Assembly: GCF_001618145.1 (NCBI RefSeq)
Contig: NZ_LQNF01000006.1
Coordinates: 124,001 to 188,000 of the forward strand
From: Oceanobacillus damuensis
GTDB lineage: Bacteria > Bacillota > Bacilli > Bacillales > Amphibacillaceae
Length of the DNA stretch: 64,000 bases
Direction of reading: 5' to 3'
Below are positions 1-64,000 of the stretch, one piece after another (the stretch's first letter is position 1; each line of letters starts with the position of its first letter). Made by a program: the position numbers and the translations under genes. Under the pieces are notes generated by a model. That model ran no database searches. It saw nothing but the letters and a program-made list of their open reading frames with translations, and was not told the origin of the DNA.

Positions 1-147
1 ATGATCACCCCACATTTATTTTTATAATAGTTTCAGGACTGGCATCGATGCAAATTTAAAATGATGACTGAAATTTATCTTGCTAATCAAAACATTTTTT
101 GATAAAGTAATTAGTAGGTATTTGTCGGATATGGGAGGCGTAGAAAT

Positions 148-381
148 ATGGCAGGTTTAGTTAATGTATTATTGGTGATCGATGCAATTATTATGATTGT
201 TTTTGTATTATTGCAATCAGGGAAAAGTGCAGGACTATCAGGAGCTATTTCCGGTGGTGCTGAACAATTATTCGGAAAACAAAAAGCACGTGGTGCAGAC
301 CTGATTTTACATCGTGGTACGGTAATTACCGGTATACTGTTTTTCGTATTAGCGTTTTTAAGTGCATATGTATTACAATAG
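148..381 (+). CDS. secG: Protein translocase subunit SecG
   Basis: Small (77 aa) inner-membrane subunit of the SecYEG protein-export channel, which helps SecA-driven preprotein translocation. Two hydrophobic helices are visible, at about residues 3-22 and 55-75, joined by a Gly/Ser-rich loop with the motif [11 protein letters not shown] that is typical of SecG. The start has a GGGAGGCG ribosome site seven bases upstream. It heads the secG-esterase-rnr-smpB-ssrA block known from B. subtilis and is closed by its own terminator. Length and order both fit the family. Confidence 0.96.
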
Positions 382-389
382 AAACCAAT

Positions 390-423
390 CCCTTATCACG
401 ATTTTGTGATAAGGGTTTTTTGT
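390..423 (+). terminator. Rho-independent terminator after secG
   Basis: Perfect 10-bp stem (390-399 with 406-415), a six-base loop, then a run of eight T. It separates secG from the esterase gene. Confidence 0.9.
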
Positions 424-491
424 TATGATATGTTGTATAGTTATACATATGGGGTAGAGTAATAACAGGACGTGTAAGGAGATGCAGTTCA

Positions 492-1238
492 ATGAAGATA
501 AAACAACCAAAAGCTTTCACATTTGAAGCAGGGCCTCGAGCCGTTTTACTATTGCATGGTTTTACCGGACATTCTGCAGATGTAAGAATGCTAGGTAGAT
601 TTTTGGAAAAAAAAGGGTATACTAGCCATGCACCGATTTACAGGGGGCATGGGTTGCCACCGGAAGAACTCCTCAAGACAAATCCAGACCAGTGGTGGGA
701 GGACGTAAAAAATGCCATGCAGCACTTGAAGGAACTCGGCTATGAAGAAATAGCAGTTGCCGGTCTGTCCCTTGGGGGCGTTTTGAGCTTGAAGCTGGCC
801 TACTCGGAAAACATAAAAGCAATAATATCCATGTGTGCACCAATGTTTTTTGATAATGAAACACAGCTGTCCAAGGCATTTAAAATATTTGCGAAGGAAT
901 ATAAACAGCTCGAACAAAAAGATGAAGAAACAATTAAAGAAGAGGTTGAACTTCTTGTTGAGAATTCGAAAGACCTATTTGCGGAATTGGGTAAAACGAT
1001 TACCGATGTAAAAAATAATGTAGACACAATCTATACTCCGGTATTTGTTGTACAGGCAAGAAACGATCAGATCATCAATACGGACAGCGCGAATTATATT
1101 TATGAAAAGGTTGAATCTGATAAGAGGGATATAAAATGGTACGAGGAATCCGGACATGTGATCACATTGGATAAAGAGAAAGAACAGCTACATGAAGATA
1201 TCTTTCAATTTCTGGAAGGTCTGGACTGGAAATTATGA
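492..1238 (+). CDS. Carboxylesterase (Est30/YvaK family)
   Basis: Alpha/beta-hydrolase of 248 aa, probably cytoplasmic, that hydrolyses short-chain carboxylic esters. HGFTG (22-26) forms the oxyanion region. The nucleophile elbow GLSLGG (91-96) gives Ser93; Asp192 in ARNDQ and His222 in SGHV complete the triad, almost the same spacing as in the characterised Geobacillus Est30. An AAGGAG ribosome site precedes the ATG. It sits between secG and rnr as yvaK does in B. subtilis; rnr starts 49 bases downstream, so the two are probably cotranscribed. The natural substrate is unknown. Confidence 0.92.
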
Positions 1239-1287
1239 TTATAACCATGGAAAAAGGCTAAGAATATGAAGAAAGAAGGTGAAGTAT

Positions 1288-3513
1288 ATGAAAGAGAAAA
1301 TACTTATGTTTTTTAAAGAAAGTGGTACGAAACCATTGGCAGTTGATGAGATTGAGAGAGAACTGGGAATTGATGATGCTTTGGAATTCAAAGAGGTCGT
1401 CAAAGCATTGAACGAGCTGGAGGATGAGGGCGAATTAGTCCGGACACGTAAAAACCGTTTTGGATTGCCCGACAAAATGAATCTTGTAAAAGGTAAGATT
1501 CAAATGCATGCAAAGGGATTTGCCTTCCTGATTCCGGATGATCCGGACGAAAAGGATGTTTATATCCATGCAAATGACATGGCCTCTGCAATGAATAATG
1601 ATAAGGTGCTCGTACGTTTGGAAAAAACAGATGTGGATGGCAACAGACCTGAGGGTAAAGTCATCCGTATATTGGAGCGCGCTGTCATTCAAGTGGTCGG
1701 TACGTTTGAGGATAATCGTTCTTTTGGCTTTGTTATAGCAGACGATAAGCGGATACCGAATGATATCTTCATACCGAAAGGCAGCACATTCGGGGCTGTC
1801 AGCGGACATAAAGTACTTGCCCGTATCACGAAATATCCGGAAGGCAGGAAGAGTGCGGAAGGGGAAATCATTCATATCCTTGGACATAAAAATGACCCTG
1901 GAATTGATATTATTTCCATCATCTATAAGCATGGAATTAACATCGAGTTCCCTGAGGAAGTACTCGAACAGGCAACAAGCACGTCCGAAACAATTAAAGA
2001 AGAAGAACTTCAGGGCCGGCGTGATTTGCGGGATGAGATAATCGTTACGATTGATGGTGCCGACGCGAAGGATCTTGATGATGCCGTTACTGTCAAAAAA
2101 ATGGATAATGGAAATTATAAGCTCGGCGTCTATATTGCTGATGTCAGTTACTATGTGGAAGAGGGTACTCCAATCGATGTGGAGGCATATGAACGAGGAA
2201 CAAGTGTGTACCTCGTTGACAGGGTTATCCCGATGATCCCGCATCGTCTATCGAATGGAATCTGTTCCTTAAATCCCCAGGTGGACAGACTGACACTTGG
2301 TTGTGAAATGGAAATAAACGCTTCTGGGCAAGTAGTGAACCACGAGATTTTCCAGAGTGTCATTAAGACTACGGAGCGAATGACATATAGTGATGTAAAT
2401 AAGATTTTGGTTGATAAAGACGAAGAACTGCGTGAAAAATACCATCCATTGGTACCTATGTTTGAAGACATGGAGAAGCTTGCTGAAATCCTCCGTAACA
2501 AGCGGTTCGGGCGTGGTGCGATTGATTTTGATTTTAAGGAAGCAAAGGTGCTCGTCGATGACACAGGAAAACCCACCGATGTTGTCGTTCGTGAACGATC
2601 TGTAGCCGAACGTCTGATAGAGGAGTTCATGCTTGCTGCAAATGAGACGGTTGCAGAGCATTTCCACTGGATGGATGTACCTTTTATCCACCGTATTCAT
2701 GAAGATCCGGATGAAGGAAAGCTTGAGAAGTTTTTCGAGTTTTTGGCAGGTCTTGGAATCGCAGTAAAAGGGAAATCCAATGAGGTGCATCCACAGGCAC
2801 TTCAAAAAGTCCTGGAATCCATCCAAGGCGAGCCGGAGGAAATGATTGTTTCCAAGCTGATGCTCCGCTCGATGAAACAAGCCAAGTATGACCCTCAAGG
2901 AGTCGGTCACTTTGGTCTCGCAACAGAGTTTTATACACACTTTACCTCTCCAATCAGGAGATATCCGGATTTGATTGTTCATCGGCTGATCCGAACCTTT
3001 TTGATCAACAACGAATTGGACAAGAAGACAGCAGCACATTGGAAAGATAGAATGCCTGAAGTCGCAAGACATACTTCGGAGCGGGAGCGTCGTGCGGTTG
3101 ATGCAGAACGTGATACAGATGATTTGAAAAAAGCCGAATTTATGAAAGATAAGATTGGGGAGGAATTTACCGGTGTCATCAGTTCTGTAACCAATTTCGG
3201 GATGTTTATCGAACTGGAGAACACCATTGAAGGGCTCGTGCATATAAGTTATTTAACAGACGATTATTATCATTTTGACGAACGCAGTCATGCATTAATT
3301 GGCGAGCGAACTGCAAATGTTTACCGTATTGGGGAAGAAGTGGAGGTAAAAGTTGTCGGCGTTAATACGGACGAGCATACCGTCGACTTTGAACTCGTCG
3401 GATTGCCGAAGCCGAAAAAAGCGAGGAAAGCCATTCATCACCAGAAAGTAGTTCCTGCCAATAGGACAGCAAAAAAGAAAAAGAAAAAGAGTAAAAATAA
3501 GAATAAAAAATAA
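1288..3513 (+). CDS. rnr: Ribonuclease R
   Basis: 3'-5' hydrolytic exoribonuclease that degrades structured RNA and works with SmpB-tmRNA on non-stop mRNA. About 741 aa, in the family order: N-terminal winged-helix-like segment, two cold-shock domains, RNB catalytic domain and C-terminal S1 domain (about 625-700). The RNB acidic cluster [10 protein letters not shown] begins near residue 256. The tail is a Lys-rich low-complexity stretch, as in many RNase R. I chose ATG 1288 over the in-frame GTG 1279 because the ribosome site AAGGTG at 1276-1281 is correctly spaced only for 1288. Followed by a strong terminator. Confidence 0.95.
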
Positions 3514-3539
3514 GCCAAACAGTTTGGCTTATTTTTTTT
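3509..3539 (+). terminator. Terminator after rnr
   Basis: Inverted repeat AATAAGCCAA / TTGGCTTATT with a short loop and an eight-T run, overlapping the rnr stop codon. Confidence 0.88.
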
Positions 3540-3540
3540 G

Positions 3541-3906
3541 CAATAATTCTACTTTCTAAGCACAAGATAAGTTTAAGCGTTTGACTGGGTTAAACTTAAA
3601 ATGACATCTATAGCATGCATCATGCATCCTTGTCAACTTAGGCAGCTTATTTCCAGACCTCCTAATTCTGTCTTCACTCTTCGAAGGTTGAGAAATAAGG
3701 TGAAAATCAGCACTTGAAAAAATTTTTGTCAACAATCAAAGAAGTGCTGCATATACTTAGGTTAGTAAAAGTTGCATTAAGGAAAACTATTTGTTGACAA
3801 CAAACTAATTGTCCTATAAACTACATTATAAAGTAGTCGCAGTATAATATCATTTACAAATAGATAAATTGCAGCTTTTCTATATATGGTTTGGAGGGAA
3901 TATCAG
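3541..3906 (+). other. Intergenic region, no gene seen
   Basis: No open frame of convincing composition on either strand. It holds a decayed 45-base match (3565-3609) to a segment at 45805, a 7-bp inverted repeat AGCACTT/AAGTGCT at 3709-3748, and a TTGACA (3794-3799) 15 bases before TATAAA (3815-3820) that could be the promoter of the following transporter. The 15-base spacer is short, so the promoter call is weak. Confidence 0.5.
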
Positions 3907-4713
3907 ATGGATAATATTTTGTTTGCTTTCTTGTTGACTTTGTTTGCAGGGCTTGCTACCGGGGTAGGGAGTTTACTTGCCTTCTTTGCCAAAACAACGA
4001 ATACTAAATTCCTATCTTTTGCATTAGGCTTATCTGCCGGCGTCATGATTTACGTTTCCATGGTGGAAATTTTCTTCAAAGCTAAAGATGCACTTACATC
4101 TTCAATGGGTGAAACACAGGGATACTGGTATACGATACTTGGCTTTTTTGCTGGTATGCTGTTGATCGGTTTAATTGATAGATTCATTCCTAAATATACG
4201 AACCCACACGAAGTTAAAAAAGTAGAGGATATGGAAAAACCGAAACAGCCAATGAACGATCCTGATTTGATGAAAATGGGGGTTTTTACCGCCCTTGCAA
4301 TAGGGATCCATAATTTTCCGGAAGGGATTGCGACCTTCATCTCGACATTGGAGGATCCGGCAATAGGGGTGGCCATTGCGATTGCTGTTGCCATCCATAA
4401 TGTACCTGAAGGAATTGCAGTGTCCGTTCCGATATATTATGCTACAGGTAACAAAAGAAAAGCGTTAAAGCTTTCTTTTCTGTCAGGATTGGCAGAACCA
4501 GTAGGAGCAGCTGTAGCATTCCTGATTTTAATGCCTTTTTTGAGCGAAACGTTATTTGGGATCATTTTCGCCATGGTAGCAGGAATTATGGTTTTCATTT
4601 CACTGGATGAATTACTTCCAGCAGCAAAAAGATATGATGAAACACATATGTCCATTTATGGAGTCATTGCTGGTATGGCTATTATGGCTGTCAGCTTAGT
4701 GTTATTGGTTTAA
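3907..4713 (+). CDS. ZIP family divalent metal transporter (ZupT-like)
   Basis: Integral membrane importer of about 268 aa for zinc or other divalent metals. About eight hydrophobic helices with a hydrophilic loop at about 90-120. The two ZIP signature metal-site motifs are present: HNFPEG (His135) in helix IV and HNVPEG (His164) in helix V. An ATG at 3886 is also in frame, but the GGAGGG ribosome site at 3893-3898 fits ATG 3907. It stands alone between rnr and smpB, an insertion relative to the B. subtilis order. No Zur box like those before znuA is visible upstream, so zinc control is not shown. Confidence 0.9.
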   Translation: MDNILFAFLLTLFAGLATGVGSLLAFFAKTTNTKFLSFALGLSAGVMIYVSMVEIFFKAKDALTSSMGETQGYWYTILGFFAGMLLIGLIDRFIPKYTNPHEVKKVEDMEKPKQPMNDPDLMKMGVFTALAIGIHNFPEGIATFISTLEDPAIGVAIAIAVAIHNVPEGIAVSVPIYYATGNKRKALKLSFLSGLAEPVGAAVAFLILMPFLSETLFGIIFAMVAGIMVFISLDELLPAAKRYDETHMSIYGVIAGMAIMAVSLVLLV

Positions 4714-4789
4714 TTTATGCATTCTGATTGGAATGGGGGAAAATCTTTGGTAAAATGAGGTTCTATTGTAAGCAGTAGGAGGAACACAT

Positions 4790-5257
4790 ATGCCAAAAGG
4801 ACATGGAAAAACAATTACCCAAAATAAAAAAGCATCACATGATTACTTTATTGAGGAAACATATGAAGCAGGAATTGTATTACAGGGAACAGAGATAAAG
4901 TCGCTTCGCAATGGTCGTGTGAATTTGAAAGATTCCCATGCCAGAATAGACAGACATGGAGAGATACAGCTTGTAAATCTGCATATTGCTGAGTACGAGC
5001 AAGGGAACCGTTATAATCATGATCCGACCAGAACCCGCAAACTCCTGCTGCATCGTAAAGAAATTGATAAATTAATCGGATTAACCCAGCAGCAAGGCTA
5101 CGCACTTGTTCCATTGAAGATATATATTAAAAATGGATATGCGAAAGTGCTGATTGGTTTAGGGAAAGGTAAAAAGAAATACGACAAACGGGAGGATCTC
5201 AAACGGAAACAAATGAAACGTGATGTAGACCGTGCAATTAAGGAACATGTAAGATAA
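4790..5257 (+). CDS. smpB: SsrA-binding protein SmpB
   Basis: RNA-binding partner of tmRNA (155 aa), needed to load Ala-tmRNA on stalled ribosomes. The N-terminus carries the family motif around NKKASHDYF and [16 protein letters not shown]. The basic C-terminal tail ([10 protein letters not shown] onwards) is the part that enters the decoding centre in homologues. A GTAGGAGG ribosome site lies upstream. The tmRNA gene follows about 110 bases later with its own promoter. Confidence 0.97.
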
Positions 5258-5283
5258 CACTCGTATGGAAATCCACCCATCCC

Positions 5284-5311
5284 TTGAATTTAGCTGGAAT
5301 TCTGTTATAAT
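5284..5311 (+). promoter_or_regulatory. Sigma-A type promoter of ssrA
   Basis: TTGAAT (5284-5289), 16-base spacer, TATAAT (5306-5311). This predicts a start near 5318 and a precursor leader of about 50 nt before the mature tmRNA. Confidence 0.7.
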
Positions 5312-5366
5312 AAGAGTTGCAGGATAATTTAATAATGCTCAAATTTACCGAGCGTTTCTCTTATAC

Positions 5367-6002
5367 GGGGACGTTACGGATTCGACAGGGGTAGTTTGAG
5401 CTCAGGTTGCACGTCGAGGTTACGACTCGTAAAACGTTACACGCCTATAATAACTGGCAAAAATAATCAACCTGCTTTAGCAGCTGCGTAAGTAGCCTAA
5501 AGCGATCCTTCCTGGCATCGCCCGTGTGGCAGATTGAAGGGTCTCAAATGAAGCGGGCTATACTGCCATCCACCGTCTGAGGATCGGTAGTTGAAATGAA
5601 TCAGACTAGCTGCTCTGAAGCCTGTTGATAGGCTGAAGAATAAGCGAATCATAATATATCAACTAAGCGTGTAGAGGCCTGAGTGCCGATATCTCTGGAC
5701 GTGGGTTCGATTAGTAATTTAGTCGCCTTTTGTGGCAACACAAAAGTGAAAATTCGGCTTTATCGGTGAAACCTAAGTTGCTTATAATATAGCAATAAGG
5801 CAATACCGAGTGGTATGTGGAGCAATCCAACAGCCATGTATCGACTCATAGGCTGCCTATTGGGTAGTACTAGGATACGAAATCCTGCCATTATGGTAAA
5901 TATATGTTTCGTATAAAACGCCGAAGGACCTTTCATATAGGTTCAAGATATAGTCAGTGCCATGACGAAAGCATGGATGAGCATGTCCCACCGTCTCCAC
6001 CA
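5367..6002 (+). ncRNA. ssrA: tmRNA (ssrA), split by a group I intron
   Basis: Transfer-messenger RNA that rescues stalled ribosomes and tags the product for proteolysis. Mature 5' end GGGGACG pairs with CGTCTCC before the encoded CCA (6000-6002). The tag reading frame is GGC at 5456 to TAA at 5489-5491 and encodes GKNNQPALAA, ending in the Ala-Ala seen by ClpXP. The T arm is interrupted: exon 1 (5367-5711) ends GTGGGTTCGAT and exon 2 (5986-6002, 17 nt) begins TCCCACC. Joining them restores a perfect T stem and a TTCGATT loop. Spliced length is 362 nt, normal for Bacillaceae. Confidence 0.95.
5712..5985 (+). other. Group I intron in the tmRNA T-loop
   Basis: A 274-nt self-splicing-type intron without an open frame. 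P1: exon CGAT (5708-5711) pairs with internal guide GTCG (5722-5725), placing the obligatory U-G wobble at the 5' splice site. P2 is a hairpin with a GCAA loop (5727-5746). P3: TTCGGC (5753-5758) with GCCGAA (5920-5925). P8: 5926-5930 with 5940-5944. P7: GACT (5843-5846) with AGTC (5952-5955), inside the hallmark AAGATATAGTC. P9: CCATG/CATGG (5960-5976). The terminal base is G5985. Extra hairpins between the P7 5' strand and the P3 3' strand suggest subgroup IA. Group I introns at this tmRNA site are known in Clostridium; this one has no homing endonuclease. Confidence 0.93.
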
Positions 6003-6025
6003 ATACATAATGTTGGTGGTTTTTT
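5997..6025 (+). terminator. Terminator of ssrA
   Basis: CCACCAA (5997-6003) pairs with TTGGTGG (6013-6019), then six T. The left arm is the 3' end of tmRNA itself, so the terminator must form before 3' processing. Confidence 0.88.
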
Positions 6026-6404
6026 GTTTTTCTAAAACATAAAAAACTTTCCTTCAAACAATAACTTCTTTTTTAAAGTCTCTTTACTGTACTTTCCATT
6101 TCTTGGGGTTCCATTGTTGTAATGGTTTAATATCCATTCGGTCCTTTTCCTTTTCCTATCTATTTTCAAAAATATGTAAATTCCTGTTAAAACTTTAAAC
6201 ACATCTATTCTTTCTCTGAATAAACCGTCTCTTGAAGATTTAGATAATAATTTCATAGTCAGAAGTAATTTTGTCCATAAAAAATGGATACTTTTTTAAT
6301 AAAATAGAACAAAACAGGTGCAAAATCCCAAGAATCGTTTGAGTATCACTTCTCCTGCTTGGTATATTTGCTACAATTACATATTGGTAATAAAGGGGAC
6401 AATT
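6026..6404 (+). other. Intergenic region between ssrA and the sensor kinase
   Basis: AT-rich, with no convincing gene. A minus-strand frame of 74 codons (6032-6256) lacks a ribosome site and has Lys/Leu-rich random-looking composition. A weak stem TCCAT/ATGGA followed by T-rich sequence lies at about 6276-6297. No integrase or attachment repeat is visible, although ssrA 3' ends are common integration sites. Confidence 0.45.
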
Positions 6405-7811
6405 ATGTTAAATAAACTATCCTTAAAAATTGGGCTGCTGTTTTTTGTTTTCATCTTAATCATTGAGACGCTCTTGTATTTCGTTCTTTATACGAACCTG
6501 GCAAATGAACGCATTGAGGAAGTAATGGATAGCTTACTGGCGCGTGGTAATACACATAGCGCTATTCTGGAGGGAGATTTTAATGAATCCACTTTAGAAC
6601 ACGTTGCTATCATGGAGTCCGAATCTGATTTTGCTGTGGTGATTACAGATGCTTCAGGGAATGTGATCGTCAATTCTGATCCAATTGAACAGGAAATGAT
6701 AGATGTTATTGTACATACGGATTATAATCAAGTGCCTCAAAACGGTAAAGTGCTAGAAGAACGGTGGCCGGAGAAAAAATATATTGCCACGGACAGTCCA
6801 ATTACAATAAATGATGAACATCAAGGTCACGTATTTATGTTTGCTGATACAAATAATATCAAAAGGATTGTCAATCATCTAAGTGATCAATTTATCGTTA
6901 TTGGGCTTGTGACAGTCGTTCTGACGATTATTACAGTTTTTATTCTATCCAGACTGATTACAGGACCACTAATTAAAATGAAGGAAGCAACGGAACAATT
7001 GAGTAAAGGCAACCATAAAGTGGAGATGCATACAGATCGCAGGGATGAGTTGGGAGAATTAGCAAATTCAATTTCTACGCTGTCTAATGATTTGGAACGC
7101 TTGAAAAATGAACGGAATGAGTTTTTGGCCAGTATATCCCATGAACTGCGCACTCCATTAACCTATATCAAAGGATATGCAGATATAGTCAGCCGAGATG
7201 ACATTTCTGATGAAGAGAAAAATGAGTATATTGAAATCATCCGAGAAGAGTCAGATCAACTGACCGTATTAGTTAAAAATCTATTTGAACTGGCAAAAAT
7301 GGATCAGAATAAGTTTATCATTGATCAGAAGGATATTGTATATGGAGAACTAATCCATTTGATTACGGAACGTGTTCGGCCTGCACTTCAAGAAAAAAAC
7401 ATTACATTTTCTGTTCGTTGTCCAAACCATATCATTGCACATGTAGACCCGGAAAGAATTCAGCAAGTGTTGTTGAATATATTGGATAATGCAAAAAAAC
7501 ATACCTCGGTAGGGAAAAGAATTTCATTAGAGGTATCTCAAAATAAACGTGAGATCATAACGATTATTTCTGATGAAGGGGAAGGTATTCCTGAAGAGGA
7601 CCTGCCATATATATTCGAACGTTTATACCGTGTGGAAAAATCCAGATCAAGACTAAGTGGCGGGACTGGATTAGGCTTAGCAATTGCCAAAGAAATTGTA
7701 GAGTCACATGGTGGCACCATTGAGGTTAAAAGTGAACTTGGAGCAGGGACTAGCTTTATAATTACGCTGCAGAGAGGTGAACCCATTGAAAAAGGTCCTA
7801 TTAATCGATGA
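6405..7811 (+). CDS. Sensor histidine kinase with HAMP domain
   Basis: Membrane sensor of a two-component system, 468 aa. TM1 is at about 7-29, an extracytoplasmic sensing domain of about 130 residues follows, and TM2 is at about 162-184. Then come HAMP, a HisKA domain with phospho-acceptor His246 in SHELRTP, and an HATPase domain with LDNAKKHT, DEGEGI and GGTGLGLA. ATG 6405 was chosen for its AAAGGGGA ribosome site; upstream in-frame starts lack one. The response regulator gene overlaps its 3' end. The signal is not identifiable from sequence; the copper-binding genes next door make metal or copper stress a reasonable guess. Confidence 0.88.
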   Translation: MLNKLSLKIGLLFFVFILIIETLLYFVLYTNLANERIEEVMDSLLARGNTHSAILEGDFNESTLEHVAIMESESDFAVVITDASGNVIVNSDPIEQEMIDVIVHTDYNQVPQNGKVLEERWPEKKYIATDSPITINDEHQGHVFMFADTNNIKRIVNHLSDQFIVIGLVTVVLTIITVFILSRLITGPLIKMKEATEQLSKGNHKVEMHTDRRDELGELANSISTLSNDLERLKNERNEFLASISHELRTPLTYIKGYADIVSRDDISDEEKNEYIEIIREESDQLTVLVKNLFELAKMDQNKFIIDQKDIVYGELIHLITERVRPALQEKNITFSVRCPNHIIAHVDPERIQQVLLNILDNAKKHTSVGKRISLEVSQNKREIITIISDEGEGIPEEDLPYIFERLYRVEKSRSRLSGGTGLGLAIAKEIVESHGGTIEVKSELGAGTSFIITLQRGEPIEKGPINR

Positions 7812-8457
7812 TGAAAAGCGGATGTTGGATTTATTGGCATTGTATCTGAAGCCACATAATTATTTATGCCAAAAAGCGCTGGGAGCAAAAGAGGCTTTAT
7901 TCTATATGGAAGAAGAGGTATTCGACCTCATTCTGCTTGATGTTATGATGCCTGAAATGGATGGGTGGGAGCTTTGCAAGAGAATAAGACGCCTTTCGGA
8001 AGTACCCATTATTATGGTTACAGCACGAGAGCAGAAGGAAGATATCGTAAAAGGGTTGAAACTGGGAGCAGATGATTATATTACAAAGCCTTTGAATGAA
8101 GAGGAATTATTAGCTAGAATGGATGCTCTGTTGCGTAGAACAAAGCCAGCGAATCAGATTGAAATAAATAGATTGGTATGGAACGAAGATCGGTTTGAGC
8201 TTTCTTATAAAAATAAACAAATAAAGTTAACACCAAAAGAATTTGCCATGATTGGAGTTTTAATGAAAAATCCGGAAAGGGTCTTTTCCAGGGATCAATT
8301 AATTGACTTAATATGGGGACTCAGTTCTGAAACGGAAGGGCGAACAGTGGATTCACATGTCAGAAATGTACGGGAAAAAATTCGACAGGCTGGTTTTCCC
8401 ATCGATGATTATTTTAAAACCGTTTGGGGTATTGGGTATAAGTGGGTTAATAAATGA
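7786..8457 (+). CDS. OmpR-family response regulator
   Basis: DNA-binding partner of the preceding kinase, 223 aa. The receiver domain has the acidic pair in LLIDDEKR, phospho-acceptor Asp52 in LLDVMMPEMDGW and conserved Lys in ITKPLNEEEL. The C-terminal winged helix shows KLTPKEFAMI and RTVDSHVRNVREKI. Two starts are possible: GTG 7777 or TTG 7786. GAGAGGTGA at 7771-7779 is correctly spaced for TTG 7786, which I prefer. It overlaps the kinase gene by 26 bases, so the two are translationally coupled. Confidence 0.88.
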   Translation: MKKVLLIDDEKRMLDLLALYLKPHNYLCQKALGAKEALFYMEEEVFDLILLDVMMPEMDGWELCKRIRRLSEVPIIMVTAREQKEDIVKGLKLGADDYITKPLNEEELLARMDALLRRTKPANQIEINRLVWNEDRFELSYKNKQIKLTPKEFAMIGVLMKNPERVFSRDQLIDLIWGLSSETEGRTVDSHVRNVREKIRQAGFPIDDYFKTVWGIGYKWVNK

Positions 8458-8486
8458 AAATGCTTATTTTGATAAACGGTTAATCA

Positions 8487-8514
8487 AAAAGGCAGTTAAT
8501 CTGCCTTTTAATTT
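8487..8514 (+). terminator. Terminator after the two-component operon
   Basis: AAAAGGCAG (8487-8495), loop TTAAT, CTGCCTTTT (8501-8509), then AATTTTT. Confidence 0.75.
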
Positions 8515-8705
8515 TTCAATAATTTATTTACGCTAGTAAGAATGGCTGTTACGTTTTTATACTGATAGAATGCATTGGGGAGCTAACAGATTATAAACAA
8601 TATTCGTTAAGTAGGAGATTACTTTTGATTTCTATGCACAGGTTTCTCACTGAATATGTATTAAAACTATTGGGTGTTATAGGTACATAAAATTTTAATA
8701 GTTTA

Positions 8706-8753
8706 AAAATAGCTGCTCAAAGAGGTATATAACCTGCTTTGAACAGCTATTTT
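8706..8753 (-). terminator. Terminator of the copper-storage-like gene
   Basis: Long imperfect stem: 8706-8722 pairs with 8737-8753 with one mismatch, 17 positions in all. It lies just past the stop codon of the minus-strand gene. The 190 bases between the two terminators hold nothing recognisable. Confidence 0.75.
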
Positions 8754-8769
8754 CACATAAAGAAATTTC

Positions 8770-9096
8770 TTAAGCAACATTTTTACATGCCTCAGCGCAT
8801 TTAAAGCAGGCATCGGCACATTTTTGGCAATGGTCATGATCATGCTTTTTGCATTCGTTCCCACATGCTTCACAAATTTTTGCACAAACTGAGGCTAATT
8901 CGGAAACAAATGGTGTGTTTCTTGAAAGGGCCTGTTCTAGATAACTACAGATATCTGCACACTCTCTGTCCAACCGGATACACTCGGCCATCATTTTGAT
9001 ATCTTCCTCTTTTAAGCATGCATCGTAACAATGATTACATGCTACAGCACACTCATGCAAAGAATCAATCAGTCCTTGATATTGTTCATGTGACAT
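8770..9096 (-). CDS. Four-helix-bundle copper-binding protein (Csp3/YhjQ-like)
   Basis: Cysteine-rich protein of 108 aa with 16 Cys spaced in CxxxC, CxxC and CxxxxxxC patterns (residues 16, 20, 23, 27, 39, 46, 50, 71, 75, 78, 82, 90, 93, 97, 100, 104). This is the pattern of the cytosolic copper-storage family (Csp3, formerly DUF326), where Cys lining the core of a four-helix bundle store Cu(I). A His/Asp patch (KHDHDHC) lies between the last helices. There is no signal peptide, so it should be cytosolic. An AGGAGGG ribosome site precedes ATG 9096. It is divergent from a cupredoxin gene, which supports a copper role. Confidence 0.88.
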   Translation of the reverse strand: MSHEQYQGLIDSLHECAVACNHCYDACLKEEDIKMMAECIRLDRECADICSYLEQALSRNTPFVSELASVCAKICEACGNECKKHDHDHCQKCADACFKCAEACKNVA

Positions 9097-9359
9097 TTTT
9101 TGAAACCCTCCTGAATTAGTTATATTTTATTCTTTCATAAATATGTTTCCCGCAGTGACTTCAAATAAACTATCTGCCGGAAACTCGATAGAAAATGCAT
9201 CGTTTTTTAACAATCTATTATGTTTCATTTATATCGTAAATGGTATTAAAGGAATTCAATATGGAATTCGAATTAGTTCGGATTTTTTAGCAGGTGCGAA
9301 AAGATTTGCACTAAGTAGGGATATACTGTTACAAACATATAAAACTACGTAATAAATAA

Positions 9360-9409
9360 ATTCATGAAAATGTTTTTCCATGAATGAATGTTCTCATTCC
9401 TCATATAAT
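9360..9409 (+). promoter_or_regulatory. Inverted repeat and -10 element before the cupredoxin gene
   Basis: ATTCATG (9360-9366) and CATGAAT (9379-9385) form an inverted repeat with A/T-run inner arms, ending 18 bases before TATAAT (9404-9409). The -35 position (9381-9386, TGAATG) is poor, so an activator bound at the repeat, for example the nearby response regulator, is plausible. Nothing else is recognisable in 9097-9446; a 69-codon frame at 9143-9352 looks random. Confidence 0.45.
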
Positions 9410-9446
9410 GAACTATTAGGACAAGGTTCAAAAAGGAGAATCATAG

Positions 9447-10340
9447 ATGCCAATTTCATTATATATAACATTAATAAGTGTTTTTATTCTAACAATATTG
9501 ATTATATGGAAGACTATCTATCACCGAGAGAAAATAACCGTCATGACAGGAATGATGATTTCAATGGTGCTGGGGATGGTTGTTGGGTTAATAATGGGGG
9601 TAATACTTGGCGTTCTGCTATCAGGCGATCTGTTTTCTTCCACATTATTGGCAATGATAATTGGAATTGCTGCTGGATTCCTTGCAGGTTTGCTAATTGG
9701 TCTGATGGCCGTTTTAGACGGAGCATTAGCAGGGATGATGGGTGGAATGATGGGTGCGATGCTAGGGGAAATGATTGCTCCGGAGCACCAGGATGCTTTA
9801 ATAAAAGTAATGTTCTTATTATTTATTGGAACGATTATAATTTTGCTTCAATTGATGCAGCAGGAATTTATAAAAAGTAAAGCATTGCTGAGTCAGCCAA
9901 TTGTCATGACCGTATTGTTTATATTTATTATTATCGGATATAATCAGTTGGGGACAGTGATCCCATCTTCAGATTCACCAAATATCGGCAGCAACCATCA
10001 TAGTAAGGGTGTGAATAACTTGGTGATTCTAGCTGACGAACATTCTTTTTCTCCAAGTCATACAAAGATAACAGCTGGTAAAATGGTAACCATCACCTTA
10101 GACAATATCGGGGAAGTGGAACACGATTTGGAAATAACAGGACTGGAAGCAGAAAATATGGAAGATACTTCACACAATCATCAAGAAATTAAAAGTCAAA
10201 TCCACGTACATAGCATGTCAGGAGAAAAACAGGACATTTCATTTATTGCCCTTATCCCAGGCAAGTACAGTTTTACTTGCACAATTCCTGGACATGCAGA
10301 GTCTGGAATGTTTGGGATAATTGAAGTCTTGCCATCCTAA
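9447..10340 (+). CDS. Membrane protein with C-terminal cupredoxin domain
   Basis: 297 aa. Residues 1-165 hold about five hydrophobic helices with a remarkable Gly/Met-rich core (repeated GMMGG/GAML/GLMA). A His-rich linker and then a cupredoxin fold occupy about 185-297. The copper ligand set looks complete: His226 (VEHDLE), Cys278, His283 and Met288 in CTIPGHAESGM, the H-C-H-M set of a type 1 blue-copper site. The domain should face outward. An AAGGAG ribosome site lies eight bases before the ATG. Role: probably copper binding, export or oxidation at the membrane; the exact activity is not known. Confidence 0.82.
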   Translation: MPISLYITLISVFILTILIIWKTIYHREKITVMTGMMISMVLGMVVGLIMGVILGVLLSGDLFSSTLLAMIIGIAAGFLAGLLIGLMAVLDGALAGMMGGMMGAMLGEMIAPEHQDALIKVMFLLFIGTIIILLQLMQQEFIKSKALLSQPIVMTVLFIFIIIGYNQLGTVIPSSDSPNIGSNHHSKGVNNLVILADEHSFSPSHTKITAGKMVTITLDNIGEVEHDLEITGLEAENMEDTSHNHQEIKSQIHVHSMSGEKQDISFIALIPGKYSFTCTIPGHAESGMFGIIEVLPS

Positions 10341-10344
10341 GCTA

Positions 10345-10384
10345 AAAAGGAAGAAAGATACCTTACTGGATGCTTCTTCCTTTT
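10345..10384 (+). terminator. Terminator after the cupredoxin gene
   Basis: AAAAGGAAGAA (10345-10355) with TTCTTCCTTTT (10374-10384), 18-base loop. Confidence 0.7.
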
Positions 10385-10585
10385 GCTTATCCCATATTAA
10401 CGGAAATTAAGGGATGGTTTGACTCTTTATATGTAAATCTTGATATTTACCTAATATTAAACACAGAAATTGTGGAGAAAATGTGCTGGTTCCGTAACTG
10501 TAATAATAGCTTAATATTACATATGGAATCGGTTAGAGATGAAATGATGACATAAATTAAGAGATGTCTTTCATTTTTTGCCCAG

Positions 10586-10951
10586 TTATATCAGATACTG
10601 CTGATGCTGATATTTCTTCAGTATGATAAAGGGTCCGCGGTTTGAAAAATAAAGGAGAAATAAATCACCGTTTTCCAAGGATAGGAACCTTCCTATTTCT
10701 ATGGGGATTCGAATTGCTCCTCTTTCATTTATGATCATCTTATTATCTACAGTGCCTTCAGTAGCTTTTCGAATCATCAGCTCATTTGATCTGGCAATCA
10801 AGGATATTGCAGCTTCATCCCCAGCCATTAGAGATAATCTTTCTCTGATATTTTTTGGTATTGTGATTGTTAGTCTCTTGTTTAACTTACATATAATGCC
10901 AGTATCTGTCAGTTGATCTCGCTTAGCTAGCATACTAATAGTTTCACACAT
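10586..10951 (-). CDS. Protein with two AbrB/SpoVT-like swapped-hairpin segments
   Basis: 121 aa, probably a DNA-binding transcription regulator. Residues about 18-50 read KLNKRLTITIPKNIRERLSL, a typical AbrB-type beta-strand/helix opening. A second similar unit follows at about 70-105 (NERGAIRIPIEIGRFLSL). Classical AbrB has one such unit in an N-terminal half, so this is a tandem arrangement. A GAGGTG ribosome site lies eight bases before ATG 10951. Upstream, TCTATTATAAG occurs twice (10979-10989 and 11017-11027) and may be a binding site. Target genes are unknown; the divergent neighbour is the large isoprenyl synthase. Confidence 0.65.
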   Translation of the reverse strand: MCETISMLAKRDQLTDTGIICKLNKRLTITIPKNIRERLSLMAGDEAAISLIARSNELMIRKATEGTVDNKMIINERGAIRIPIEIGRFLSLENGDLFLLYFSNRGPFIILKKYQHQQYLI

Positions 10952-11171
10952 TTTTCAATCACCTCAATTAAAATTATTTCTATTATAAGATTAAAATATC
11001 AAGAAACCTTGCAGAATCTATTATAAGTTTTAAGATAAGTCATCTTCTGATTCATTGAGTTAAGTTGGCTTTATAATTAGATGTTGTTAGTTTTATAGAA
11101 ATAGGATAAGATTATTGGATTAATGAATGCACAGAAAAATATGATCAACATCAAGTAGAGGAATGTGGACA

Positions 11172-13550
11172 ATGAACAACGAGTTACTAAAAAATATCGA
11201 GGGAAGTTATCTGCTGTCAGAGCGGAAGTCCGCGGATTATTTTGATTTACTTAGTGAGCAAGTCTCTCAACATACTTATGTACAGACATTGACAGAAGAT
11301 TTTCAGACGTGGAAACAGAATCATATTTATCCTGCTTCCTTGAGATCCTTATTTAAGAGGCAAAATAGAAACCCTGATGCTAATGACTATTATAGATATA
11401 TTGGTTGGCTGGATAAAGCGGGCAAACTGGATAATTATCTGGACAGAAGCATATCGTATATTTTTATGCGTGATATGGGGAAAGCTGTGGATACACCGGG
11501 GATGCAAAGCCGGGTGGAACGTGCAGTTGCAAGGCTAAAACTTCATCTGCTCCCTTCCAGCGATAAAGAACAAAGTGAAAAATCGTTCAGTATGGCCAGA
11601 CTATATCGTTATGCCCAGAAAGAGGGAGTGGAATCCACTTTCATCTGGGTAATTGAAAAATTAAAGATAGTGAAAGCGAATATACCAGATGGAATGGATG
11701 CAGAGGAGGCGCAGCGGAAGCTTATCAAAATCATTGCGGGTGTAGTAATGCAAGCAGTGGAAGAGATGGGGGAGGAAGTCCAGTCAGAAGAGCGTAAGGA
11801 GCGATTGGGTCAGGCAATTAGGCTTGGCTATTGCTATGGGTTGACCTATCCATTCATTGATGATCTGCTGGATGCAAGAATCTTATCTGCTGAAGAGGAA
11901 AAACAATATTCCGATTTGATACGCACCACGCTGATAACTGGAACTGTTCCGGAATTAGGGGTGTGGACGGGTGGAAATAAGGAACTGATCCGTTATATTC
12001 ATCGCGAACTCAGAGAGGCTTTTCAGTTTATTAAAGCACATCAGCGTCCGGAGACATGGAAGGAATTTCTCGAGCAATCCTATACATTTTTTAAATCACA
12101 GGAAGTGGACCGAGCGAAGGATCTTTCAAATGGTGATTATACGAATGAAGAACTTTATATTCCAGTCATTATGAAATCTGCTTCTTCCCGGTTGATTGTC
12201 CGCTCGATAATCAGTGCTCCAGAGAATGTGGGGATTGACAACCGCACCTTTTATTATGGTATTTACAACCAGCTGGCGGACGATTTTGCGGATATGTTTG
12301 ATGACATGGATCAAGGGGGAGTTACACCGTATACTTATTATTTCAAATACCATGATAAGCGGAAGGATCTTATTAATCCTTTTGAATTGTATTGGGCTGT
12401 AATTTCCTATTTGATCCACCACGTGTATCAATCAGACCCAAAGACGAGGGAGGTTATTTTGGATCGCGCGATAAATGGCCTCAAACGATATAAGAAACGA
12501 ATGGGGACCGAAAAATACAATGAAGTGATGGATGTTTTTGCACCAGGAATTCCAGCATTCCATCGTCTTATCGAGCAGATGGTTCATAAAGCCGATAATG
12601 TGGATTTCTTTGATAAGCTGCTCCGGGATTATATGATTTCCAACTTAAAGGATGAACGGAGGGAACAGGAGGAATTCAGAAATACTGTCCAAGCCGTCCG
12701 TAAGCAATTGAACAAAGTTCTGCAAATACCTCTAAGCGAAAAGAATGCTCTGATGAAGGAGAGCCTCATCGATGCTGCCAATTACAGTCTGGAAGGGGAT
12801 GGGAAAAGACTGAGGCCAATTATGACATGGTTCATGGCGGTAAATGGCTATGGGCTGGACAAATCTGCCGTCGTTCCCCTTCTGAAATCGTTGGAGTATA
12901 TGCATACGGCCTCTTTGATATTCGATGACCTGCCTTCTCAGGATAACGCTTCGCTCCGCAGAGGACGTCCAACCTTGCACGAGGTATATAACCATGGAAT
13001 TGCGGAATTAACCGGACTGTTTTTGACCCAGAAAGCGACGTGCGAGCAAGCATCGCTTAATCAGTTTGATACGGGGGCGGTGCTTCATTTAATTCACTAC
13101 TCAGCAAAAATGACTGCAGATATGTGTAAAGGCCAGGCGATGGACCTCGCTTCGAAAGGAAAACAGTTGACTGAGGAAGAATTAAATACTATGTGCTATT
13201 ATAAGACTGGAATGGCATTCGAAGCTGCACTCCTTATGCCTGCAATTTTAGCTGGTAAAAAGAAGGCGGAAATGGATGCTTTAAAAAAATTCGCCTATCA
13301 TACAGGGATTGCTTTTCAGATTAAGGATGACTTGCTTGATGTCGAAGGAAATCCAGCATTACTGGGAAAACCTGCGTTCAAAGACATGGAAAACAATCGC
13401 GCAACTTTTGTTTCCATTCTTGGGAAAGAATATGCCAGAAAAGTGATGTGGGACCATTATTCCCTTGCAGCAGAAGTACTGGAGGAAATGACGGAAAATG
13501 TTATTTTTCTGAAGCATTTCCTGAATTATAGTATAAATAGGGATTTTTGA
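11172..13550 (+). CDS. Tandem (two-domain) polyprenyl synthetase-like protein
   Basis: 792 aa, over twice the usual length. The C-terminal third is a trans-isoprenyl diphosphate synthase: GDGKRLRP, first Asp-rich motif DDLPSQD (Asp585 on) with RRGRP, KTGMAFE, and second Asp motif KDDLLD (Asp719). The N-terminal part also has two Asp-rich motifs at the same separation: FIDDLLDARI (Asp230) and NQLADDFADMFDD (Asp370), 140 residues apart versus 134 in the C-terminal domain. It therefore looks like a diverged second synthase or terpene-synthase fold. Start ATG 11172 is preferred to 11163 because the GAGGA site abuts the latter. Product and chain length are unknown. It is monocistronic. Confidence 0.75.
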   Translation: MNNELLKNIEGSYLLSERKSADYFDLLSEQVSQHTYVQTLTEDFQTWKQNHIYPASLRSLFKRQNRNPDANDYYRYIGWLDKAGKLDNYLDRSISYIFMRDMGKAVDTPGMQSRVERAVARLKLHLLPSSDKEQSEKSFSMARLYRYAQKEGVESTFIWVIEKLKIVKANIPDGMDAEEAQRKLIKIIAGVVMQAVEEMGEEVQSEERKERLGQAIRLGYCYGLTYPFIDDLLDARILSAEEEKQYSDLIRTTLITGTVPELGVWTGGNKELIRYIHRELREAFQFIKAHQRPETWKEFLEQSYTFFKSQEVDRAKDLSNGDYTNEELYIPVIMKSASSRLIVRSIISAPENVGIDNRTFYYGIYNQLADDFADMFDDMDQGGVTPYTYYFKYHDKRKDLINPFELYWAVISYLIHHVYQSDPKTREVILDRAINGLKRYKKRMGTEKYNEVMDVFAPGIPAFHRLIEQMVHKADNVDFFDKLLRDYMISNLKDERREQEEFRNTVQAVRKQLNKVLQIPLSEKNALMKESLIDAANYSLEGDGKRLRPIMTWFMAVNGYGLDKSAVVPLLKSLEYMHTASLIFDDLPSQDNASLRRGRPTLHEVYNHGIAELTGLFLTQKATCEQASLNQFDTGAVLHLIHYSAKMTADMCKGQAMDLASKGKQLTEEELNTMCYYKTGMAFEAALLMPAILAGKKKAEMDALKKFAYHTGIAFQIKDDLLDVEGNPALLGKPAFKDMENNRATFVSILGKEYARKVMWDHYSLAAEVLEEMTENVIFLKHFLNYSINRDF

Positions 13551-13633
13551 AAGGCTGCTATGATGGAAAGTGAAATTAGTATACAGCGATGGAGTGTCCA
13601 GGAATAATAAGTGAATAGCAAACCATTGCCGCT

Positions 13634-13664
13634 CTTTGGATAGGATATTCCAAAGGGTTTTTTT
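13634..13664 (+). terminator. Terminator after the polyprenyl synthetase-like gene
   Basis: CTTTGGA (13634-13640), eight-base loop, TCCAAAG (13649-13655), then a seven-T run. Between this and the next gene, a 40-codon plus-strand frame (13685-13807) reads protein-like but lacks a ribosome site. Confidence 0.75.
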
Positions 13665-13883
13665 CTGGAAAAATTAAGATACACATGGGATGTAATGGAT
13701 GCATTCTGGAAAGACTGAGTGATATATGCCTGTCTGATAGAAACGAAAGGTTTGAATTTGAGAAAGAAGAGGTAAAGAAATACGGCTCAACGCTTTTCGG
13801 CAAATAAGACATATGACAGTCAATGTTGCATTCATGTGGTCTATTAGGAAAGCCAGTTTGGAAATGGAACTTTTAGCAAGGAG

Positions 13884-14882
13884 ATGGATTTTTTGGTATT
13901 TTTCTTTTTTATTTTGGCGGCAATCGTTACCGTTTTTACGGCAATGAAATTATCGCAGTATGCAGATGTGATCAGTAAAAAGAGCGCTATGGGCGGTATG
14001 CTGGTCGGTACGATATTACTGGCGGGAGCTACGTCGCTGCCCGAGATTACAACGAGTTTTTCGGCAGTAATAATAGGAAATGTTGATATTGCGATTGGTA
14101 ATATGCTTGGTTCGAATTTATTCAATCTACTGATTATCGCTGTTTTCGATTTAATTTTCAGACGAAAACAGTTGTATCATCTCGTAAGCGGAAGTCATAT
14201 TTACTCTGCAATCCTGGGACTATTTTTAATGATCATGGTTACTTTGGCGCTCATTGTTAAAATAGATTCCACGATTTTGGGTATTGGCGTTGATTCATTA
14301 TTGATTCTGGTGGTATATGTAATCGGGATGATTATCATTAGTCAACTGCCTTCCCCCCCTGCTGAGGAGACAGCGGACAGGCAATTGGAAGAGCCGGTAA
14401 ATAAGAAAGCAGTATCTCTGAAAAAGGCGGTAATTGGTTTTATAGTTGCTGCTGTAATTATTATGGCAGCTGGTAGTGTACTTTCAGTGGCAGGTGACAG
14501 GATTGCGATTATCACTGGTCTTGGTTCAAGTTTTGTCGGAAGTTTTCTTATCGCTGCAACAACCTCTTTGCCGGAAGCGGTCTCTGTGTATGCTGCATTC
14601 CGTTTAAAAAACCCGAATATGGCTGTTGGTTCCATTCTGGGAAGCAATATGTTCAATATGGTGATATTAGCTGTTTCAGATGCAGTCTATCAAGGCGGAT
14701 CGATTTTGGCTGATGTATCCAGGTCAAATTTGTATACCGCAATAGGCATTTCCATAATGTCTGCAGTGCTAATTTGGGCACTGATGAGAAAACGTTCCGT
14801 ATCTATAGGCGTCTACAGTGTGCCGTCGCTTATTACAGTAGTAGGTTATTTTGTTGTATCGTATTTAATTTTTATCGGCTAG
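13884..14882 (+). CDS. Sodium/calcium exchanger family (CaCA) membrane protein
   Basis: Cation:cation antiporter of about 332 aa with roughly ten helices in two inverted halves. The alpha-repeat signatures are clear: GATSLPEITTSF with GNMLGSNLFNL in the first half, and ATTSLPEAVSVY with GSILGSNMFNM in the second. The central hydrophilic loop (about 155-175) is short and acidic. Start uncertain: AAGGAG (13878-13883) abuts ATG 13884 but is well spaced for TTG 13893. The YrbG-like branch lacks a proven ion, so calcium/sodium is the family default. Confidence 0.87.
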   Translation: MDFLVFFFFILAAIVTVFTAMKLSQYADVISKKSAMGGMLVGTILLAGATSLPEITTSFSAVIIGNVDIAIGNMLGSNLFNLLIIAVFDLIFRRKQLYHLVSGSHIYSAILGLFLMIMVTLALIVKIDSTILGIGVDSLLILVVYVIGMIIISQLPSPPAEETADRQLEEPVNKKAVSLKKAVIGFIVAAVIIMAAGSVLSVAGDRIAIITGLGSSFVGSFLIAATTSLPEAVSVYAAFRLKNPNMAVGSILGSNMFNMVILAVSDAVYQGGSILADVSRSNLYTAIGISIMSAVLIWALMRKRSVSIGVYSVPSLITVVGYFVVSYLIFIG

Positions 14883-14921
14883 TTGGAAGGGTTGCAGTTT
14901 GGGACAGCTTATAGAATTAGA

Positions 14922-14957
14922 ACATGTCTTCTCCATGTGGAGAGGGCATGTTTTTTT
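14922..14957 (+). terminator. Terminator after the exchanger gene
   Basis: 13-bp stem with G-U pairs (14922-14934 with 14939-14951), tetraloop ATGT, seven-T run. Confidence 0.88.
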
Positions 14958-15073
14958 ATTGACAAGCCTCTTTCCCCCCCTGAAATAAACTTGAAATATA
15001 AATGTAAGATTATTTTCCAAGCAAGCGTGGAAATAACATATAAGGTTTCCAATACACAAAAATGAAAATATTT

Positions 15074-15103
15074 TTCGACAAAATTCGGGTAGTGACAGGC
15101 ACT
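15074..15103 (+). repeat. Dispersed intergenic repeat, copy 1
   Basis: TTCGACAAAATTCGGG followed by TAGTGACAGGCACT. A second copy lies at 32622-32661. The core GTGACAGGCAC is a near-palindrome. This copy abuts the ribosome site of the first sugar gene. Confidence 0.55.
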
Positions 15104-15115
15104 GGAGGGATTTTT

Positions 15116-16048
15116 ATGAAGGGGATTATATTGGCTGGGGGGAGTGGCACTCGCTTATCTCCCAGTACGGACAGTATTAACAAGCATTTGCTTCCGGTAT
15201 TTGACAAGCCGATGATTTATTATCCGCTTTCTGTACTTATGCTTGGTGGAATAAAAGAAATTATGATCATTAGTACGCCGGAAGATACCATCCGTTTTGA
15301 GAAACTCCTTGGAGATGGGACAGATCTCGGCATCACATTGACATATCGGGAACAGGCAGAACCAAAAGGAATTCCTGAAGCACTTACGATTTCTGAGGAT
15401 TTTATTGGTGAGGCAAAGGTAGCATTGATTCTCGCAGACAATATTTTTTATGGTCAAGGGTTCACAACGATACTCAGAAACGCAATTAAAAACCATCGTC
15501 ATGCAACCATCTTTGGCTATCGGGTAAAAGATCCGCGCCGTTTTGGTGTTGTGGAGTTTGATCATCATCAAAAAGCAATCTCTCTCGAAGAAAAACCGGA
15601 GGAACCAAAATCCGATTTCGCTGTGACAGGGCTCTATATGTATGACCAAAGGGCGGTTCAGATTGCGAAAAAATTGAAGCCATCTGCACGTGGAGAACTG
15701 GAAATAACGGACTTAAATAAAGAATACCTGAAGTGGAATCAGTTGGATGTTGAATTGCTTGGAAGAGGTTTTGCATGGATGGATGCAGGAACACAGGAGT
15801 CTCTATTTGAAGCAGCGGAATTTGTTAAAACGACACAGCAGAGACAGGGATTCAAGATTGCCTGTCTGGAGGAGATTGCCTATTACCTTGGATATATAAC
15901 AAAAGAATCTCTTTACAAAAAAGGGAAATCGATGGAGAAGAATGATTATGGACAGTACCTGATGGATATTGCGGACCGGAAGCATACACAGCAGTACTGG
16001 GACTCTATCGATCATCATCCGATGCTGGGGCTGGTAAATCATGAATAA
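15116..16048 (+). CDS. rmlA: Glucose-1-phosphate thymidylyltransferase
   Basis: Makes dTDP-glucose from dTTP and glucose-1-phosphate, first step of dTDP-deoxysugar synthesis. 310 aa, slightly longer than the common 290. Nucleotide-binding GGSGTRL at 8-14, then KHLLPVFDKPMIYYP, EQAEPKGIPEAL, LADNIFYG and the EEKPEEPKS loop. I chose ATG 15116 because GGAGGGA precedes it directly; the longer frame starting at 15062 runs through an intergenic repeat. First gene of a seven-gene operon; its end overlaps rmlB by eight bases. The operon has no rmlC or rmlD, so rhamnose is not the product. Confidence 0.94.
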   Translation: MKGIILAGGSGTRLSPSTDSINKHLLPVFDKPMIYYPLSVLMLGGIKEIMIISTPEDTIRFEKLLGDGTDLGITLTYREQAEPKGIPEALTISEDFIGEAKVALILADNIFYGQGFTTILRNAIKNHRHATIFGYRVKDPRRFGVVEFDHHQKAISLEEKPEEPKSDFAVTGLYMYDQRAVQIAKKLKPSARGELEITDLNKEYLKWNQLDVELLGRGFAWMDAGTQESLFEAAEFVKTTQQRQGFKIACLEEIAYYLGYITKESLYKKGKSMEKNDYGQYLMDIADRKHTQQYWDSIDHHPMLGLVNHE

Positions 16049-17072
16049 ACAAGCGATTCTTATTACAGGCGGGGCCGGTTTTATTGGCTCCAATTTCATT
16101 CATTATTTTATGGATCGATATCCGGATCGAAATATTGTGAATATCGATAAGCTGACATATGCTGGTTCAAGAAATAATCTGCTCGAAGTGGAACAGAATC
16201 CAAACTATCAATTTATCCATGGAGATATTGCAGATGAAAAACTTGTGACAGAAGTATTCCAAGCGTTTGATATTACAGGTGTCATCCATTTTGCAGCAGA
16301 ATCACATGTCGACCGCTCGATCGAAGACGCAAGAGCATTTGTTGAAACCAATGTACTCGGTACGTTGACACTTCTGCAGGCGGCAAGAGATGACTGGGAA
16401 AAGAAAGGAATGCTTGAAAACAGGCGCTTTCATCACGTTTCGACCGATGAAGTTTACGGATCTCTTGGTGCAGAGGGGAAATTCTCCGAAAAAACACCAT
16501 ATGATCCACGTAATCCATACAGTGCTTCAAAAGCTGGGGCAAATTTGCTTGTGAAAAGCTTCGGGTATACATACGGGATGAATATCGTCATTTCATCGAG
16601 CTCGAACAACTACGGCCCGAGGCAGCATCATGAAAAACTGATTCCAACAATCATACAAAAAGCATTTCAAGGAAAGGAAATTCCAATATACGGTGATGGA
16701 AAAAACATACGCGACTGGCTTTATGTAGGTGATCACTGCCGTGCGTTGGATATTATTTTTCATCATGGCAATCCAAATGAAACCTATAATGTCGGTGGTG
16801 GCAATGAAAAAGCGAATATTACAATGGCCGAACAGATTTGCGGTATTCTCGATCAGATGAAACCTGATATCAAAAGCAAGCTTCATGTAAGCAGTTTTAA
16901 AGAGCTGATTCGTTTTACCATTGACAGAAAAGGCCATGACAGAAGATATGCTGTAGATGACAGTAAACTGAGACACGAAATGGGCTGGGAACCGAATGAG
17001 GATTTGCAAAAAGGACTTGAGAAAACAGTGGAATGGTATGTGAAGCAATGGGAACTCCAAGCAAGCCATTAA
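16041..17072 (+). CDS. rmlB: dTDP-glucose 4,6-dehydratase
   Basis: NAD-dependent short-chain dehydrogenase/reductase enzyme (343 aa) that converts dTDP-glucose to dTDP-4-keto-6-deoxyglucose, the branch point to 4-amino sugars. Rossmann motif GGAGFIGS (10-17), catalytic STDEVYG with the Asp-Glu pair, and YSASKAG with the Tyr/Lys pair. ESHVDRSI and the KLIPTII region also match RmlB. It overlaps the upstream and downstream genes by a few bases, indicating tight coupling. Confidence 0.95.
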   Translation: MNKQAILITGGAGFIGSNFIHYFMDRYPDRNIVNIDKLTYAGSRNNLLEVEQNPNYQFIHGDIADEKLVTEVFQAFDITGVIHFAAESHVDRSIEDARAFVETNVLGTLTLLQAARDDWEKKGMLENRRFHHVSTDEVYGSLGAEGKFSEKTPYDPRNPYSASKAGANLLVKSFGYTYGMNIVISSSSNNYGPRQHHEKLIPTIIQKAFQGKEIPIYGDGKNIRDWLYVGDHCRALDIIFHHGNPNETYNVGGGNEKANITMAEQICGILDQMKPDIKSKLHVSSFKELIRFTIDRKGHDRRYAVDDSKLRHEMGWEPNEDLQKGLEKTVEWYVKQWELQASH

Positions 17073-18010
17073 TCTCAGTAGTCATACCTGTATATGGTTG
17101 TGAAACATGTCTTATTGAGCTTTGTAATCGCATCCGAGATACGATTACAACGATCCCAGCCCAATATGAGATCATTCTGGTAAATGACGCAAGTCCTGAC
17201 CATGCATGGGATACGATAAAACGATTAAGTTCACAGGATGACAGGATTAAAGGAATTGATCTTTCCCGTAATTTCGGACAGCATCATGCCATAACAGCCG
17301 GATTGGATTACACGAATGGAGATTGGATCGTCGTTATGGACTGTGATTTGCAGGACAGACCCGAAGAAATCGCCAATCTGTTTAAAAAGGCAATGGAAGG
17401 CTATGAAGTAGTCTTTGCGAATCGAATGGTACGCCAGGATAACTGGTTTAAAAGAAAATCATCCCAGCTGTTTTACCGAATATACGATTATTTCAGTGGA
17501 CAAATTTCCGATCATTCAACAGCGAATTTCAGCATTAACGAAAAAAAAGTTGTGATGAGTTTCAGAAGAATGCGGGAGCAGAATCGATATTTTCCGCTAT
17601 TTGTTAAATGGATGGGCTACAGGACAACAAGCATTCCTGTCGAACATAACGCAAGAAAGGAAGGGAAATCCTCCTATAACTTGAGAAAGCTGGTGAACCT
17701 GGCAACTGATGCAATCATTTCCCAGTCCAACAAGCCGCTTCGTTTATCCATCCAATTTGGTTTTCTCATTTCACTTGTGTCCTTCCTTTATGCCGTCTAT
17801 TTATTTTTCCGGTATTTCTTTCTCGATCAGCCGGTACAGGGATGGACAAGTGTCATGGTCTCGATCTTTTTTATCGGTGGATTGATTTTTTTCAATTTTG
17901 GCATCCTTGGTTTATATATCGGAAAGATTTTCAATGAAACAAAAGGAAGACCGCTCTATCTAATCAGAGAAACGACGGACGATTCAGACGACACAGTTGA
18001 ACGGAGCTGA
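17033..18010 (+). CDS. Family 2 glycosyltransferase, GtrB/DPM1-like
   Basis: 325 aa. Predicted to transfer the dTDP-sugar to undecaprenyl phosphate on the cytoplasmic face. The N-terminal GT-A domain has VVIPVYG, VNDASPD and the metal-binding VVMDCDLQDRPEE. The basic juxtamembrane segment SYNLRKLVNLATDAI is followed by two helices (about 236-258 and 270-295), the layout of polyprenyl-phosphate glycosyltransferases such as GtrB, CsbB and YkoT. Start uncertain (ATG 17033 or 17048); either overlaps rmlB. Confidence 0.9.
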   Translation: MVCEAMGTPSKPLISVVIPVYGCETCLIELCNRIRDTITTIPAQYEIILVNDASPDHAWDTIKRLSSQDDRIKGIDLSRNFGQHHAITAGLDYTNGDWIVVMDCDLQDRPEEIANLFKKAMEGYEVVFANRMVRQDNWFKRKSSQLFYRIYDYFSGQISDHSTANFSINEKKVVMSFRRMREQNRYFPLFVKWMGYRTTSIPVEHNARKEGKSSYNLRKLVNLATDAIISQSNKPLRLSIQFGFLISLVSFLYAVYLFFRYFFLDQPVQGWTSVMVSIFFIGGLIFFNFGILGLYIGKIFNETKGRPLYLIRETTDDSDDTVERS

Positions 18011-18015
18011 TACAA

Positions 18016-18711
18016 ATGCAAAGGACAAAATACTTGGAACCAACACCATGGGACCAACGAAATTTCAATATAAATACCTACCAGCTGACAGAGTATTCCG
18101 AGGAAGCGCTTATGGAAACGGATGAAACGGGGGGACATTTCACGATAAAGGTAGACCCGCTTGCAGACACAGCAGCCCTGGTTGAACACGGGTTTTATTA
18201 TGTGGATACACTGATTGAACCGATTTGCAAAAAAGAGCAGCTGCTTGTACTGAAAAATGATCAGATTCATTTCACAAGAGAATACAACAAAGATGAACTC
18301 CTGGACATAGCGGAAGAAGCATTTTCAGGCGGTCGTTTCCATCGCGATTTCAATATACCTGATCAGATGGCGGACAGACGCTATCGTAACTGGGTAAATG
18401 ACCTGATTGAAAAAGATCTCATTCTGGCACTTGATTATGATGGAAGAACAGCCGGATTTTTTGCATATGAAAATGATAAAATCCTGCTTCTGGCTATAAA
18501 ACGGGAGTTTCGCGGGATCGGTTTGGCAAAAGCTTTTACAAGTTCCTGTGTTGCAGAGCAATTTAAGCTTACAGGATACGATACATTGCGAACATCTATT
18601 TCACCTTCCAACCTGGCATCCTTAAACGTATTCATCTCACTTGGGTTTCGCTTGATAAGCTCAGTGGATGTATATCATAAGCTGAATGGGTCACTTCAGG
18701 CTGGAGGGTAA
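18016..18711 (+). CDS. GNAT acyltransferase, WecD-like
   Basis: 231 aa. The C-terminal half is a GNAT fold with the acetyl-CoA loop REFRGIGLAKAF, and NLASLNVFISLGF in the last motif. The segment FHRDFNIPDQMADRRYRNWV resembles the substrate region of WecD (RffC), which N-acetylates dTDP-4-amino-4,6-dideoxygalactose in enterobacterial common antigen synthesis. The transaminase downstream would supply that substrate. It starts six bases after the glycosyltransferase gene. The acyl donor could be other than acetyl-CoA. Confidence 0.82.
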   Translation: MQRTKYLEPTPWDQRNFNINTYQLTEYSEEALMETDETGGHFTIKVDPLADTAALVEHGFYYVDTLIEPICKKEQLLVLKNDQIHFTREYNKDELLDIAEEAFSGGRFHRDFNIPDQMADRRYRNWVNDLIEKDLILALDYDGRTAGFFAYENDKILLLAIKREFRGIGLAKAFTSSCVAEQFKLTGYDTLRTSISPSNLASLNVFISLGFRLISSVDVYHKLNGSLQAGG

Positions 18712-18714
18712 CAG

Positions 18715-19071
18715 ATGGGTTATTTCTATATATTGAGCACAATTATTTTTACTGTATATGGCCAGCTTGTCATCAAGTGGACGATGGACAAGCAGGGCGG
18801 CCTCCCGGAAGCATGGGGAGAAAAATTTATGTTTCTTATCCAGCTATTGCTTAACCCGTGGATTCTCTCAGGGTTTCTGGCAGCGTTTTTGGCGGCCCTC
18901 AGCTGGATGGCGGCAATGACGAAATTTGATATTAGCTATGCCTACCCATTTATGAGCCTGTCATTCGTGCTTGTATTTATTTTATCTGCATTTCTTTTCG
19001 GTGAACCTGTCAGCACACAAAAATTGCTTGGGTTCGCATTAATTATTCTAGGTATTATTGTAATGAGGTGA
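18715..19071 (+). CDS. Small DMT/SMR-type membrane protein, likely lipid-sugar flippase subunit
   Basis: 118 aa with four predicted helices, resembling EamA/SMR proteins and the ArnE/ArnF flippase for undecaprenyl-phosphate aminoarabinose. Features: GQLVIKWTMD in helix 1, a WILSGFLAAFLAALSW helix, SYAYPFMSLSFV and a LFGEPVSTQKLLGF loop before the last helix. Its place between a polyprenyl-phosphate glycosyltransferase and a large membrane protein suggests it flips the lipid-linked amino sugar. It overlaps the transaminase region by a few bases. Confidence 0.75.
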   Translation: MGYFYILSTIIFTVYGQLVIKWTMDKQGGLPEAWGEKFMFLIQLLLNPWILSGFLAAFLAALSWMAAMTKFDISYAYPFMSLSFVLVFILSAFLFGEPVSTQKLLGFALIILGIIVMR

Positions 19072-19076
19072 ACAGG

Positions 19077-20207
19077 ATGATTCCATTTAATAAACCATGC
19101 CATATCGGAACAGAACTGGACGCGATGAAAACGTCACTGGAACAAAAGAAGCTATCAGGAAACGGGCCATTCGGAATGAAGTGTATGTCCTGGTTGGAAC
19201 ATCATTTGGATTGCCAAAAAGCAATCCTTACACCTTCCTGTACAGCTGCCCTGGAAATGACGGCCCTTCTGACAGAGGTAGGAGAAGGGGATGAGGTGAT
19301 CATGCCGTCCTATACGTTTGTGTCGACTGCCAATGCTTTTGCACTGCGCGGGGCATCGATACGATTCGTTGACATTTCACCAGATACGATGAACATTGAT
19401 CCTAAAAAAATAGCTGAGGCAATCACAGAGCGGACGCGGGCAATTGTCGTCGTCCATTATGCCGGTGTTCCCTGTGATATGGATGCAATCATGAATTTGG
19501 CAGACGATCACGGGCTTTGGATTATTGAGGACGCTGCCCAAGCACTGATGAGCAGCTATAAAGGAAGAAGCCTTGGCACAATCGGCCACATGGGGACGTT
19601 CAGCTTCCATGAAACAAAAAACTATACGTGTGGGGAAGGTGGAGCCCTTATCATCAATGACCCTTCTTTGGTCGAAAGGGCTGAAATCCTTCAGGAAAAA
19701 GGGACAGACCGTTCACAGTTCATGAAAGGGATGGTAGATAAATATACTTGGAGGGACATAGGTTCTTCCTATCTCTTAAGTGAACTGAATGCTGCCTATC
19801 TGTCTGTACAATTGGAAAATGCGTATGCGATAAATGAAAATCGCATGCATACGTGGAAACTTTATCATAACAGGCTTCAACCGCTAGCGGATTCGGGGAA
19901 AATTTCCGTTCCCGCTATACCGAAAGCCTGTGAACATAATGCACATATGTTTTATATTAAAACGCGGGATGACAATGAACGAACACGTCTTATTGCCTAT
20001 TTGAAAGAAAATGGGGTAATGGCTGTTACACACTATGTCCCGCTGCATTCCTCCGAGGCCGGGAAAAAGTTCGGGAAATTTATAGGAAATGATGAGTATA
20101 CGACTGCCGAAAGCGAACGGATTTTACGCCTTCCGCTTTATTATGGAATAAAAAAAGAGGATGTCGAACATGCTATCAAGCTTATTCAACAATTTTATGA
20201 AGCATAA
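19077..20207 (+). CDS. dTDP-4-amino-4,6-dideoxygalactose transaminase (WecE/RffA-like)
   Basis: PLP enzyme of the DegT/DnrJ/EryC1 family, 376 aa, that aminates dTDP-4-keto-6-deoxyglucose at C4. PLP lysine is Lys181 in HETKNYTCGEGG; VVHYAGVPCDMD and IIEDAAQAL bind the cofactor. NKPCHIGTELDAM and SGNGPFGMKC at the N-terminus are typical of WecE. The ribosome site GAGGTG overlaps the stop of the previous gene and fits ATG 19077 better than GTG 19068. With RmlA, RmlB and the WecD-like enzyme it gives a complete route to a dTDP-Fuc4NAc-type sugar. Confidence 0.9.
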   Translation: MIPFNKPCHIGTELDAMKTSLEQKKLSGNGPFGMKCMSWLEHHLDCQKAILTPSCTAALEMTALLTEVGEGDEVIMPSYTFVSTANAFALRGASIRFVDISPDTMNIDPKKIAEAITERTRAIVVVHYAGVPCDMDAIMNLADDHGLWIIEDAAQALMSSYKGRSLGTIGHMGTFSFHETKNYTCGEGGALIINDPSLVERAEILQEKGTDRSQFMKGMVDKYTWRDIGSSYLLSELNAAYLSVQLENAYAINENRMHTWKLYHNRLQPLADSGKISVPAIPKACEHNAHMFYIKTRDDNERTRLIAYLKENGVMAVTHYVPLHSSEAGKKFGKFIGNDEYTTAESERILRLPLYYGIKKEDVEHAIKLIQQFYEA

Positions 20208-21861
20208 ATTCATATGGATTGCATGTCTTATCATAACCGCATATCTTCTGCCGTATTACATACTTGGTGAAGATACCCATATCCGCGTACATGACAACAT
20301 GGACTCCAACATCGTTTGGTATAAGATGCTTGCAGAAAGCGGTCAGATTTTCACCCTTGAAGATACACCATTGCCAAATGCCATCAATGGTCTTCCAAGA
20401 AGTACATTGCCATCCCCATTTGATGCGGTCGTATGGTTATATGTTCTGTTTGAACCAATGACTGCCTATGCAATCAGTCAGACTGTCATGAGATTTGCTG
20501 CCTTTTTTGGTATGTATCTGCTTCTGACAAAGTTTGTTTTCAAAGAAAAGCATTCTATATGGATTACTGTCGGGCCGTCTCTCGCATTTGCAATGCTGCC
20601 GTACTGGCCTTCTGGCGCACTTTCGATAGCAGGGATTCCACTTGCACTCTACTTGTTTTTAAGTATCCGAAAATCTGGTTGGGAAACACCGAAGTATTTA
20701 TGGATGGCTCTGATGCTGATACCGTTCCTGTCCAATTTTGTTTTGAGTTTCGTTTTCTTTCTTGCGTTAATGGGTCTGTTATTTGTGGTCGACTGGATTC
20801 ACTTTCGTAAGCTGAACTGGCCATTTTTTACAGCAATTGCTTCGATGACAAGTATCTATATCGTAAAAAATTATTTGTTGATCACCTCCATGTTTTTTGA
20901 TTCTGGTTTCACTTCACATCGGGAAGAACTCGATCTTGGGCATAACTCGTTTGAGCGCAGTTATCAACTTGCCTGGGAAAACTTTCTTTACGGACATACC
21001 CATGACGAAGCACATCAGGCATATATAATTATACCCGTCATTTTCATTGCCTTGCTTGTGGCAGTATACAGGAGGCTGGCGCCAAAAAAACTAGTGACCC
21101 TCTTTCTATTTAACCTTGTCCTTTCCTTTTGGTATGCCTTTTGGTATTGGGAAGGCTGGCGGATTGTAAAAGATAATATTATGGTTGCCAATACGTTTAA
21201 CTTTGCGCGCATACACTTTCTTGATCCTGCAATCTGGTACATATGTTTTGCTCTGGCATTGGCTCTTTTGTGGAATTATGTAAAGTTTGGAAAAGTGGTG
21301 GCTGTAATAGCTGTAATTGCCCAATGTATCCTTTTGTTTGGATTAACGGAAGAAATAAAGTACAACAGTATAGGCACACCGACATTTGCTGAATTTTACT
21401 CGGAGGATTTATTTAATGAAATTGAAACCTATATTGGAGAGGAACAGGCAGCGTACAGAGTAGTCAGTATCGGGATGCATCCGACGATTGCGCAATATAA
21501 CGGCTTTTATACGCTCGACACTTACAACAACAGTTTTCCGCTCGAGTACAAACATGAATTCAGGGAGATTATCGCTGGAGAACTGGAAAAAAGTCCAACG
21601 CTTGAGAGCTACTATGATACATGGGGTGGCAGACTTTATATGTATGTAGCTGAACATGGCAAAGACTATATGTTTTTAAAAAATCGCAATGAGCCAATCG
21701 AACAGCTGGATATTAATACGGATGCACTGCAGGAATTAGGTGGTGATTATATCCTATCTGCTGTTCCAATTGAAAATGATGCTGAATTAGGATTGGTGCA
21801 CGAGCAGACATTCGAAAATGAACAGTCACCGTGGGAAATCTGGCTATATTCGCTGGAATAG
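20170..21861 (+). CDS. Polytopic membrane protein, YkoS/DUF6044-like (putative GT-C transferase)
   Basis: 563 aa. About ten helices in the first 410 residues, then a soluble extracytoplasmic domain of 150 residues. DTHIRVHDNMDSNIVWYK after the first helix holds the acidic residues expected for the catalytic loop of GT-C enzymes that use polyprenyl-phosphate sugars. It resembles B. subtilis YkoS (DUF6044), which sits beside the GtrB-like YkoT, and by analogy YfhO of the CsbB-GtcA-YfhO system. Start 20170 is spaced for AAGAGG at 20155-20160. Last gene of the operon; predicted to attach the amino sugar to an envelope polymer. The acceptor is unknown. Confidence 0.72.
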   Translation: MLSSLFNNFMKHKFIWIACLIITAYLLPYYILGEDTHIRVHDNMDSNIVWYKMLAESGQIFTLEDTPLPNAINGLPRSTLPSPFDAVVWLYVLFEPMTAYAISQTVMRFAAFFGMYLLLTKFVFKEKHSIWITVGPSLAFAMLPYWPSGALSIAGIPLALYLFLSIRKSGWETPKYLWMALMLIPFLSNFVLSFVFFLALMGLLFVVDWIHFRKLNWPFFTAIASMTSIYIVKNYLLITSMFFDSGFTSHREELDLGHNSFERSYQLAWENFLYGHTHDEAHQAYIIIPVIFIALLVAVYRRLAPKKLVTLFLFNLVLSFWYAFWYWEGWRIVKDNIMVANTFNFARIHFLDPAIWYICFALALALLWNYVKFGKVVAVIAVIAQCILLFGLTEEIKYNSIGTPTFAEFYSEDLFNEIETYIGEEQAAYRVVSIGMHPTIAQYNGFYTLDTYNNSFPLEYKHEFREIIAGELEKSPTLESYYDTWGGRLYMYVAEHGKDYMFLKNRNEPIEQLDINTDALQELGGDYILSAVPIENDAELGLVHEQTFENEQSPWEIWLYSLE

Positions 21862-21954
21862 ACCGAATTGATAGAAGCACATTCGATAAAGGATTCTATT
21901 AACCTTCTGCATTGGCAAGTAAAAAAGTATAGACACTCATACTTTCATAAATGC

Positions 21955-21995
21955 AACTAAGGCATTCCAAGGTCATTGCGTATGCCTTAGTTTTC
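21955..21995 (+). terminator. Terminator of the sugar operon
   Basis: AACTAAGGCAT (21955-21965) with ATGCCTTAGTT (21982-21992), followed by TTC; 16-base loop. From here to 22246 nothing but the promoter of the next gene is recognised. Confidence 0.75.
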
Positions 21996-22071
21996 TGCTG
22001 TTTTGTTTCCTATATGTTTAAAAGCCTGCAGTAATCGCTTCTTCCAATCAATAGAGAACATCTGATCCTCT

Positions 22072-22111
22072 ATGAAATAAAATTGTAATACTATGATAAT
22101 ACGTGTGACAT
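22072..22111 (+). promoter_or_regulatory. Conserved promoter block, copy A
   Basis: ATGAAA at the -35 position, 17-base spacer, GATAAT (22095-22100). The block TGTAAT-N5-GATAAT followed by ACGTGTGACAT matches the block before the NlpC/P60 paralogue at 40645-40684, base spacing included. TGTAA-N5-xxTAAT resembles a degenerate WalR box (TGTWAH-N5-TGTWAH). Confidence 0.6.
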
Positions 22112-22246
22112 GTGGAGATGTTACACTTTTTTTACTTAGATTGGAAAATTAATGTAAGAAAATACGTATTCACAACTGCATATAACCGAAAAAGTTAAGT
22201 AGAAAGATAGAGTTTGCAGATGTGATTGAGGAAGCAGGGGGAAAAA

Positions 22247-23524
22247 TTGAGAAAAGCCTTATTAGTCATGACTGCGTTTATTGTGATTGTTAGTCTGGGT
22301 GGTTCATTCTTTAGTGTCCCAATCTTTGCAGAATCCGTAACTGATTTAGAAGAGATTCGTGATGACCGTGATGCATTAAAAGGTAATCTATCAGAATCTG
22401 AACGAGAAGTAGCACAAATACTAGCAGAACTTGAACAATTAAATAATGAAATCCAACTTGCACATGATAAATTAATAGAAAACCAGAACGCTGTTGAAGA
22501 GACAGAACGTAACATAGAGGATACATTAGCTGACATCTCCCAATTGGAAGAAGAGAAGAAAGAATTGGAAGCTAAAATTGAGGAGAGGCATGAAATACTG
22601 AAAGGGCGCATTGTTTCCACACAAAAAACTGGCGGCAAAATCAGTTACCTGGAAGTTATCTTTGGCTCAAAAAGCTTTGATGACTTTATCAGCCGTGTTA
22701 CAGCAGTTAACAAAATAGCTGATTCTGATGCTGCATTAATAGAGCAGCAGAAAAATGATATGCAGCAAGTAGAAGAAAAGCAAACAGCGGTATTGGACAA
22801 GCTTAATGAATTGAACGAAATGAAGTTGGCACAGAAAGAAGCGGAAGCCGAAATCAGCCAGCAAATACTGCAGAACGACGAGAGAAAAGCCAACCTGGAA
22901 AACAAGAAACAACAATTAACGGCTTTTATAGATGAATTGGAAATGGAAGACAGTGTGCTTGCTTCACTTGAAAAAGAAGTCAAGCTGAGCTTGGCAGCAG
23001 CCGAAACAGCGAAGTCTGAAGCTGAATCAGCGAACGAAGAAGAAACAGGATCTGATTCTGATTTAGTACAAGTGGCATCAGTTGAGCCGAAACAAACAAA
23101 AGCAGTTAAAGAACAGCCCGAAGAAAAAACACCGGTAAAACCGGTTAACGAGCAACCCAAAAAAGAAGTTAAAGAAACGAAAGCAGAACCAGAAAAAGAA
23201 GTAAAAGCTGAACCAAAGGAAGAGAAGAAAGATAGCAAGACGCTTACGATGACTTCTACAGCTTATACTGCCGATTGTGCGGGCTGCTCCGGAGTGACGT
23301 CAACCGGAATTGATTTAAATAAAAATCCGGATGCCAAAGTCATTGCCGTAGACCCAGCAGTTATTCCATTAGGCAGTGTTGTCTATGTAGAAGGCTACGG
23401 ATATGCAACGGCAGGAGATACTGGCGGGGCTATCAAAGGAAATAAGATTGATGTCTTTGTACAGACAAAAAAAGAAGCATTAAACTGGGGAGTACGCACA
23501 GTAAAAGTTACTTTAGCAGAGTAA
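22247..23524 (+). CDS. Secreted coiled-coil protein with C-terminal 3D domain
   Basis: 425 aa, exported, probably a cell-wall lytic enzyme. Signal peptide at about 1-26, a long coiled coil (about 30-255) resembling the CwlO N-terminal domain (GGKISYLEVIFGSKSFDDFI is the family hinge), a Glu/Lys/Pro linker (270-335), then a 3D domain with AYTADCAGCSG, VIAVDPAVIPLGS and DTGGAIKGNKIDVF, whose Asp residues are the lytic-transglycosylase-like site. A TTG start at 22247 is preferred because AGGGGGA lies just before it. Paralogue: 40820-42073, which carries NlpC/P60 instead. Confidence 0.88.
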   Translation: MRKALLVMTAFIVIVSLGGSFFSVPIFAESVTDLEEIRDDRDALKGNLSESEREVAQILAELEQLNNEIQLAHDKLIENQNAVEETERNIEDTLADISQLEEEKKELEAKIEERHEILKGRIVSTQKTGGKISYLEVIFGSKSFDDFISRVTAVNKIADSDAALIEQQKNDMQQVEEKQTAVLDKLNELNEMKLAQKEAEAEISQQILQNDERKANLENKKQQLTAFIDELEMEDSVLASLEKEVKLSLAAAETAKSEAESANEEETGSDSDLVQVASVEPKQTKAVKEQPEEKTPVKPVNEQPKKEVKETKAEPEKEVKAEPKEEKKDSKTLTMTSTAYTADCAGCSGVTSTGIDLNKNPDAKVIAVDPAVIPLGSVVYVEGYGYATAGDTGGAIKGNKIDVFVQTKKEALNWGVRTVKVTLAE

Positions 23525-23549
23525 CAGATTCCCTGCCATATATTTAGGA

Positions 23550-23588
23550 AGTCACCCACAGGAGCTGAGCTCTGGGGTGGCTTTTTTT
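23550..23588 (+). terminator. Terminator after the 3D-domain gene
   Basis: AGTCACCC...AGGAGCT / AGCTCT...GGGTGGCT stem (23550-23582), seven-T run. Confidence 0.9.
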
Positions 23589-23733
23589 GGGCGGGTAAGA
23601 AAATTTAAAATAACCTGCCGCCCGCAATACGTTCAACAAAATCATTTCCGTGTTTTCCGGTTTCCAATTTGAATGAAACTTTTTCTGCGAGCTGTACGTA
23701 TAATCTAGTACACTATAATAGGGGTGTTCATAT

Positions 23734-24672
23734 ATGTATAAAGAGATAAACGATCAACTCTCTCAGATCAAACATGCCATAAGCAGGAAAAAGAAGTGGA
23801 AAAGGCAACTTGCAGATTACACGGAAGAACTTTCCGACATAGAAAAGCAGATAGACATTTTGAAAAATCAGTTGTCAGATGAAATGGAGGATGTTCGAAA
23901 ACTGGAAAATATGAGTTTCGCATACCTCTTTCAAACATTTTTTGGTTCCAGAGAAGAAAAGCTGTCAAAGGAAAAACAAGAGGCTGCAGCTGTCCAGCTG
24001 CAATTGAAGGAAGCAGAGAAAACAAAAAAGGAAATAAATGATGCAATCATAACAATCCAAAGTCAACTAGCCGATGTCACGGATGCGGAAACAGACTATC
24101 AGTACCTTTTGTCTGTAAAGGAAAAATCGATAACAGAAACTACTCCCGCTTTTGCTGAGAAGCTATATGATATAAGTGAGCGTGAAGGATCGATCCAAGC
24201 ATACATAACAGAAGTGGAGGAAGCAATTACAGCTGGTAATACGGTCAATCAGAAGCTGGCGAATGCAGTTAAGTCACTGGAAAGTGCAAAAGGATGGGGG
24301 ACGCTTGATATGTTTGGTGGTGGAGCGATCACGGGACTTGCCAAACATAGTCATATTGATAAGGCCACTGAGTCTATTCACAAGGCCCAAACAAGTATGC
24401 GAAATTTCCAAAAGGAATTGCTGGATATCAGTGAGACAGCAGATGTACAGATCGATATATCAGGACTATTGAAATTCGCAGACTTTTTCTTCGATGGTAT
24501 TATTTCGGACTGGATGGTGCAAGGTAGAATTACGGATTCGCTTGAACAGGCAAAAAATCAGCAATCCAATGTGGAAAGTATTGTCCGCAAGCTAGAAATG
24601 GAATTGAAGGAAAAGGAAAGAGAGCTTGACGCAGTAGAGACAGAAAGAAAAGCACTGATTGAAGAAGTATAG
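23734..24672 (+). CDS. Hypothetical coiled-coil protein
   Basis: 312 aa, not recognised. Two coiled-coil blocks (about 1-125 and 265-310) flank a more globular middle. The centre contains a Gly-rich stretch GWGTLDMFGGGAITGLAKHSHID. There is no signal peptide, and only a mildly hydrophobic segment LLKFADFFFDGIISDWMV (about 247-264). High Glu/Lys content suggests a cytosolic structural or membrane-associated role. A tandem TATAAT (about 23701 and 23715) and a GGGGTG site precede the ATG. It is monocistronic between two terminators. Confidence 0.75.
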   Translation: MYKEINDQLSQIKHAISRKKKWKRQLADYTEELSDIEKQIDILKNQLSDEMEDVRKLENMSFAYLFQTFFGSREEKLSKEKQEAAAVQLQLKEAEKTKKEINDAIITIQSQLADVTDAETDYQYLLSVKEKSITETTPAFAEKLYDISEREGSIQAYITEVEEAITAGNTVNQKLANAVKSLESAKGWGTLDMFGGGAITGLAKHSHIDKATESIHKAQTSMRNFQKELLDISETADVQIDISGLLKFADFFFDGIISDWMVQGRITDSLEQAKNQQSNVESIVRKLEMELKEKERELDAVETERKALIEEV

Positions 24673-24689
24673 AGACTTAATGGCTTGAA

Positions 24690-24726
24690 CAGCCTGCACC
24701 TATCAGAATGGGTGCAGGCTGGTTTT
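24690..24726 (+). terminator. Terminator after the coiled-coil gene
   Basis: CAGCCTGCACC / GGTGCAGGCTG (24690-24700 with 24711-24721) and TTTT. Confidence 0.88.
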
Positions 24727-24804
24727 AGGTGCATCACCTGCTGTTCATTCAAGTTAATTAGCTGTAATATAAATATATAAATATTTTGAGAGGAGCAGTT
24801 TAGG

Positions 24805-25860
24805 ATGAATACATATCCAAATGTAACCGAAACGAAAGACCTTATTAAACAACTGGTATCCATTCCAAGTCCCTCTGGAAATACGTTCAAAGTCATTCAA
24901 TTTGTCGAAGAATACTTAAAGGATTTAAGTGTGGAGACGAAGCGTAATCGTAAAGGCGGCTTGATGGCAACTATACCTGGAGCAAACAATAAGGAACATA
25001 GGATGCTGACAGCCCATGTGGATACATTAGGAGCAATGGTAAAGGAAGTGAAAAGCAATGGAAGGCTCCGTCTTGATTTGATTGGAGGATTCCGATATAA
25101 CTCCATTGAAGGAGAATATTGTGAGATTCATACTTCTGCGGGTGATGTACTGACAGGAACCATTTTACTGCATCAGACTTCTGTTCATGTATATAAAGAT
25201 GCTGGGGAAGCAAAACGTGACCAGACGAATATGGAAGTTCGAATTGATGCGAAGGTGGAAAATGCAGAGGATGTACGGGCATTGGGAATTGAAGTCGGGG
25301 ATTTTGTATCATTCGATCCACGTGTACAACTAACTGCCAACGGTTTCATCAAATCACGTCATCTTGATGATAAAGCGAGTGTCGGCATTTTACTGCAGCT
25401 GATGAAACGTATCAAGGAAGAGGATGTAACGCTTCCTCACACGACCCATTTTCTCATTTCCAATAATGAGGAAATCGGCTACGGAGGAAATTCAAATATT
25501 ACTCCCGAAACGGTTGAATATCTGGCTGTTGATATGGGTGCCATGGGAGATGGCCAATCCACGGATGAATACACGGTTTCGATCTGTGTGAAAGATGCTA
25601 GCGGACCATACCATTATGGTTTGCGCAGACATTTGGTCCAGATTGCAGAATTGAATGAGATTGGCTACAAGCTGGATATCTATCCTTACTATGGTTCAGA
25701 TGCATCTGCGGCAATTCGCTCTGGTCATGATATTATTCATGGACTGGTCGGACCGGGTATCGATTCCTCCCATGCATTTGAAAGGACCCATGAAACATCA
25801 CTAATCCATACGGAAAATCTGCTCTACCATTATTTGCATTCCAAAATCATAGCATATTGA
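24805..25860 (+). CDS. M42 family metallopeptidase (aminopeptidase)
   Basis: 351 aa. Co-catalytic dinuclear metal aminopeptidase, usually acting on short peptides in the cytosol. Metal and catalytic residues are in place: TAHVDTLG, SRHLDDKAS, SNNEEIGYGG (catalytic Glu and ligand), VDMGAMGDG and DSSHAFERTH. The glutamyl-aminopeptidase/cellulase M subfamily has the same length. An AGAGGAG ribosome site precedes the ATG. It has its own terminator, so it is probably monocistronic. Substrate preference cannot be read from the sequence. Confidence 0.92.
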   Translation: MNTYPNVTETKDLIKQLVSIPSPSGNTFKVIQFVEEYLKDLSVETKRNRKGGLMATIPGANNKEHRMLTAHVDTLGAMVKEVKSNGRLRLDLIGGFRYNSIEGEYCEIHTSAGDVLTGTILLHQTSVHVYKDAGEAKRDQTNMEVRIDAKVENAEDVRALGIEVGDFVSFDPRVQLTANGFIKSRHLDDKASVGILLQLMKRIKEEDVTLPHTTHFLISNNEEIGYGGNSNITPETVEYLAVDMGAMGDGQSTDEYTVSICVKDASGPYHYGLRRHLVQIAELNEIGYKLDIYPYYGSDASAAIRSGHDIIHGLVGPGIDSSHAFERTHETSLIHTENLLYHYLHSKIIAY

Positions 25861-25862
25861 CC

Positions 25863-25907
25863 AAAAAACGAACTTACCAGTTTAAACAATGGGTAAGTTC
25901 GTTTTTT
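25863..25907. terminator. Bidirectional terminator
   Basis: 16-bp perfect stem (25863-25878 with 25892-25907) bounded by A6 and T6, between convergent genes. Confidence 0.92.
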
Positions 25908-26031
25908 ATAGGCCTTCTTGTAACTGTCGCGGGCTGCGTAAAGTTGTTCTGCTGAAACTGGTTTTGGCGTAAAATATGTAAACTGTGAGGTAGCTGCTAC
26001 TCTGTCAAAACACACAATGAAAGTCGCTTTT

Positions 26032-26679
26032 CTATAAAACATATACATAGATGCAAATAAAGTGACACAGACTGCCAAATAGAATGAAGATATGGAATAT
26101 CTCATGAAAACCGAAATGTCTGAAGGATAGGAAGCTTGGTTTCAACCAATAGATCAGTGCACCGATTGTATAGAACATACCGCCTGCAACAAGGAAAATC
26201 ATACCGTATATTCCAAGTTCAGGTGCGAGAGAACTGCTGAATAAGACGACAATCCAGCCCATTAAAACGTAAAGAGCCGTGGACAGCCACCTCGGGGAAT
26301 GAAACCATACCAGCTTAAAAGTGACACCAGCTATTGCCAAGCCGCTGATTACGCCAAACAGGGACCAGCCTGTCACACCGTTTAGGCTAATCAGACAAAA
26401 TGGGGTATATGTACCGGCTATCAGAACAAATATCATGGAATGATCCATTTTACGTAAAAATGCAATGACATGATCCTTTGCCACAACCATGTGATAGGTG
26501 GCCGAAGCGGTGTATAATGCGATCATGCTCACACCAAATATAGTTACGGCGGTATATGCCAATACAGAATTAGTTGTTGCTGAAACCTTTACAAGCATGG
26601 CAATCAAACCAACAGCTGCCATGATGGCTCCAAACAAATGTGTAAAACCATTGATCGGTTCTCGAATATATTTATTCAT
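26032..26679 (-). CDS. Hemolysin III family membrane protein (YplQ-like)
   Basis: 215 aa with seven predicted helices, a member of the PAQR/HlyIII superfamily. Conserved residues: REPINGFTHLFGA at the N-terminus, SATYHM with His in helix 2, LRKMDHSMIFVLIAGTYTP, and HEIFHIFILFGSLCHF in the last helix. These Ser/Asp/His residues form the zinc site of the superfamily. The hemolysin name is historical. A GAAGGTG ribosome site precedes ATG 26679. Between its stop and the terminator, 125 bases remain open in one frame (see findings). Confidence 0.9.
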   Translation of the reverse strand: MNKYIREPINGFTHLFGAIMAAVGLIAMLVKVSATTNSVLAYTAVTIFGVSMIALYTASATYHMVVAKDHVIAFLRKMDHSMIFVLIAGTYTPFCLISLNGVTGWSLFGVISGLAIAGVTFKLVWFHSPRWLSTALYVLMGWIVVLFSSSLAPELGIYGMIFLVAGGMFYTIGALIYWLKPSFLSFRHFGFHEIFHIFILFGSLCHFICIYVYVL

Positions 26680-26819
26680 TTACTTCACACCTTCACTTCA
26701 TTATGTAGTTATAAAAACTATATGTAAATAATATAACTATGATGACATATAGTCAATGTTTTACTTTGGGATTTACTTCACGTATAATACAATTAACCTT
26801 TTTAAATGGAGTTAAAACG

Positions 26820-27407
26820 ATGAAAAATGAAAATGATTTGATTGAATCCTTAAATCTGAGTAACCAATTAACATTAGAAGATATACCGAATATTGATTTA
26901 TATATGGATCAGGTTATTCAGTTATTTGAGAATAAATTTGCTGATTCGAAGCGAAATGACGAGGAAAAAGTGTTGACAAAAACAATGATTAACAATTACG
27001 CGAAGGGCAAACTCTTTTTTCCAATCAAAAATAAAAAGTATTCCAAGGAACATTTGATCCTGATCAGCTTGATTTATCAAATGAAAGGCGCTTTATCGAT
27101 CAATGATGTGAAGCTTACGCTTGAAGAATTGAATGCGAAAGTACCGGATGGAGAGATCAGGCTGCAGGATTTATATCGCAGCTATCTGGACTTGATGGAC
27201 AAGAATAATACAATGTTTAAAGAGGATATTAAAGAGCATATGATTGACGTAAATAAGAAGGTTAAGGAGCTTAACCAAAAAGATGAAGCATATTTGGAAC
27301 AGCTATTGCTTGTTTCGACCTTTTCAAGTATGAGTAATTATTATCGAAGGGCCGCAGAAAAAATGGTCGACGATATGAGGAAGGATTCAGATAAGGATGA
27401 AACTTAG
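26820..27407 (+). CDS. DUF1836 domain protein
   Basis: 195 aa, function unknown. The region around residues 55-110 (LTKTMINNYAKGKLFFP...KYSKEHLILISLIYQMKGALSINDV) matches the DUF1836 domain, which resembles a MerR-like helix-turn-helix and is found in many Firmicutes. The start at 26820 is chosen for its TGGAG site; an upstream in-frame ATG at 26739 lacks one. It overlaps the flavin oxidoreductase gene by 11 bases, so the two are coupled. A regulatory role is inference. Confidence 0.75.
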   Translation: MKNENDLIESLNLSNQLTLEDIPNIDLYMDQVIQLFENKFADSKRNDEEKVLTKTMINNYAKGKLFFPIKNKKYSKEHLILISLIYQMKGALSINDVKLTLEELNAKVPDGEIRLQDLYRSYLDLMDKNNTMFKEDIKEHMIDVNKKVKELNQKDEAYLEQLLLVSTFSSMSNYYRRAAEKMVDDMRKDSDKDET

Positions 27408-28389
27408 TATATTGGACCAGGCGCCTGTATCGAAAGGAAATACGGCAAAAGAAGCACTCGAGGCTACAATTGAAATGGCAATGCTGGCAGATGAGTTAGG
27501 TTACACACGGTATTGGATCGCTGAGCACCATGATTTGGATGGCCTGGCGAGTCCTGCCCCTGATATTCTATTGGGAGTGATTGGAACGAAAACGAGCAAT
27601 ATCCGACTGGGTTCGGGAGCTGTCCTTTTGCCTAATTATAAACCTTATCATATTGCAGAGAGATATAATCTCCTGGCAACGATGTTCCCCGGTAGGATTG
27701 ATATCGGACTCGGCCGGGCGCCAGGTGGATCTGCAGAAGTGTCCATTGCGCTTGCAGGAAATTTTTTGGAACAAGTACGGAAAATGCCGGAAAAGATAGA
27801 TGAATTGGTTCACTTCCTGCATGGAGATTTTCCAAAAGACCATATGTATTCAAAAATCAAAGCAGCTCCTGTACCGGAAAGCATTCCAGTCCCATGGCTG
27901 CTCGGAACAAGTGGGAAGAGTGCATTGTTGGCTGCAGAAAAAGGATTGCCATATGTATACGGTCATTTTATGAGTAATGAGGATGGACCCTCCATTATGA
28001 AAAGTTATTATGATAATTTTTCAAAGGAAAAACCGAATGCATTTGTAACAGTCTCCGTAATTTGTGCAGAAACTAACGAAGAAGCTGAGGAACTTGCAAA
28101 AAGTAATCTTCTGTGGAATGTTCAGAAATCAAAGGGTGGGGGAAAAGCTGGAGTTCCTTCTGTAAGTGAAGCAAATGCTTATACTTATTCAGATGACGAA
28201 TTGCAGATAATGAAACAAATGAAGCAAAATCAGATCGTCGGTGACCCTGCAATGGTGAAAACGAAGCTGGAAGAACTGCAGGAATTATACCAGACCGAGG
28301 AATTTATGGTTGTTACCATTACACATAGCTATGAGGCCAGAAGAAAGTCCTATCAGTTACTGGCAAATGAATTTGGTTTGAAAAATTAA
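27397..28389 (+). CDS. LLM-class flavin-dependent oxidoreductase
   Basis: 330 aa TIM-barrel enzyme of the luciferase-like monooxygenase family, YceB/MsnO8-like. Motifs: DQAPVSKG at the N-terminus, RYWIAEHHD, SPAPDILLG, RLGSGAVLLPNYKP, RIDIGLGRAPGG and LGTSGKSA. These proteins use FMNH2 or F420-like flavins; the physiological substrate is usually unknown. Its start lies within the end of the DUF1836 gene. A terminator follows. Confidence 0.88.
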   Translation: MKLSILDQAPVSKGNTAKEALEATIEMAMLADELGYTRYWIAEHHDLDGLASPAPDILLGVIGTKTSNIRLGSGAVLLPNYKPYHIAERYNLLATMFPGRIDIGLGRAPGGSAEVSIALAGNFLEQVRKMPEKIDELVHFLHGDFPKDHMYSKIKAAPVPESIPVPWLLGTSGKSALLAAEKGLPYVYGHFMSNEDGPSIMKSYYDNFSKEKPNAFVTVSVICAETNEEAEELAKSNLLWNVQKSKGGGKAGVPSVSEANAYTYSDDELQIMKQMKQNQIVGDPAMVKTKLEELQELYQTEEFMVVTITHSYEARRKSYQLLANEFGLKN

Positions 28390-28412
28390 TATATAGTGGG
28401 AGCATTGTCATC

Positions 28413-28455
28413 AGAAAAGAACCTTGTGTCGAATTTAAAAGGTTCTTTTCTTCTT
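28413..28455 (+). terminator. Terminator after the LLM oxidoreductase gene
   Basis: AGAAAAGAACC (28413-28423) with GGTTCTTTTCT (28441-28451). The following 220 bases hold no gene; inverted GTGAGC/GCTCAC and AGACCC/GGGTCT pairs lie at about 28514-28576, and AAAATTCGGG at about 28489 echoes the dispersed repeat at 15074. Confidence 0.75.
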
Positions 28456-28673
28456 GTGCATGTAGCTGGCATTAAGGTCCTGTCTCAAAAATTCGGGAAT
28501 TAAAGGGAATAGTTGTGAGCGAAGAAGGGTAGACCCATAATTGCAGGCTCACTTCATTTCATTGAGAGAGGGTCTGTGCTTCACTTGGCATGTTTTCTGA
28601 AAAGTTATTATAAACATAAATGTAACTCTGAAGTAATACATTTTTATGGATAAACTATTTATTGGAGGAAATT

Positions 28674-29285
28674 ATGCAAAGTTGGGTTACAGGTATTATG
28701 GAGCAGCTTGGCTATCTCGGGGTTTTCCTCATGATGGCGCTAGAGAATATTTTTCCACCTATTCCTTCTGAAATCGTTCTTCCTTTCGGTGGATTTCTCA
28801 CAACATATACGGAATTAACAGTAATCGGCATCATTGTTGCTGCAACATTGGGTTCCGTAATCGGTGCGATGATTTTATATGGCATCGGTCTGTTAATGGA
28901 TGTGGAAAGATTGGAGAAGATAGTCGATCGCTGGGGGCATATTCTGCGTGTCAGCAAAGAGGATATTCATAAAGCAGATGCATGGTTTGATAGATATGGA
29001 TACTGGACGGTACTGTTTTGCAGAATGATTCCATTAATACGAAGTCTTATTTCAATCCCTGCAGGTATGTCAAATATGAAATTCATTGTATTCTTGACTT
29101 TTACGACAATTGGTACACTTATCTGGAATATAATACTTATTTCAGTCGGTGTTTCCTTGGGAGAAAACTGGGAGGGTATACTCGGGTTTATGGATATGTA
29201 TTCCACTGTTGTCTATGTATTGGCAGGTATTGGAATCGTGTTATTTACAGTCTGGTATGTGAGGAAGAGAAGAAAAACGCAGTGA
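28674..29285 (+). CDS. DedA family membrane protein
   Basis: 203 aa with about five helices. The family motif FCRMIPLIRSLISIPAGMSNM (about 113-133) and ENIFPPIPSEIVLPFGG near the N-terminus are intact. DedA proteins recycle lipid carriers; family members UptA and relatives flip undecaprenyl phosphate, though the substrate here is unproven. ATG 28674 was chosen because GGAGGA is seven bases before it; an upstream TTG 28662 overlaps that site. Monocistronic. Confidence 0.92.
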   Translation: MQSWVTGIMEQLGYLGVFLMMALENIFPPIPSEIVLPFGGFLTTYTELTVIGIIVAATLGSVIGAMILYGIGLLMDVERLEKIVDRWGHILRVSKEDIHKADAWFDRYGYWTVLFCRMIPLIRSLISIPAGMSNMKFIVFLTFTTIGTLIWNIILISVGVSLGENWEGILGFMDMYSTVVYVLAGIGIVLFTVWYVRKRRKTQ

Positions 29286-29354
29286 AAATGAAGGAACGAA
29301 TGGGTCAACTTGATGGGTTTCGTTTTGTGGCACATATTAATTAAATAACAGACC

Positions 29355-29388
29355 AAATGACGTATGAAGCAGGCATACGTCATTTTTG
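29355..29388 (+). terminator. Terminator after the DedA gene
   Basis: AAATGACGTATG (29355-29366) with CATACGTCATTT (29374-29385), T-run. Confidence 0.9.
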
Positions 29389-29561
29389 CTGTGATAAAAC
29401 AAAGCGTCCGGAAAGGAGAAATCCTATATATTATTTAATTATATTGACTCTTCTTCATGACTAGATCAAACTTTTAATCCCTAATTATGAATTCTAAGAA
29501 TCTTTTATTAAAATTTATCGTCTATAATGGATGAGAGAAGAATAGGAGGACGATTAGATTA

Positions 29562-30113
29562 ATGGAAGATCAAGAACTCATACGACAGATTCTCAGGGGT
29601 GACAAGTTAGCCATTCAGAAATTACACAGCCGCTATGTTGATCCTATTTTCAATTATATTTACTTACAAACGAGTAGCTATCATGATTCAGAGGAACTTT
29701 TGCAGGACGTATTCTTTAAAACTGCAAGACAATTACATAATTTCGAAGGGAAATCATCATTTAAAACGTGGGTTTTCAAAATTGCCCGGAATGTTGTGAT
29801 TGATTATTATCGAAAAAATAATCATAGGAGCAAGTCGATCACAATGGAGGGAAGTGTCATAGAAACAAAAGCTGGCGGAGGTGAATCAGCAGAGAATACA
29901 GTTCTCCGGAAATTACATATGGTTGAAGTGGTGCAAACGCTGAATAAGCTGCCAAAACATTATCAAACTGTTCTCCATTTGAGGTTTATTGAGGGCTTTT
30001 CTATAAAAGAAACGGCTGAAATTATGGGTAAAACGAACCTTTCTATAAAAGCGTTGCAACGCCGGGCTAGAAAGGAACTGTCTGAACATATCAAAATGGA
30101 GGTGAGCAGTTGA
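29562..30113 (+). CDS. ECF-type RNA polymerase sigma factor
   Basis: 183 aa. Region 2: FNYIYLQTSSYHDSEELLQDVFFKTA with the conserved acidic -10-recognition segment, and FKTWVFKIARNVVIDYYR. Region 4: LNKLPKHYQTVLHLRFIEGFSIKETAEIMGKTNLSIKALQRRARK, a helix-turn-helix. A short charged linker joins them. An AGGAGG site precedes the ATG. Upstream, CGTCTA at 29519-29524 could be an autoregulatory -10, but a matching -35 is not clear. The membrane protein gene that follows is most likely its anti-sigma factor. Confidence 0.92.
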   Translation: MEDQELIRQILRGDKLAIQKLHSRYVDPIFNYIYLQTSSYHDSEELLQDVFFKTARQLHNFEGKSSFKTWVFKIARNVVIDYYRKNNHRSKSITMEGSVIETKAGGGESAENTVLRKLHMVEVVQTLNKLPKHYQTVLHLRFIEGFSIKETAEIMGKTNLSIKALQRRARKELSEHIKMEVSS

Positions 30114-31522
30114 TGAATAAAGGTAAACAAAAGGATGATACATTTCTCGACTCTCTGAATAAGGAAAGGATGAAAGCTTCTGATGAGGCACGTGAAAAAA
30201 GTCTTCTTTCCTTTCAGGATGGTTTAAAACAAGCTGGCTTGCACAAACCAAAAAAGAAGCATCGTAAGCTCAGGCAACGCGTGATTGGAATTGCTTCGAC
30301 CGCAGTTGCTGCAGGAATTGCGGGGTTGTTAGTTCTTAGCACCGGAATCATAGGGGATAGTAATTCTGACAATACAGTCGGTCAAGGAAATGGCCGTGAT
30401 GTGGTACATCAGAACGAGGAAAATGCCATGGATGTACAAAACGAAGAATCCAAAAATTTAATAGAAACTGTATGGAACAGGCCAGCCTTTGATTATGATG
30501 ATATAAACGGAGTACCGACAAGCAGTATTTTTAACAGCGATTTAAAGGTTTATGTTCCTAGGTCCTGGACAATTGATGAAACAGAAGGGGACGCTGCACA
30601 TTCAATCCATATGTCCGGGACGAATGGAGAGCGAATGAACCTCGTGCTGTTTAATGAAGATTATGATCAAGAAGAATTTGATGCCCGCCTTCAAGAGTTG
30701 ACGGCCAGTTTTGCGGAAGCTGAGGAGGTACCCATACCTGTTGATGAATTTATTGACGAAATAAGGTTAAGCCACCAGGTCTCTTTCCCTTATGAAAATG
30801 TGTTTCCGTTTGAAACAGAAAATGCAGAAATAACGGCATTTTTTGATGAGGATAATGGGAAGTTCATGGAATTGTATATCTCTGAATTATTTGGTCATCC
30901 GATGATTTTTACTTCTGAGCTTTCACTGGATGATACCGAAAGCTGGATGTTGCCTATACGATTTTTTACTTTCATGCAGGCCGCCGATTATCCCTATATG
31001 ATTCATGGTTCAGAAGGTGACCTTCATCCGGAATTCAACAGACCGATTGAAAAAAGTGTTCTATTGCAAATAGGCGCAATGGGAGTAGAGGAAGTCGATG
31101 TGGAGTTGTATGAAAATGAGGAACTAAATATGACTAGCTATCTCCCCCGTGGTACAGAAGTGGAACGGACAGAACATGGTGAGTTTATAGAATGGCGTTT
31201 TACAGAACCAAACGTTTCTGAAAACAGTTTCTATGCCTTTGGAAAGCTAAAGAGCGGGTTTCCACTTGAAAATGGGAAAGAAATTATGTTTGACGCATTT
31301 GACATTGATCTCTCTTACAGCGAGGATTTGGGCGGACCGATTCCTTACCATTACTCTTACTACAGTGGAATGGATGAAGAGTTTATCGATGGTTATATCG
31401 AATTGTTTGAATCAGGCGGAGAGTGGTATTACAAGCATAAGCATGCCGATCGAGAAGATTATAATGGTGGTGTCTATATACAAAGATTAGATCTATTTAT
31501 AGATTCGATAGAATGGCATTAA
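30113..31522 (+). CDS. Putative membrane anti-sigma factor with large extracytoplasmic domain
   Basis: 469 aa. The cytosolic N-terminus (1-55) is charged, one helix spans about 58-79 (IGIASTAVAAGIAGLLVLSTG), and about 390 residues lie outside. The outer domain is acidic and not recognised; it is far larger than in common anti-sigma factors. No HxxxCxxC zinc motif is present. Pairing with the ECF gene through a TGATG stop/start overlap, and the topology, support the anti-sigma role. GGAGGTG at 30098-30104 selects ATG 30113. A terminator follows. The signal sensed is unknown. Confidence 0.72.
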   Translation: MNKGKQKDDTFLDSLNKERMKASDEAREKSLLSFQDGLKQAGLHKPKKKHRKLRQRVIGIASTAVAAGIAGLLVLSTGIIGDSNSDNTVGQGNGRDVVHQNEENAMDVQNEESKNLIETVWNRPAFDYDDINGVPTSSIFNSDLKVYVPRSWTIDETEGDAAHSIHMSGTNGERMNLVLFNEDYDQEEFDARLQELTASFAEAEEVPIPVDEFIDEIRLSHQVSFPYENVFPFETENAEITAFFDEDNGKFMELYISELFGHPMIFTSELSLDDTESWMLPIRFFTFMQAADYPYMIHGSEGDLHPEFNRPIEKSVLLQIGAMGVEEVDVELYENEELNMTSYLPRGTEVERTEHGEFIEWRFTEPNVSENSFYAFGKLKSGFPLENGKEIMFDAFDIDLSYSEDLGGPIPYHYSYYSGMDEEFIDGYIELFESGGEWYYKHKHADREDYNGGVYIQRLDLFIDSIEWH

Positions 31523-31562
31523 ACGGTTGCATGCGTATCTTATAAGTTGAATTTTGAATCTG

Positions 31563-31596
31563 AAAAATCAGTGGGAAGTGAACCTGCTGATTTTTT
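31563..31596 (+). terminator. Terminator of the sigma/anti-sigma operon
   Basis: AAAAATCAG / CTGATTTTTT stem (31563-31571 with 31587-31596). Confidence 0.75.
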
Positions 31597-31668
31597 AGAT
31601 CAATTTAAGAACCACAAGGAATTGGGAATTTTTTTATCACTTTCTTTGACCCGCATGGAAATAATATA

Positions 31669-31775
31669 TTAAGGTTCCAAACTTCCAGATTTAAATATCT
31701 TTATTCTACTCCTACTGGCTATGACTGGACGTACATTTGGTTCGGTTCGTTAAAGCATGAAAGATGGAACCTTAA
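31669..31775. repeat. 107-bp segment bounded by 11-bp inverted repeats
   Basis: TTAAGGTTCCA (31669-31679) and TGGAACCTTAA (31765-31775) are perfect inverted copies. The inside is AT-rich, with no open frame. It could be a tiny non-autonomous element or a long-range RNA stem. Confidence 0.45.
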
Positions 31776-31849
31776 GATTCAACTTTCAAATTTCATACCA
31801 AGGCAAATCCTTGTTAGTACCATTTACTAGAATAACCACTTAGGATATT

Positions 31850-31978
31850 TTAAAAAATTCTTCCTATAAGTCCTCCGATTAAATAACCTGCAAATAAAAT
31901 AATGAAAGCAGCTCCTACATAAATACTAATACGAATAAATGTATCTTGTTTAGCAACAAAGCCAAATAAATCCTTCAT
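31850..31978 (-). CDS. Small single-helix membrane protein (42 aa)
   Basis: MKDLFGFVAKQDTF opens a 42-residue product: an amphipathic N-terminus, then one helix (about 17-41) with a GxxxG-like GYLIGGLIG. A GGAGG site lies 12 bases before the ATG, slightly far; an in-frame ATT gives better spacing. It is conserved-looking in codon use. Function unknown. It lies 190 bases from another small minus-strand membrane protein. Confidence 0.55.
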   Translation of the reverse strand: MKDLFGFVAKQDTFIRISIYVGAAFIILFAGYLIGGLIGRIF

Positions 31979-32168
31979 AATTTTCCATGACCTCCAATTT
32001 AACATTTTATTAAGAGTTCAATTATTTTGTCATCTTATAACTGAGCCACATGAACTAATCAACGCAATAACCTGCTCTCCATATTACCTTACCATTTTTC
32101 TAATCTTGATGAGTTTTAGTGCATACTTCTCTTTCTCCCATTAACTTGATTATAACGGAATTTTATAA

Positions 32169-32345
32169 CTAAATATTTTGGAAATGTGAAACGGTCAGTA
32201 TTAGTGTCGATAAGGTACCCGCAGACATTAAAGCTATTATCTTTCGTCCGTTCTTCCCTTTTGAAGATTTTACAAGCTCTCGGGAGACAGCAATCCATAT
32301 AACAATAGAAACGATAGCTGCTATGGTAGTAAGATCTGAAGCCAT
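32169..32345 (-). CDS. Small two-helix membrane protein (58 aa)
   Basis: Begins MASDLTTIAAIVSIVIWIAV; a basic central loop (about 22-35, KSSKGKNGRK) joins two helices (about 5-21 and 36-53). AAAGGATG lies nine bases before the ATG, a good ribosome site. The topology, helix/basic loop/helix, resembles small accessory or stress membrane peptides. Not recognised. Confidence 0.6.
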   Translation of the reverse strand: MASDLTTIAAIVSIVIWIAVSRELVKSSKGKNGRKIIALMSAGTLSTLILTVSHFQNI

Positions 32346-32763
32346 ATTTGAAACATCCTTTCTTATATTTCATTTTAAGAGCAACCAATTCCTCTGTAAT
32401 CAAAGCAGAACATCAGTTAATCATTGCTCTTGCATTAGCCTGCCAGATAGATCAACACCTTTTATTTAACATTACCATACTATTCCTAAAATTATTAGAA
32501 AAAGAAAAGACAATTAAACTCTGATAGCTTCAAAATAAATAATGTTGGCAGAACTGGATTATGACCACTTACATTGTCAGTTTATCATTTTATGGGGCTT
32601 TTTATATATGAGTAAATTCTATTCGACAAATATCAACAAAATTCGGGGAGTGACAGGCACCTCTATAGGTCTGGGGGCTTAGTTGGAAATATGGCTGTGG
32701 CTCATTACGGAGAGGCGTTTTAACGGATATGATTGGTTTAGGATAAAGGAAGGAGGAAGCGAA
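32346..32763 (+). other. Region upstream of the lia operon
   Basis: No gene. It contains dispersed repeat copy 2. I could not find a clear LiaR-box inverted repeat or a strong promoter here. Confidence 0.5.
32622..32661 (+). repeat. Dispersed intergenic repeat, copy 2
   Basis: TTCGACAAATATCAACAAAA, then TTCGGGGAGTGACAGGCACC. Same core as 15074-15103 with a 10-base insertion. The GTGACAGGCACC end is a near-palindrome. Confidence 0.55.
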
Positions 32764-33117
32764 ATGAGAAAATTTATGTTGTTCGTCGGAGGGCTGATTG
32801 CGTTTTTAATATTGTTGGCAAACATTGGTCCAATGGTATTGCTCGCTCTTAGTGTCTGGTTGCTTTATATCGTTTTCAAACAGTTTATGAAAACTGATTC
32901 GACAGCAGCGAAAGTGGGTTGGGCCCTGGCAGGACTGCTTATCATGAGCATTGCATTTTCCAATATGTATGCTGTAATCGGCTTAGTTGCCGCGTATGCC
33001 CTTTACTTCATCTATAAAAATTGGAATAAAGATGAGGTTCCGGTGGTTGATGTTATGGAAAAAGATGATGATCCGTTCACCAATTTTGAACGTCAATGGG
33101 CTGAGTTGAACAGATAA
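32764..33117 (+). CDS. liaI: LiaI-like membrane protein
   Basis: 117 aa, first gene of a lia operon. Three or four short helices (residues about 4-40 and 52-85) and an acidic C-terminal tail ending FTNFERQWAELNR. In B. subtilis LiaI is the membrane anchor for the PspA-like LiaH. The protein is only LiaI-like in size, topology and position; the tail may be the LiaH-binding part. ATG 32764 follows GGAGG; an upstream in-frame ATG at 32683 has no site. Confidence 0.7.
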   Translation: MRKFMLFVGGLIAFLILLANIGPMVLLALSVWLLYIVFKQFMKTDSTAAKVGWALAGLLIMSIAFSNMYAVIGLVAAYALYFIYKNWNKDEVPVVDVMEKDDDPFTNFERQWAELNR

Positions 33118-33146
33118 GAAAATTAAATTTTAAAGGAGAGATTTAA

Positions 33147-33779
33147 ATGTCAACAAATATTTTTACAAGAATAAAAGATTCTGTTTCAGCAGACCTTCAT
33201 ACGATGCTGGATAAGAAGGAACAGAATAATCCGATTGCAGCTTTAAATCAATATTTGCGCCAAAGCGAGCAGGAGAAAGAAAAGGTCAGAAAACTGATTG
33301 ACCGCCAGTACAAGCTGAAAGAGGAATTTTCAAGAGAATACCTGAAAGCCCAGGATCTTGCTGACAGACGTCTGAAACAGGCGGCGATAGCGGACAAGGC
33401 TGGGGAAGAATCGATGCATGAATTTGCTTTAAAGGAACATGAAGAATATCAAGGACGGGCCGATCGTATGAAAGCTTCCAGAGAAGAAGCATTGGAGCAG
33501 CTGGAAACACTGGAACAAAAATATGAAGATATGAAACATCGCTTGAAGGACATGCACTTGCGCCGAATGGAATTGATGGGCAGAGAAAATATTGCAAAAG
33601 CAAACCATCAGATTAACAGAGTGGTGGAAGAGACAGCTGATAAGCCATTTTCCAAATTCGCCGAAATGGAGCAGTATATTGAGAATCTGGAATACAAAGT
33701 AAACAGCTCCTACTATAAAAACACATTTGACAGTAAAATAGCGAAGCTTGAAAAGGAACTGAACGGACAGGCCAATTAA
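33147..33779 (+). CDS. liaH: PspA/IM30 family phage shock protein LiaH
   Basis: 210 aa, almost entirely helical coiled coil, with the PspA N-terminus FTRIKDSVSADLHTMLDKKE and conserved NPIAALNQYLRQSEQE. It forms large rings that protect the cytoplasmic membrane under cell-wall-antibiotic stress. A ribosome site AAGGAGAG precedes the ATG. It lies between liaI and liaF as in B. subtilis. A small hairpin and TATACT (33820) in the 102-base gap to liaF may mark an internal promoter. Confidence 0.92.
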   Translation: MSTNIFTRIKDSVSADLHTMLDKKEQNNPIAALNQYLRQSEQEKEKVRKLIDRQYKLKEEFSREYLKAQDLADRRLKQAAIADKAGEESMHEFALKEHEEYQGRADRMKASREEALEQLETLEQKYEDMKHRLKDMHLRRMELMGRENIAKANHQINRVVEETADKPFSKFAEMEQYIENLEYKVNSSYYKNTFDSKIAKLEKELNGQAN

Positions 33780-33881
33780 AGAGCGGCATCAAACGATGCA
33801 GAAAAAATAAAAATTATGATATACTGTACAGGCGCAGACCTTTTGCGTCTGTATACATACATAAAAAGGAGGTTCACTGCG

Positions 33882-34610
33882 ATGTTCAAACGACTATCAA
33901 CAGATTATTTCAATTGGATATTGATCATCGGGGTGATTCTCCTTATTTTTGAGGTTGCCTTCTTTTATGGTGGTACCATCATTCCCGCACTATTCTATGC
34001 ATTAATTATGTATGCTGGCTGGAGATACTTTCATAAATTATGGGGAAAGATTCTCTTTTGGATAGCACTCGTCGGTGTCGTTTTTTCTATCTTGAATTTG
34101 ATGGCAGTACGTTTCCTGATCATTGCAGCGACTATCTTATTTATCATTCATTATTCGAAGTCGAAAAAGGAAGTGGAATATGATCAGCCAATTCTTCCAA
34201 GTGGAGAAATCAGGGAAGAGACACTATTGGAAATTACCCCTCTGTTTGACCAGAATCTTTTTGATGATCAAGTAACGGAGAATACTGCCTACCAGTGGAA
34301 GGATGTTAATATACATGGCATTTTTGGAGATCGTATAATCGATCTTAGTAATACTGTTTTGCCAGATGATACGGCTGTCATATCGATACGGCATTTTATA
34401 GGAAATATAGAAATCTATGTGCCATATGAGGTGGAACTGAGCATACATCACAGTTCTATTTTTGGTCGGGCACATATTTTAGGAAAACACGAAGGAAAGT
34501 TAATGAATCGTGCGCTATTTTATCAAACAGCGAATTATGATAAAGCGTACCCACGGGTGAAAATAATTACCTCACTGCTCTCTGGAGATATCGAGGTGAA
34601 GCGAATATGA
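33882..34610 (+). CDS. liaF: LiaF, repressor of the LiaS kinase
   Basis: 242 aa. Four helices in the first 90 residues (two pairs), a charged linker, then a C-terminal beta-rich domain (DUF2154 type): WKDVNIHGIFGDRIIDLSNT, ISIRHFIGNIEIYVP and SSIFGRAHILG. LiaF keeps LiaS silent in unstressed cells. ATG 33882 fits AAGGAGG; an in-frame ATG at 33816 has none. The stop overlaps the liaS start (ATGA). Confidence 0.93.
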   Translation: MFKRLSTDYFNWILIIGVILLIFEVAFFYGGTIIPALFYALIMYAGWRYFHKLWGKILFWIALVGVVFSILNLMAVRFLIIAATILFIIHYSKSKKEVEYDQPILPSGEIREETLLEITPLFDQNLFDDQVTENTAYQWKDVNIHGIFGDRIIDLSNTVLPDDTAVISIRHFIGNIEIYVPYEVELSIHHSSIFGRAHILGKHEGKLMNRALFYQTANYDKAYPRVKIITSLLSGDIEVKRI

Positions 34611-35650
34611 ATAAGGTTATTCGTCCCGTGTTTACCGCAATTCTTTTTAGCGTCCTGTTTGCACTCTTGCTGGTGGGGGTGACGCTTCTGTTTTTTCCTC
34701 CAGCAAATTGGTCTGCAGTATGGACAGAGGGATTTGGCAATGTTTCATTTATCGTTTGGGTCCTCGGTATCGCTATTTTGATCGGTACCATTACAGGTCT
34801 GTCGATTGGATGGTACTGGAAGCAGAGGCTGCATCAGGTTGAGCGTAAACTTGATCAAATTGTCAAGGGGCAGAAAATATCTCTTATTGAGGAACCCTCT
34901 AAAGAGATGAATGGAATACATCAACGCATTGATCAATTGGAGGAAAAGCTCCGAAATCAGGCAGAACATGCCCAGCGGCTATCCACGGAACGGGCGCATG
35001 AAAGAGAAAAGAGTCTACAGGAAATCGTTGTCCAGGAAAGAAATCGTCTGGCAAGGGAGCTGCATGACTCCGTAAGTCAGCAGCTATTTGCGGCTTCGAT
35101 GATGATGTCTGCCATAAATGATGCAAACCCTCCGGAGGATCCAACGCTTCAAAAGCAGTTAACAATGGTGGAAAAAATGATACACCAATCCCAGCTGGAG
35201 ATGCGTGCATTGCTATTGCATCTGCGGCCGGTGGCGTTAAAAGGAAAGTCACTTCAGGAAGGGGTAGAGGAACTGTTACAGGAGCTTACCCAAAAAGTGC
35301 CGATGGAAATCGTATCGAAAGTGGAAGCATTTTCTGTAGATAAAGGGATAGAAGATCAATTGTTCCGTATTTTACAGGAATCAATCTCCAACACACTGCG
35401 ACACGCCAAAGCATCGACATTGAATATCCTGCTGATCGAGCGGGACGAAACAATTATATTAAGGGTTGCCGATAATGGTATTGGTTTCGATATGGAAAAA
35501 GTAAAAACAAGTTCATATGGTATGCAAAACATGAAAGAACGTGCCTATGAAGTAGGTGGAAGCTTTAAAGTTATCAGCCTTCCAGACGAAGGAACTCGCT
35601 TGGAAGTTAAGGTCCCCGTGCTGGGAAAGGAGGAAGCGCATAATGATTAA
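34607..35650 (+). CDS. liaS: Sensor histidine kinase LiaS
   Basis: 347 aa. Two helices (about 8-32 and 45-68) with a very short outer loop, the intramembrane-sensing type. HAMP-like linker, HisKA_3 domain with His153 in RELHDSVSQQL, and HATPase with NTLRHAKAS and ADNGIGFD. It detects envelope stress from lipid-II-binding antibiotics and phosphorylates LiaR. It overlaps liaF by four bases and liaR by eight. Confidence 0.94.
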   Translation: MNKVIRPVFTAILFSVLFALLLVGVTLLFFPPANWSAVWTEGFGNVSFIVWVLGIAILIGTITGLSIGWYWKQRLHQVERKLDQIVKGQKISLIEEPSKEMNGIHQRIDQLEEKLRNQAEHAQRLSTERAHEREKSLQEIVVQERNRLARELHDSVSQQLFAASMMMSAINDANPPEDPTLQKQLTMVEKMIHQSQLEMRALLLHLRPVALKGKSLQEGVEELLQELTQKVPMEIVSKVEAFSVDKGIEDQLFRILQESISNTLRHAKASTLNILLIERDETIILRVADNGIGFDMEKVKTSSYGMQNMKERAYEVGGSFKVISLPDEGTRLEVKVPVLGKEEAHND

Positions 35651-36275
35651 TGTCCTATTTGCAGATGATCATGAAATGGTTCGAATCGGGGTTACTGCCT
35701 ACCTCTCAGCACAGCCGGATATCCATGTGATTGCTGAGGCGGATGATGGTGTCCCCGCTGTCGAACTGGCATTGCAATTAAGACCGGATATTATTTTGAT
35801 GGATCTTGTAATGAAAGAAATGGACGGTATAGAAGCGACACGGAAAATTATTGAACAGTGGCCAGAGGCAAAAATCATAATTGTTACGAGCTTTCTGGAT
35901 GACGAAAAAGTATACCCGGCATTAGAGGCAGGTGCCACAAGCTATATGCTGAAAACATCAAAGGCGAGTGAAATCGCAAAAGCAATCCGGGCAACATATT
36001 GTGGCCAGTCCATACTGGAGCCGGAAGTGACCGGCAAAATAATGAACCGAATGCGTAATAAGCCCGAAGCTATGCTGCATGACCAGTTGACAGAACGCGA
36101 AGGAGAAATCTTGCAGCTGATCGCCAAAGGGAAAACAAACCAGGAGATAGCTGATGAACTTTATATTGCACTAAAAACAGTAAAAGTACATGTCAGTAAT
36201 ATACTCGGGAAACTCGAAGTGCACGACCGGACACAGGCGGTCATTTATGCATTTAAAAATAATCTCGTCGAATAA
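35643..36275 (+). CDS. liaR: Response regulator LiaR (NarL family)
   Basis: 210 aa. Receiver domain with FADDHEMV and phospho-acceptor Asp54 in LMDLVMKEMDG. C-terminal LuxR-type helix-turn-helix: LTEREGEILQLIAKGKTNQEIADELYI. Activates liaIH. AAAGGAGG eight bases before ATG 35643 fixes the start; a longer frame reaches back into liaS. Last gene of the operon. Confidence 0.95.
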   Translation: MINVLFADDHEMVRIGVTAYLSAQPDIHVIAEADDGVPAVELALQLRPDIILMDLVMKEMDGIEATRKIIEQWPEAKIIIVTSFLDDEKVYPALEAGATSYMLKTSKASEIAKAIRATYCGQSILEPEVTGKIMNRMRNKPEAMLHDQLTEREGEILQLIAKGKTNQEIADELYIALKTVKVHVSNILGKLEVHDRTQAVIYAFKNNLVE

Positions 36276-36309
36276 GAGGAGCCATTTTAATTGGCTCCTC
36301 TTTCTTTTT
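36276..36309 (+). terminator. Terminator of the lia operon
   Basis: GAGGAGCCA (36276-36284) with TGGCTCCTC (36292-36300), then TTTCTTTTT. It overlaps the C-terminal codons of the convergent gene. Confidence 0.88.
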
Positions 36310-37318
36310 CTCCATAAAATTTAGCAACGAGGTCATAAATGGAAACAAGCTCATATAAAATGATTAATTCCGGAGGGAAGTTAGTTGGGTGTATTTCGCT
36401 ATTCTTTGTAATTTCCTCGTTATCCTCCCAAAAAATTTCTGTTATCTCCTTCAATTGTATTGAATGTGCGTCAGGTTCGAATAAAGTCTCATCCTGTAGA
36501 CTGTCCACCAATCCTCGAACAGAGAGCAATATTGTGTTCCTTTCACTTTCTGTCCACGCCAGATCAATAAGCGGGTTATGGATTAGATTACTTAAATGAT
36601 AATGGATCAGACGCAGGTGACTAAGCTTATTTTGCAGATGCTGAAACTTTTCCTGTTCAGTTTCGATTAGTGGGTGATATTTATCTTCATCTTTTTGAAA
36701 GCTGCTTAACATTTCTGTCTGTTTTATATCTTTGTCCAGCTTCCTTAAATCTTCAAGCATGGAGGATGTTTTCTCCAGTTTGTCTGTAAGCACCGCTTTA
36801 AAAATTCTTTCGATCTGCAATGCGGTTTGGTCTTTGATATCTGTTACATTTTTTTGAATAAGTTTTCTGTAATCCGGTGGCAGAATAAACATATTTACAA
36901 TCGTGGAGACCCCAAGTCCGATTGTTGTTGTCCCTAATCTTGTAAAAAAGGCAATCATGAAATTGCCGTGAATTACTTCAATCATTGCAACAGATGTCAG
37001 GGTAGCCACAAGCAAACCAGCATGAAGCTTCAATCGGTAACATGTAGCAATTGTAAATACAGCTGCCATTGTATATGTTAGCGGAGAATTACCGAATAAA
37101 GAAATGAATAATACAGCATAAGCCGAGCCGATTGCCGAGGCTGGAAATCGAACAATCCCTTTTTTAATGGAATCTGAAACTGTCGGCTCAATCGTCACGA
37201 TGGCTGTTATGACTGCAAAGACCGGGGGCCAGCCAATCCATTGGCATATAAGGGCTGTCAGAAAAACAGCCACTCCTGTCTTAACTACTCTGCTACCTAT
37301 AAATTGATAAATCTTCAC
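36287..37318 (-). CDS. Aromatic acid exporter-like FUSC/DUF939 membrane protein
   Basis: 343 aa. Five or six helices in the first 150 residues (ALICQWIGWPPVFAVITAIV, with TVSDSIKKG between), followed by a long helical cytosolic domain of about 190 residues. The family resembles B. subtilis YqjA/YgaE and half-size relatives of AaeB. The start is GTG 37318 with GAGGT seven bases upstream. The C-terminus overlaps the lia terminator. The transported substrate is unknown. Confidence 0.85.
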   Translation of the reverse strand: MKIYQFIGSRVVKTGVAVFLTALICQWIGWPPVFAVITAIVTIEPTVSDSIKKGIVRFPASAIGSAYAVLFISLFGNSPLTYTMAAVFTIATCYRLKLHAGLLVATLTSVAMIEVIHGNFMIAFFTRLGTTTIGLGVSTIVNMFILPPDYRKLIQKNVTDIKDQTALQIERIFKAVLTDKLEKTSSMLEDLRKLDKDIKQTEMLSSFQKDEDKYHPLIETEQEKFQHLQNKLSHLRLIHYHLSNLIHNPLIDLAWTESERNTILLSVRGLVDSLQDETLFEPDAHSIQLKEITEIFWEDNEEITKNSEIHPTNFPPELIILYELVSIYDLVAKFYGEKERGAN

Positions 37319-37448
37319 CTATATAACCTCAATTCCCAAAAATGTCGAAGTCTCGAAATTTTACTGTAAGTCCTATTCTCTTACTATTTGAAAAAAAATT
37401 CAATTAATTTCAGAAAAGGGGTTGCAATTTTTTATTAGGTAGAATAAA

Positions 37449-37488
37449 CTGTTTTGTAACAGAATAAATAATATAACAACTGTTATAT
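37449..37488 (+). promoter_or_regulatory. Inverted-repeat operator candidates before the zinc-ribbon gene
   Basis: CTGTTTTGTAACAG (37449-37462) and ATATAACAACTGTTATAT (37471-37488). Both use TGTTA/TAACA half-sites and lie directly upstream of a small gene. Confidence 0.5.
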
Positions 37489-37506
37489 AAGAGAGGAGGA
37501 AGCAGG

Positions 37507-37611
37507 ATGAGAAGAAATGAGAAAGTTTCGTGTCCTGAGTGTGGAAAAGAAGTGGATTCCAAAAGTTACACAATGGAATGTGACTACTGTTTGTCAAAGA
37601 AGGAGGACTAA
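37507..37611 (+). CDS. Small zinc-ribbon protein (34 aa)
   Basis: Four cysteines arranged CPEC (9-12) and CDYC (25-28) with 12 residues between, a treble-clef or zinc-ribbon-like knuckle. Strong ribosome site GAGAGGAGG just before the ATG. It is flanked on both sides by the same type of inverted repeats and is followed by aceB 73 bases later, so it may share regulation with the glyoxylate genes. Function not known. Confidence 0.7.
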   Translation: MRRNEKVSCPECGKEVDSKSYTMECDYCLSKKED

Positions 37612-37624
37612 ATTTTTTTGGATA

Positions 37625-37671
37625 TGTTGTTATACAACAAAATAAATTAACTGTTATTATAGTATAACAGT
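37625..37671 (+). promoter_or_regulatory. Inverted-repeat operator candidates before aceB
   Basis: TGTTGTTATACAACA (37625-37639) and ACTGTTAT-N6-ATAACAGT (37650-37671), end 13 bases before the aceB ATG and overlapping the probable promoter (TTGTTA at 37628). Confidence 0.6.
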
Positions 37672-37684
37672 AAGGGGCGATTTC

Positions 37685-39286
37685 ATGTTAATGAAGAGTG
37701 ATACGATACGAATCCATCATGAAAAACAATATGAAGAACTGCTCACACCAGAAGCACTGAATTTTTTGGAAAAACTGCATAACCATTTTGATGAACGACG
37801 CAGAAATCTGCTGGAAATCAGACACCAAATCCAACAGAGAATTAATGAAGGGAAAAAGCTTGATTTTCTGAAAGAGACGAAAAACGTAAGGGACGGTAAT
37901 TGGACCGTTAGCAGGATACCTAAAGATCTTCAGGATCGCAGAGTGGAAATTACCGGACCGGTTGACCGAAAGATGATTGTTAATGCAATGAATTCCGGTG
38001 CCAAAACATTTATGGCTGATTTTGAAGATGCCACATCTCCAACATGGGAGAATGTCATGGAGGGCCAGATAAATTTACAGGATGCAATTCGGAGAAGAAT
38101 CGATTTTGAAGCTCCAAACGGGAAAAAATATGCCTTGAAAGATGAAACAGCTGTACTAATCGTACGCCCCCGTGGCTGGCATCTGGAAGAAAGTCATCTG
38201 AGAGTCAATGGCAAATCAATGGCTGCAAGTCTAGTCGATTTTGGACTTTATCTGTACCACAATGCAAGGGAATTACTATTAAGAGGCTCAGGACCATACT
38301 TTTATTTACCCAAAATGGAGAATCATTTAGAAGCGCGCTTATGGAATGATGTATTTATTTTTTCCCAGAATGAACTGGGGATTCCACAAGGGACCATTAA
38401 AGCAACGGTTCTAATTGAGACAATTACTGCAGCTTTTGAAATGGATGAAATTTTATATGAACTTCGGGAGCATTCTGCGGGCCTTAATTGCGGCAGATGG
38501 GATTATATTTTCAGTTATATAAAAAAGTTTCAGAATGATCCGAACGTCATCCTTCCTGACAGGTCAACAGTCACGATGGAAGTCCCATTTATGCGCTCTT
38601 ACTCACTATTGGCAATCAAGACCTGTCATAAGCGAAATGCCCCAGCTATCGGTGGAATGGCGGCCCAGATTCCTGTGAAAAATGATGAAGCAGCGAATGA
38701 AGCAGCATTTCAGAAGGTTCGTACGGATAAGGAGCGGGAAGTAAATGACGGACACGACGGGACATGGGTGGCCCATCCCGGTATGGTGCAGCTTGTGAGA
38801 GACATATTTGACAATGTGATGCCTACCCCGAATCAAATTTCGAATAAGCGTGAGGATGTCCAAGTTACGGCAGAGGACCTTGTGCAAGTTCCAATCGGTG
38901 AAATTACGGAGGCAGGGCTTCGTACGAATATAAATGTAGGTATTCAATATACGGCTGCCTGGCTATCCGGAAGAGGGGCTGTTCCGATCAATAATCTAAT
39001 GGAGGATGCAGCAACTGCGGAAATATCTCGGGCGCAGGTGTGGCAATGGATCAGGCATCCACAGGGAACGTTATCAGATGGAAGGGAAATAACATTGGAA
39101 CTTGTAATGGCAGTGATGGAAGAGGAACTGGATAAACTTAAGAAACAGGTAGGGACAGAAGCTTATGAACGTGGCAATTATGTGGAAGCTGCATCGCTTT
39201 TTGAGAAGCTGATCAAACAGGATAATTTCACTGAATTCTTGACAATACCGGCATATGGCCAATTAATTAAAGGGGGAAATGAATGA
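37685..39286 (+). CDS. aceB: Malate synthase A
   Basis: 533 aa. Condenses glyoxylate and acetyl-CoA to malate in the glyoxylate shunt. Conserved: [31 protein letters not shown] split over 98-129, [30 protein letters not shown] with the catalytic acid, [11 protein letters not shown] and the C-terminal DGTWVAHPG. An AAGGGG site precedes the ATG. Stop overlaps the isocitrate lyase start, so aceBA is one operon that lets the cell grow on acetate or fatty acids, in keeping with the fad genes later in the window. Confidence 0.96.
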
Positions 39287-40563
39287 TGTCAAAAAACCGT
39301 ATAAATGAACTGAAGAAGGATTGGGAGAGTAATATTCGCTGGGGTGGAGTGGAGCGGCCATACAGCGCAGAGGAAGTTATCCGTCTGCGGGGTTCGATTG
39401 ACATAGAATATACATTGGCAGAAAGAGGAGCGAAAAAGCTATGGGATTTGTTTCATACAGAAGACTATGTAAATGCGTTAGGTGCTCTGACCGGGAACCA
39501 GGCCGTCCAACAGGTGAAAGCGGGGCTGAAAGCTATATACTTAAGTGGCTGGCAGGTGGCTGCAGATGCAAATATGGCAGGACAGATGTATCCTGATCAA
39601 AGTCTGTACCCGGCAAACAGTGTGCCAAATGTCGTGAAACGAATCAACCAGGCACTTCAGCGCGCAGATCAGGTTCATTATTCGGAAGGGAATGAAGAAA
39701 TTGACTGGTTTGCCCCAATTGTCGCAGACGCAGAAGCAGGATTCGGCGGACAGCTCAATGTATTTGAACTGATGAAATCAATGATTGAGTCCGGAGCTGC
39801 GGCAGTCCATTTTGAAGATCAATTGTCATCGGAGAAAAAATGTGGACACCTTGGAGGGAAAGTATTGCTTCCTACCCAAAATGCGGTCAAAAATCTAATT
39901 GCAGCCAGATTCGCTGCCGATGTAATGGGTACCTCCACCGTTATTATCGCAAGAACAGATGCAAATGCCGCTGACATGATTACGAATGATGTAGATCCAT
40001 ATGATGAACCCTTTATAACAGGTGAGCGTACAACAGAAGGATTTTACAAAACGAAATCAGGAATCGACCAGGCAATTGCAAGAGGGTTGGCATATGCCCC
40101 GTATGCAGATTTGATTTGGTGTGAAACATCCGAACCAAATATGGAAGAGGCGCAGAAGTTTGCAGATGCCATTCATGAGCAATATCCAAACAAACTGTTG
40201 GCCTATAATTGTTCACCATCTTTTAACTGGAAAAAGAAACTTACAGATGATGAAATCGCTAACTTCCAGAAAGAATTAGGGAAAATGGGCTATAAATTCC
40301 AATTTGTAACATTGGCCGGTTTCCATGCCCTGAATCATAGTATGTTTGAATTGGCACGGAAATACAAAGATGAAGGTATGGCAGCTTATTCCGAATTGCA
40401 GCAGGCCGAATTCAACAGTGAGCAGTTCGGTTACAGTGCGACACGTCATCAACGGGAGGTTGGCACCGGCTATTTCGATGAAGTGGCACAGGTCATATCC
40501 GGGGGAACTGCTTCAACAACTGCCCTTGAAGGGTCCACAGAAACAGAACAATTTACAAGATAA
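39283..40563 (+). CDS. aceA: Isocitrate lyase
   Basis: 426 aa. Cleaves isocitrate to succinate and glyoxylate. The signature KKCGHLGGK carries catalytic Cys187 (numbered from ATG 39283), and [26 protein letters not shown] and IARTDANAA bind metal and substrate. C-terminal [16 protein letters not shown] is also typical. Two ATG codons lie in tandem (39283 and 39286); the AGGGGG site suits either. The only second copy needed for the shunt, malate synthase, is immediately upstream. Confidence 0.97.
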
Positions 40564-40581
40564 AACAATATTTGCAAAGAA

Positions 40582-40617
40582 AGTGTCTATCCAATAAAAC
40601 GGATAGGCACTTTTTTT
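40582..40617 (+). terminator. Terminator of aceBA
   Basis: AGTGTCTATCC (40582-40592) with GGATAGGCACT (40601-40611), seven-T run. Confidence 0.9.
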
Positions 40618-40644
40618 AACGAAAAAAGAGGTTTATTGTCACTT

Positions 40645-40684
40645 TTGAAATATAACTGTAACATTACTATAATATGGGTGACAT
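40645..40684 (+). promoter_or_regulatory. Conserved promoter block, copy B
   Basis: TTGAAA (40645-40650), 17-base spacer, TATAAT (40668-40673). Spacer contains TGTAAC, and ATGGGTGACAT follows. Aligns without gaps to 22072-22111. Confidence 0.7.
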
Positions 40685-40819
40685 TTTTGAATGCTGTACT
40701 ACATATTGCCTAGAGAAGTATCAAGACTATTAAACTATATACATAGCTGCAAAAAAATTCATAGATACACATACATAGAGAGCTTTGCGGTGTGATAAAG
40801 GGAAGCGGGGAAACGAAAA

Positions 40820-42073
40820 TTGAAAAAGAGACTCATGACATTAACTGCTGTAGCAGTGGTTGGTTTAAGTAGTACTTTAATCACAGGAACCACCCAGGCA
40901 GAATCCGTACAGGAGTTGGAAGCAAAACAATCCGAAATCCAGAAAGAACGAGAGGCATTACTGGAAAACCTGTCAGACGCGGAAAGTCAAATCGCGGAGG
41001 TATTACTTGATCTTGAAGAATTAAATAATGAAATAGAAAAAGTAAACATCGCATTGGAGCAAAACCAGAAGGAATTGGAGAAAACGCAAGTACATATTAC
41101 AGAAAAAGAAAATGAAGTAGCTGTTTATGAAGAGGAAATTGCAGCATTGGAAGAGCAAATTGCAATCCGATATGATATCTTGAAAGAACGTGCTGTATCC
41201 TATCAGCAAAGTGGCGGTGATATCAGCTATTTGGAAGTAATCTTTGGTTCACAAAGCTTCGGTGATTTCATCAGCAGGGTATCTGCAGTAAATAAAATCA
41301 CAGAATCCGACAATGCATTAATGAAAAAGCAGGAAGAAGATAAAGAATTGGTGGAAGAGAAACAAAATGCAGTAATTGCAAAGCTTGAAGAGCTGAAAGA
41401 GATGGAAGTTGAACTCAATGGCATTCTTGCTTTAATTGAGGACCAAAAAGCTGAAAATGAAAATAAAAAAGAAGAACTGAAAACGAAAGAGAAAGATTTA
41501 ATTGCTCTAAAAGAAGAATTGCAGGTGGAAGATTCCCAGCTTGCAACACTTGAAAAAGACGTCGAAGCAAGTTTAAGGGCGGCACGTGAGCCAGCACCGG
41601 CTGTTACTGTAGCAAGCACTTCTGTCAGCGCGAGCGATTCGGAGAGTAATGAGTCAGAAGAAAAACTTACTACCTTGAGTAAACAAACTAGTACAAATGC
41701 AGCTTCCGGAAACCTGGATACAGCAATGAATGCAGGTTTCTCACATCTGGGAACTCCGTATGTCTGGGGTGGTAAGACCCTAAGCGGCTTTGATTGTTCT
41801 GGATTTGTCTCATGGGCATTTGCACAGGCCGGAATCTCCATTCCATCCAGTACTACAGGATTGGCAACTACCGGTACGAAAGTCTCTCCTGACAATATGC
41901 AGCCAGGTGATCTTGTATTTTTCAACACATACAAAACGAACGGACATGTTGGCATCTATCTTGGTGGCGGTAAATTTATCGGTGCACAAAATTCAACAGG
42001 CCTTGCAGTTGCAGATATGTCAAGCGGCTATTGGGCAAAACACTTTGCAGGCCACGTACGTAGTTTAAGATAA
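40820..42073 (+). CDS. CwlO-like NlpC/P60 peptidoglycan DL-endopeptidase
   Basis: 417 aa, secreted. Signal peptide ends near TTQA-ES (27-28). A coiled coil covers about 30-255 with the CwlO hinge GGDISYLEVIFGSQSFGDFI. A Ser/Thr linker follows, and an NlpC/P60 domain from about 300: GTPYVWGGKTLSGFDCSGF gives catalytic Cys326, GHVGIYL gives His376. CwlO cuts the D-Glu-DAP bond for cell elongation and is activated by FtsEX in B. subtilis. TTG start at 40820, site AAGCGGGG. Shares promoter and N-terminus with the 3D-domain protein at 22247. Confidence 0.93.
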   Translation: MKKRLMTLTAVAVVGLSSTLITGTTQAESVQELEAKQSEIQKEREALLENLSDAESQIAEVLLDLEELNNEIEKVNIALEQNQKELEKTQVHITEKENEVAVYEEEIAALEEQIAIRYDILKERAVSYQQSGGDISYLEVIFGSQSFGDFISRVSAVNKITESDNALMKKQEEDKELVEEKQNAVIAKLEELKEMEVELNGILALIEDQKAENENKKEELKTKEKDLIALKEELQVEDSQLATLEKDVEASLRAAREPAPAVTVASTSVSASDSESNESEEKLTTLSKQTSTNAASGNLDTAMNAGFSHLGTPYVWGGKTLSGFDCSGFVSWAFAQAGISIPSSTTGLATTGTKVSPDNMQPGDLVFFNTYKTNGHVGIYLGGGKFIGAQNSTGLAVADMSSGYWAKHFAGHVRSLR

Positions 42074-42083
42074 AAATTCAAAC

Positions 42084-42117
42084 AAAAAAATCCATCCTTA
42101 GCGGGGTGGATTTTTTT
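42084..42117 (+). terminator. Terminator after the NlpC/P60 gene
   Basis: AAAAAAATCCATCC / GGGTGGATTTTTTT. Confidence 0.88.
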
Positions 42118-42150
42118 GTACAGGTCTGAAACTTACCAACCTGCATAAAT

Positions 42151-42240
42151 GCCACCAAGGGGCTTTCATTGAAAGGCTTGGTGGCGATAAAGTTTTCTAA
42201 GGCATTCACCGAAAGGGGTTGGCACATGCCAAGTTTTCTA
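42151..42240 (+). repeat. Two degenerate hairpin units in tandem
   Basis: Unit 1: GCCACCAAG (42151-42159) with CTTGGTGGC (42177-42185), inner CTTTC/GAAAG. Unit 2: TTGGCACATGCCAA (about 42219-42232). Each starts with TTCAxxGAAAGG and ends TTTTCTAA, so a segment of about 40 bases is duplicated and diverged. Confidence 0.5.
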
Positions 42241-42315
42241 ACAAGAATATAAACATAGAATACTTGCAGATTATAAACGCAAAATATAACATGTAAGAGG
42301 GGTGATTTTAAAAAG

Positions 42316-42341
42316 GTTTAGATAAATCGAAAAACGGTTAT
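42316..42341 (+). promoter_or_regulatory. Sigma-B-type promoter of the BCCT gene
   Basis: GTTTAG (42316-42321), 14-base spacer, GGTTAT (42336-42341), close to the sigma-B consensus GTTTaa-N13-15-GGGTAT. Osmoprotectant transporters are known sigma-B targets in B. subtilis. Confidence 0.5.
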
Positions 42342-42405
42342 AAAGTATAAGCTAATTAATTACATAGTTCTACAAATAAAAATCGTACATAGGAAAGGAA
42401 GTATT

Positions 42406-43899
42406 ATGAAAAAGAAACCTTATTTTAATCCAGTATTCTTTGTATCAGCAATTATCATTCTGATTCTGGTTATCATCGGAGCAGTTGCACCAGTGGCATT
42501 TGGTAATGTTGCTGAAACTTTACTGAGTTTTACTACGAGTAACTTTGGCTGGTTTTATCTATTGGCTGTGTTTGTTATTACGTTATTTCTTATAATCCTC
42601 TGCATCAGTAAGTATGGAAAGGTAAAACTTGGTCCACCTGATTCAAGTCCGGAATTCCCATTTTTCACTTGGATCGGAATGCTCTTCTCAGCGGGATTTG
42701 GAATATCCATCGTATTCTGGGGAGTAGCCGAACCGATGAGTCACTATTTTGAGACACCTTTTCCAGATCTGCAAGGGCAAACGGACGAAGCTGCACGGAT
42801 AGCTATGGGTTACTCATTTTTTCATTGGGGAATAAGTCAGTGGTCTGTTTTTGCTATTGTTGGATTGGTTATAGCATATTTGCAGTTTAGAAAAAATCAA
42901 AAAGGTTTAATATCAATTGCGATTGAACCGGTAGTAGGGAAAAATAAAACTGTTGCCAATACAGTAGATGCACTTGCTGTTATTGCAACAGTGATGGGGG
43001 TAGCGACGTCACTCGGTCTTGGTATAATGCAAATGAACGGGGGTTTGACAGCGGTAGCTGGTGTGCCAAATTCCATGTGGATTCAAATTATAATAGCAGC
43101 AGTGATGCTTGTAGCATACTTAATATCATCCAGCACCGGTTTAAATAAAGGTATTAAATGGCTGAGTAATATTAATCTTGGTTTGGCGCTTGTGCTCTTA
43201 GTATTTGTTTTTTTCGCAGGCCCGACAGTATTTATATTAGAGACATTTGTCTTGGCTACTGGTGATTATATCAATAACTTTATACATTACAGCTTGCGAT
43301 TGACACCATATGAAGGTGGTAGCTGGGTACAGGATTGGACAATATTCTACTGGGCATGGGCGATTGCCTGGTCCCCATTTGTAGGTGCATTTGTGGCACG
43401 TGTCTCAAGAGGAAGAACAATCCGTCAGTTTGTTTTCGGTGTACTCATAGTACCTCCCGCAATCGCTTGTTTATGGATTGCGACTTTCGGTGGAACAGCG
43501 TTGCACAGTGATTTGATAAATGGAACTCAAATAGCGGAAGCTGTTAATGAAGACGTTACAGTAGCATTATTTGAGACGTTTGGTGTGCTGCCTTTAACAA
43601 ATATATTATCCGTTCTGTCCATTTTGCTGATTTTCACTTTCCTTGTGACATCAGCTGACTCTGCGACATATATTTTAGGTAGTATGACTTCTAAAGGGAC
43701 ACTTAACCCAGCATTGGTCACAAAAATGATTTGGGGCTTTCTGATTACAGCAATTGCAGTAGTGTTGTTGATTGCTGGTGGTCTGGAAGCACTGCAAACC
43801 GCTTCACTGACCTCTGCCTTACCATTCACATTAATTATGATATTGATGATGATATCGTTCATGAAATTTATCAAGAAAGACTTTAAAAATAAAAAATAA
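42406..43899 (+). CDS. BCCT family betaine/choline/carnitine transporter
   Basis: 497 aa with about twelve helices. Imports compatible solutes with sodium. Signature FWGVAEPMSHYFETP near residue 105 and the Trp-rich DWTIFYWAWAIAWSPFVGAF in helix 8 form the substrate site. The C-terminal tail is short (FIKKDFKNKK), unlike the long osmosensing tails of BetP. GGAAAGGAAG site before the ATG. A sigma-B-like promoter sits 65 bases upstream and a terminator follows. OpuD/BetL-like; glycine betaine is the likeliest solute. Confidence 0.93.
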   Translation: MKKKPYFNPVFFVSAIIILILVIIGAVAPVAFGNVAETLLSFTTSNFGWFYLLAVFVITLFLIILCISKYGKVKLGPPDSSPEFPFFTWIGMLFSAGFGISIVFWGVAEPMSHYFETPFPDLQGQTDEAARIAMGYSFFHWGISQWSVFAIVGLVIAYLQFRKNQKGLISIAIEPVVGKNKTVANTVDALAVIATVMGVATSLGLGIMQMNGGLTAVAGVPNSMWIQIIIAAVMLVAYLISSSTGLNKGIKWLSNINLGLALVLLVFVFFAGPTVFILETFVLATGDYINNFIHYSLRLTPYEGGSWVQDWTIFYWAWAIAWSPFVGAFVARVSRGRTIRQFVFGVLIVPPAIACLWIATFGGTALHSDLINGTQIAEAVNEDVTVALFETFGVLPLTNILSVLSILLIFTFLVTSADSATYILGSMTSKGTLNPALVTKMIWGFLITAIAVVLLIAGGLEALQTASLTSALPFTLIMILMMISFMKFIKKDFKNKK

Positions 43900-43902
43900 T
43901 TT

Positions 43903-43937
43903 AGCAGCAGCTAATATACCAATTAGCTGCTGCTTTG
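43903..43937 (+). terminator. Terminator after the BCCT gene
   Basis: AGCAGCAGCTAAT (43903-43915) with ATTAGCTGCTGCT (43922-43934). Confidence 0.88.
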
Positions 43938-44001
43938 TTGTAAATGACAGACACGCTATGTGTCCAGGATAAGTTTGTTTTCCTAAATATTTCATAAAAT
44001 A

Positions 44002-44030
44002 TAGACTCATATATTCAAATATATTATAAT
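44002..44030 (+). promoter_or_regulatory. Promoter of the CNNM gene
   Basis: TAGACT (44002-44007), 17-base spacer, TATAAT (44025-44030). Predicted start near 44037, at the base of the leader stem. Confidence 0.6.
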
Positions 44031-44045
44031 CATTTTAGGGAAGTG

Positions 44046-44130
44046 GGTGATTCGATGGGAAGGTAAAACTATATAGGGGATTCAGCAATGACTCACGATT
44101 TGTATATTTTACCTCATTTGTTGGATCACC
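44046..44130 (+). promoter_or_regulatory. Nested stem-loop in the 5' leader of the CNNM gene
   Basis: Outer stem GGTGATTC (44046-44053) with GGATCACC (44123-44130). Inner stem GGTAAAA-c-TATA (44062-44073) with TATATTTTACC (44103-44113), leaving a 29-base apical loop. Between stems are asymmetric internal loops. The layout looks like a cis-regulatory RNA; it does not match the M-box or yybP-ykoY consensus that I know. Confidence 0.5.
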
Positions 44131-44193
44131 GACGTGCGGATTATTAAAAATGAACAAAACTTAATTTTTAGAAAATCAGGAGGTGAAGTCCTT

Positions 44194-44217
44194 GTGTCTG
44201 TGGCACAGGGACCTTAA
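44194..44217 (+). CDS. Seven-codon leader minicistron (MSVAQGP)
   Basis: GTG TCT GTG GCA CAG GGA CCT TAA. It has a textbook ribosome site AGGAGGTG (44178-44185) at eight bases. The stop TAA is directly followed by the TTG start of the CNNM gene, which has no ribosome site of its own. Part of the minicistron (44187-44216) can also fold on itself as AAG-TCC-x-TGTG / CACAGGGACCTT. The arrangement suggests translational coupling. Confidence 0.6.
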   Translation: MSVAQGP

Positions 44218-45516
44218 TTGGATATAGATACCATAATTAGCTTACTTGCAGTTGCTGTGCTTCTTGCATTTACAGCATTTTTCGTAATGGCGGAATTTGC
44301 GATTGTGAAAGTGAGAAGTACTCAATTGGAACCACAGATTGAAAGTGGAAAAAAGTCGGCAAAATATGCTAAGCAGGTCGTTACACATTTGGATGAATAC
44401 TTATCTGCATGTCAACTGGGGATTACGATTACAACCTTGGGGATTGGACGTTTAGCTGAGCCTGCTTTTGAGAGAATGCTGCATCCATTAATTGGATCGT
44501 TTACAATGAGCGGGGCAATGGTAACAACTCTTTCAATTGCCATTTCATTTGCGATTGCAACATTCCTGCATGTTGTAGTTGGGGAACTTGCACCAAAGAC
44601 ACTTGCAATTCAAAAAGCAGAAAAGGTCACACTTTTTGTGGCGAGACCTCTTATCTTATTTTACCGGCTTCTTTTCCCTTTCATATGGTTCTTAAACGTT
44701 TCGGCACGACTCTTAACTCGTTCTTTGGGATTAAAACCTATGAGCGGTCATGGGGAATCTCACAGTGAAGAAGAATTACGCTTAATTCTTGCAGATAGCT
44801 TTAAGAGTGGTGAAATCAACCAGTCAGAAATGATGTATGTTAACAACATTTTTGATTTTGATGAACGTGTGGCAAGGGAAATAATGGTTCCTCGTACAGA
44901 AATGGTTTATCTTTCAAAAGAGGACAGCTTTGAAGAAAATATCGAAATTATTCGTGATGGACAGTTTACAAGATATCCTGTAGCAGATGAAGATAAAGAT
45001 AATATTATTGGTTTAGTGAATCTGAAAGAGGTTTTCACCGGTCAGTATGATGAGGATAAACCAAATACTATTGAAAAATTCATTCGTCCAATTATCCACG
45101 TTTCAGAAGCTACTCCAATTAAACAGCTCTTGGTAAAGATGCAAAAAGAGCGAATTCATATGGCAATCGTCAATGATGAATACGGGGGGACTGCCGGGCT
45201 TGTAACGGTAGAAGATATTTTAGAAGAAATTGTCGGTGATATTCGTGATGAATTTGACGAAGATGAAATTCCGGATATTGAGGAAATCGATGAGAAAACG
45301 ATACTTGTTTCAGGTAAATTGAATTTGGACGAAGTAAATCAACGTCTGGGTATATTGCTTGAAGACGATGAGGTCGATACAATCGGTGGCTGGTTCTTTA
45401 CTAAGAATCTTGACGCTGACGTAGGATCTTCCATGGAATTCGATGGACATGAATTCGTGCTCGATGAAAAAGATGGATACCAGATAAAGCGAATTAAAAT
45501 TGCTAAAATTGTCTAG
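44218..45516 (+). CDS. CNNM/HlyC-CorC family transporter with CBS pair
   Basis: 432 aa, related to B. subtilis YhdP (MpfA), implicated in magnesium efflux. DUF21 membrane domain of about four helices (1-175) with FFVMAEFAIVKVRST, SACQLGITITTLGIG and VVVGELAPKTLAIQ; two CBS domains (about 215-330) with MVPRTEMVYL and GGTAGLVTVEDILEEIVGDI; C-terminal CorC/HlyC domain (about 345-432). The start must be at or after 44218 because TAA precedes it in frame. The leader RNA and minicistron upstream probably control it. Confidence 0.9.
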   Translation: MDIDTIISLLAVAVLLAFTAFFVMAEFAIVKVRSTQLEPQIESGKKSAKYAKQVVTHLDEYLSACQLGITITTLGIGRLAEPAFERMLHPLIGSFTMSGAMVTTLSIAISFAIATFLHVVVGELAPKTLAIQKAEKVTLFVARPLILFYRLLFPFIWFLNVSARLLTRSLGLKPMSGHGESHSEEELRLILADSFKSGEINQSEMMYVNNIFDFDERVAREIMVPRTEMVYLSKEDSFEENIEIIRDGQFTRYPVADEDKDNIIGLVNLKEVFTGQYDEDKPNTIEKFIRPIIHVSEATPIKQLLVKMQKERIHMAIVNDEYGGTAGLVTVEDILEEIVGDIRDEFDEDEIPDIEEIDEKTILVSGKLNLDEVNQRLGILLEDDEVDTIGGWFFTKNLDADVGSSMEFDGHEFVLDEKDGYQIKRIKIAKIV

Positions 45517-45525
45517 GGACATCAA

Positions 45526-45661
45526 AACCGGAGCTGGACTAACAAAAGCGGAGGTGACAGTTTAGAAACGCATGCATAAGCAAGGGACTGGAAAGCGCAT
45601 GGTTTTTGCGCTTGGAATGTCCATTGCTTATGACAGGAGTTTCTAGGAACCGGAGCTGGAC
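45526..45661. repeat. Long hairpin flanked by 14-bp direct repeats
   Basis: AACCGGAGCTGGAC occurs at 45526-45539 and 45648-45661. Between them lies a long interrupted hairpin: TAGAAAC/GTTTCTA (45563/45639), CATAAGCAA/TTGCTTATG (45575/45624), GGAC/GTCC, and AAGCGCA/TGCGCTT (45593/45607). It reads like a small structured element, not a simple terminator. Confidence 0.55.
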
Positions 45662-45720
45662 GCGGCTGTTTATGTTTAAAAGTTAGTTGCGGCCAAAATT
45701 TGGACTTTCTTATTTTTCAT

Positions 45721-45756
45721 AAAAGGCATACCTGCAAGCCAGGTATGCCTTTTTAT
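45721..45756 (+). terminator. Terminator, plus strand
   Basis: AAAAGGCATACCTG (45721-45734) with CAGGTATGCCTTTT (45740-45753). Confidence 0.88.
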
Positions 45757-45905
45757 GGTTGCTCAAAGGAATATATTTCCGCATTGGATTAAATAATTTT
45801 GACATTAATAAAATAAGTTTAAACATTTAACTGAGACATACTTAGAATGCCAGCCACATTAATCGTCTTTCTAAACACGATAAAAATAATGCTGTTTTCG
45901 TAATA

Positions 45906-46395
45906 TTTGTTGCTTAGTATGCTTCACATTTTGTGTAAAATGCGAAGTAACTTAGGTTTTTTCAGGAGATATGTGCATCTGCTGGCGTCCGGGATCGCTC
46001 TGGGCGGATGCTTTCCGCGGGCACGGCCTCAGCCCCGAAGAGAAAACCACTCTTCTGGTCTTCGGACACGTGCTTCTCCCGCAGGAGTCACCGCCCGCCG
46101 CTCACCCGGACTGGCGAAGCTGTATAATTAGATTTTGCTATTAAGAATGCAGTTTATTAGCAGCTAACTTAAACAGCTCTGGGAAATACACGGAGACTCC
46201 AACGGGAGGAAAGGCATAGGTGAGACACTGAAATGCGTTAGCATGAAGGGGCTCACCAGCCGCCCGTGGAAAGCGCAGTGTATTTCCCAGAGCGGTCGCC
46301 GAAGTATCTCGCTTCCATTATTCGTGCCAAAGTTCTAACACAAATAGAAGTTACGTCGCATTTTATATCAACTGCGCAAATAATAAGCAACAAAA
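45906..46395. repeat. 490-bp imperfect inverted repeat of GC-rich elements
   Basis: Outer arms: TTTGTTGCTTA (45906-45916) with TAAGCAACAAA (46384-46394), and TAAAATGCGAAGTAACTT (45936-45953) with AAGTTACGTCGCATTTTA (46348-46365). Inside sit two head-to-head GC-rich elements: one minus-oriented (about 45983-46120), one plus-oriented (about 46171-46311). Both share the pattern GAGACTCC/TGACTCC, GGGA, CCGCCCG or CCCGCGGAAAGC, and CAGAGCG. This element type is dispersed in Bacillaceae genomes. The 74-codon frame at 45907-46131 is inside it and is not a gene. Nothing else is seen to 46585. Confidence 0.65.
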
Positions 46396-46585
46396 TGGCC
46401 TCCTGATTCTAACAGGCTTATCGATTTTTTCACTCCAAGAAAGTTGAGATTTATTAGAGTGAGACAAAGGAATAGATACTGAACGATAGATTTGGTTTCT
46501 CTTGTTCCTTGTAGTATAGGTTTATTTCCATATGGTTTCGGATAAATGACTAATATAATTTCTTTTAGGAGGTTATCAAAACTTT

Positions 46586-47389
46586 ATGGCTATAAATGAA
46601 AAGTTAAAAGAGTTGGAAAATGTCAGAATGGAAGGCAGCAATAAAGTTTTTACCATGTACTTAAATACCGACCCGGCTGACCCTGACCAGCAAGGCGGAG
46701 AATGGAAAATCCATTTCAAAAATGGAATGCGTAACTTCGAAAGTTACCTAAAAGAGGCAAATGACAAAGAGGAATTGAAAAACTTTCAGCTTGTGAAAAA
46801 TAAAGTTGAGAAATTCATTAAGGAAAATGAACAACAGCAATTAAAGGGAATTATCGTATTTGCCACTGCCGATGAGGTAGTCTGGTATGCAGATATTGTC
46901 CAAATGCGAGTCGAAAATGAATTTTACTGGCAGGAAACACCTGAATTGAATCAACTTAAACAAATTGAAGAAACATATCCTAAGACAGGTATTATCCTCG
47001 TGCAGCAAAATGAGATTAAAGTAATCGACTCTTATCTGAATCAGGTTGAGGAAACGCTTTCTTATGAACTTGATGTTGAAGAAGAGACATGGAGAATAAT
47101 GCAGGGGCCACGGAAGGCTAACTCTGCAACCGGTCTAGGTTCTTCCAATATCCAAAAGGATAACTTTGAGGCCAGATATGAAGCCAATCAGCAGCGCTGG
47201 TACAAAAGTATTGCTCCAAAGCTGGATAAACAGGCGAAGGATAGAAAATGGGAAAAAATATTCGTTGTCGGTGAACCTTCCGCATCGAAAGAATTGTCAA
47301 ATCAGATGAACAAACAAGTCGATGAAGTAATCCAGAAAAACATGCTGGATCATGAAGAGACGAAAGTAATGAAGGAAGTTTTTGGGTAA
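46586..47389 (+). CDS. VLRF1/baeRF-type release-factor-like protein
   Basis: 267 aa, cytosolic. Resembles bacterial members of the eRF1-like (VLRF1/baeRF) families: MYLNTDPADPDQQGGEWKIHFKNG near residues 24-46, a central domain with GIIVFATADEVVWYADIV, and GIILVQQNEIKVIDSYLN. The C-terminal part (KWEKIFVVGEPSASKEL) is the third eRF1-like domain. These are thought to act on stalled ribosomes, but the role in Bacillaceae is not proven. An AGGAGG site precedes the ATG. Confidence 0.68.
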   Translation: MAINEKLKELENVRMEGSNKVFTMYLNTDPADPDQQGGEWKIHFKNGMRNFESYLKEANDKEELKNFQLVKNKVEKFIKENEQQQLKGIIVFATADEVVWYADIVQMRVENEFYWQETPELNQLKQIEETYPKTGIILVQQNEIKVIDSYLNQVEETLSYELDVEEETWRIMQGPRKANSATGLGSSNIQKDNFEARYEANQQRWYKSIAPKLDKQAKDRKWEKIFVVGEPSASKELSNQMNKQVDEVIQKNMLDHEETKVMKEVFG

Positions 47390-47401
47390 AACGGCTATAA
47401 A

Positions 47402-47434
47402 AAAGACAGTGTCTGCTTATAAGACACTGTCTTT
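47402..47434. terminator. Bidirectional terminator
   Basis: AAAGACAGTGTCT (47402-47414) with AGACACTGTCTTT (47422-47434), between convergent genes. Confidence 0.88.
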
Positions 47435-47442
47435 GATGTTTT

Positions 47443-47880
47443 TTATTGCTCTTCAGTGAGATATTTTTCATTTACAAAGCCTGTAAAATGTGGAGTAGTG
47501 ACTTTTAGCCATTCACTTCCATCGTCTTCAACATCAACTTCCTGATTAAGTGTCAGTATACCGGAAATTTCGTATTCGGTTCCCGGACCACTTCGGACAT
47601 TAAGTGAGTCTACATTAACGATTCGTTTGGAATGAGTAATCCTGTTATCTTCTTCTGATTCCTCTGCTTGTTCGCGGTCTGTTTCATCAACGGATGCACT
47701 TCCTTCTTCTTCATGATCATCCTCAGATTCCGTTGTGTCCTGGTGTTCATTAGCTGAACCAGACTGACTGTTAACCTGAAACTCAGGATTCATGAAATTA
47801 TGTTGCATGATCGCTACAAATGCTATAAAGCCTGCTGATAAAATAAGTAGTATTGTAAATAGTATTCCTTTTCGGTTCAT
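47443..47880 (-). CDS. Membrane-anchored SH3b domain protein
   Basis: 145 aa. N-terminal signal-anchor helix (about 5-25), a very acidic low-complexity linker (40-82), then one bacterial SH3 domain: VDSLNVRSGPGTEYEISGILTLNQEVDVED and GFVNEKYL. SH3b domains bind cell-wall peptides. It is a short paralogue of the next gene (both start MNRK with a similar helix and SH3b), as though the transpeptidase domain were missing. Enzymatic activity is not expected. Confidence 0.82.
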   Translation of the reverse strand: MNRKGILFTILLILSAGFIAFVAIMQHNFMNPEFQVNSQSGSANEHQDTTESEDDHEEEGSASVDETDREQAEESEEDNRITHSKRIVNVDSLNVRSGPGTEYEISGILTLNQEVDVEDDGSEWLKVTTPHFTGFVNEKYLTEEQ

Positions 47881-47940
47881 TTTTCAGTTCTCCTATAAAT
47901 TAAATGTCTAGAAGTAGTATACATGAACTTACAACAAAAT

Positions 47941-47972
47941 GAAAAGAACTGGCTGTCAGTTCAGTTCTTTTC
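47941..47972 (-). terminator. Terminator of the L,D-transpeptidase gene
   Basis: GAAAAGAACTG / CAGTTCTTTTC (47941-47951 with 47962-47972), then T-rich on the minus strand. Confidence 0.75.
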
Positions 47973-47978
47973 ATTTTC

Positions 47979-49256
47979 TTAATAGTTTCCTAGTCCACTT
48001 GCAGGTGTTTGGATAATGACTGGATTTTTTGCGGGATCGAGCCATTTTAAAATCGAAAGGACATTCGGTTCAGATACCCCAACACAGCCTAACGTATGGC
48101 CACTCGCAATATGAAAGAAGATCGCACTTCCTTTGCCAGGAGTACGGGACATATTGTAGTTAATTACAAAACCGTTTGTATATAGGGGAATATCCATATT
48201 TTCTGCACTGGCCCACTTGTCACTCGTTTCAGATTTGGATTGCCAACTGTTGTACAGACTGGAGTTGGAATCGTCAACCCATACATCATCTGGTGTAATT
48301 GCCCGGTATGACAATTTAGTACCTGGATTGCCTGCACGGCCAAATGCATGGCCAATGGTATACTTTCCGGTTGGAGTCTTCCCATCCCCTTCAACCTTAT
48401 TGTCGGCAAAACCATTTTTACCAATAAATCCGGAAACATCCAAAAGCTGCTGCCAGTTACCTTCCGTATTTCTCTCAAATGTCCGGACACGGGCAGAGCT
48501 GGTATTATAACCATCGGCAGTTACTAGAATCAATTGATTATTTCCATCAATCGATTTTAGCTTATCCACATCATTTGTTGGTATCGCACCTGTTTCAGCA
48601 GTTACTGTTTCTGTTTTTTCTTCTTGGTTGTTTTCAGGTGTTTCTTCAGATTTTTTATTTTCCTTTTCATATGTATCAGCTATAATTTCATCCGTCTGCT
48701 TTGATTCAATAGAGGAGGTAGATGCAGCTTCATATTGTACAGCTGTCTTTTCATCATCTAAGTATTTATCATTCACATATCCTGAAAGTTTCCCAGCTTT
48801 GATTTGGATCCAACCATCCACGGTAGAATCGGCCGCCTGGACCTCTTCATTGATTTTTACAATACCTGCTACATCATAATCCACTCCAGGTCCGTTACGG
48901 ACATTTAAAGACGAAACAGTAACATACTTCGTGGAAAAGCTAAGATATTCTGATTTTTCCTCTACAGTGGATTCAGCTTTACTTTCGGTTACCGTTTTAC
49001 CTTTATTTTCCGGATTTCCATCTTTTACTTCTTCCGGTTTCTTCTTTAAGGAAGGATTCCATTCTTTTTGCTTATTGTTTATTTCTTGTTCATTTTGCCC
49101 GGTTTCTTCTGCAAATTCATTATGCCTATGCTCTGAGTCTTTTTGTGCATCTGTTGGGGTGTTTTGAAAGTTTCCTTGCAAAATTACAACAGATAAAATA
49201 AATGCAGTAAAAATAATTGCAAGGCCACCCAGTAATATACCTTTTTTCCTATTCAT
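47979..49256 (-). CDS. SH3b plus YkuD-type L,D-transpeptidase
   Basis: 425 aa. Signal-anchor helix (7-26), charged linker, SH3b domain (about 112-168, VSSLNVRNGPGVDYDVAGI), a second linker, then a YkuD-like catalytic domain from about 240: DGKTPTGKYTIG and FFHIASGHTLGCVGV with catalytic Cys391 and the His upstream. L,D-transpeptidases make or edit 3-3 peptidoglycan cross-links outside the membrane. A GGAGGAGG site precedes ATG 49256. The paralogue downstream has only the SH3b. Confidence 0.87.
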   Translation of the reverse strand: MNRKKGILLGGLAIIFTAFILSVVILQGNFQNTPTDAQKDSEHRHNEFAEETGQNEQEINNKQKEWNPSLKKKPEEVKDGNPENKGKTVTESKAESTVEEKSEYLSFSTKYVTVSSLNVRNGPGVDYDVAGIVKINEEVQAADSTVDGWIQIKAGKLSGYVNDKYLDDEKTAVQYEAASTSSIESKQTDEIIADTYEKENKKSEETPENNQEEKTETVTAETGAIPTNDVDKLKSIDGNNQLILVTADGYNTSSARVRTFERNTEGNWQQLLDVSGFIGKNGFADNKVEGDGKTPTGKYTIGHAFGRAGNPGTKLSYRAITPDDVWVDDSNSSLYNSWQSKSETSDKWASAENMDIPLYTNGFVINYNMSRTPGKGSAIFFHIASGHTLGCVGVSEPNVLSILKWLDPAKNPVIIQTPASGLGNY

Positions 49257-49324
49257 TTAGTTTCCTCCTCCATCCTACCCAGTTATTATACATGAAATAT
49301 TCAAAATGCAGGGAGGGGAAAGCA

Positions 49325-49669
49325 TTACAATAAGCTTAAGGTAATAAAAACAGCTAAAATCGAAACGGTGAAAGAACTTAACACATATATACCAGCATGG
49401 ATGTATTGCTGATGCAGCAATAGTTGCAGCACCTCATTTCCAAAAGTTGAAAAGGTTGTATATGCCCCGCAAAAACCGACACCAAGAAGGAGCCAAGTTC
49501 GATCGGAAATCAATCCTTGCATATAGAAATGAAGGGAAAATGCCAAAAGCATGGATCCCGAGATATTGGCGATCCATGTAGCAATTAACCGTTTATTTAA
49601 TTTTACTGAAATGGAGTACCTGGCGATGCTTCCTAGGAAACCGCCAATGGCTACTAAAAGTAAGTTCAT
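49325..49669 (-). CDS. crcB: Fluoride channel CrcB/Fluc, second subunit
   Basis: 114 aa, four helices. Fluc motifs GGFLGSIARYSIS, WIANISGSMLLAF (the conserved Asn of the pore) and GFCGAYTTFSTFGNEVLQLL (Phe-box). Exports fluoride passively. It overlaps the first crcB by four bases and is likely its heterodimer partner, as in other Firmicutes with two genes. Start 49669 is the first Met of the homologous region. Confidence 0.93.
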   Translation of the reverse strand: MNLLLVAIGGFLGSIARYSISVKLNKRLIATWIANISGSMLLAFSLHFYMQGLISDRTWLLLGVGFCGAYTTFSTFGNEVLQLLLHQQYIHAGIYVLSSFTVSILAVFITLSLL

Positions 49670-50046
49670 TTGGCAACCTGCTTTCGGGTTCTCTGTGCTA
49701 GTTGAAATCCAAGGTAACAAAATACTAAACCGCCAACTAAAGTGATGATGATATAACCGAACGAAGCGATTGTACTCGTTTCCCATAATTGAACAGATTC
49801 CACAGCGAGGGCTGAAAAGGTAGTGAAGGAGCCAATCAATCCTGTCGTGAGTGCAATGAACGTATTTGCTTTGAGTCTTTGCTTTATAAACGTATTGTTT
49901 AATAGGTAGGCAAGCATGAAACATCCAATTAAATTCACAATTAAGGTTGAAAGGGGGAATCCATTTGTGTCGAGCAACAAGGATACCCCGTATCGCGCTC
50001 CTGAACCGAGCATTCCTCCAAAACCAATAGCAAGAAATGGTTTCAT
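49666..50046 (-). CDS. crcB: Fluoride channel CrcB/Fluc, first subunit
   Basis: 126 aa, four helices: GGMLGSGARYGVSL, LIVNLIGCFMLAYL and GLIGSFTTFSALAVESVQL hold the Fluc signature. Start 50046 has AAAGGAG nine bases upstream. It lies four bases after zur, so the fluoride channels appear to be at the end of the zinc operon. No fluoride riboswitch is seen nearby. Confidence 0.94.
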   Translation of the reverse strand: MKPFLAIGFGGMLGSGARYGVSLLLDTNGFPLSTLIVNLIGCFMLAYLLNNTFIKQRLKANTFIALTTGLIGSFTTFSALAVESVQLWETSTIASFGYIIITLVGGLVFCYLGFQLAQRTRKQVAK

Positions 50047-50050
50047 TGGA

Positions 50051-50464
50051 TTATGCTCCTTTACAGATCGGACACAGCCCATAGATCTCAAACTTATGTC
50101 CTTCAATAGAATAATTTGCGAGAGACTGTTGCACTTCATCCATCGGACAGACTTCTATCTCTTTCGTTTTTCCGCACACATTACATATAAAATGATGGTG
50201 GTGATGATGTGTGCAATTCATGCGAAAATGTTTTTCACCATTTAAATCGGTCGATTCAAGAATTCCGACTTCATCATATAAATGGAGATTTCGATAGATT
50301 GTGTCGAAACTGATTCCGTCATAGGTTGACTCCAAATAGTTGATCAGGTCTTTAGCTGTCCGGTAACCATCAGCATCTTCAAAATATGCAAGAATGTCTT
50401 TTCGTTTCCCGGTAGTTTTATATCCTTTATTTTTCAATATATCAATCGCTTCATTAATGTTCAT
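50051..50464 (-). CDS. zur: Zinc uptake regulator Zur (Fur family)
   Basis: 137 aa. N-terminal winged helix (SFDTIYRNLHLYDEVGILE is the recognition part), then a metal domain with a six-His run THHHHHHFIC, the CNVC and CPIC pairs of the structural zinc site, and a sensory site near HKFE. Zinc-loaded Zur represses zinc uptake. It overlaps znuB by four bases, placing the repressor in the operon it should control. Fur and PerR are less likely given the context. Confidence 0.88.
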   Translation of the reverse strand: MNINEAIDILKNKGYKTTGKRKDILAYFEDADGYRTAKDLINYLESTYDGISFDTIYRNLHLYDEVGILESTDLNGEKHFRMNCTHHHHHHFICNVCGKTKEIEVCPMDEVQQSLANYSIEGHKFEIYGLCPICKGA

Positions 50465-51312
50465 GCTGAATTCCTCGCTTTCCTCGGTTTGGAATTTAGT
50501 CTTTTTATTCCGATGGACAAGAGCAATATGAAAATGGATACCATAACGATTGTACCACCTGGAGGCATACTTAAATAATACCCCGATACAAGTCCTATAA
50601 TAACAGATAGCTCTCCAAACAATATCGATAGAAGCATCATTTGCTTAAATCCTTTGGCCAGTCTCATGCTTGCTGCTACAGGTAATGTCATAAGGGCAGA
50701 AACAAGCAGCACACCGACAATACGAATGGAAGAAGCAATGACTAGTGCAGTCAGGACGATAAAAAGTAAATGAATACGTTTTGCATGCAACCCCGTAATG
50801 GTTGCATGCTCTTCATCAAATGAAAGTGTAAAGAGCTCTTTGTAGAAAAGTGTAACAACGAGAACAATAAAGATCGTAATGCCTAGTATCATAAAAAAGT
50901 CATTTTGGCTAACGGCAGAAACAGAACCGAACAGATAATTAAATAAGTCTGTATTAAAGCCATCAGCAATGGATATAAAGATAACACTTAACCCGACACC
51001 TGTTGATAAAATAATTGGAATGGCAAGCTCCTGGTAAGCTTTATAAACGGAACGAAGTCTCTCGATCAGTACGGAACCAAGGACAGAAAAAAACATTCCA
51101 CTGTATAGTGGAGCTATCATCAGTCCGAATTTTTTCTCTGCCATCAAACCAAAGGCGATTCCCGCCAATGTCACATGGGAGAGCGCATCAGCGATTAAGG
51201 AAAGGCGTCTAACGACAATAAATGTACCGAGCAGAGGTGCAATTACTCCAATCAGCAATCCAGTTAAAAATGTATATCGTAAAAAATCATATTGAAAAAA
51301 ATCTGCGAGCAT
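50461..51312 (-). CDS. znuB: Zinc ABC transporter permease
   Basis: 283 aa with about nine helices, family ABC-3. Motifs LLGTFIVVRRLSLIADALSHVTLAGIA and the C-terminal GGTIVMVSIFILL. ATG 51312 follows GGAGGA; a TTG at 51327 overlaps that site. It lies 17 bases after znuC. Confidence 0.92.
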   Translation of the reverse strand: MLADFFQYDFLRYTFLTGLLIGVIAPLLGTFIVVRRLSLIADALSHVTLAGIAFGLMAEKKFGLMIAPLYSGMFFSVLGSVLIERLRSVYKAYQELAIPIILSTGVGLSVIFISIADGFNTDLFNYLFGSVSAVSQNDFFMILGITIFIVLVVTLFYKELFTLSFDEEHATITGLHAKRIHLLFIVLTALVIASSIRIVGVLLVSALMTLPVAASMRLAKGFKQMMLLSILFGELSVIIGLVSGYYLSMPPGGTIVMVSIFILLLSIGIKRLNSKPRKARNSA

Positions 51313-51329
51313 ATGTTGTTCCTCCAACT

Positions 51330-52085
51330 TTAATGATTATGGGTGACAATATTTACAGGATGCCCATAAAACTGTGATAAGTCTTTCTCGGTAAGGGAAG
51401 TATACTCTTCGGGATTACCGTGGAAATGTAATGTTTTATTCAGACAAACAATATCTGTTGCATACTCGGTCATTGTACCAGTGTCATGTGTCACAAGCAG
51501 CAGGGTTTTATGATGAACCTCGTGCAAGTGATTCAACAATTCGTAAAATCGTTTTACATTCTCATAATCCACACCGACAGTTGGCTCGTCAAGTATAATT
51601 AGTTCCGGGTCACTCACCAATGCACGAGCGATAAAAATACGTTGTTGTTGTCCGCCAGAAAGATTGCCGATATTTTCATGAGCATATTCCAGCATTCCGA
51701 CTTGGTTAATTGCTTCTAGGATTTTTGCCTTGTCCGTTCTTTTTAAGAATTTTAAATAGCCAATTTTTGAGGTAAGTCCTGAAGAAACAACCTCAAATAC
51801 GGTTGCAGGAAAGCCTTTATTAAATGTATTGGCTTTTTGTGATACAAATCCGATTTTGTTCTGATCCTTCAGCTTTTTAATCGGTTCATTAAAAATATGG
51901 ATAGAGCCCTGATCTGGTTTCAGCAAGCCAAGAATAAGTTTTATTAACGTTGTTTTCCCTCCACCGTTTGGACCAACTAATCCCATAAATGAGCCGTGGG
52001 GAACTTCAAAGTTAATGTTTTCCAGAACACTTTTATTTTCATAGCTGTAGTTTATATTTTTCATTGATACTACGGGTTCTGTCAT
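51330..52085 (-). CDS. znuC: Zinc ABC transporter ATP-binding protein
   Basis: 251 aa. Walker A GPNGGGKTTL, signature LSGGQQQRIFIARAL, Walker B ELIILDEPTVGVD and the switch His in LLVTHD. It energises ZnuB. AGAGGTG site before ATG 52085. A terminator separates it from znuA upstream. Confidence 0.94.
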   Translation of the reverse strand: MTEPVVSMKNINYSYENKSVLENINFEVPHGSFMGLVGPNGGGKTTLIKLILGLLKPDQGSIHIFNEPIKKLKDQNKIGFVSQKANTFNKGFPATVFEVVSSGLTSKIGYLKFLKRTDKAKILEAINQVGMLEYAHENIGNLSGGQQQRIFIARALVSDPELIILDEPTVGVDYENVKRFYELLNHLHEVHHKTLLLVTHDTGTMTEYATDIVCLNKTLHFHGNPEEYTSLTEKDLSQFYGHPVNIVTHNH

Positions 52086-52199
52086 GGTAACACCTCTTTC
52101 ATTAAGTTTTCTTCGAAGGTTTTGTGGCTTTTCTTTCTTTGCAGCGATGCTGGAAGGCAGCAGAAAACAGCTTCGCTAATAACGTAAAAAAACAAAGGA

Positions 52200-52219
52200 A
52201 GCACCTTAAATAAGGTGCT
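52200..52219 (-). terminator. Terminator between znuA and znuC
   Basis: AGCACCTTA/TAAGGTGCT stem with a T-rich tail on the minus strand (TTCCTTTGTTTTTTT). Confidence 0.8.
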
Positions 52220-52228
52220 GATTGCCGT

Positions 52229-53350
52229 TTATTTTGTAGCTTTATCCAAAATATCAAGATTGTAATTCATTAAGGAAAGGTAATCTTCATTATTATCGAC
52301 ATCTTCATTAGTTAACACTGACAGATTGTGAATCATTAGTGATTCTGCTCCAATTTCATTTTGGATAATTTCGGAAACACGACTGGAAGTGTTTTGTTCA
52401 AAAATGATGTGTTCCAAGCCGTATTCTCTGGATATGTCAATGATATTCGTCAATTCCTTTTGGGATGGCTCGCTGCTGGTAGACAAACCACTTATGGCTA
52501 TTTGTTCAATACCGTACCTTTCTTCCCAATAACCGAAAGCTGCATGGGAGACAAGGACATGTTTGTCAACTTTTGCTTCCAGTACTTCTTTATATTTTTC
52601 ATCCAATTCGTAAAGGTCTGCTTCCAATGCAGCAAAATTATCATTATATAATGCTTCATCTTCAGGATTTAATGTTATAAGTTCATTTTTAATTATTTCA
52701 GCCATCTCAATCATACGAAGCGGATCAATCCAGATATGGGGATCATGATCGCCATGATTATGACCGTCATGTGAATCTGTTTCTTCACTTTCTTCATGTT
52801 CCTCTTCAGCATCGGAATCATGGTCATTATGGTCGTGAGCTTCTTCAGCATCGGACTCATGGTTATTATAGTCGTGAGCTTCTTCAGCATCGGACTCATG
52901 GTCATTATGGTCGTGAGCTTCTTCAGTGTCGCTGTCATGATCATTATGAGCGTGTTCCTCTTCAACATCCGTTTCCGAATCAGAATGGAAGAGTTCATCG
53001 TGGGCCCCGATTTCTATTAAGCTAACATCTTGTGAAGCTAGTGCATCAGCGGCGCTTTCTGCAAAACCTTCCATACCTGCTCCCATATATATAAAAGCAG
53101 TACTGTCTGCAAGGGAAGTCATGTCTTTCGTGGTCGGCTCATACGAGTGTGCATCTACTCCTGGTGGATAAACTGTCTCAACCGACACAGTATCTCCGCC
53201 AATTCTTTCGACAGCATACTGGATAGGATAAATGGTCGTGTAGATCTCCAGCTGTTCTTCCTGTTTTGATGTTACTTCATCGGTTGAAGAACATCCTGCT
53301 ATCATTATACTGAAGGCTATTATCAAAATCATAGTTTTTAAGTTTTTCAT
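52229..53350 (-). CDS. znuA: Zinc-binding lipoprotein ZnuA/AdcA
   Basis: 373 aa. Lipobox IAGC with Cys20. Cluster A-1 fold: IYPIQYAVERIGGDTVSVETVYPPGVDAHSYEP supplies the first His, HIWIDP and SHAAFGY the others, with an acidic residue near LEHIIFEQNTSS. Between residues about 125 and 210 lies an expanded Asp/Glu/His loop of 13-residue repeats of type SDAEEAHDHNDHE. This loop captures zinc in homologues but is unusually long here. Captures zinc outside and delivers it to ZnuBC. Two Zur boxes lie upstream. Confidence 0.94.
   Translation of the reverse strand: MKNLKTMILIIAFSIMIAGCSSTDEVTSKQEEQLEIYTTIYPIQYAVERIGGDTVSVETVYPPGVDAHSYEPTTKDMTSLADSTAFIYMGAGMEGFAESAADALASQDVSLIEIGAHDELFHSDSETDVEEEHAHNDHDSDTEEAHDHNDHESDAEEAHDYNNHESDAEEAHDHNDHDSDAEEEHEESEETDSHDGHNHGDHDPHIWIDPLRMIEMAEIIKNELITLNPEDEALYNDNFAALEADLYELDEKYKEVLEAKVDKHVLVSHAAFGYWEERYGIEQIAISGLSTSSEPSQKELTNIIDISREYGLEHIIFEQNTSSRVSEIIQNEIGAESLMIHNLSVLTNEDVDNNEDYLSLMNYNLDILDKATK
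52802..52968 (-). repeat. 39-bp coding minisatellite inside znuA
   Basis: Four to five near-identical 39-bp units encoding SDAEEAHDHNDHE-type repeats. The first and last are most diverged. Confidence 0.85.
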
Positions 53351-53396
53351 TCATAATCGACCCCGTTCAATTTAATTTTATTTTACTTTTCATATC

Positions 53397-53440
53397 ATAC
53401 CGTAATGATTTCGGTTTGTAAATAGTAATGATTACGATTA
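53397..53440. promoter_or_regulatory. Two Zur boxes upstream of znuA
   Basis: ATACCGTAATGATTTCGGTT (53397-53416) and AAATAGTAATGATTACGATT (53420-53439). Both match the B. subtilis Zur consensus AAATCGTAATnATTACGATTT; the second is nearly perfect. They lie about 50-90 bases upstream of the znuA start. Confidence 0.85.
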
Positions 53441-53454
53441 ATAAAAATTTAACC

Positions 53455-53565
53455 AACATATATAGGCCGGCGAGACTTCAGATTCTAAAATAAGTACATT
53501 AAAGGAAGTTTCGGAAGGGAGAAACAGCCTGGAAGTGTCCGATTCTGGCCAGGGGTATATATGTT
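53455..53565. other. Structured intergenic segment between znuA and fadN
   Basis: AACATATATA (53455-53464) and TATATATGTT (53556-53565) are perfect inverted repeats. Inside: GGCC/GGCC, ACTTC/GAAGT and TTC/GAA pairs give a multibranch fold. A further hairpin TTACCT...ATTGC/GCAAT...AGGTA follows (about 53566-53600). No gene in 53351-53803. Confidence 0.4.
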
Positions 53566-53688
53566 ATTACCTAATGGATTGCCAGCAATCAGGTAGTAAA
53601 GGAAAACGCCCGCTGATTTATCTGCCGACTGCAGAAAAGGGAAGCGGATAGAGATACAAAAAATCCTTAAAAAGACTAATTAAATTTA

Positions 53689-53717
53689 TTGCGAAATATC
53701 AGAAAATAGATTATAGT
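53689..53717 (+). promoter_or_regulatory. Promoter of the fad operon
   Basis: TTGCGA (53689-53694), 17-base spacer, TATAGT (53712-53717). Confidence 0.6.
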
Positions 53718-53767
53718 TACAATAGATGGATAGAAAGGGATACTGTCTTTTTATTTTATTCAAAAAA

Positions 53768-53785
53768 TGAATGAGCATTCATTCA
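53768..53785 (+). promoter_or_regulatory. FadR-type operator
   Basis: TGAATGAgcatTCATTCA, a perfect palindrome matching the B. subtilis FadR box. It lies about 45 bases past the predicted transcription start, where bound FadR would block elongation or initiation. Confidence 0.85.
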
Positions 53786-53803
53786 AATTTCATTGGAGGC
53801 TAA

Positions 53804-56194
53804 ATGATGAAGCATTCAATAAAAAGTGCAGCGGTTCTTGGTTCCGGAGTTATGGGTTCCGGAATAGCTGCCCACTTAGCGAATTTGGGAATACCAGTTA
53901 TTATGCTTGATATCGTTCCCCATGAACTGACGAGAGAAGAGGAGCAAAGTGGATTGACATTGGATTATCCGGCTGTTCGCAATCGAATTGCATCAAGTAG
54001 CAAAAAATCCTTACTGAAACAAAAGCCATCTCCGATTACCACGAAGAAAAACCTTGATTTAATTTCGGTCGGCAATATGGAAGATGACATGGATAAATTA
54101 GCGGAGGTTGACTGGATTATTGAAGTTGTTGTGGAAAATCTTGAAGTGAAGAAGAAGGTTTTTGCAAATATAGATCGTTATCGAAAGGAAGGAACAATCG
54201 TTAGCTCAAACACTTCAGGGATATCTGTGGAAGCGATGATTGAAGACTGCTCGGAAGATCTGAAGAAGCATTTCCTTGGGACGCATTTTTTTAACCCGCC
54301 TCGATATTTGAAGCTGCTCGAAGTAATTCCGACAAAGCATACGGATTCTGAAGTGCTTACCTTTATGAAGCAATTTGGTGAAGATGTACTTGGAAAGGGT
54401 GTTGTACAGGCAAAAGATACACCTAATTTCATCGCAAATCGAATCGGTACATACGGATTGCTTGTAACGGTAAGGGAAATGCAACAAGGCGGTTACAGTA
54501 TCGGTGAAGTAGATTCGGTTACAGGTCCACTCATTGGCAGGCCAAAGAGTGCTACATTCCGTACGCTTGATGTTGTCGGGCTTGATACGTTCATTCATGT
54601 GGCAAAAAATGTATATGACCAAGTTGAAGGTGACGAAAAGGAAGTATTTGATGTTCCCAGCTTTATGAAAAAAATGCTTGATAATGGCTGGTTAGGTGCA
54701 AAAAGCGGGAAAGGGTTTTTTGTTAAAAAAGATCGAACCATAAACGAATTAAATCCAGTGACACTTGAATATGAAGAAAGAAAGAAGCTTAAGACCCCGG
54801 CTACAGAATTGGCAAAACAAGAAAAAGGATCGCACCGAAAATTGAAAACGCTTGTATCAGCGAAAGGCGATAAAGCTGGAGATCTGGTATGGTCCGTACT
54901 TAAGCCAGTACTGATTTATTCCGCAGAACTGCTCGGTGAAATAGCAGATGATGTCGTATCCATCGACAAGGCAATGAAATGGGGATTCGGTTGGGAAATT
55001 GGTCCTTTTGAAACATGGGATGTAATCGGACTTAAAGAGTCTGTTGAAAGAATGCAGCAAGAAGGAGCTGTTGTCCCTGAATGGGTAATATCCATGCTTG
55101 AGAACGGACATGAATCTTTCTACATAACAGATGCAGGAACTGTTCACTACTATGACAAAGGTGCCTATAAAGAACAAGAATTCAATAAAAAAGAGATTCA
55201 TATAAAGCGTTTAAAAGAAGTAAATGGTGTCATCAAAAAGAATTCAGGTGCTAGTCTCATTGATATAGGTGACGGTGTCGCTTTGCTGGAATTCCACTCA
55301 AGAAGCAATGCAATCGGACTTGACATCATTCAAATGGTCAAGTTTGCCATTGAAGAAGTTGAAAAAAATTATGAAGGGCTTGTCATTGGAAATCAAGGCA
55401 AGAATTTCTGTGTCGGTGCCAACCTTGCGATGATGCTCATGGAAGCGCAGGATGATAATTTCTTTGAACTGGATATGGTGGTGCGGCAATTCCAGAATAT
55501 GGCCATGCAAATCAAATATTCCGAAAAACCGGTAGTTGCCGCCCCGTTTCAGATGACACTTGGCGGGGGGGCGGAAGTCTCTCTGCCGGCAGCCGCGATT
55601 CAGGCATCACCGGAAACCTATATAGGATTGGTTGAATTTGGCGTAGGTTTGATTCCCGGTGGTGGAGGTACAAAGGAGCTTTACTTGAAAGAGCTGCGCA
55701 ATCTTCCGGAGGGCGTGGACTTTGACCTGACAAAAATAGCAAATAATGTTTTCGAGAAAGTAGCGACAGCGAAGGTATCGACTTCGGCAGCGGAAGCTGT
55801 GGAAAGTGGGTTCCTTGATAAAAATGACAACATCAGTGCAAACCCGGAACATCTTTTATATGATGCAAAACAGCGTGTATTGGCGCTCGCCAAAGCAGGT
55901 TATAAAAAGCCGCAACGTGAGAAAATTCCAGTGGTCGGTGATGCTGGATATGCAGCAATGGTTATGGGCGCAAAATCCTTGCAATTCGGTGGATATGCAT
56001 CTGATCATGATGTAAAGATTGCGGAAAAATTGGCCTACGTCTTATCTGGCGGAAGAATTAAGGAAGGGACATTCATTGATGAGCAGGTCATGCTTGATCT
56101 CGAGCGTGAAGCATTTTTAAGTCTCATAGCTGAACCACTTACACAGGCAAGAATGCAGCATATGCTTGTAAAAGGAAAGCCATTACGTAATTAG
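53804..56194 (+). CDS. fadN: 3-hydroxyacyl-CoA dehydrogenase / enoyl-CoA hydratase FadN
   Basis: 796 aa bifunctional beta-oxidation enzyme. N-terminal NAD-binding GSGVMGSGIAAHLANLG, then FFNPPRYLKLLEVIPT and catalytic-type NFIANRIG of the dehydrogenase. C-terminal enoyl-CoA hydratase domain with GNQGKNFCVGANLAMM and GVGLIPGGGGTKEL. This order (dehydrogenase first) is the FadN arrangement, opposite to E. coli FadB. GGAGG site before tandem ATGs. First gene of fadNAE. Confidence 0.95.
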   Translation: MMKHSIKSAAVLGSGVMGSGIAAHLANLGIPVIMLDIVPHELTREEEQSGLTLDYPAVRNRIASSSKKSLLKQKPSPITTKKNLDLISVGNMEDDMDKLAEVDWIIEVVVENLEVKKKVFANIDRYRKEGTIVSSNTSGISVEAMIEDCSEDLKKHFLGTHFFNPPRYLKLLEVIPTKHTDSEVLTFMKQFGEDVLGKGVVQAKDTPNFIANRIGTYGLLVTVREMQQGGYSIGEVDSVTGPLIGRPKSATFRTLDVVGLDTFIHVAKNVYDQVEGDEKEVFDVPSFMKKMLDNGWLGAKSGKGFFVKKDRTINELNPVTLEYEERKKLKTPATELAKQEKGSHRKLKTLVSAKGDKAGDLVWSVLKPVLIYSAELLGEIADDVVSIDKAMKWGFGWEIGPFETWDVIGLKESVERMQQEGAVVPEWVISMLENGHESFYITDAGTVHYYDKGAYKEQEFNKKEIHIKRLKEVNGVIKKNSGASLIDIGDGVALLEFHSRSNAIGLDIIQMVKFAIEEVEKNYEGLVIGNQGKNFCVGANLAMMLMEAQDDNFFELDMVVRQFQNMAMQIKYSEKPVVAAPFQMTLGGGAEVSLPAAAIQASPETYIGLVEFGVGLIPGGGGTKELYLKELRNLPEGVDFDLTKIANNVFEKVATAKVSTSAAEAVESGFLDKNDNISANPEHLLYDAKQRVLALAKAGYKKPQREKIPVVGDAGYAAMVMGAKSLQFGGYASDHDVKIAEKLAYVLSGGRIKEGTFIDEQVMLDLEREAFLSLIAEPLTQARMQHMLVKGKPLRN

Positions 56195-56210
56195 CAAAGG
56201 GGGAGAAAAT

Positions 56211-57386
56211 GTGAAGGAAGCAGTTATTGTTGCAGGTGCTAGAACACCAGTTGGAAAAGCATTTAAGGGTTCACTGGCAAATACAAGGCCAGATGATTTA
56301 GCGGCACTGACAATTAAGGAAACACTTAAACGGGCAGGAGGCTATGATGGGAATATTGATGATTGTATTATCGGCTGTGCCACACCGGAAGCAGAACAGG
56401 GAATGAACATGGCCCGTAATGTCGTGGGATTGGCCGGATTGAAAAGTGATGTACCCGGAATTACAATTAACCGTTACTGTTCTTCAGGTCTGCAAAGTAT
56501 CGCTTATGCAGCAGAAAGGATCATGGTAGGTGCAAGTGATTCCATCATTGCAGGAGGTGCTGAATCCATGAGTCTGCTGCCAATGGGCGGCCATGTACTG
56601 AAACCAAATCCTAAACTTGTTCAGGACGCACCGGGCTACTATATGGGAATGGGACATACGGCGGAAGAGGTCGCAAACCGATTCGGAATTTCCCGTGCTG
56701 ACCAGGATGCATTTGCGGTACAAAGTCATCAACGGGCTGCAAATGCTATTGAAAACGGGAAATTCAAGGGTGAAATTGTACCGGTGGAAGTTACTGAACG
56801 CTATGTTGGCAAAGACAACAAGATTGAAGAGAAGAGTTTCCTTTTTGAGATGGATGAAGGTGTGCGTGCGGGGACGACCGCTGAAGTACTTGCAAACCTT
56901 AGGCCTGCCTTCCATGTTAAGGGTTCTGTGACAGCAGGGAACGCATCCCAAATGAGTGATGGAGCGGCATCCGTCCTGTTGATGGACAGAGACAAGGCTG
57001 AGTCGGAAGGTTTAAAACCGTTATTGAAATTCCGCTCGTTTGCTGTAGCAGGTGTTGAACCGGAGATTATGGGAGTTGGTCCAGTAGAAGCCATCCCTAA
57101 AGCATTGAAGATTGCCGGCCTAGAGCTTTCAGATATCGGACTGTTTGAACTGAATGAAGCATTTGCTGTCCAATCGCTCCGTGTCATCCAGGCACTTGAA
57201 CTGGACGTGAATAAAGTAAATGTCAATGGGGGTGCAATCGCACTCGGTCACCCTCTTGGATGTACAGGTACAAAATTGACGTTGACGCTGATGCATGAAA
57301 TGAAGCGAAGAAATGAGCAGTTCGGTGTTGTTACGATGTGTATCGGTGGCGGTATGGGGGCAGCAGGTGTTTTTGAGCTTCTGTAG
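56211..57386 (+). CDS. fadA: Acetyl-CoA C-acyltransferase (thiolase) FadA
   Basis: 391 aa. Thiolytic cleavage of 3-ketoacyl-CoA, last beta-oxidation step. Nucleophile Cys90 in NRYCSSGLQS, GGAESMS, NEAFAVQS, His in ALGHPLGCTG and the second Cys in MCIGGGMGAAG. Start is GTG 56211 behind AGGGGGAG. Lies 16 bases after fadN. Confidence 0.96.
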   Translation: MKEAVIVAGARTPVGKAFKGSLANTRPDDLAALTIKETLKRAGGYDGNIDDCIIGCATPEAEQGMNMARNVVGLAGLKSDVPGITINRYCSSGLQSIAYAAERIMVGASDSIIAGGAESMSLLPMGGHVLKPNPKLVQDAPGYYMGMGHTAEEVANRFGISRADQDAFAVQSHQRAANAIENGKFKGEIVPVEVTERYVGKDNKIEEKSFLFEMDEGVRAGTTAEVLANLRPAFHVKGSVTAGNASQMSDGAASVLLMDRDKAESEGLKPLLKFRSFAVAGVEPEIMGVGPVEAIPKALKIAGLELSDIGLFELNEAFAVQSLRVIQALELDVNKVNVNGGAIALGHPLGCTGTKLTLTLMHEMKRRNEQFGVVTMCIGGGMGAAGVFELL

Positions 57387-57495
57387 GGAGTACCCTGTCA
57401 AAATGCTTTAGTTTACAGGAAAAAGCTTTAGTTCCATTTTAATACAGACCTAACGCAGATTTAAATAAAATTCCTCTAAGGAAAGGAAGATTTTC

Positions 57496-59280
57496 ATGGG
57501 CGAAACAAAAGAAAGATTATTTAAAGGTGGCGCATTTCTAATTGAAGATTTATCTGGAGATGACATCATAACACCGGAGGACTTTACAGAAGAACATAAA
57601 ATGATTGCCAAAACAACGGAGGATTTTGTAATAGGTGAAGTTTTACCCAAATTAGATAACCTTGAAAATCAGGAATTTGAGCATTCTGTACAACTTTTGA
57701 AAAAGGCAGGAGAATTGGGACTGTTGGGGGCCGATGTACCTGAAGAATATGGTGGTTTGGCACTGGATAAAATCAGTTCATCACTGATTACAGAGAAATT
57801 CGCCCGTGCCGGAGGATTTTCAGTTACCCATGGTGGTCACGTGGGGATCGGTTCCCTGCCAATCGTATTTTTCGGAAATGATCAGCAAAAGGAAAAGTAT
57901 TTGCCAAAACTTGCGACAGGTGAATTGCTGGCCGCCTATGCACTGACAGAACCAAGCTCCGGATCCGACGCTTTAGGTGCAAAAACAACAGCAAAATTAA
58001 ATGATGCAGGTACACATTATATTTTAAATGGTGAAAAACAATGGATTACCAACTCGGCATTTGCCGATGTATTCATTGTTTATGCAAAAATTGATGGAGA
58101 ACATTTCTCGGCGTTTATCGTTGACCGGGAATTTCCCGGTGTTTCAACGGGTGCTGAAGAAAAGAAAATGGGGCTCAAAAGCTCTTCCACACGGACATTG
58201 ATTTTGGAGGATGCGGAAGTGCCTGCAGAAAACCTGCTGGGTGAAAAAGGGCGAGGCCATATCATTGCATTCAATATCTTAAATGTCGGTCGTTACAAGC
58301 TTGCAGTTGGCGGTGTAGGGGGTTCAAAACGGGCGCTTGAGCTGGCGGTCAAATATGTGAACGAACGTAAACAGTTCAACACGCCGATTTCAAGTTTTTC
58401 ATTAACACAGGAAAAGCTTGCTGCAATGGCTGCTGGAATCTATGCAAATGAGAGTGCAGTATACCGAACAGTAGGTCTTTTTGAACAGCGCATGGGTGCA
58501 TTGACTGATGAGCAGTTAAAGGATGGGCGTGAAGTGGCTCGTGCCATTGCAGAATACGCAATAGAATGTTCCATGAATAAATATATGGCAACCGAGCTGC
58601 TTGACTTTACTGCTGATGAAGCGGTACAGATGCACGGTGGATATGGATATATGCAGGAATATGAAGTAGAACGCATCTACCGTGATTCCCGTATTAACCG
58701 TATTTTTGAAGGAACGAATGAAATCAATCGTCTGCTCGTTCCGGGGACGCTTTTGAAAAAGGCATTAAAGGGTGAGTTGCCATTGCTGCAAAAGGCACAA
58801 GGGCTGCAAGAGGAATTAATGATGATGATGCCGGAAGAAGTAGGCACCGAAGCATTGGAACAGGAAAAATATTTGCTGAGAAACGCTAAAAAGATGGTCC
58901 TGCTTGGTGCAGGACTTGCAGCACAGAAATACGGAAAGAAACTGGAAAGAGAGCAGGAAATCCTTGTGAATCTTGCTGATATGACAGCGGAAATCTATAA
59001 TATGGAGTCGGCAATTCTTCGTACAGAGAAAGCGATCGGGAAAACAGGTGAAGAAAGCAATAAACAGAAACTTCTATATACACAAGTGTATGTACAAGAA
59101 GCATTCAACCGTATCGAAGCAGATGCAAAAGAAACGTTAATAACGGTAGAAGAAGGAGACACACTGCGTACGATGCTGGCTTCATTACGTAAACTGACAC
59201 GTCATACACCAACAAATGTAGTTGCCAAAAAACGCGAAATCGCTGCAGGGCTGATCGAGGAAGAAGAGTATATCGTGTAA
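57496..59280 (+). CDS. fadE: Acyl-CoA dehydrogenase FadE
   Basis: 594 aa, FAD enzyme for the first oxidation step. Motifs: YALTEPSSGSDALGAKTTA (FAD/acyl binding), QWITNSAFADVFIVYAKI, KMGLKSSSTRTL, and catalytic region MHGGYGYMQEYEVERIYRD / IFEGTNEINR. The C-terminal extension of about 180 residues is usual for this branch. GGAAAGGAAG site. Third gene of the operon. Confidence 0.95.
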   Translation: MGETKERLFKGGAFLIEDLSGDDIITPEDFTEEHKMIAKTTEDFVIGEVLPKLDNLENQEFEHSVQLLKKAGELGLLGADVPEEYGGLALDKISSSLITEKFARAGGFSVTHGGHVGIGSLPIVFFGNDQQKEKYLPKLATGELLAAYALTEPSSGSDALGAKTTAKLNDAGTHYILNGEKQWITNSAFADVFIVYAKIDGEHFSAFIVDREFPGVSTGAEEKKMGLKSSSTRTLILEDAEVPAENLLGEKGRGHIIAFNILNVGRYKLAVGGVGGSKRALELAVKYVNERKQFNTPISSFSLTQEKLAAMAAGIYANESAVYRTVGLFEQRMGALTDEQLKDGREVARAIAEYAIECSMNKYMATELLDFTADEAVQMHGGYGYMQEYEVERIYRDSRINRIFEGTNEINRLLVPGTLLKKALKGELPLLQKAQGLQEELMMMMPEEVGTEALEQEKYLLRNAKKMVLLGAGLAAQKYGKKLEREQEILVNLADMTAEIYNMESAILRTEKAIGKTGEESNKQKLLYTQVYVQEAFNRIEADAKETLITVEEGDTLRTMLASLRKLTRHTPTNVVAKKREIAAGLIEEEEYIV

Positions 59281-59383
59281 AAAGTATACTTCTGGCCAAG
59301 AACGATACAAACAAAAACCTTCACCCACGGAATAATTCCAATAGACCAACCCATCAAAACAGGGAAGGCACAGTGCTTAAGAA

Positions 59384-59426
59384 AATAGCCTCTTACTGAC
59401 TGGCGCAGATAGGAGGTTATTTTTTT
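59384..59426 (+). terminator. Terminator of fadNAE
   Basis: AATAGCCTC (59384-59392) with GAGGTTATT (59413-59421), then T5. Confidence 0.75.
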
Positions 59427-59521
59427 GGCGTAGTAAAGTAGAAACCTGCCGACCTATTTAATGAAAAATAATATGCATCCATGATAGAATAAATACAAAT
59501 AAGTGTAATGGAGGTTTGCGC

Positions 59522-59878
59522 ATGACATTGAAATTTTACTGGTACCCCAATTGTGTTACGTGCAAGAATGCGAAGAAGTGGCTGGATAATAATCATGCAG
59601 ATTATTCAAGTGTACATATTGTGGAGGAAACTCCTTCCAAAGAAGAAATAATGAATTTGATGGAAAAAAGTGATCTTCCTGCAAAGAAATTTTTCAATAC
59701 AAGCGGTAAAAAGTACCGCGAGCTTAATGTGAAGGAAAAAATCAAGGATGCAAGCCAGGAAGAGATGGCAGAGATCCTGGCTTCAGATGGTATGCTTATT
59801 AAGCGGCCAATCGTTACAGATGGTGAAAAGGTTACGGTTGGTTTTAAAGAGGAAGTTTTTCAGGAAAATTGGAAATAA
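59522..59878 (+). CDS. yusI: ArsC/Spx family protein YusI
   Basis: 118 aa thioredoxin-fold protein of the arsenate-reductase/Spx family. CVTC redox pair in YWYPNCVTCKNAKKWL, followed by KKFFNTSGKKYRELN and LIKRPIV, the three family landmarks. B. subtilis yusI occupies the same place between fadE and gcvH. Activity unproven; the Arg/Lys set of true arsenate reductase is only partly present. Start 59522 fits GGAGG. Confidence 0.9.
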   Translation: MTLKFYWYPNCVTCKNAKKWLDNNHADYSSVHIVEETPSKEEIMNLMEKSDLPAKKFFNTSGKKYRELNVKEKIKDASQEEMAEILASDGMLIKRPIVTDGEKVTVGFKEEVFQENWK

Positions 59879-59950
59879 AGAAACAAGGGCTGGAAAAAAA
59901 GAATATTAAATTGTATAGTTATAATGGAATGAATTATTGGAGGGATAACA

Positions 59951-60331
59951 ATGAGCTTACCACAGGATTTAGTATATTCGAAAGAACACGAATGGGTTAA
60001 AAAAGAAGATGGAAAAGTACGAATCGGCATTACTGATTTTGCACAGGATGAACTTGGCGACATCGTTTTTGTGGAGCTGCCTGAAGTTGGAGAAGAAATG
60101 ACGGCGGATGAGCCTTTTGGAAGTGTGGAATCCGTTAAGACTGTTTCGGAATTATACGCCCCAATCAGCGGGAAAGTCGTTGAAGTAAATGAAGAATTGG
60201 AAGACAATCCGGAATTTGTAAATGAATCACCATACGAAAAAGCGTGGATGGTTGTCATTGAGCCTTCTAATGAGTCAGAGTTTGATGAATTGTTATCGCC
60301 TGAAGCATATAAGGAATTAACTGAAGAATAG
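59951..60331 (+). CDS. gcvH: Glycine cleavage system H protein
   Basis: 126 aa lipoyl carrier. Lipoyl lysine Lys63 in [15 protein letters not shown]. In Bacillus this H protein is also the entry point for lipoyl transfer to other enzymes (LipM/LipL pathway). GGAGG site; short hairpin terminator after it. Confidence 0.97.
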
Positions 60332-60340
60332 CTAAAACAG

Positions 60341-60380
60341 GGCTGACTAACGCAACGATTTGTGTATAGTCAGCCTTCGT
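60341..60380 (+). terminator. Terminator after gcvH
   Basis: GGCTGACTA (60341-60349) with TAGTCAGCC (60367-60375) and TTCGTTTT. Confidence 0.75.
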
Positions 60381-60439
60381 TTTATCATATAATGTATGTA
60401 AATAAGCATCTTTCTTGCTTGCATAAGGAGTGCTATGTG

Positions 60440-60796
60440 ATGATAACTACTGACCCGGAAAAAGTAATTATTGTCGAAGGGCTGACAGATAAGCGACAAA
60501 TTGAGAAGATTATCGACGACAATGTTACGATTGTTTGCACGAATGGTACATTCGGTGTTGAAAAATTTGATGAATTACTGGAAACATACGAATTGGATGA
60601 GAAGGATGTTTTTATTCTGGTAGATGAGGACAAATCCGGAATGAAGTTAAGGAAACAACTTGCCCGTGAGCTCCCCCATGCTGAACATATCTATGTCAGC
60701 AGTGAATTTCGTGAAGTCGCGGCAACACCGGAAAAAATCCTTGCGACCGCACTACTCAGCAAACATTTTTCTGTCCATCCCATATTTTTATTCTAG
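60440..60796 (+). CDS. yusF: Toprim domain protein YusF
   Basis: 118 aa Toprim nucleotidyl-metal-binding domain alone: IIVEGLTDKRQIEKI provides the Glu, and LVDEDKSG the DxD pair. B. subtilis yusF sits in the same order. It is related to primase/RNase M5 Toprim domains; function unknown. ATG 60440 has AAGGAG nine bases upstream. Confidence 0.85.
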   Translation: MITTDPEKVIIVEGLTDKRQIEKIIDDNVTIVCTNGTFGVEKFDELLETYELDEKDVFILVDEDKSGMKLRKQLARELPHAEHIYVSSEFREVAATPEKILATALLSKHFSVHPIFLF

Positions 60797-60818
60797 AAAA
60801 GGTTTAGGGTGGTTAAAG

Positions 60819-61133
60819 GTGCAGCAGATAACAGAAGAAACACTCAGACAGGAACGATTGCTATTATATATTTATACGCCGTTTTGCGGTACATGCAGCG
60901 TTGCAAGGGCAATGCTCGAAAAAATTGAAGCGGTGCATCGTGAAGACATTTTTTATGAAATGAATGCGTCGCTGCACCCGGATTTTATGTTGGAAAACAA
61001 AATAGAAAGTGTGCCATGCCTGTTAATCAAGGAAGACAATCAGATAAAGGAAAAGATCTATGCTTTCCAATCTACAGGGAACATTTACAGTTATTTAATG
61101 AAGTATAAGCCTGAGTTGTTTGCGAAAAGCTAA
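60819..61133 (+). CDS. yusE: Thioredoxin-like protein YusE
   Basis: 104 aa. Redox motif CGTC in YTPFCGTCSVARAML; cis-Pro in SVPCLLI, where an extra Cys follows the proline. GTG start at 60819 with AGGGTGG upstream; a longer upstream frame overlaps yusF and has no site. Syntenic with B. subtilis yusE. Confidence 0.85.
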   Translation: MQQITEETLRQERLLLYIYTPFCGTCSVARAMLEKIEAVHREDIFYEMNASLHPDFMLENKIESVPCLLIKEDNQIKEKIYAFQSTGNIYSYLMKYKPELFAKS

Positions 61134-61158
61134 GGTAGCAGGAAGGTATTAAAAATAA

Positions 61159-61187
61159 TTGACATGATCATATGGGCATGCTACTAT
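61159..61187 (+). promoter_or_regulatory. Promoter of the methionine importer operon
   Basis: TTGACA (61159-61164), 17-base spacer, TACTAT (61182-61187). Confidence 0.75.
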
Positions 61188-61222
61188 TGTGTCACTGATT
61201 CAAAAACCTAATAAATTTCTAT

Positions 61223-61331
61223 CTCTTATCTTGAGCGGTGGAGGGACTGGCCCTTTGAAACCGCGGCAACCTTCAAACATTATGTTTGAAAGGTGCCAAT
61301 TCCTGCAAAGTGAACCTTTGACAGATGAGGG
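61223..61331 (+). promoter_or_regulatory. SAM (S-box) riboswitch
   Basis: P1 CTCTTATC (61223-61230) with GATGAGGG (61324-61331). The conserved core GAGCGGTGGAGGGACTGGCC, then GATGAAACC-type TTTGAAACC, CGGCAACC, AAGGTGCCAATTCCTGC are all present. Represses the downstream ABC operon when SAM is abundant. Confidence 0.97.
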
Positions 61332-61356
61332 AACGTGAGACTTTTTATGATACACT

Positions 61357-61392
61357 ACGTCTTTCTGTTCTCAAACAGATAGGCGTTTTTGT
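61357..61392 (+). terminator. S-box controlled terminator
   Basis: ACGTCTTTCTGTT (61357-61369) with AACAGATAGGCGT (61374-61386) and a T-rich tail. Intrinsic terminator of the riboswitch. Confidence 0.85.
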
Positions 61393-61419
61393 TTTTAGCA
61401 GCAATAAGGAGGATATACA

Positions 61420-62451
61420 GTGATTTCAATTAAGGGTTTAAGTAAAATCTTTACGATAAATAAGAAGAATATAACAGCTGTTGACGATTTGACCCTTAAT
61501 ATCAAGGAAGGCGAAATCTTTGGGGTGATTGGTTACAGTGGTGCTGGTAAAAGCACGTTCGTTCGTCTGCTGAACCGGCTGGAAGAGCCTACTTCCGGAA
61601 TAGTAACGATTGACAACCAGGAAATTACGACCTTAAACACAAAAGAGCTTCGTCTTGCCCGCCAGGAAATAGGAATGATCTTTCAACATTTTAACCTGCT
61701 TTGGTCAAGGACGGTTGAAGATAATATCGCATTTCCGCTTGAAATTGCAGGAGTACCCAAAACGGATCGTTCTAAACGGGTTCAGGAATTGATTGACTTG
61801 GTCGGGCTTAGCGGTCGTGAAAAGGCATATCCGTCACAATTGAGTGGGGGTCAGAAACAGCGCGTTGGTATTGCCCGTGCGCTGGCAAACAATCCAAAAG
61901 TATTGTTGTGTGATGAAGCAACATCAGCCCTTGACCCTGAAACAACAAATTCCATATTGGATCTGTTGATGGATATTAACGATAAGCTCGGGTTGACAAT
62001 TATTTTGATTACCCATGAAATGCATGTTATCCGTAAAATCTGTAATCAGGTGGCTGTCATGGAAGAGGGGAAAATAGTGGAACAAGGGCAGGTGCTCGAT
62101 GTTTTCACCCACCCGAAGAAATCTGTGACAAAGAAATTTGTGGAACAGGTTATGGGTTCAAGCGAAGCAGACAGTGAGATTGCAAATTTAATTAACACTT
62201 ATGAGGAAGGAAAAATTTTGCGTTTGCATTTTCTTGGTGAAACAACAAACCAGGCTCTTATCAGTCAGTTGGCAAAGAGATTCGATATCGAGCTTAATAT
62301 ACTGCAAGGTAAAATAACACAAACACAGGCTGGCGGATATGGAACATTATTTATCCAGACTAAGGGAGAAAATGAGGAAATCGATCAGGCTGTTCGTTTT
62401 ATCCAGGAAGAAACCTCGGTAGAAGTGGAGGTGGTCCGGGATGCTGACTGA
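61420..62451 (+). CDS. metN: Methionine ABC transporter ATP-binding protein MetN
   Basis: 343 aa. Walker A GYSGAGKST, Q-loop, LSGGQKQRVGIARAL, Walker B LLCDEATSALDP, His in LITHEM. C-terminal NIL domain (about 265-343) binds methionine for trans-inhibition. GTG start with AGGAGG site. Its end overlaps metP by 11 bases. Confidence 0.97.
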   Translation: MISIKGLSKIFTINKKNITAVDDLTLNIKEGEIFGVIGYSGAGKSTFVRLLNRLEEPTSGIVTIDNQEITTLNTKELRLARQEIGMIFQHFNLLWSRTVEDNIAFPLEIAGVPKTDRSKRVQELIDLVGLSGREKAYPSQLSGGQKQRVGIARALANNPKVLLCDEATSALDPETTNSILDLLMDINDKLGLTIILITHEMHVIRKICNQVAVMEEGKIVEQGQVLDVFTHPKKSVTKKFVEQVMGSSEADSEIANLINTYEEGKILRLHFLGETTNQALISQLAKRFDIELNILQGKITQTQAGGYGTLFIQTKGENEEIDQAVRFIQEETSVEVEVVRDAD

Positions 62452-63109
62452 AATATTTTTAAATATTAAGCTGGAGGATTTTCTGGAAGCTACCTATGAA
62501 ACATTTTATATGACAATACTGGCCTTGATCGGGACATGTATACTTGGGCTTATTTTAGGGCTTCTGCTCTATCTGACAACGAAGGAAGGCATATGGGAAA
62601 ACAAATATATCAATCTGATTGTAGCCGCACTCGTCAATATATTCCGCGCCATCCCGTTTATCATATTGATATTACTGTTGTTCCCTTTCACTGAATTTCT
62701 GATTGGAACCATCCGGGGGCCGAATGCAGCATTGCCTGCACTGATTATCGGTTCTGCACCTTTTTACGGCAGACTCGTTGAAATTGCTTTGAAGGAAGTA
62801 GACAAAGGGGTTGTTGAAGCGGCAAAATCTATGGGGGCAAAAACAAGCACGATCATTTTCAGAGTCCTCATTCCGGAATCAATGCCAGCGCTTGTTTCAG
62901 GACTGACAGTAACTGCAATTGCTTTGATAGGCTATACAGCAATGGCTGGTGTGATTGGTGCCGGTGGTCTTGGAAACTACGCATATTATTTCGGATTCCA
63001 GCGCCGTGATTTTGATGTCGTGTTCATTTGTACAGTAATCATTGTAATTATCGTATTTATTTTCCAATTTATTGGGGATTTTATTACTAACAAAATGGAT
63101 AAAAGGTAA
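62441..63109 (+). CDS. metP: Methionine ABC transporter permease MetP
   Basis: 222 aa, five helices, ABC permease EAA loop VDKGVVEAAKSMGAKTSTIIFRVLIPES. NIFRAIPFIILILL is typical for MetI/MetP. Takes methionine (both isomers, by homology) across the membrane. Confidence 0.95.
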   Translation: MLTEIFLNIKLEDFLEATYETFYMTILALIGTCILGLILGLLLYLTTKEGIWENKYINLIVAALVNIFRAIPFIILILLLFPFTEFLIGTIRGPNAALPALIIGSAPFYGRLVEIALKEVDKGVVEAAKSMGAKTSTIIFRVLIPESMPALVSGLTVTAIALIGYTAMAGVIGAGGLGNYAYYFGFQRRDFDVVFICTVIIVIIVFIFQFIGDFITNKMDKR

Positions 63110-63179
63110 CGTAACTTCATATGAAAATAGGCAAATGCTTATTTCAAATATATATAACCAAAGAAGGAGAATAAAAAGC

Positions 63180-64000
63180 ATGAAAAAGATTCTAATATTT
63201 TTATCATTGGCATTTGTATTACTGTTAGCTGCGTGTGGAGGAAATAATACGGAAACATCTGATGACAATGGTGCATCCGAGGGAACAGAAGAAACAACTG
63301 AAATTATTGTGGGAGCTTCAAGTGTTCCCCATGCTGAGATACTGGAAGAAGCAAAACCATTGCTTGAAGAAGAAGGAATTACATTAACGATTGAGGAGTA
63401 TCAGGATTACGTGTTTCCAAATGATGATTTGGCAAGTGGTGACCTGGATGCAAATTATTTTCAGCATCTCCCTTATTTGAACCAAACTGTTGCAGATACT
63501 GGTTATGAAATTGAATCAATTGGCGGTATACATGTTGAACCAATGGGTGTATATTCTCAAAACATCACAAGTATTGACGAAATTCCAGATGGTACAGAAG
63601 TAATTCTGAGTAACTCTGTGTCTGACCACGGAAGAATACTATCCTTGTTTGAAGCTGAAGGACTGCTCACTCTTGAAGAAGGTGTCGAGAAGTCAGAGGC
63701 AACAGTGGAGGACATTGCAGAAAATCCTAAAAACCTAAATTTCTCACCTGATTACGATCCAGCCTTCCTGCCTGAATATTACAATTCTGAAGAAGATGCA
63801 CTTGTAGTAATCAACACGAACTACGCAATTGAGGCAGGTTTAAACCCGCTTGAGGATGCACTGTTCATTGAAGGTGAAGAATCTGATTATGTAAATATTA
63901 TAGCTGTAAAATCCGAAGATAAAGATAATGAAGCACTTAATACTTTAGTGGAAGTTCTTCAGTCTGATGAAATCCAAAGCTTTATTATTGAAAACTACGA
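63180..64000 (+). CDS. metQ: Methionine-binding lipoprotein MetQ (partial)
   Basis: 273 codons seen; the gene runs past the window. Lipobox LAAC with Cys19, acidic linker, then the NlpA-type domain: VGASSVPHAEILEEAKPLL, DYVFPNDDLASGDLDANYFQHLPYL. AGAAGGAG site ten bases before the ATG. Solute receptor of MetNP, under the same SAM riboswitch. Confidence 0.95.
   Translation, partial: MKKILIFLSLAFVLLLAACGGNNTETSDDNGASEGTEETTEIIVGASSVPHAEILEEAKPLLEEEGITLTIEEYQDYVFPNDDLASGDLDANYFQHLPYLNQTVADTGYEIESIGGIHVEPMGVYSQNITSIDEIPDGTEVILSNSVSDHGRILSLFEAEGLLTLEEGVEKSEATVEDIAENPKNLNFSPDYDPAFLPEYYNSEEDALVVINTNYAIEAGLNPLEDALFIEGEESDYVNIIAVKSEDKDNEALNTLVEVLQSDEIQSFIIENY

Follow-up and report, generated by a model that had tools for sequence, protein, structure and literature searches.

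A group I intron of 274 nt (5712-5985) splits the T-loop of the ssrA gene of Oceanobacillus damuensis, which occupies positions 5367-6002 next to smpB. Positions are those of the window, the whole 64,000-nt stretch of DNA that we analysed. We consider it likely that the insert is a splicing group I ribozyme, that such introns move between species as the intron alone, and that the window's copy was probably acquired in this way.

The first 5.3 kb of the window presumably carry secG, an esterase gene, rnr, a gene for a ZIP-type transporter, and smpB followed by ssrA. These are provisional names for the open reading frames, and the 155-aa ORF directly upstream of ssrA is one that we take to be smpB. 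A smpB match adjoined ssrA in 59 of the 60 loci fetched, the single exception being a contig piece. The gene and its neighbour are organized as follows.

4790-5257, + strand: smpB, as we name it, the gene of the tmRNA partner protein, upstream of ssrA (155-aa ORF)
5367-5711, + strand: ssrA 5' exon, ending at the sixth T-loop base (RF00023; ARAGORN on joined exons)
5456-5491, + strand: tag reading frame GKNNQPALAAA with its stop codon (ARAGORN)
5712-5985, + strand: group I intron of 274 nt, without a sense ORF of 50 aa or more (RF00028; empty sites; covariation; ORF list)
5986-6002, + strand: ssrA 3' exon, with the last T-loop base, the 3' strands of the T-stem and acceptor stem, and CCA (sequence reading; ARAGORN on joined exons)
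5997-6025, + strand: terminator-like hairpin, CCACCAA (5997-6003) with TTGGTGG (6013-6019), followed by a T run (read from the sequence)

An earlier note on this DNA had proposed a group I intron within the tmRNA T-loop at 5712-5985, and searches with both covariance models bear this out. The tmRNA model RF00023 matches 5375-5713 with 146 bits and breaks off within the T-loop. The group I model RF00028 matches 5702-5976 over its full length (model positions 1-253 of 253, E 3.3e-11); its score of 48.8 bits falls just under the curated gathering score of 50, and the match is therefore not a gathering hit. ARAGORN reported no tmRNA across the whole window, and none in 5300-6050 with the intron kept. 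When 5300-5711 was joined to 5986-6050, it returned a standard tmRNA from 5367 to 6002 with the tag GKNNQPALAAA, together with an overlapping permuted reading, which we put down to the circular-topology setting. Read from the sequence, the acceptor stem is formed by 5367-5373 with 5992-5998 and contains the G3-U70 pair that is typical of alanine charging, and the CCA end of the gene is part of the stem of the terminator-like hairpin (5997-6025).

The proposed boundaries hold as well. U5711 pairs with G5722 in P1, the last intron base is G5985, and joining U5711 to U5986 yields the T-arm GUGGG-UUCGAUU-CCCAC, with a stem of five pairs and a loop of seven bases. The insertion site lies between the sixth and seventh T-loop bases, which we read as position 7 of the survey by Nawrocki, Petrov and Williams (2025), one of the four known subsites given in its text (PMC11915505). 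Among 22 apparently intronless family loci fetched, the T-loop is uninterrupted in 21, the remaining locus (G014) being left unparsed. The joined sequence of the window, GGTTCGAT-TCCCACC, occurs exactly in 12 of these 21 loci, and the other 9 have a C at -1. Each of the 37 family introns has T as its first base and G as its last. C at -1 was found in none of the 37 interrupted genes; this base would preclude the usual U-G pair at the splice site. Eight intronless ssrA genes of the genus (L079, L083-L086, L088, L091, L094) lack an encoded CCA, and seven of them also have C at the -1 position of the T-loop.

To describe the fold, we positioned helices P1 to P9, P7.1 and P7.2 included, by hand on the window sequence and then counted the pairs over 47 introns. 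These were obtained by removing introns longer than 312 nt with their flanks (110 to 98), then those at least 87% identical to a retained one (98 to 47). The elements of the ribozyme are the following.

5708-5725, + strand: P1, in which the intron guide pairs with exon CGAU; the U5711-G5722 wobble marks the splice site (hand placement)
5727-5746, + strand: P2 (double-sided changes in 5 of 7 pairs)
5753-5758, + strand: P3 5' strand, partner 5920-5925 (double-sided changes in 4 of 6 pairs)
5763-5809, + strand: P4 (5763-5767 with 5805-5809) around P5 (5772-5800) (hand placement, pair counts)
5812-5835, + strand: P6 and P6a, with a GCAA loop (hand placement, pair counts)
5843-5846, + strand: P7 5' strand, partner 5952-5955, in a pseudoknot with P3 (hand placement)
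5853-5914, + strand: P7.1 (5853-5867) and P7.2 (5875-5914) (double-sided changes in 6 of 8 pairs of P7.2)
5920-5925, + strand: P3 3' strand (hand placement, pair counts)
5928-5942, + strand: P8 (hand placement, pair counts)
5945-5955, + strand: AAGATATAGTC, that is, J8/7 and the P7 3' strand (sequence reading, alignment)
5960-5976, + strand: P9 (hand placement, pair counts)

Standard pairs occupy 98.5% of the 3289 cells counted in the 47 introns, and pairing falls to 33-39% when the partners are slid along. Double-sided changes were observed in 27 of the 70 pairs, against 13.5 in shuffles, and 0 of 500 shuffles were as high. The P3/P7 pseudoknot is present together with P4-P6, P8 and P9, and covariation supports the fold overall; P7 itself is invariant in the 47 rows and is thus neutral in this respect. 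In P1, six of the seven pairs are invariant in the 47 rows and the innermost is unpaired in 22. Part of this invariance comes from the search itself, as the pattern used to find the named rows fixes those bases. One pair of the exon T-stem covaries across the intron (U-A in 41 rows, C-G in 5, unpaired in 1). The pseudoknot-free fold of 5701-5991 is better than that of all 200 shuffles (z -4.9). We presume from P7.1 and P7.2 that the intron belongs to subgroup IA. The helices and the AAGATATAGTC hallmark (5945-5955) listed by the earlier note are thus found in place, and its statement that there is no homing endonuclease gene agrees with the ORF list, which contains no sense-strand ORF of at least 50 aa within the 274 nt. 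An RF00028 score slightly under the cut-off and a gene that ARAGORN misses are what a degenerate insert in a dead ssrA might give, but with helices both conserved and covarying, and with boundaries, acceptor stem and tag intact, we regard such a decayed gene as extremely improbable.

In the splicing account that we favour, transcription of ssrA would give a precursor RNA with the 274-nt ribozyme inside its T-loop. By analogy with the group I family, the intron would fold around its P3-P9 core and bind guanosine in P7. Cleavage would occur 3' of U5711, which the U-G pair in P1 holds in place; U5711 would then be joined to U5986, restoring the seven-base T-loop. Since no P10 was seen, the exon T-stem that brackets the intron may be what keeps the splice sites together. 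The earlier note's view that charging or SmpB binding depends on splicing is plausible, although acceptor stem and T-stem could pair around the intron in the unspliced RNA.

The intron is widespread. By BLAST, a method by which very divergent introns could be missed, it is present in 37 of 159 family genomes and in 9 of 28 within the genus, with remnants in two more genomes; the genus members G070 and G073 gave no match at all in this family search. The 5' exon-intron junction pattern occurs in 87 of 397 sampled genomes of the order, representing 37 of 135 genera. A scan for named loci gave at least 118 stretches; among the 80 listed, 76 are NCBI Bacillaceae records, and in 71 of these the 3' boundary could be parsed; it was unparsed in 6 of the 80. 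Two candidates further away were set aside, L118 (Acidimicrobiales), in which neither exon side is present, and L174 (Deltaproteobacteria), which has no RF00028 match at E 0.01. In the tmRNA of the latter, the T-loop is interrupted by about 193 nt between clean exon ends, at about 3880-4080.

Intron-form tmRNA genes were reportedly the subject of a paper by Williams in 2002. The 2025 survey, as far as its main text goes, counts 883 of them, most at T-loop position 7 and those predominantly from Bacillota, with an endonuclease gene in 36 of the 883 (PMC11915505). Because that survey is so large, and its introns lie mostly at the same T-loop position, there mainly in Bacillota, the O. damuensis intron is of a known kind. 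It resembles those introns in position 7, the -1 U, the terminal G, the mainly Bacillota hosts and the usual lack of an endonuclease gene, and its 274 nt are similar to the founding mean of 293 nt (PMC11915505). Nothing structural differs; what is added here is movement from species to species, the main text of the survey containing no word starting with "horizontal" and leaving Oceanobacillus unnamed. These counts do not support the earlier note's view that tmRNA introns are rare, nor its suggestion that a Bacillaceae case may be undescribed.

The clearest case of movement is provided by genome G067, whose intron belongs to the group of G079, G080 and G088 (donor-like at 13 of 13 diagnostic intron sites) and whose exons belong to that of G064 and G090 (of 31 diagnostic sites, 27 sister-like, 3 donor-like and 1 neither). 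The lineage switches between exon position -20 and intron base 3: the exon markers closest to the splice site, at -20, -21, -23 and -26, match its own group, and by the third base of the intron the sequence is donor-like. Grouping G067 with the donors is rejected by the host proteins smpB and rnr (AU p 2.9e-50) and also by the exon data (p 5.4e-5), while grouping G064 with G067 is rejected by the intron data (p 0.021); the intron data do not reject a group of the three donors without G067 (p 0.162). All groups submitted to AU tests, here and below, were chosen after the trees had been seen. Between G067 and G080, intron identity is 8 points above exon identity. G067 and O. polygoni (G079) also have in common an insert within the intron's P5 loop; it is a dispersed repeat of about 150 nt (L071, L072), with 12 matches each in G079 and G080, 3 in G067 and a single one in the genome of the window. 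A more distant copy lies in the same P5 loop of O. alkalisoli (L116), so inserts there can recur, which weakens the shared one as a marker. Purely vertical inheritance of all introns is rejected for G067 by the incongruence of intron, exons and host genes. At the level of sequence comparison, this incongruence shows that tmRNA introns of the set move between species as the intron alone. The earlier note had left the choice between an intron that is fixed and one mobilised in trans; this is narrowed to between-species movement, which holds for introns of the set and probably for the window's own copy.

In a comparison of 110 introns, among them duplicates from the same genomes, the closest to the window's is that of O. 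caeni (G066), with 95.6% identity, the next reaching 90.4%. The two introns are 94.9-95.6% identical, against 83.8-84.4% for the 5' exons and 71.3% for the stretch upstream. No other of the 666 pairs has intron identity exceeding exon identity by so wide a margin (+4.1 sd). Intron identity is the higher of the two in 245 of these pairs, mostly distant ones, and never in the ten pairs whose exon identity exceeds 94%. On the host tree of smpB and rnr, which covers 49 of 58 genomes (9 without a long rnr hit were left out), intron presence needs at least eight changes. The tree groups the window with G081 and G075, both without the intron, and the smpB and rnr proteins of the window resemble theirs more than they do the O. 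caeni proteins. G086, the sister of G066 (exon identity 97.2%), is without the intron as well.

Grouping the window with G066 and G086 is rejected by the host proteins (AU p 5.5e-111) and weakly by the exon data (p 0.030), which leave the window's place unsupported (33/29); the exon p of 3.2e-8 for the window with G066 alone mostly reflects the tie between G066 and G086. In the intron data, window and G066 do not form a supported clade (66/27). When the window was held with G079, G080 and G088, the intron data rejected this arrangement in the full set (p 5.9e-7) and without G067 (p 0.009), and did not reject it without G067 and G064 (p 0.091). The nearest exon markers of the window, at -17, -18, -20 and -21, are like those of its sisters G081 and G075, and so are 34 of the 47 markers overall, with 12 G066-like and 1 neither. 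Many of the G066-like markers of the 5' exon are located at -212 to -254 from the splice site; as this stretch resembles G066 and not the window's own relatives, ssrA itself may be mosaic.

Could the intron instead be old and vertically inherited in the genus, with repeated losses, its likeness to that of O. caeni resulting from slow evolution on both branches? Its spread through family and order would fit, the O. caeni intron branch is short, losses do occur (two genomes have intron remnants beside an intronless ssrA), and without G067 and G064 the intron data do not reject a host-like grouping. Against this, in 10 of 10 pairs above 94% exon identity the intron is not the more identical part, the reverse of what is seen for window and G066 (by 11 points) and for G067 and G080. 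Vertical inheritance cannot explain G067 either, and for the window we judge it unlikely. The window's copy was probably acquired by movement between species. Its nearest known relative is the O. caeni intron; direction and donor are inferred.

In the two genomes with remnants, G094 and G097 (L073, L074, L076), ssrA is intact, lacks the intron and has a terminator-like end; beyond it come a truncated intron and another 3' exon. The G094 remnant is split over two contigs, both carrying the same insertion sequence with its transposase-like gene, and we infer that it is continuous. These arrangements look like scars of ssrA 3'-end replacement. They are the only two in the 159 family genomes, and no further scar of this kind was found in the order, as each of the 63 genomes showing the 3' pattern also belongs to the 87 that show the 5' pattern (397 genomes, strict patterns). 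Such structures are what would be left by integrative elements that target the ssrA 3' end and swap the T-loop region, bringing the intron in or out, and the downstream flanks do differ among sister species. As an explanation of the window's intron this is nevertheless improbable, since window and G066 retain homologous downstream flanks at background identity (71.1% downstream, 71.3% upstream), no second 3' exon is present in the window, and the 63 genomes of the order with the 3' pattern all have the 5' pattern too.

A donor elsewhere in the window's genome was also considered and rejected: the four other introns above the RF00028 cut-off share with the tmRNA intron only weak matches of at most 12-20 nt (E 0.05). 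They are group I introns too, but reside in protein genes, three in or behind a flagellin-like gene (G000:C22 60828-62616, L001-L003) and one in what we take, from its ORF, to be a ribonucleotide reductase-like gene (G000:C14 8829-9296, L004). Over about 300 nt, the second and third flagellin introns agree at 73% of positions. Behind the third lies another copy of the flagellin-like C-terminal end, which looks like a duplication of the intron together with the last exon. The sole Pfam match of the ORF behind the flagellin introns is a sub-threshold PD-(D/E)XK, and the later ORF at the ribonucleotide reductase-like locus has no Pfam match up to E 0.1.

Among the titles listed in a literature search made mostly without subscription journals, none reports horizontal movement of tmRNA introns. 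The cyanobacterial tRNA-Leu(UAA) introns are comparable, being group I introns in a small structural RNA, and horizontal intron transfer is reportedly named in the title of a 2002 paper on them by Rudi et al. Unlike the tmRNA intron, they have an anticodon-loop site and belong to another subgroup. The Bacillus flagellin, recA and nrd introns are likewise group I and from Bacillales but sit in protein genes, and the 2014 review that treats them speaks of little evidence for bacterial intron movement among species (PMC3984707).

Concerning the route, the nearest exon markers keep the recipient state, so the intron would have changed host together with fewer than about 17-20 nt of the 5' exon. 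No exon co-conversion was seen down to -17 in the window and -20 in G067; shorter tracts, or tracts from an unsampled donor, would escape this comparison, and if such a donor had exons like the window's, co-conversion would go unseen. For group I introns, the route that has been demonstrated is homing. Movement by an endonuclease that is free-standing and acts in trans, with very short conversion tracts, is a serious possibility, to which we give somewhat less than an even chance. Endonuclease genes do occur in 36 of the 883 tmRNA introns of the survey (PMC11915505), but the window's intron has none, and the markers at -17 and -20 retain the recipient state. More tentatively, we propose, as a route that is rather doubtful at present, that endonuclease-free tmRNA introns spread via RNA: the excised intron would reverse-splice into the tmRNA T-loop of a new host and be copied to DNA, leaving the recipient exons intact as far as the splice sites. 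The transfer of little exon would fit reverse splicing into the recipient's own tmRNA; according to the 2014 review, there is no direct experimental evidence for this route (PMC3984707).

A gene for ribosome rescue that is whole only after an intron has folded out is striking, and already documented. Since ARAGORN misses ssrA in the window, annotation of the tmRNA can fail in such species. What is useful is a set of closely related species, some carrying the intron and others lacking it, in which one clear and one probable change of lineage concern the intron and not the exons. These species pairs make the route by which endonuclease-free group I introns spread testable.
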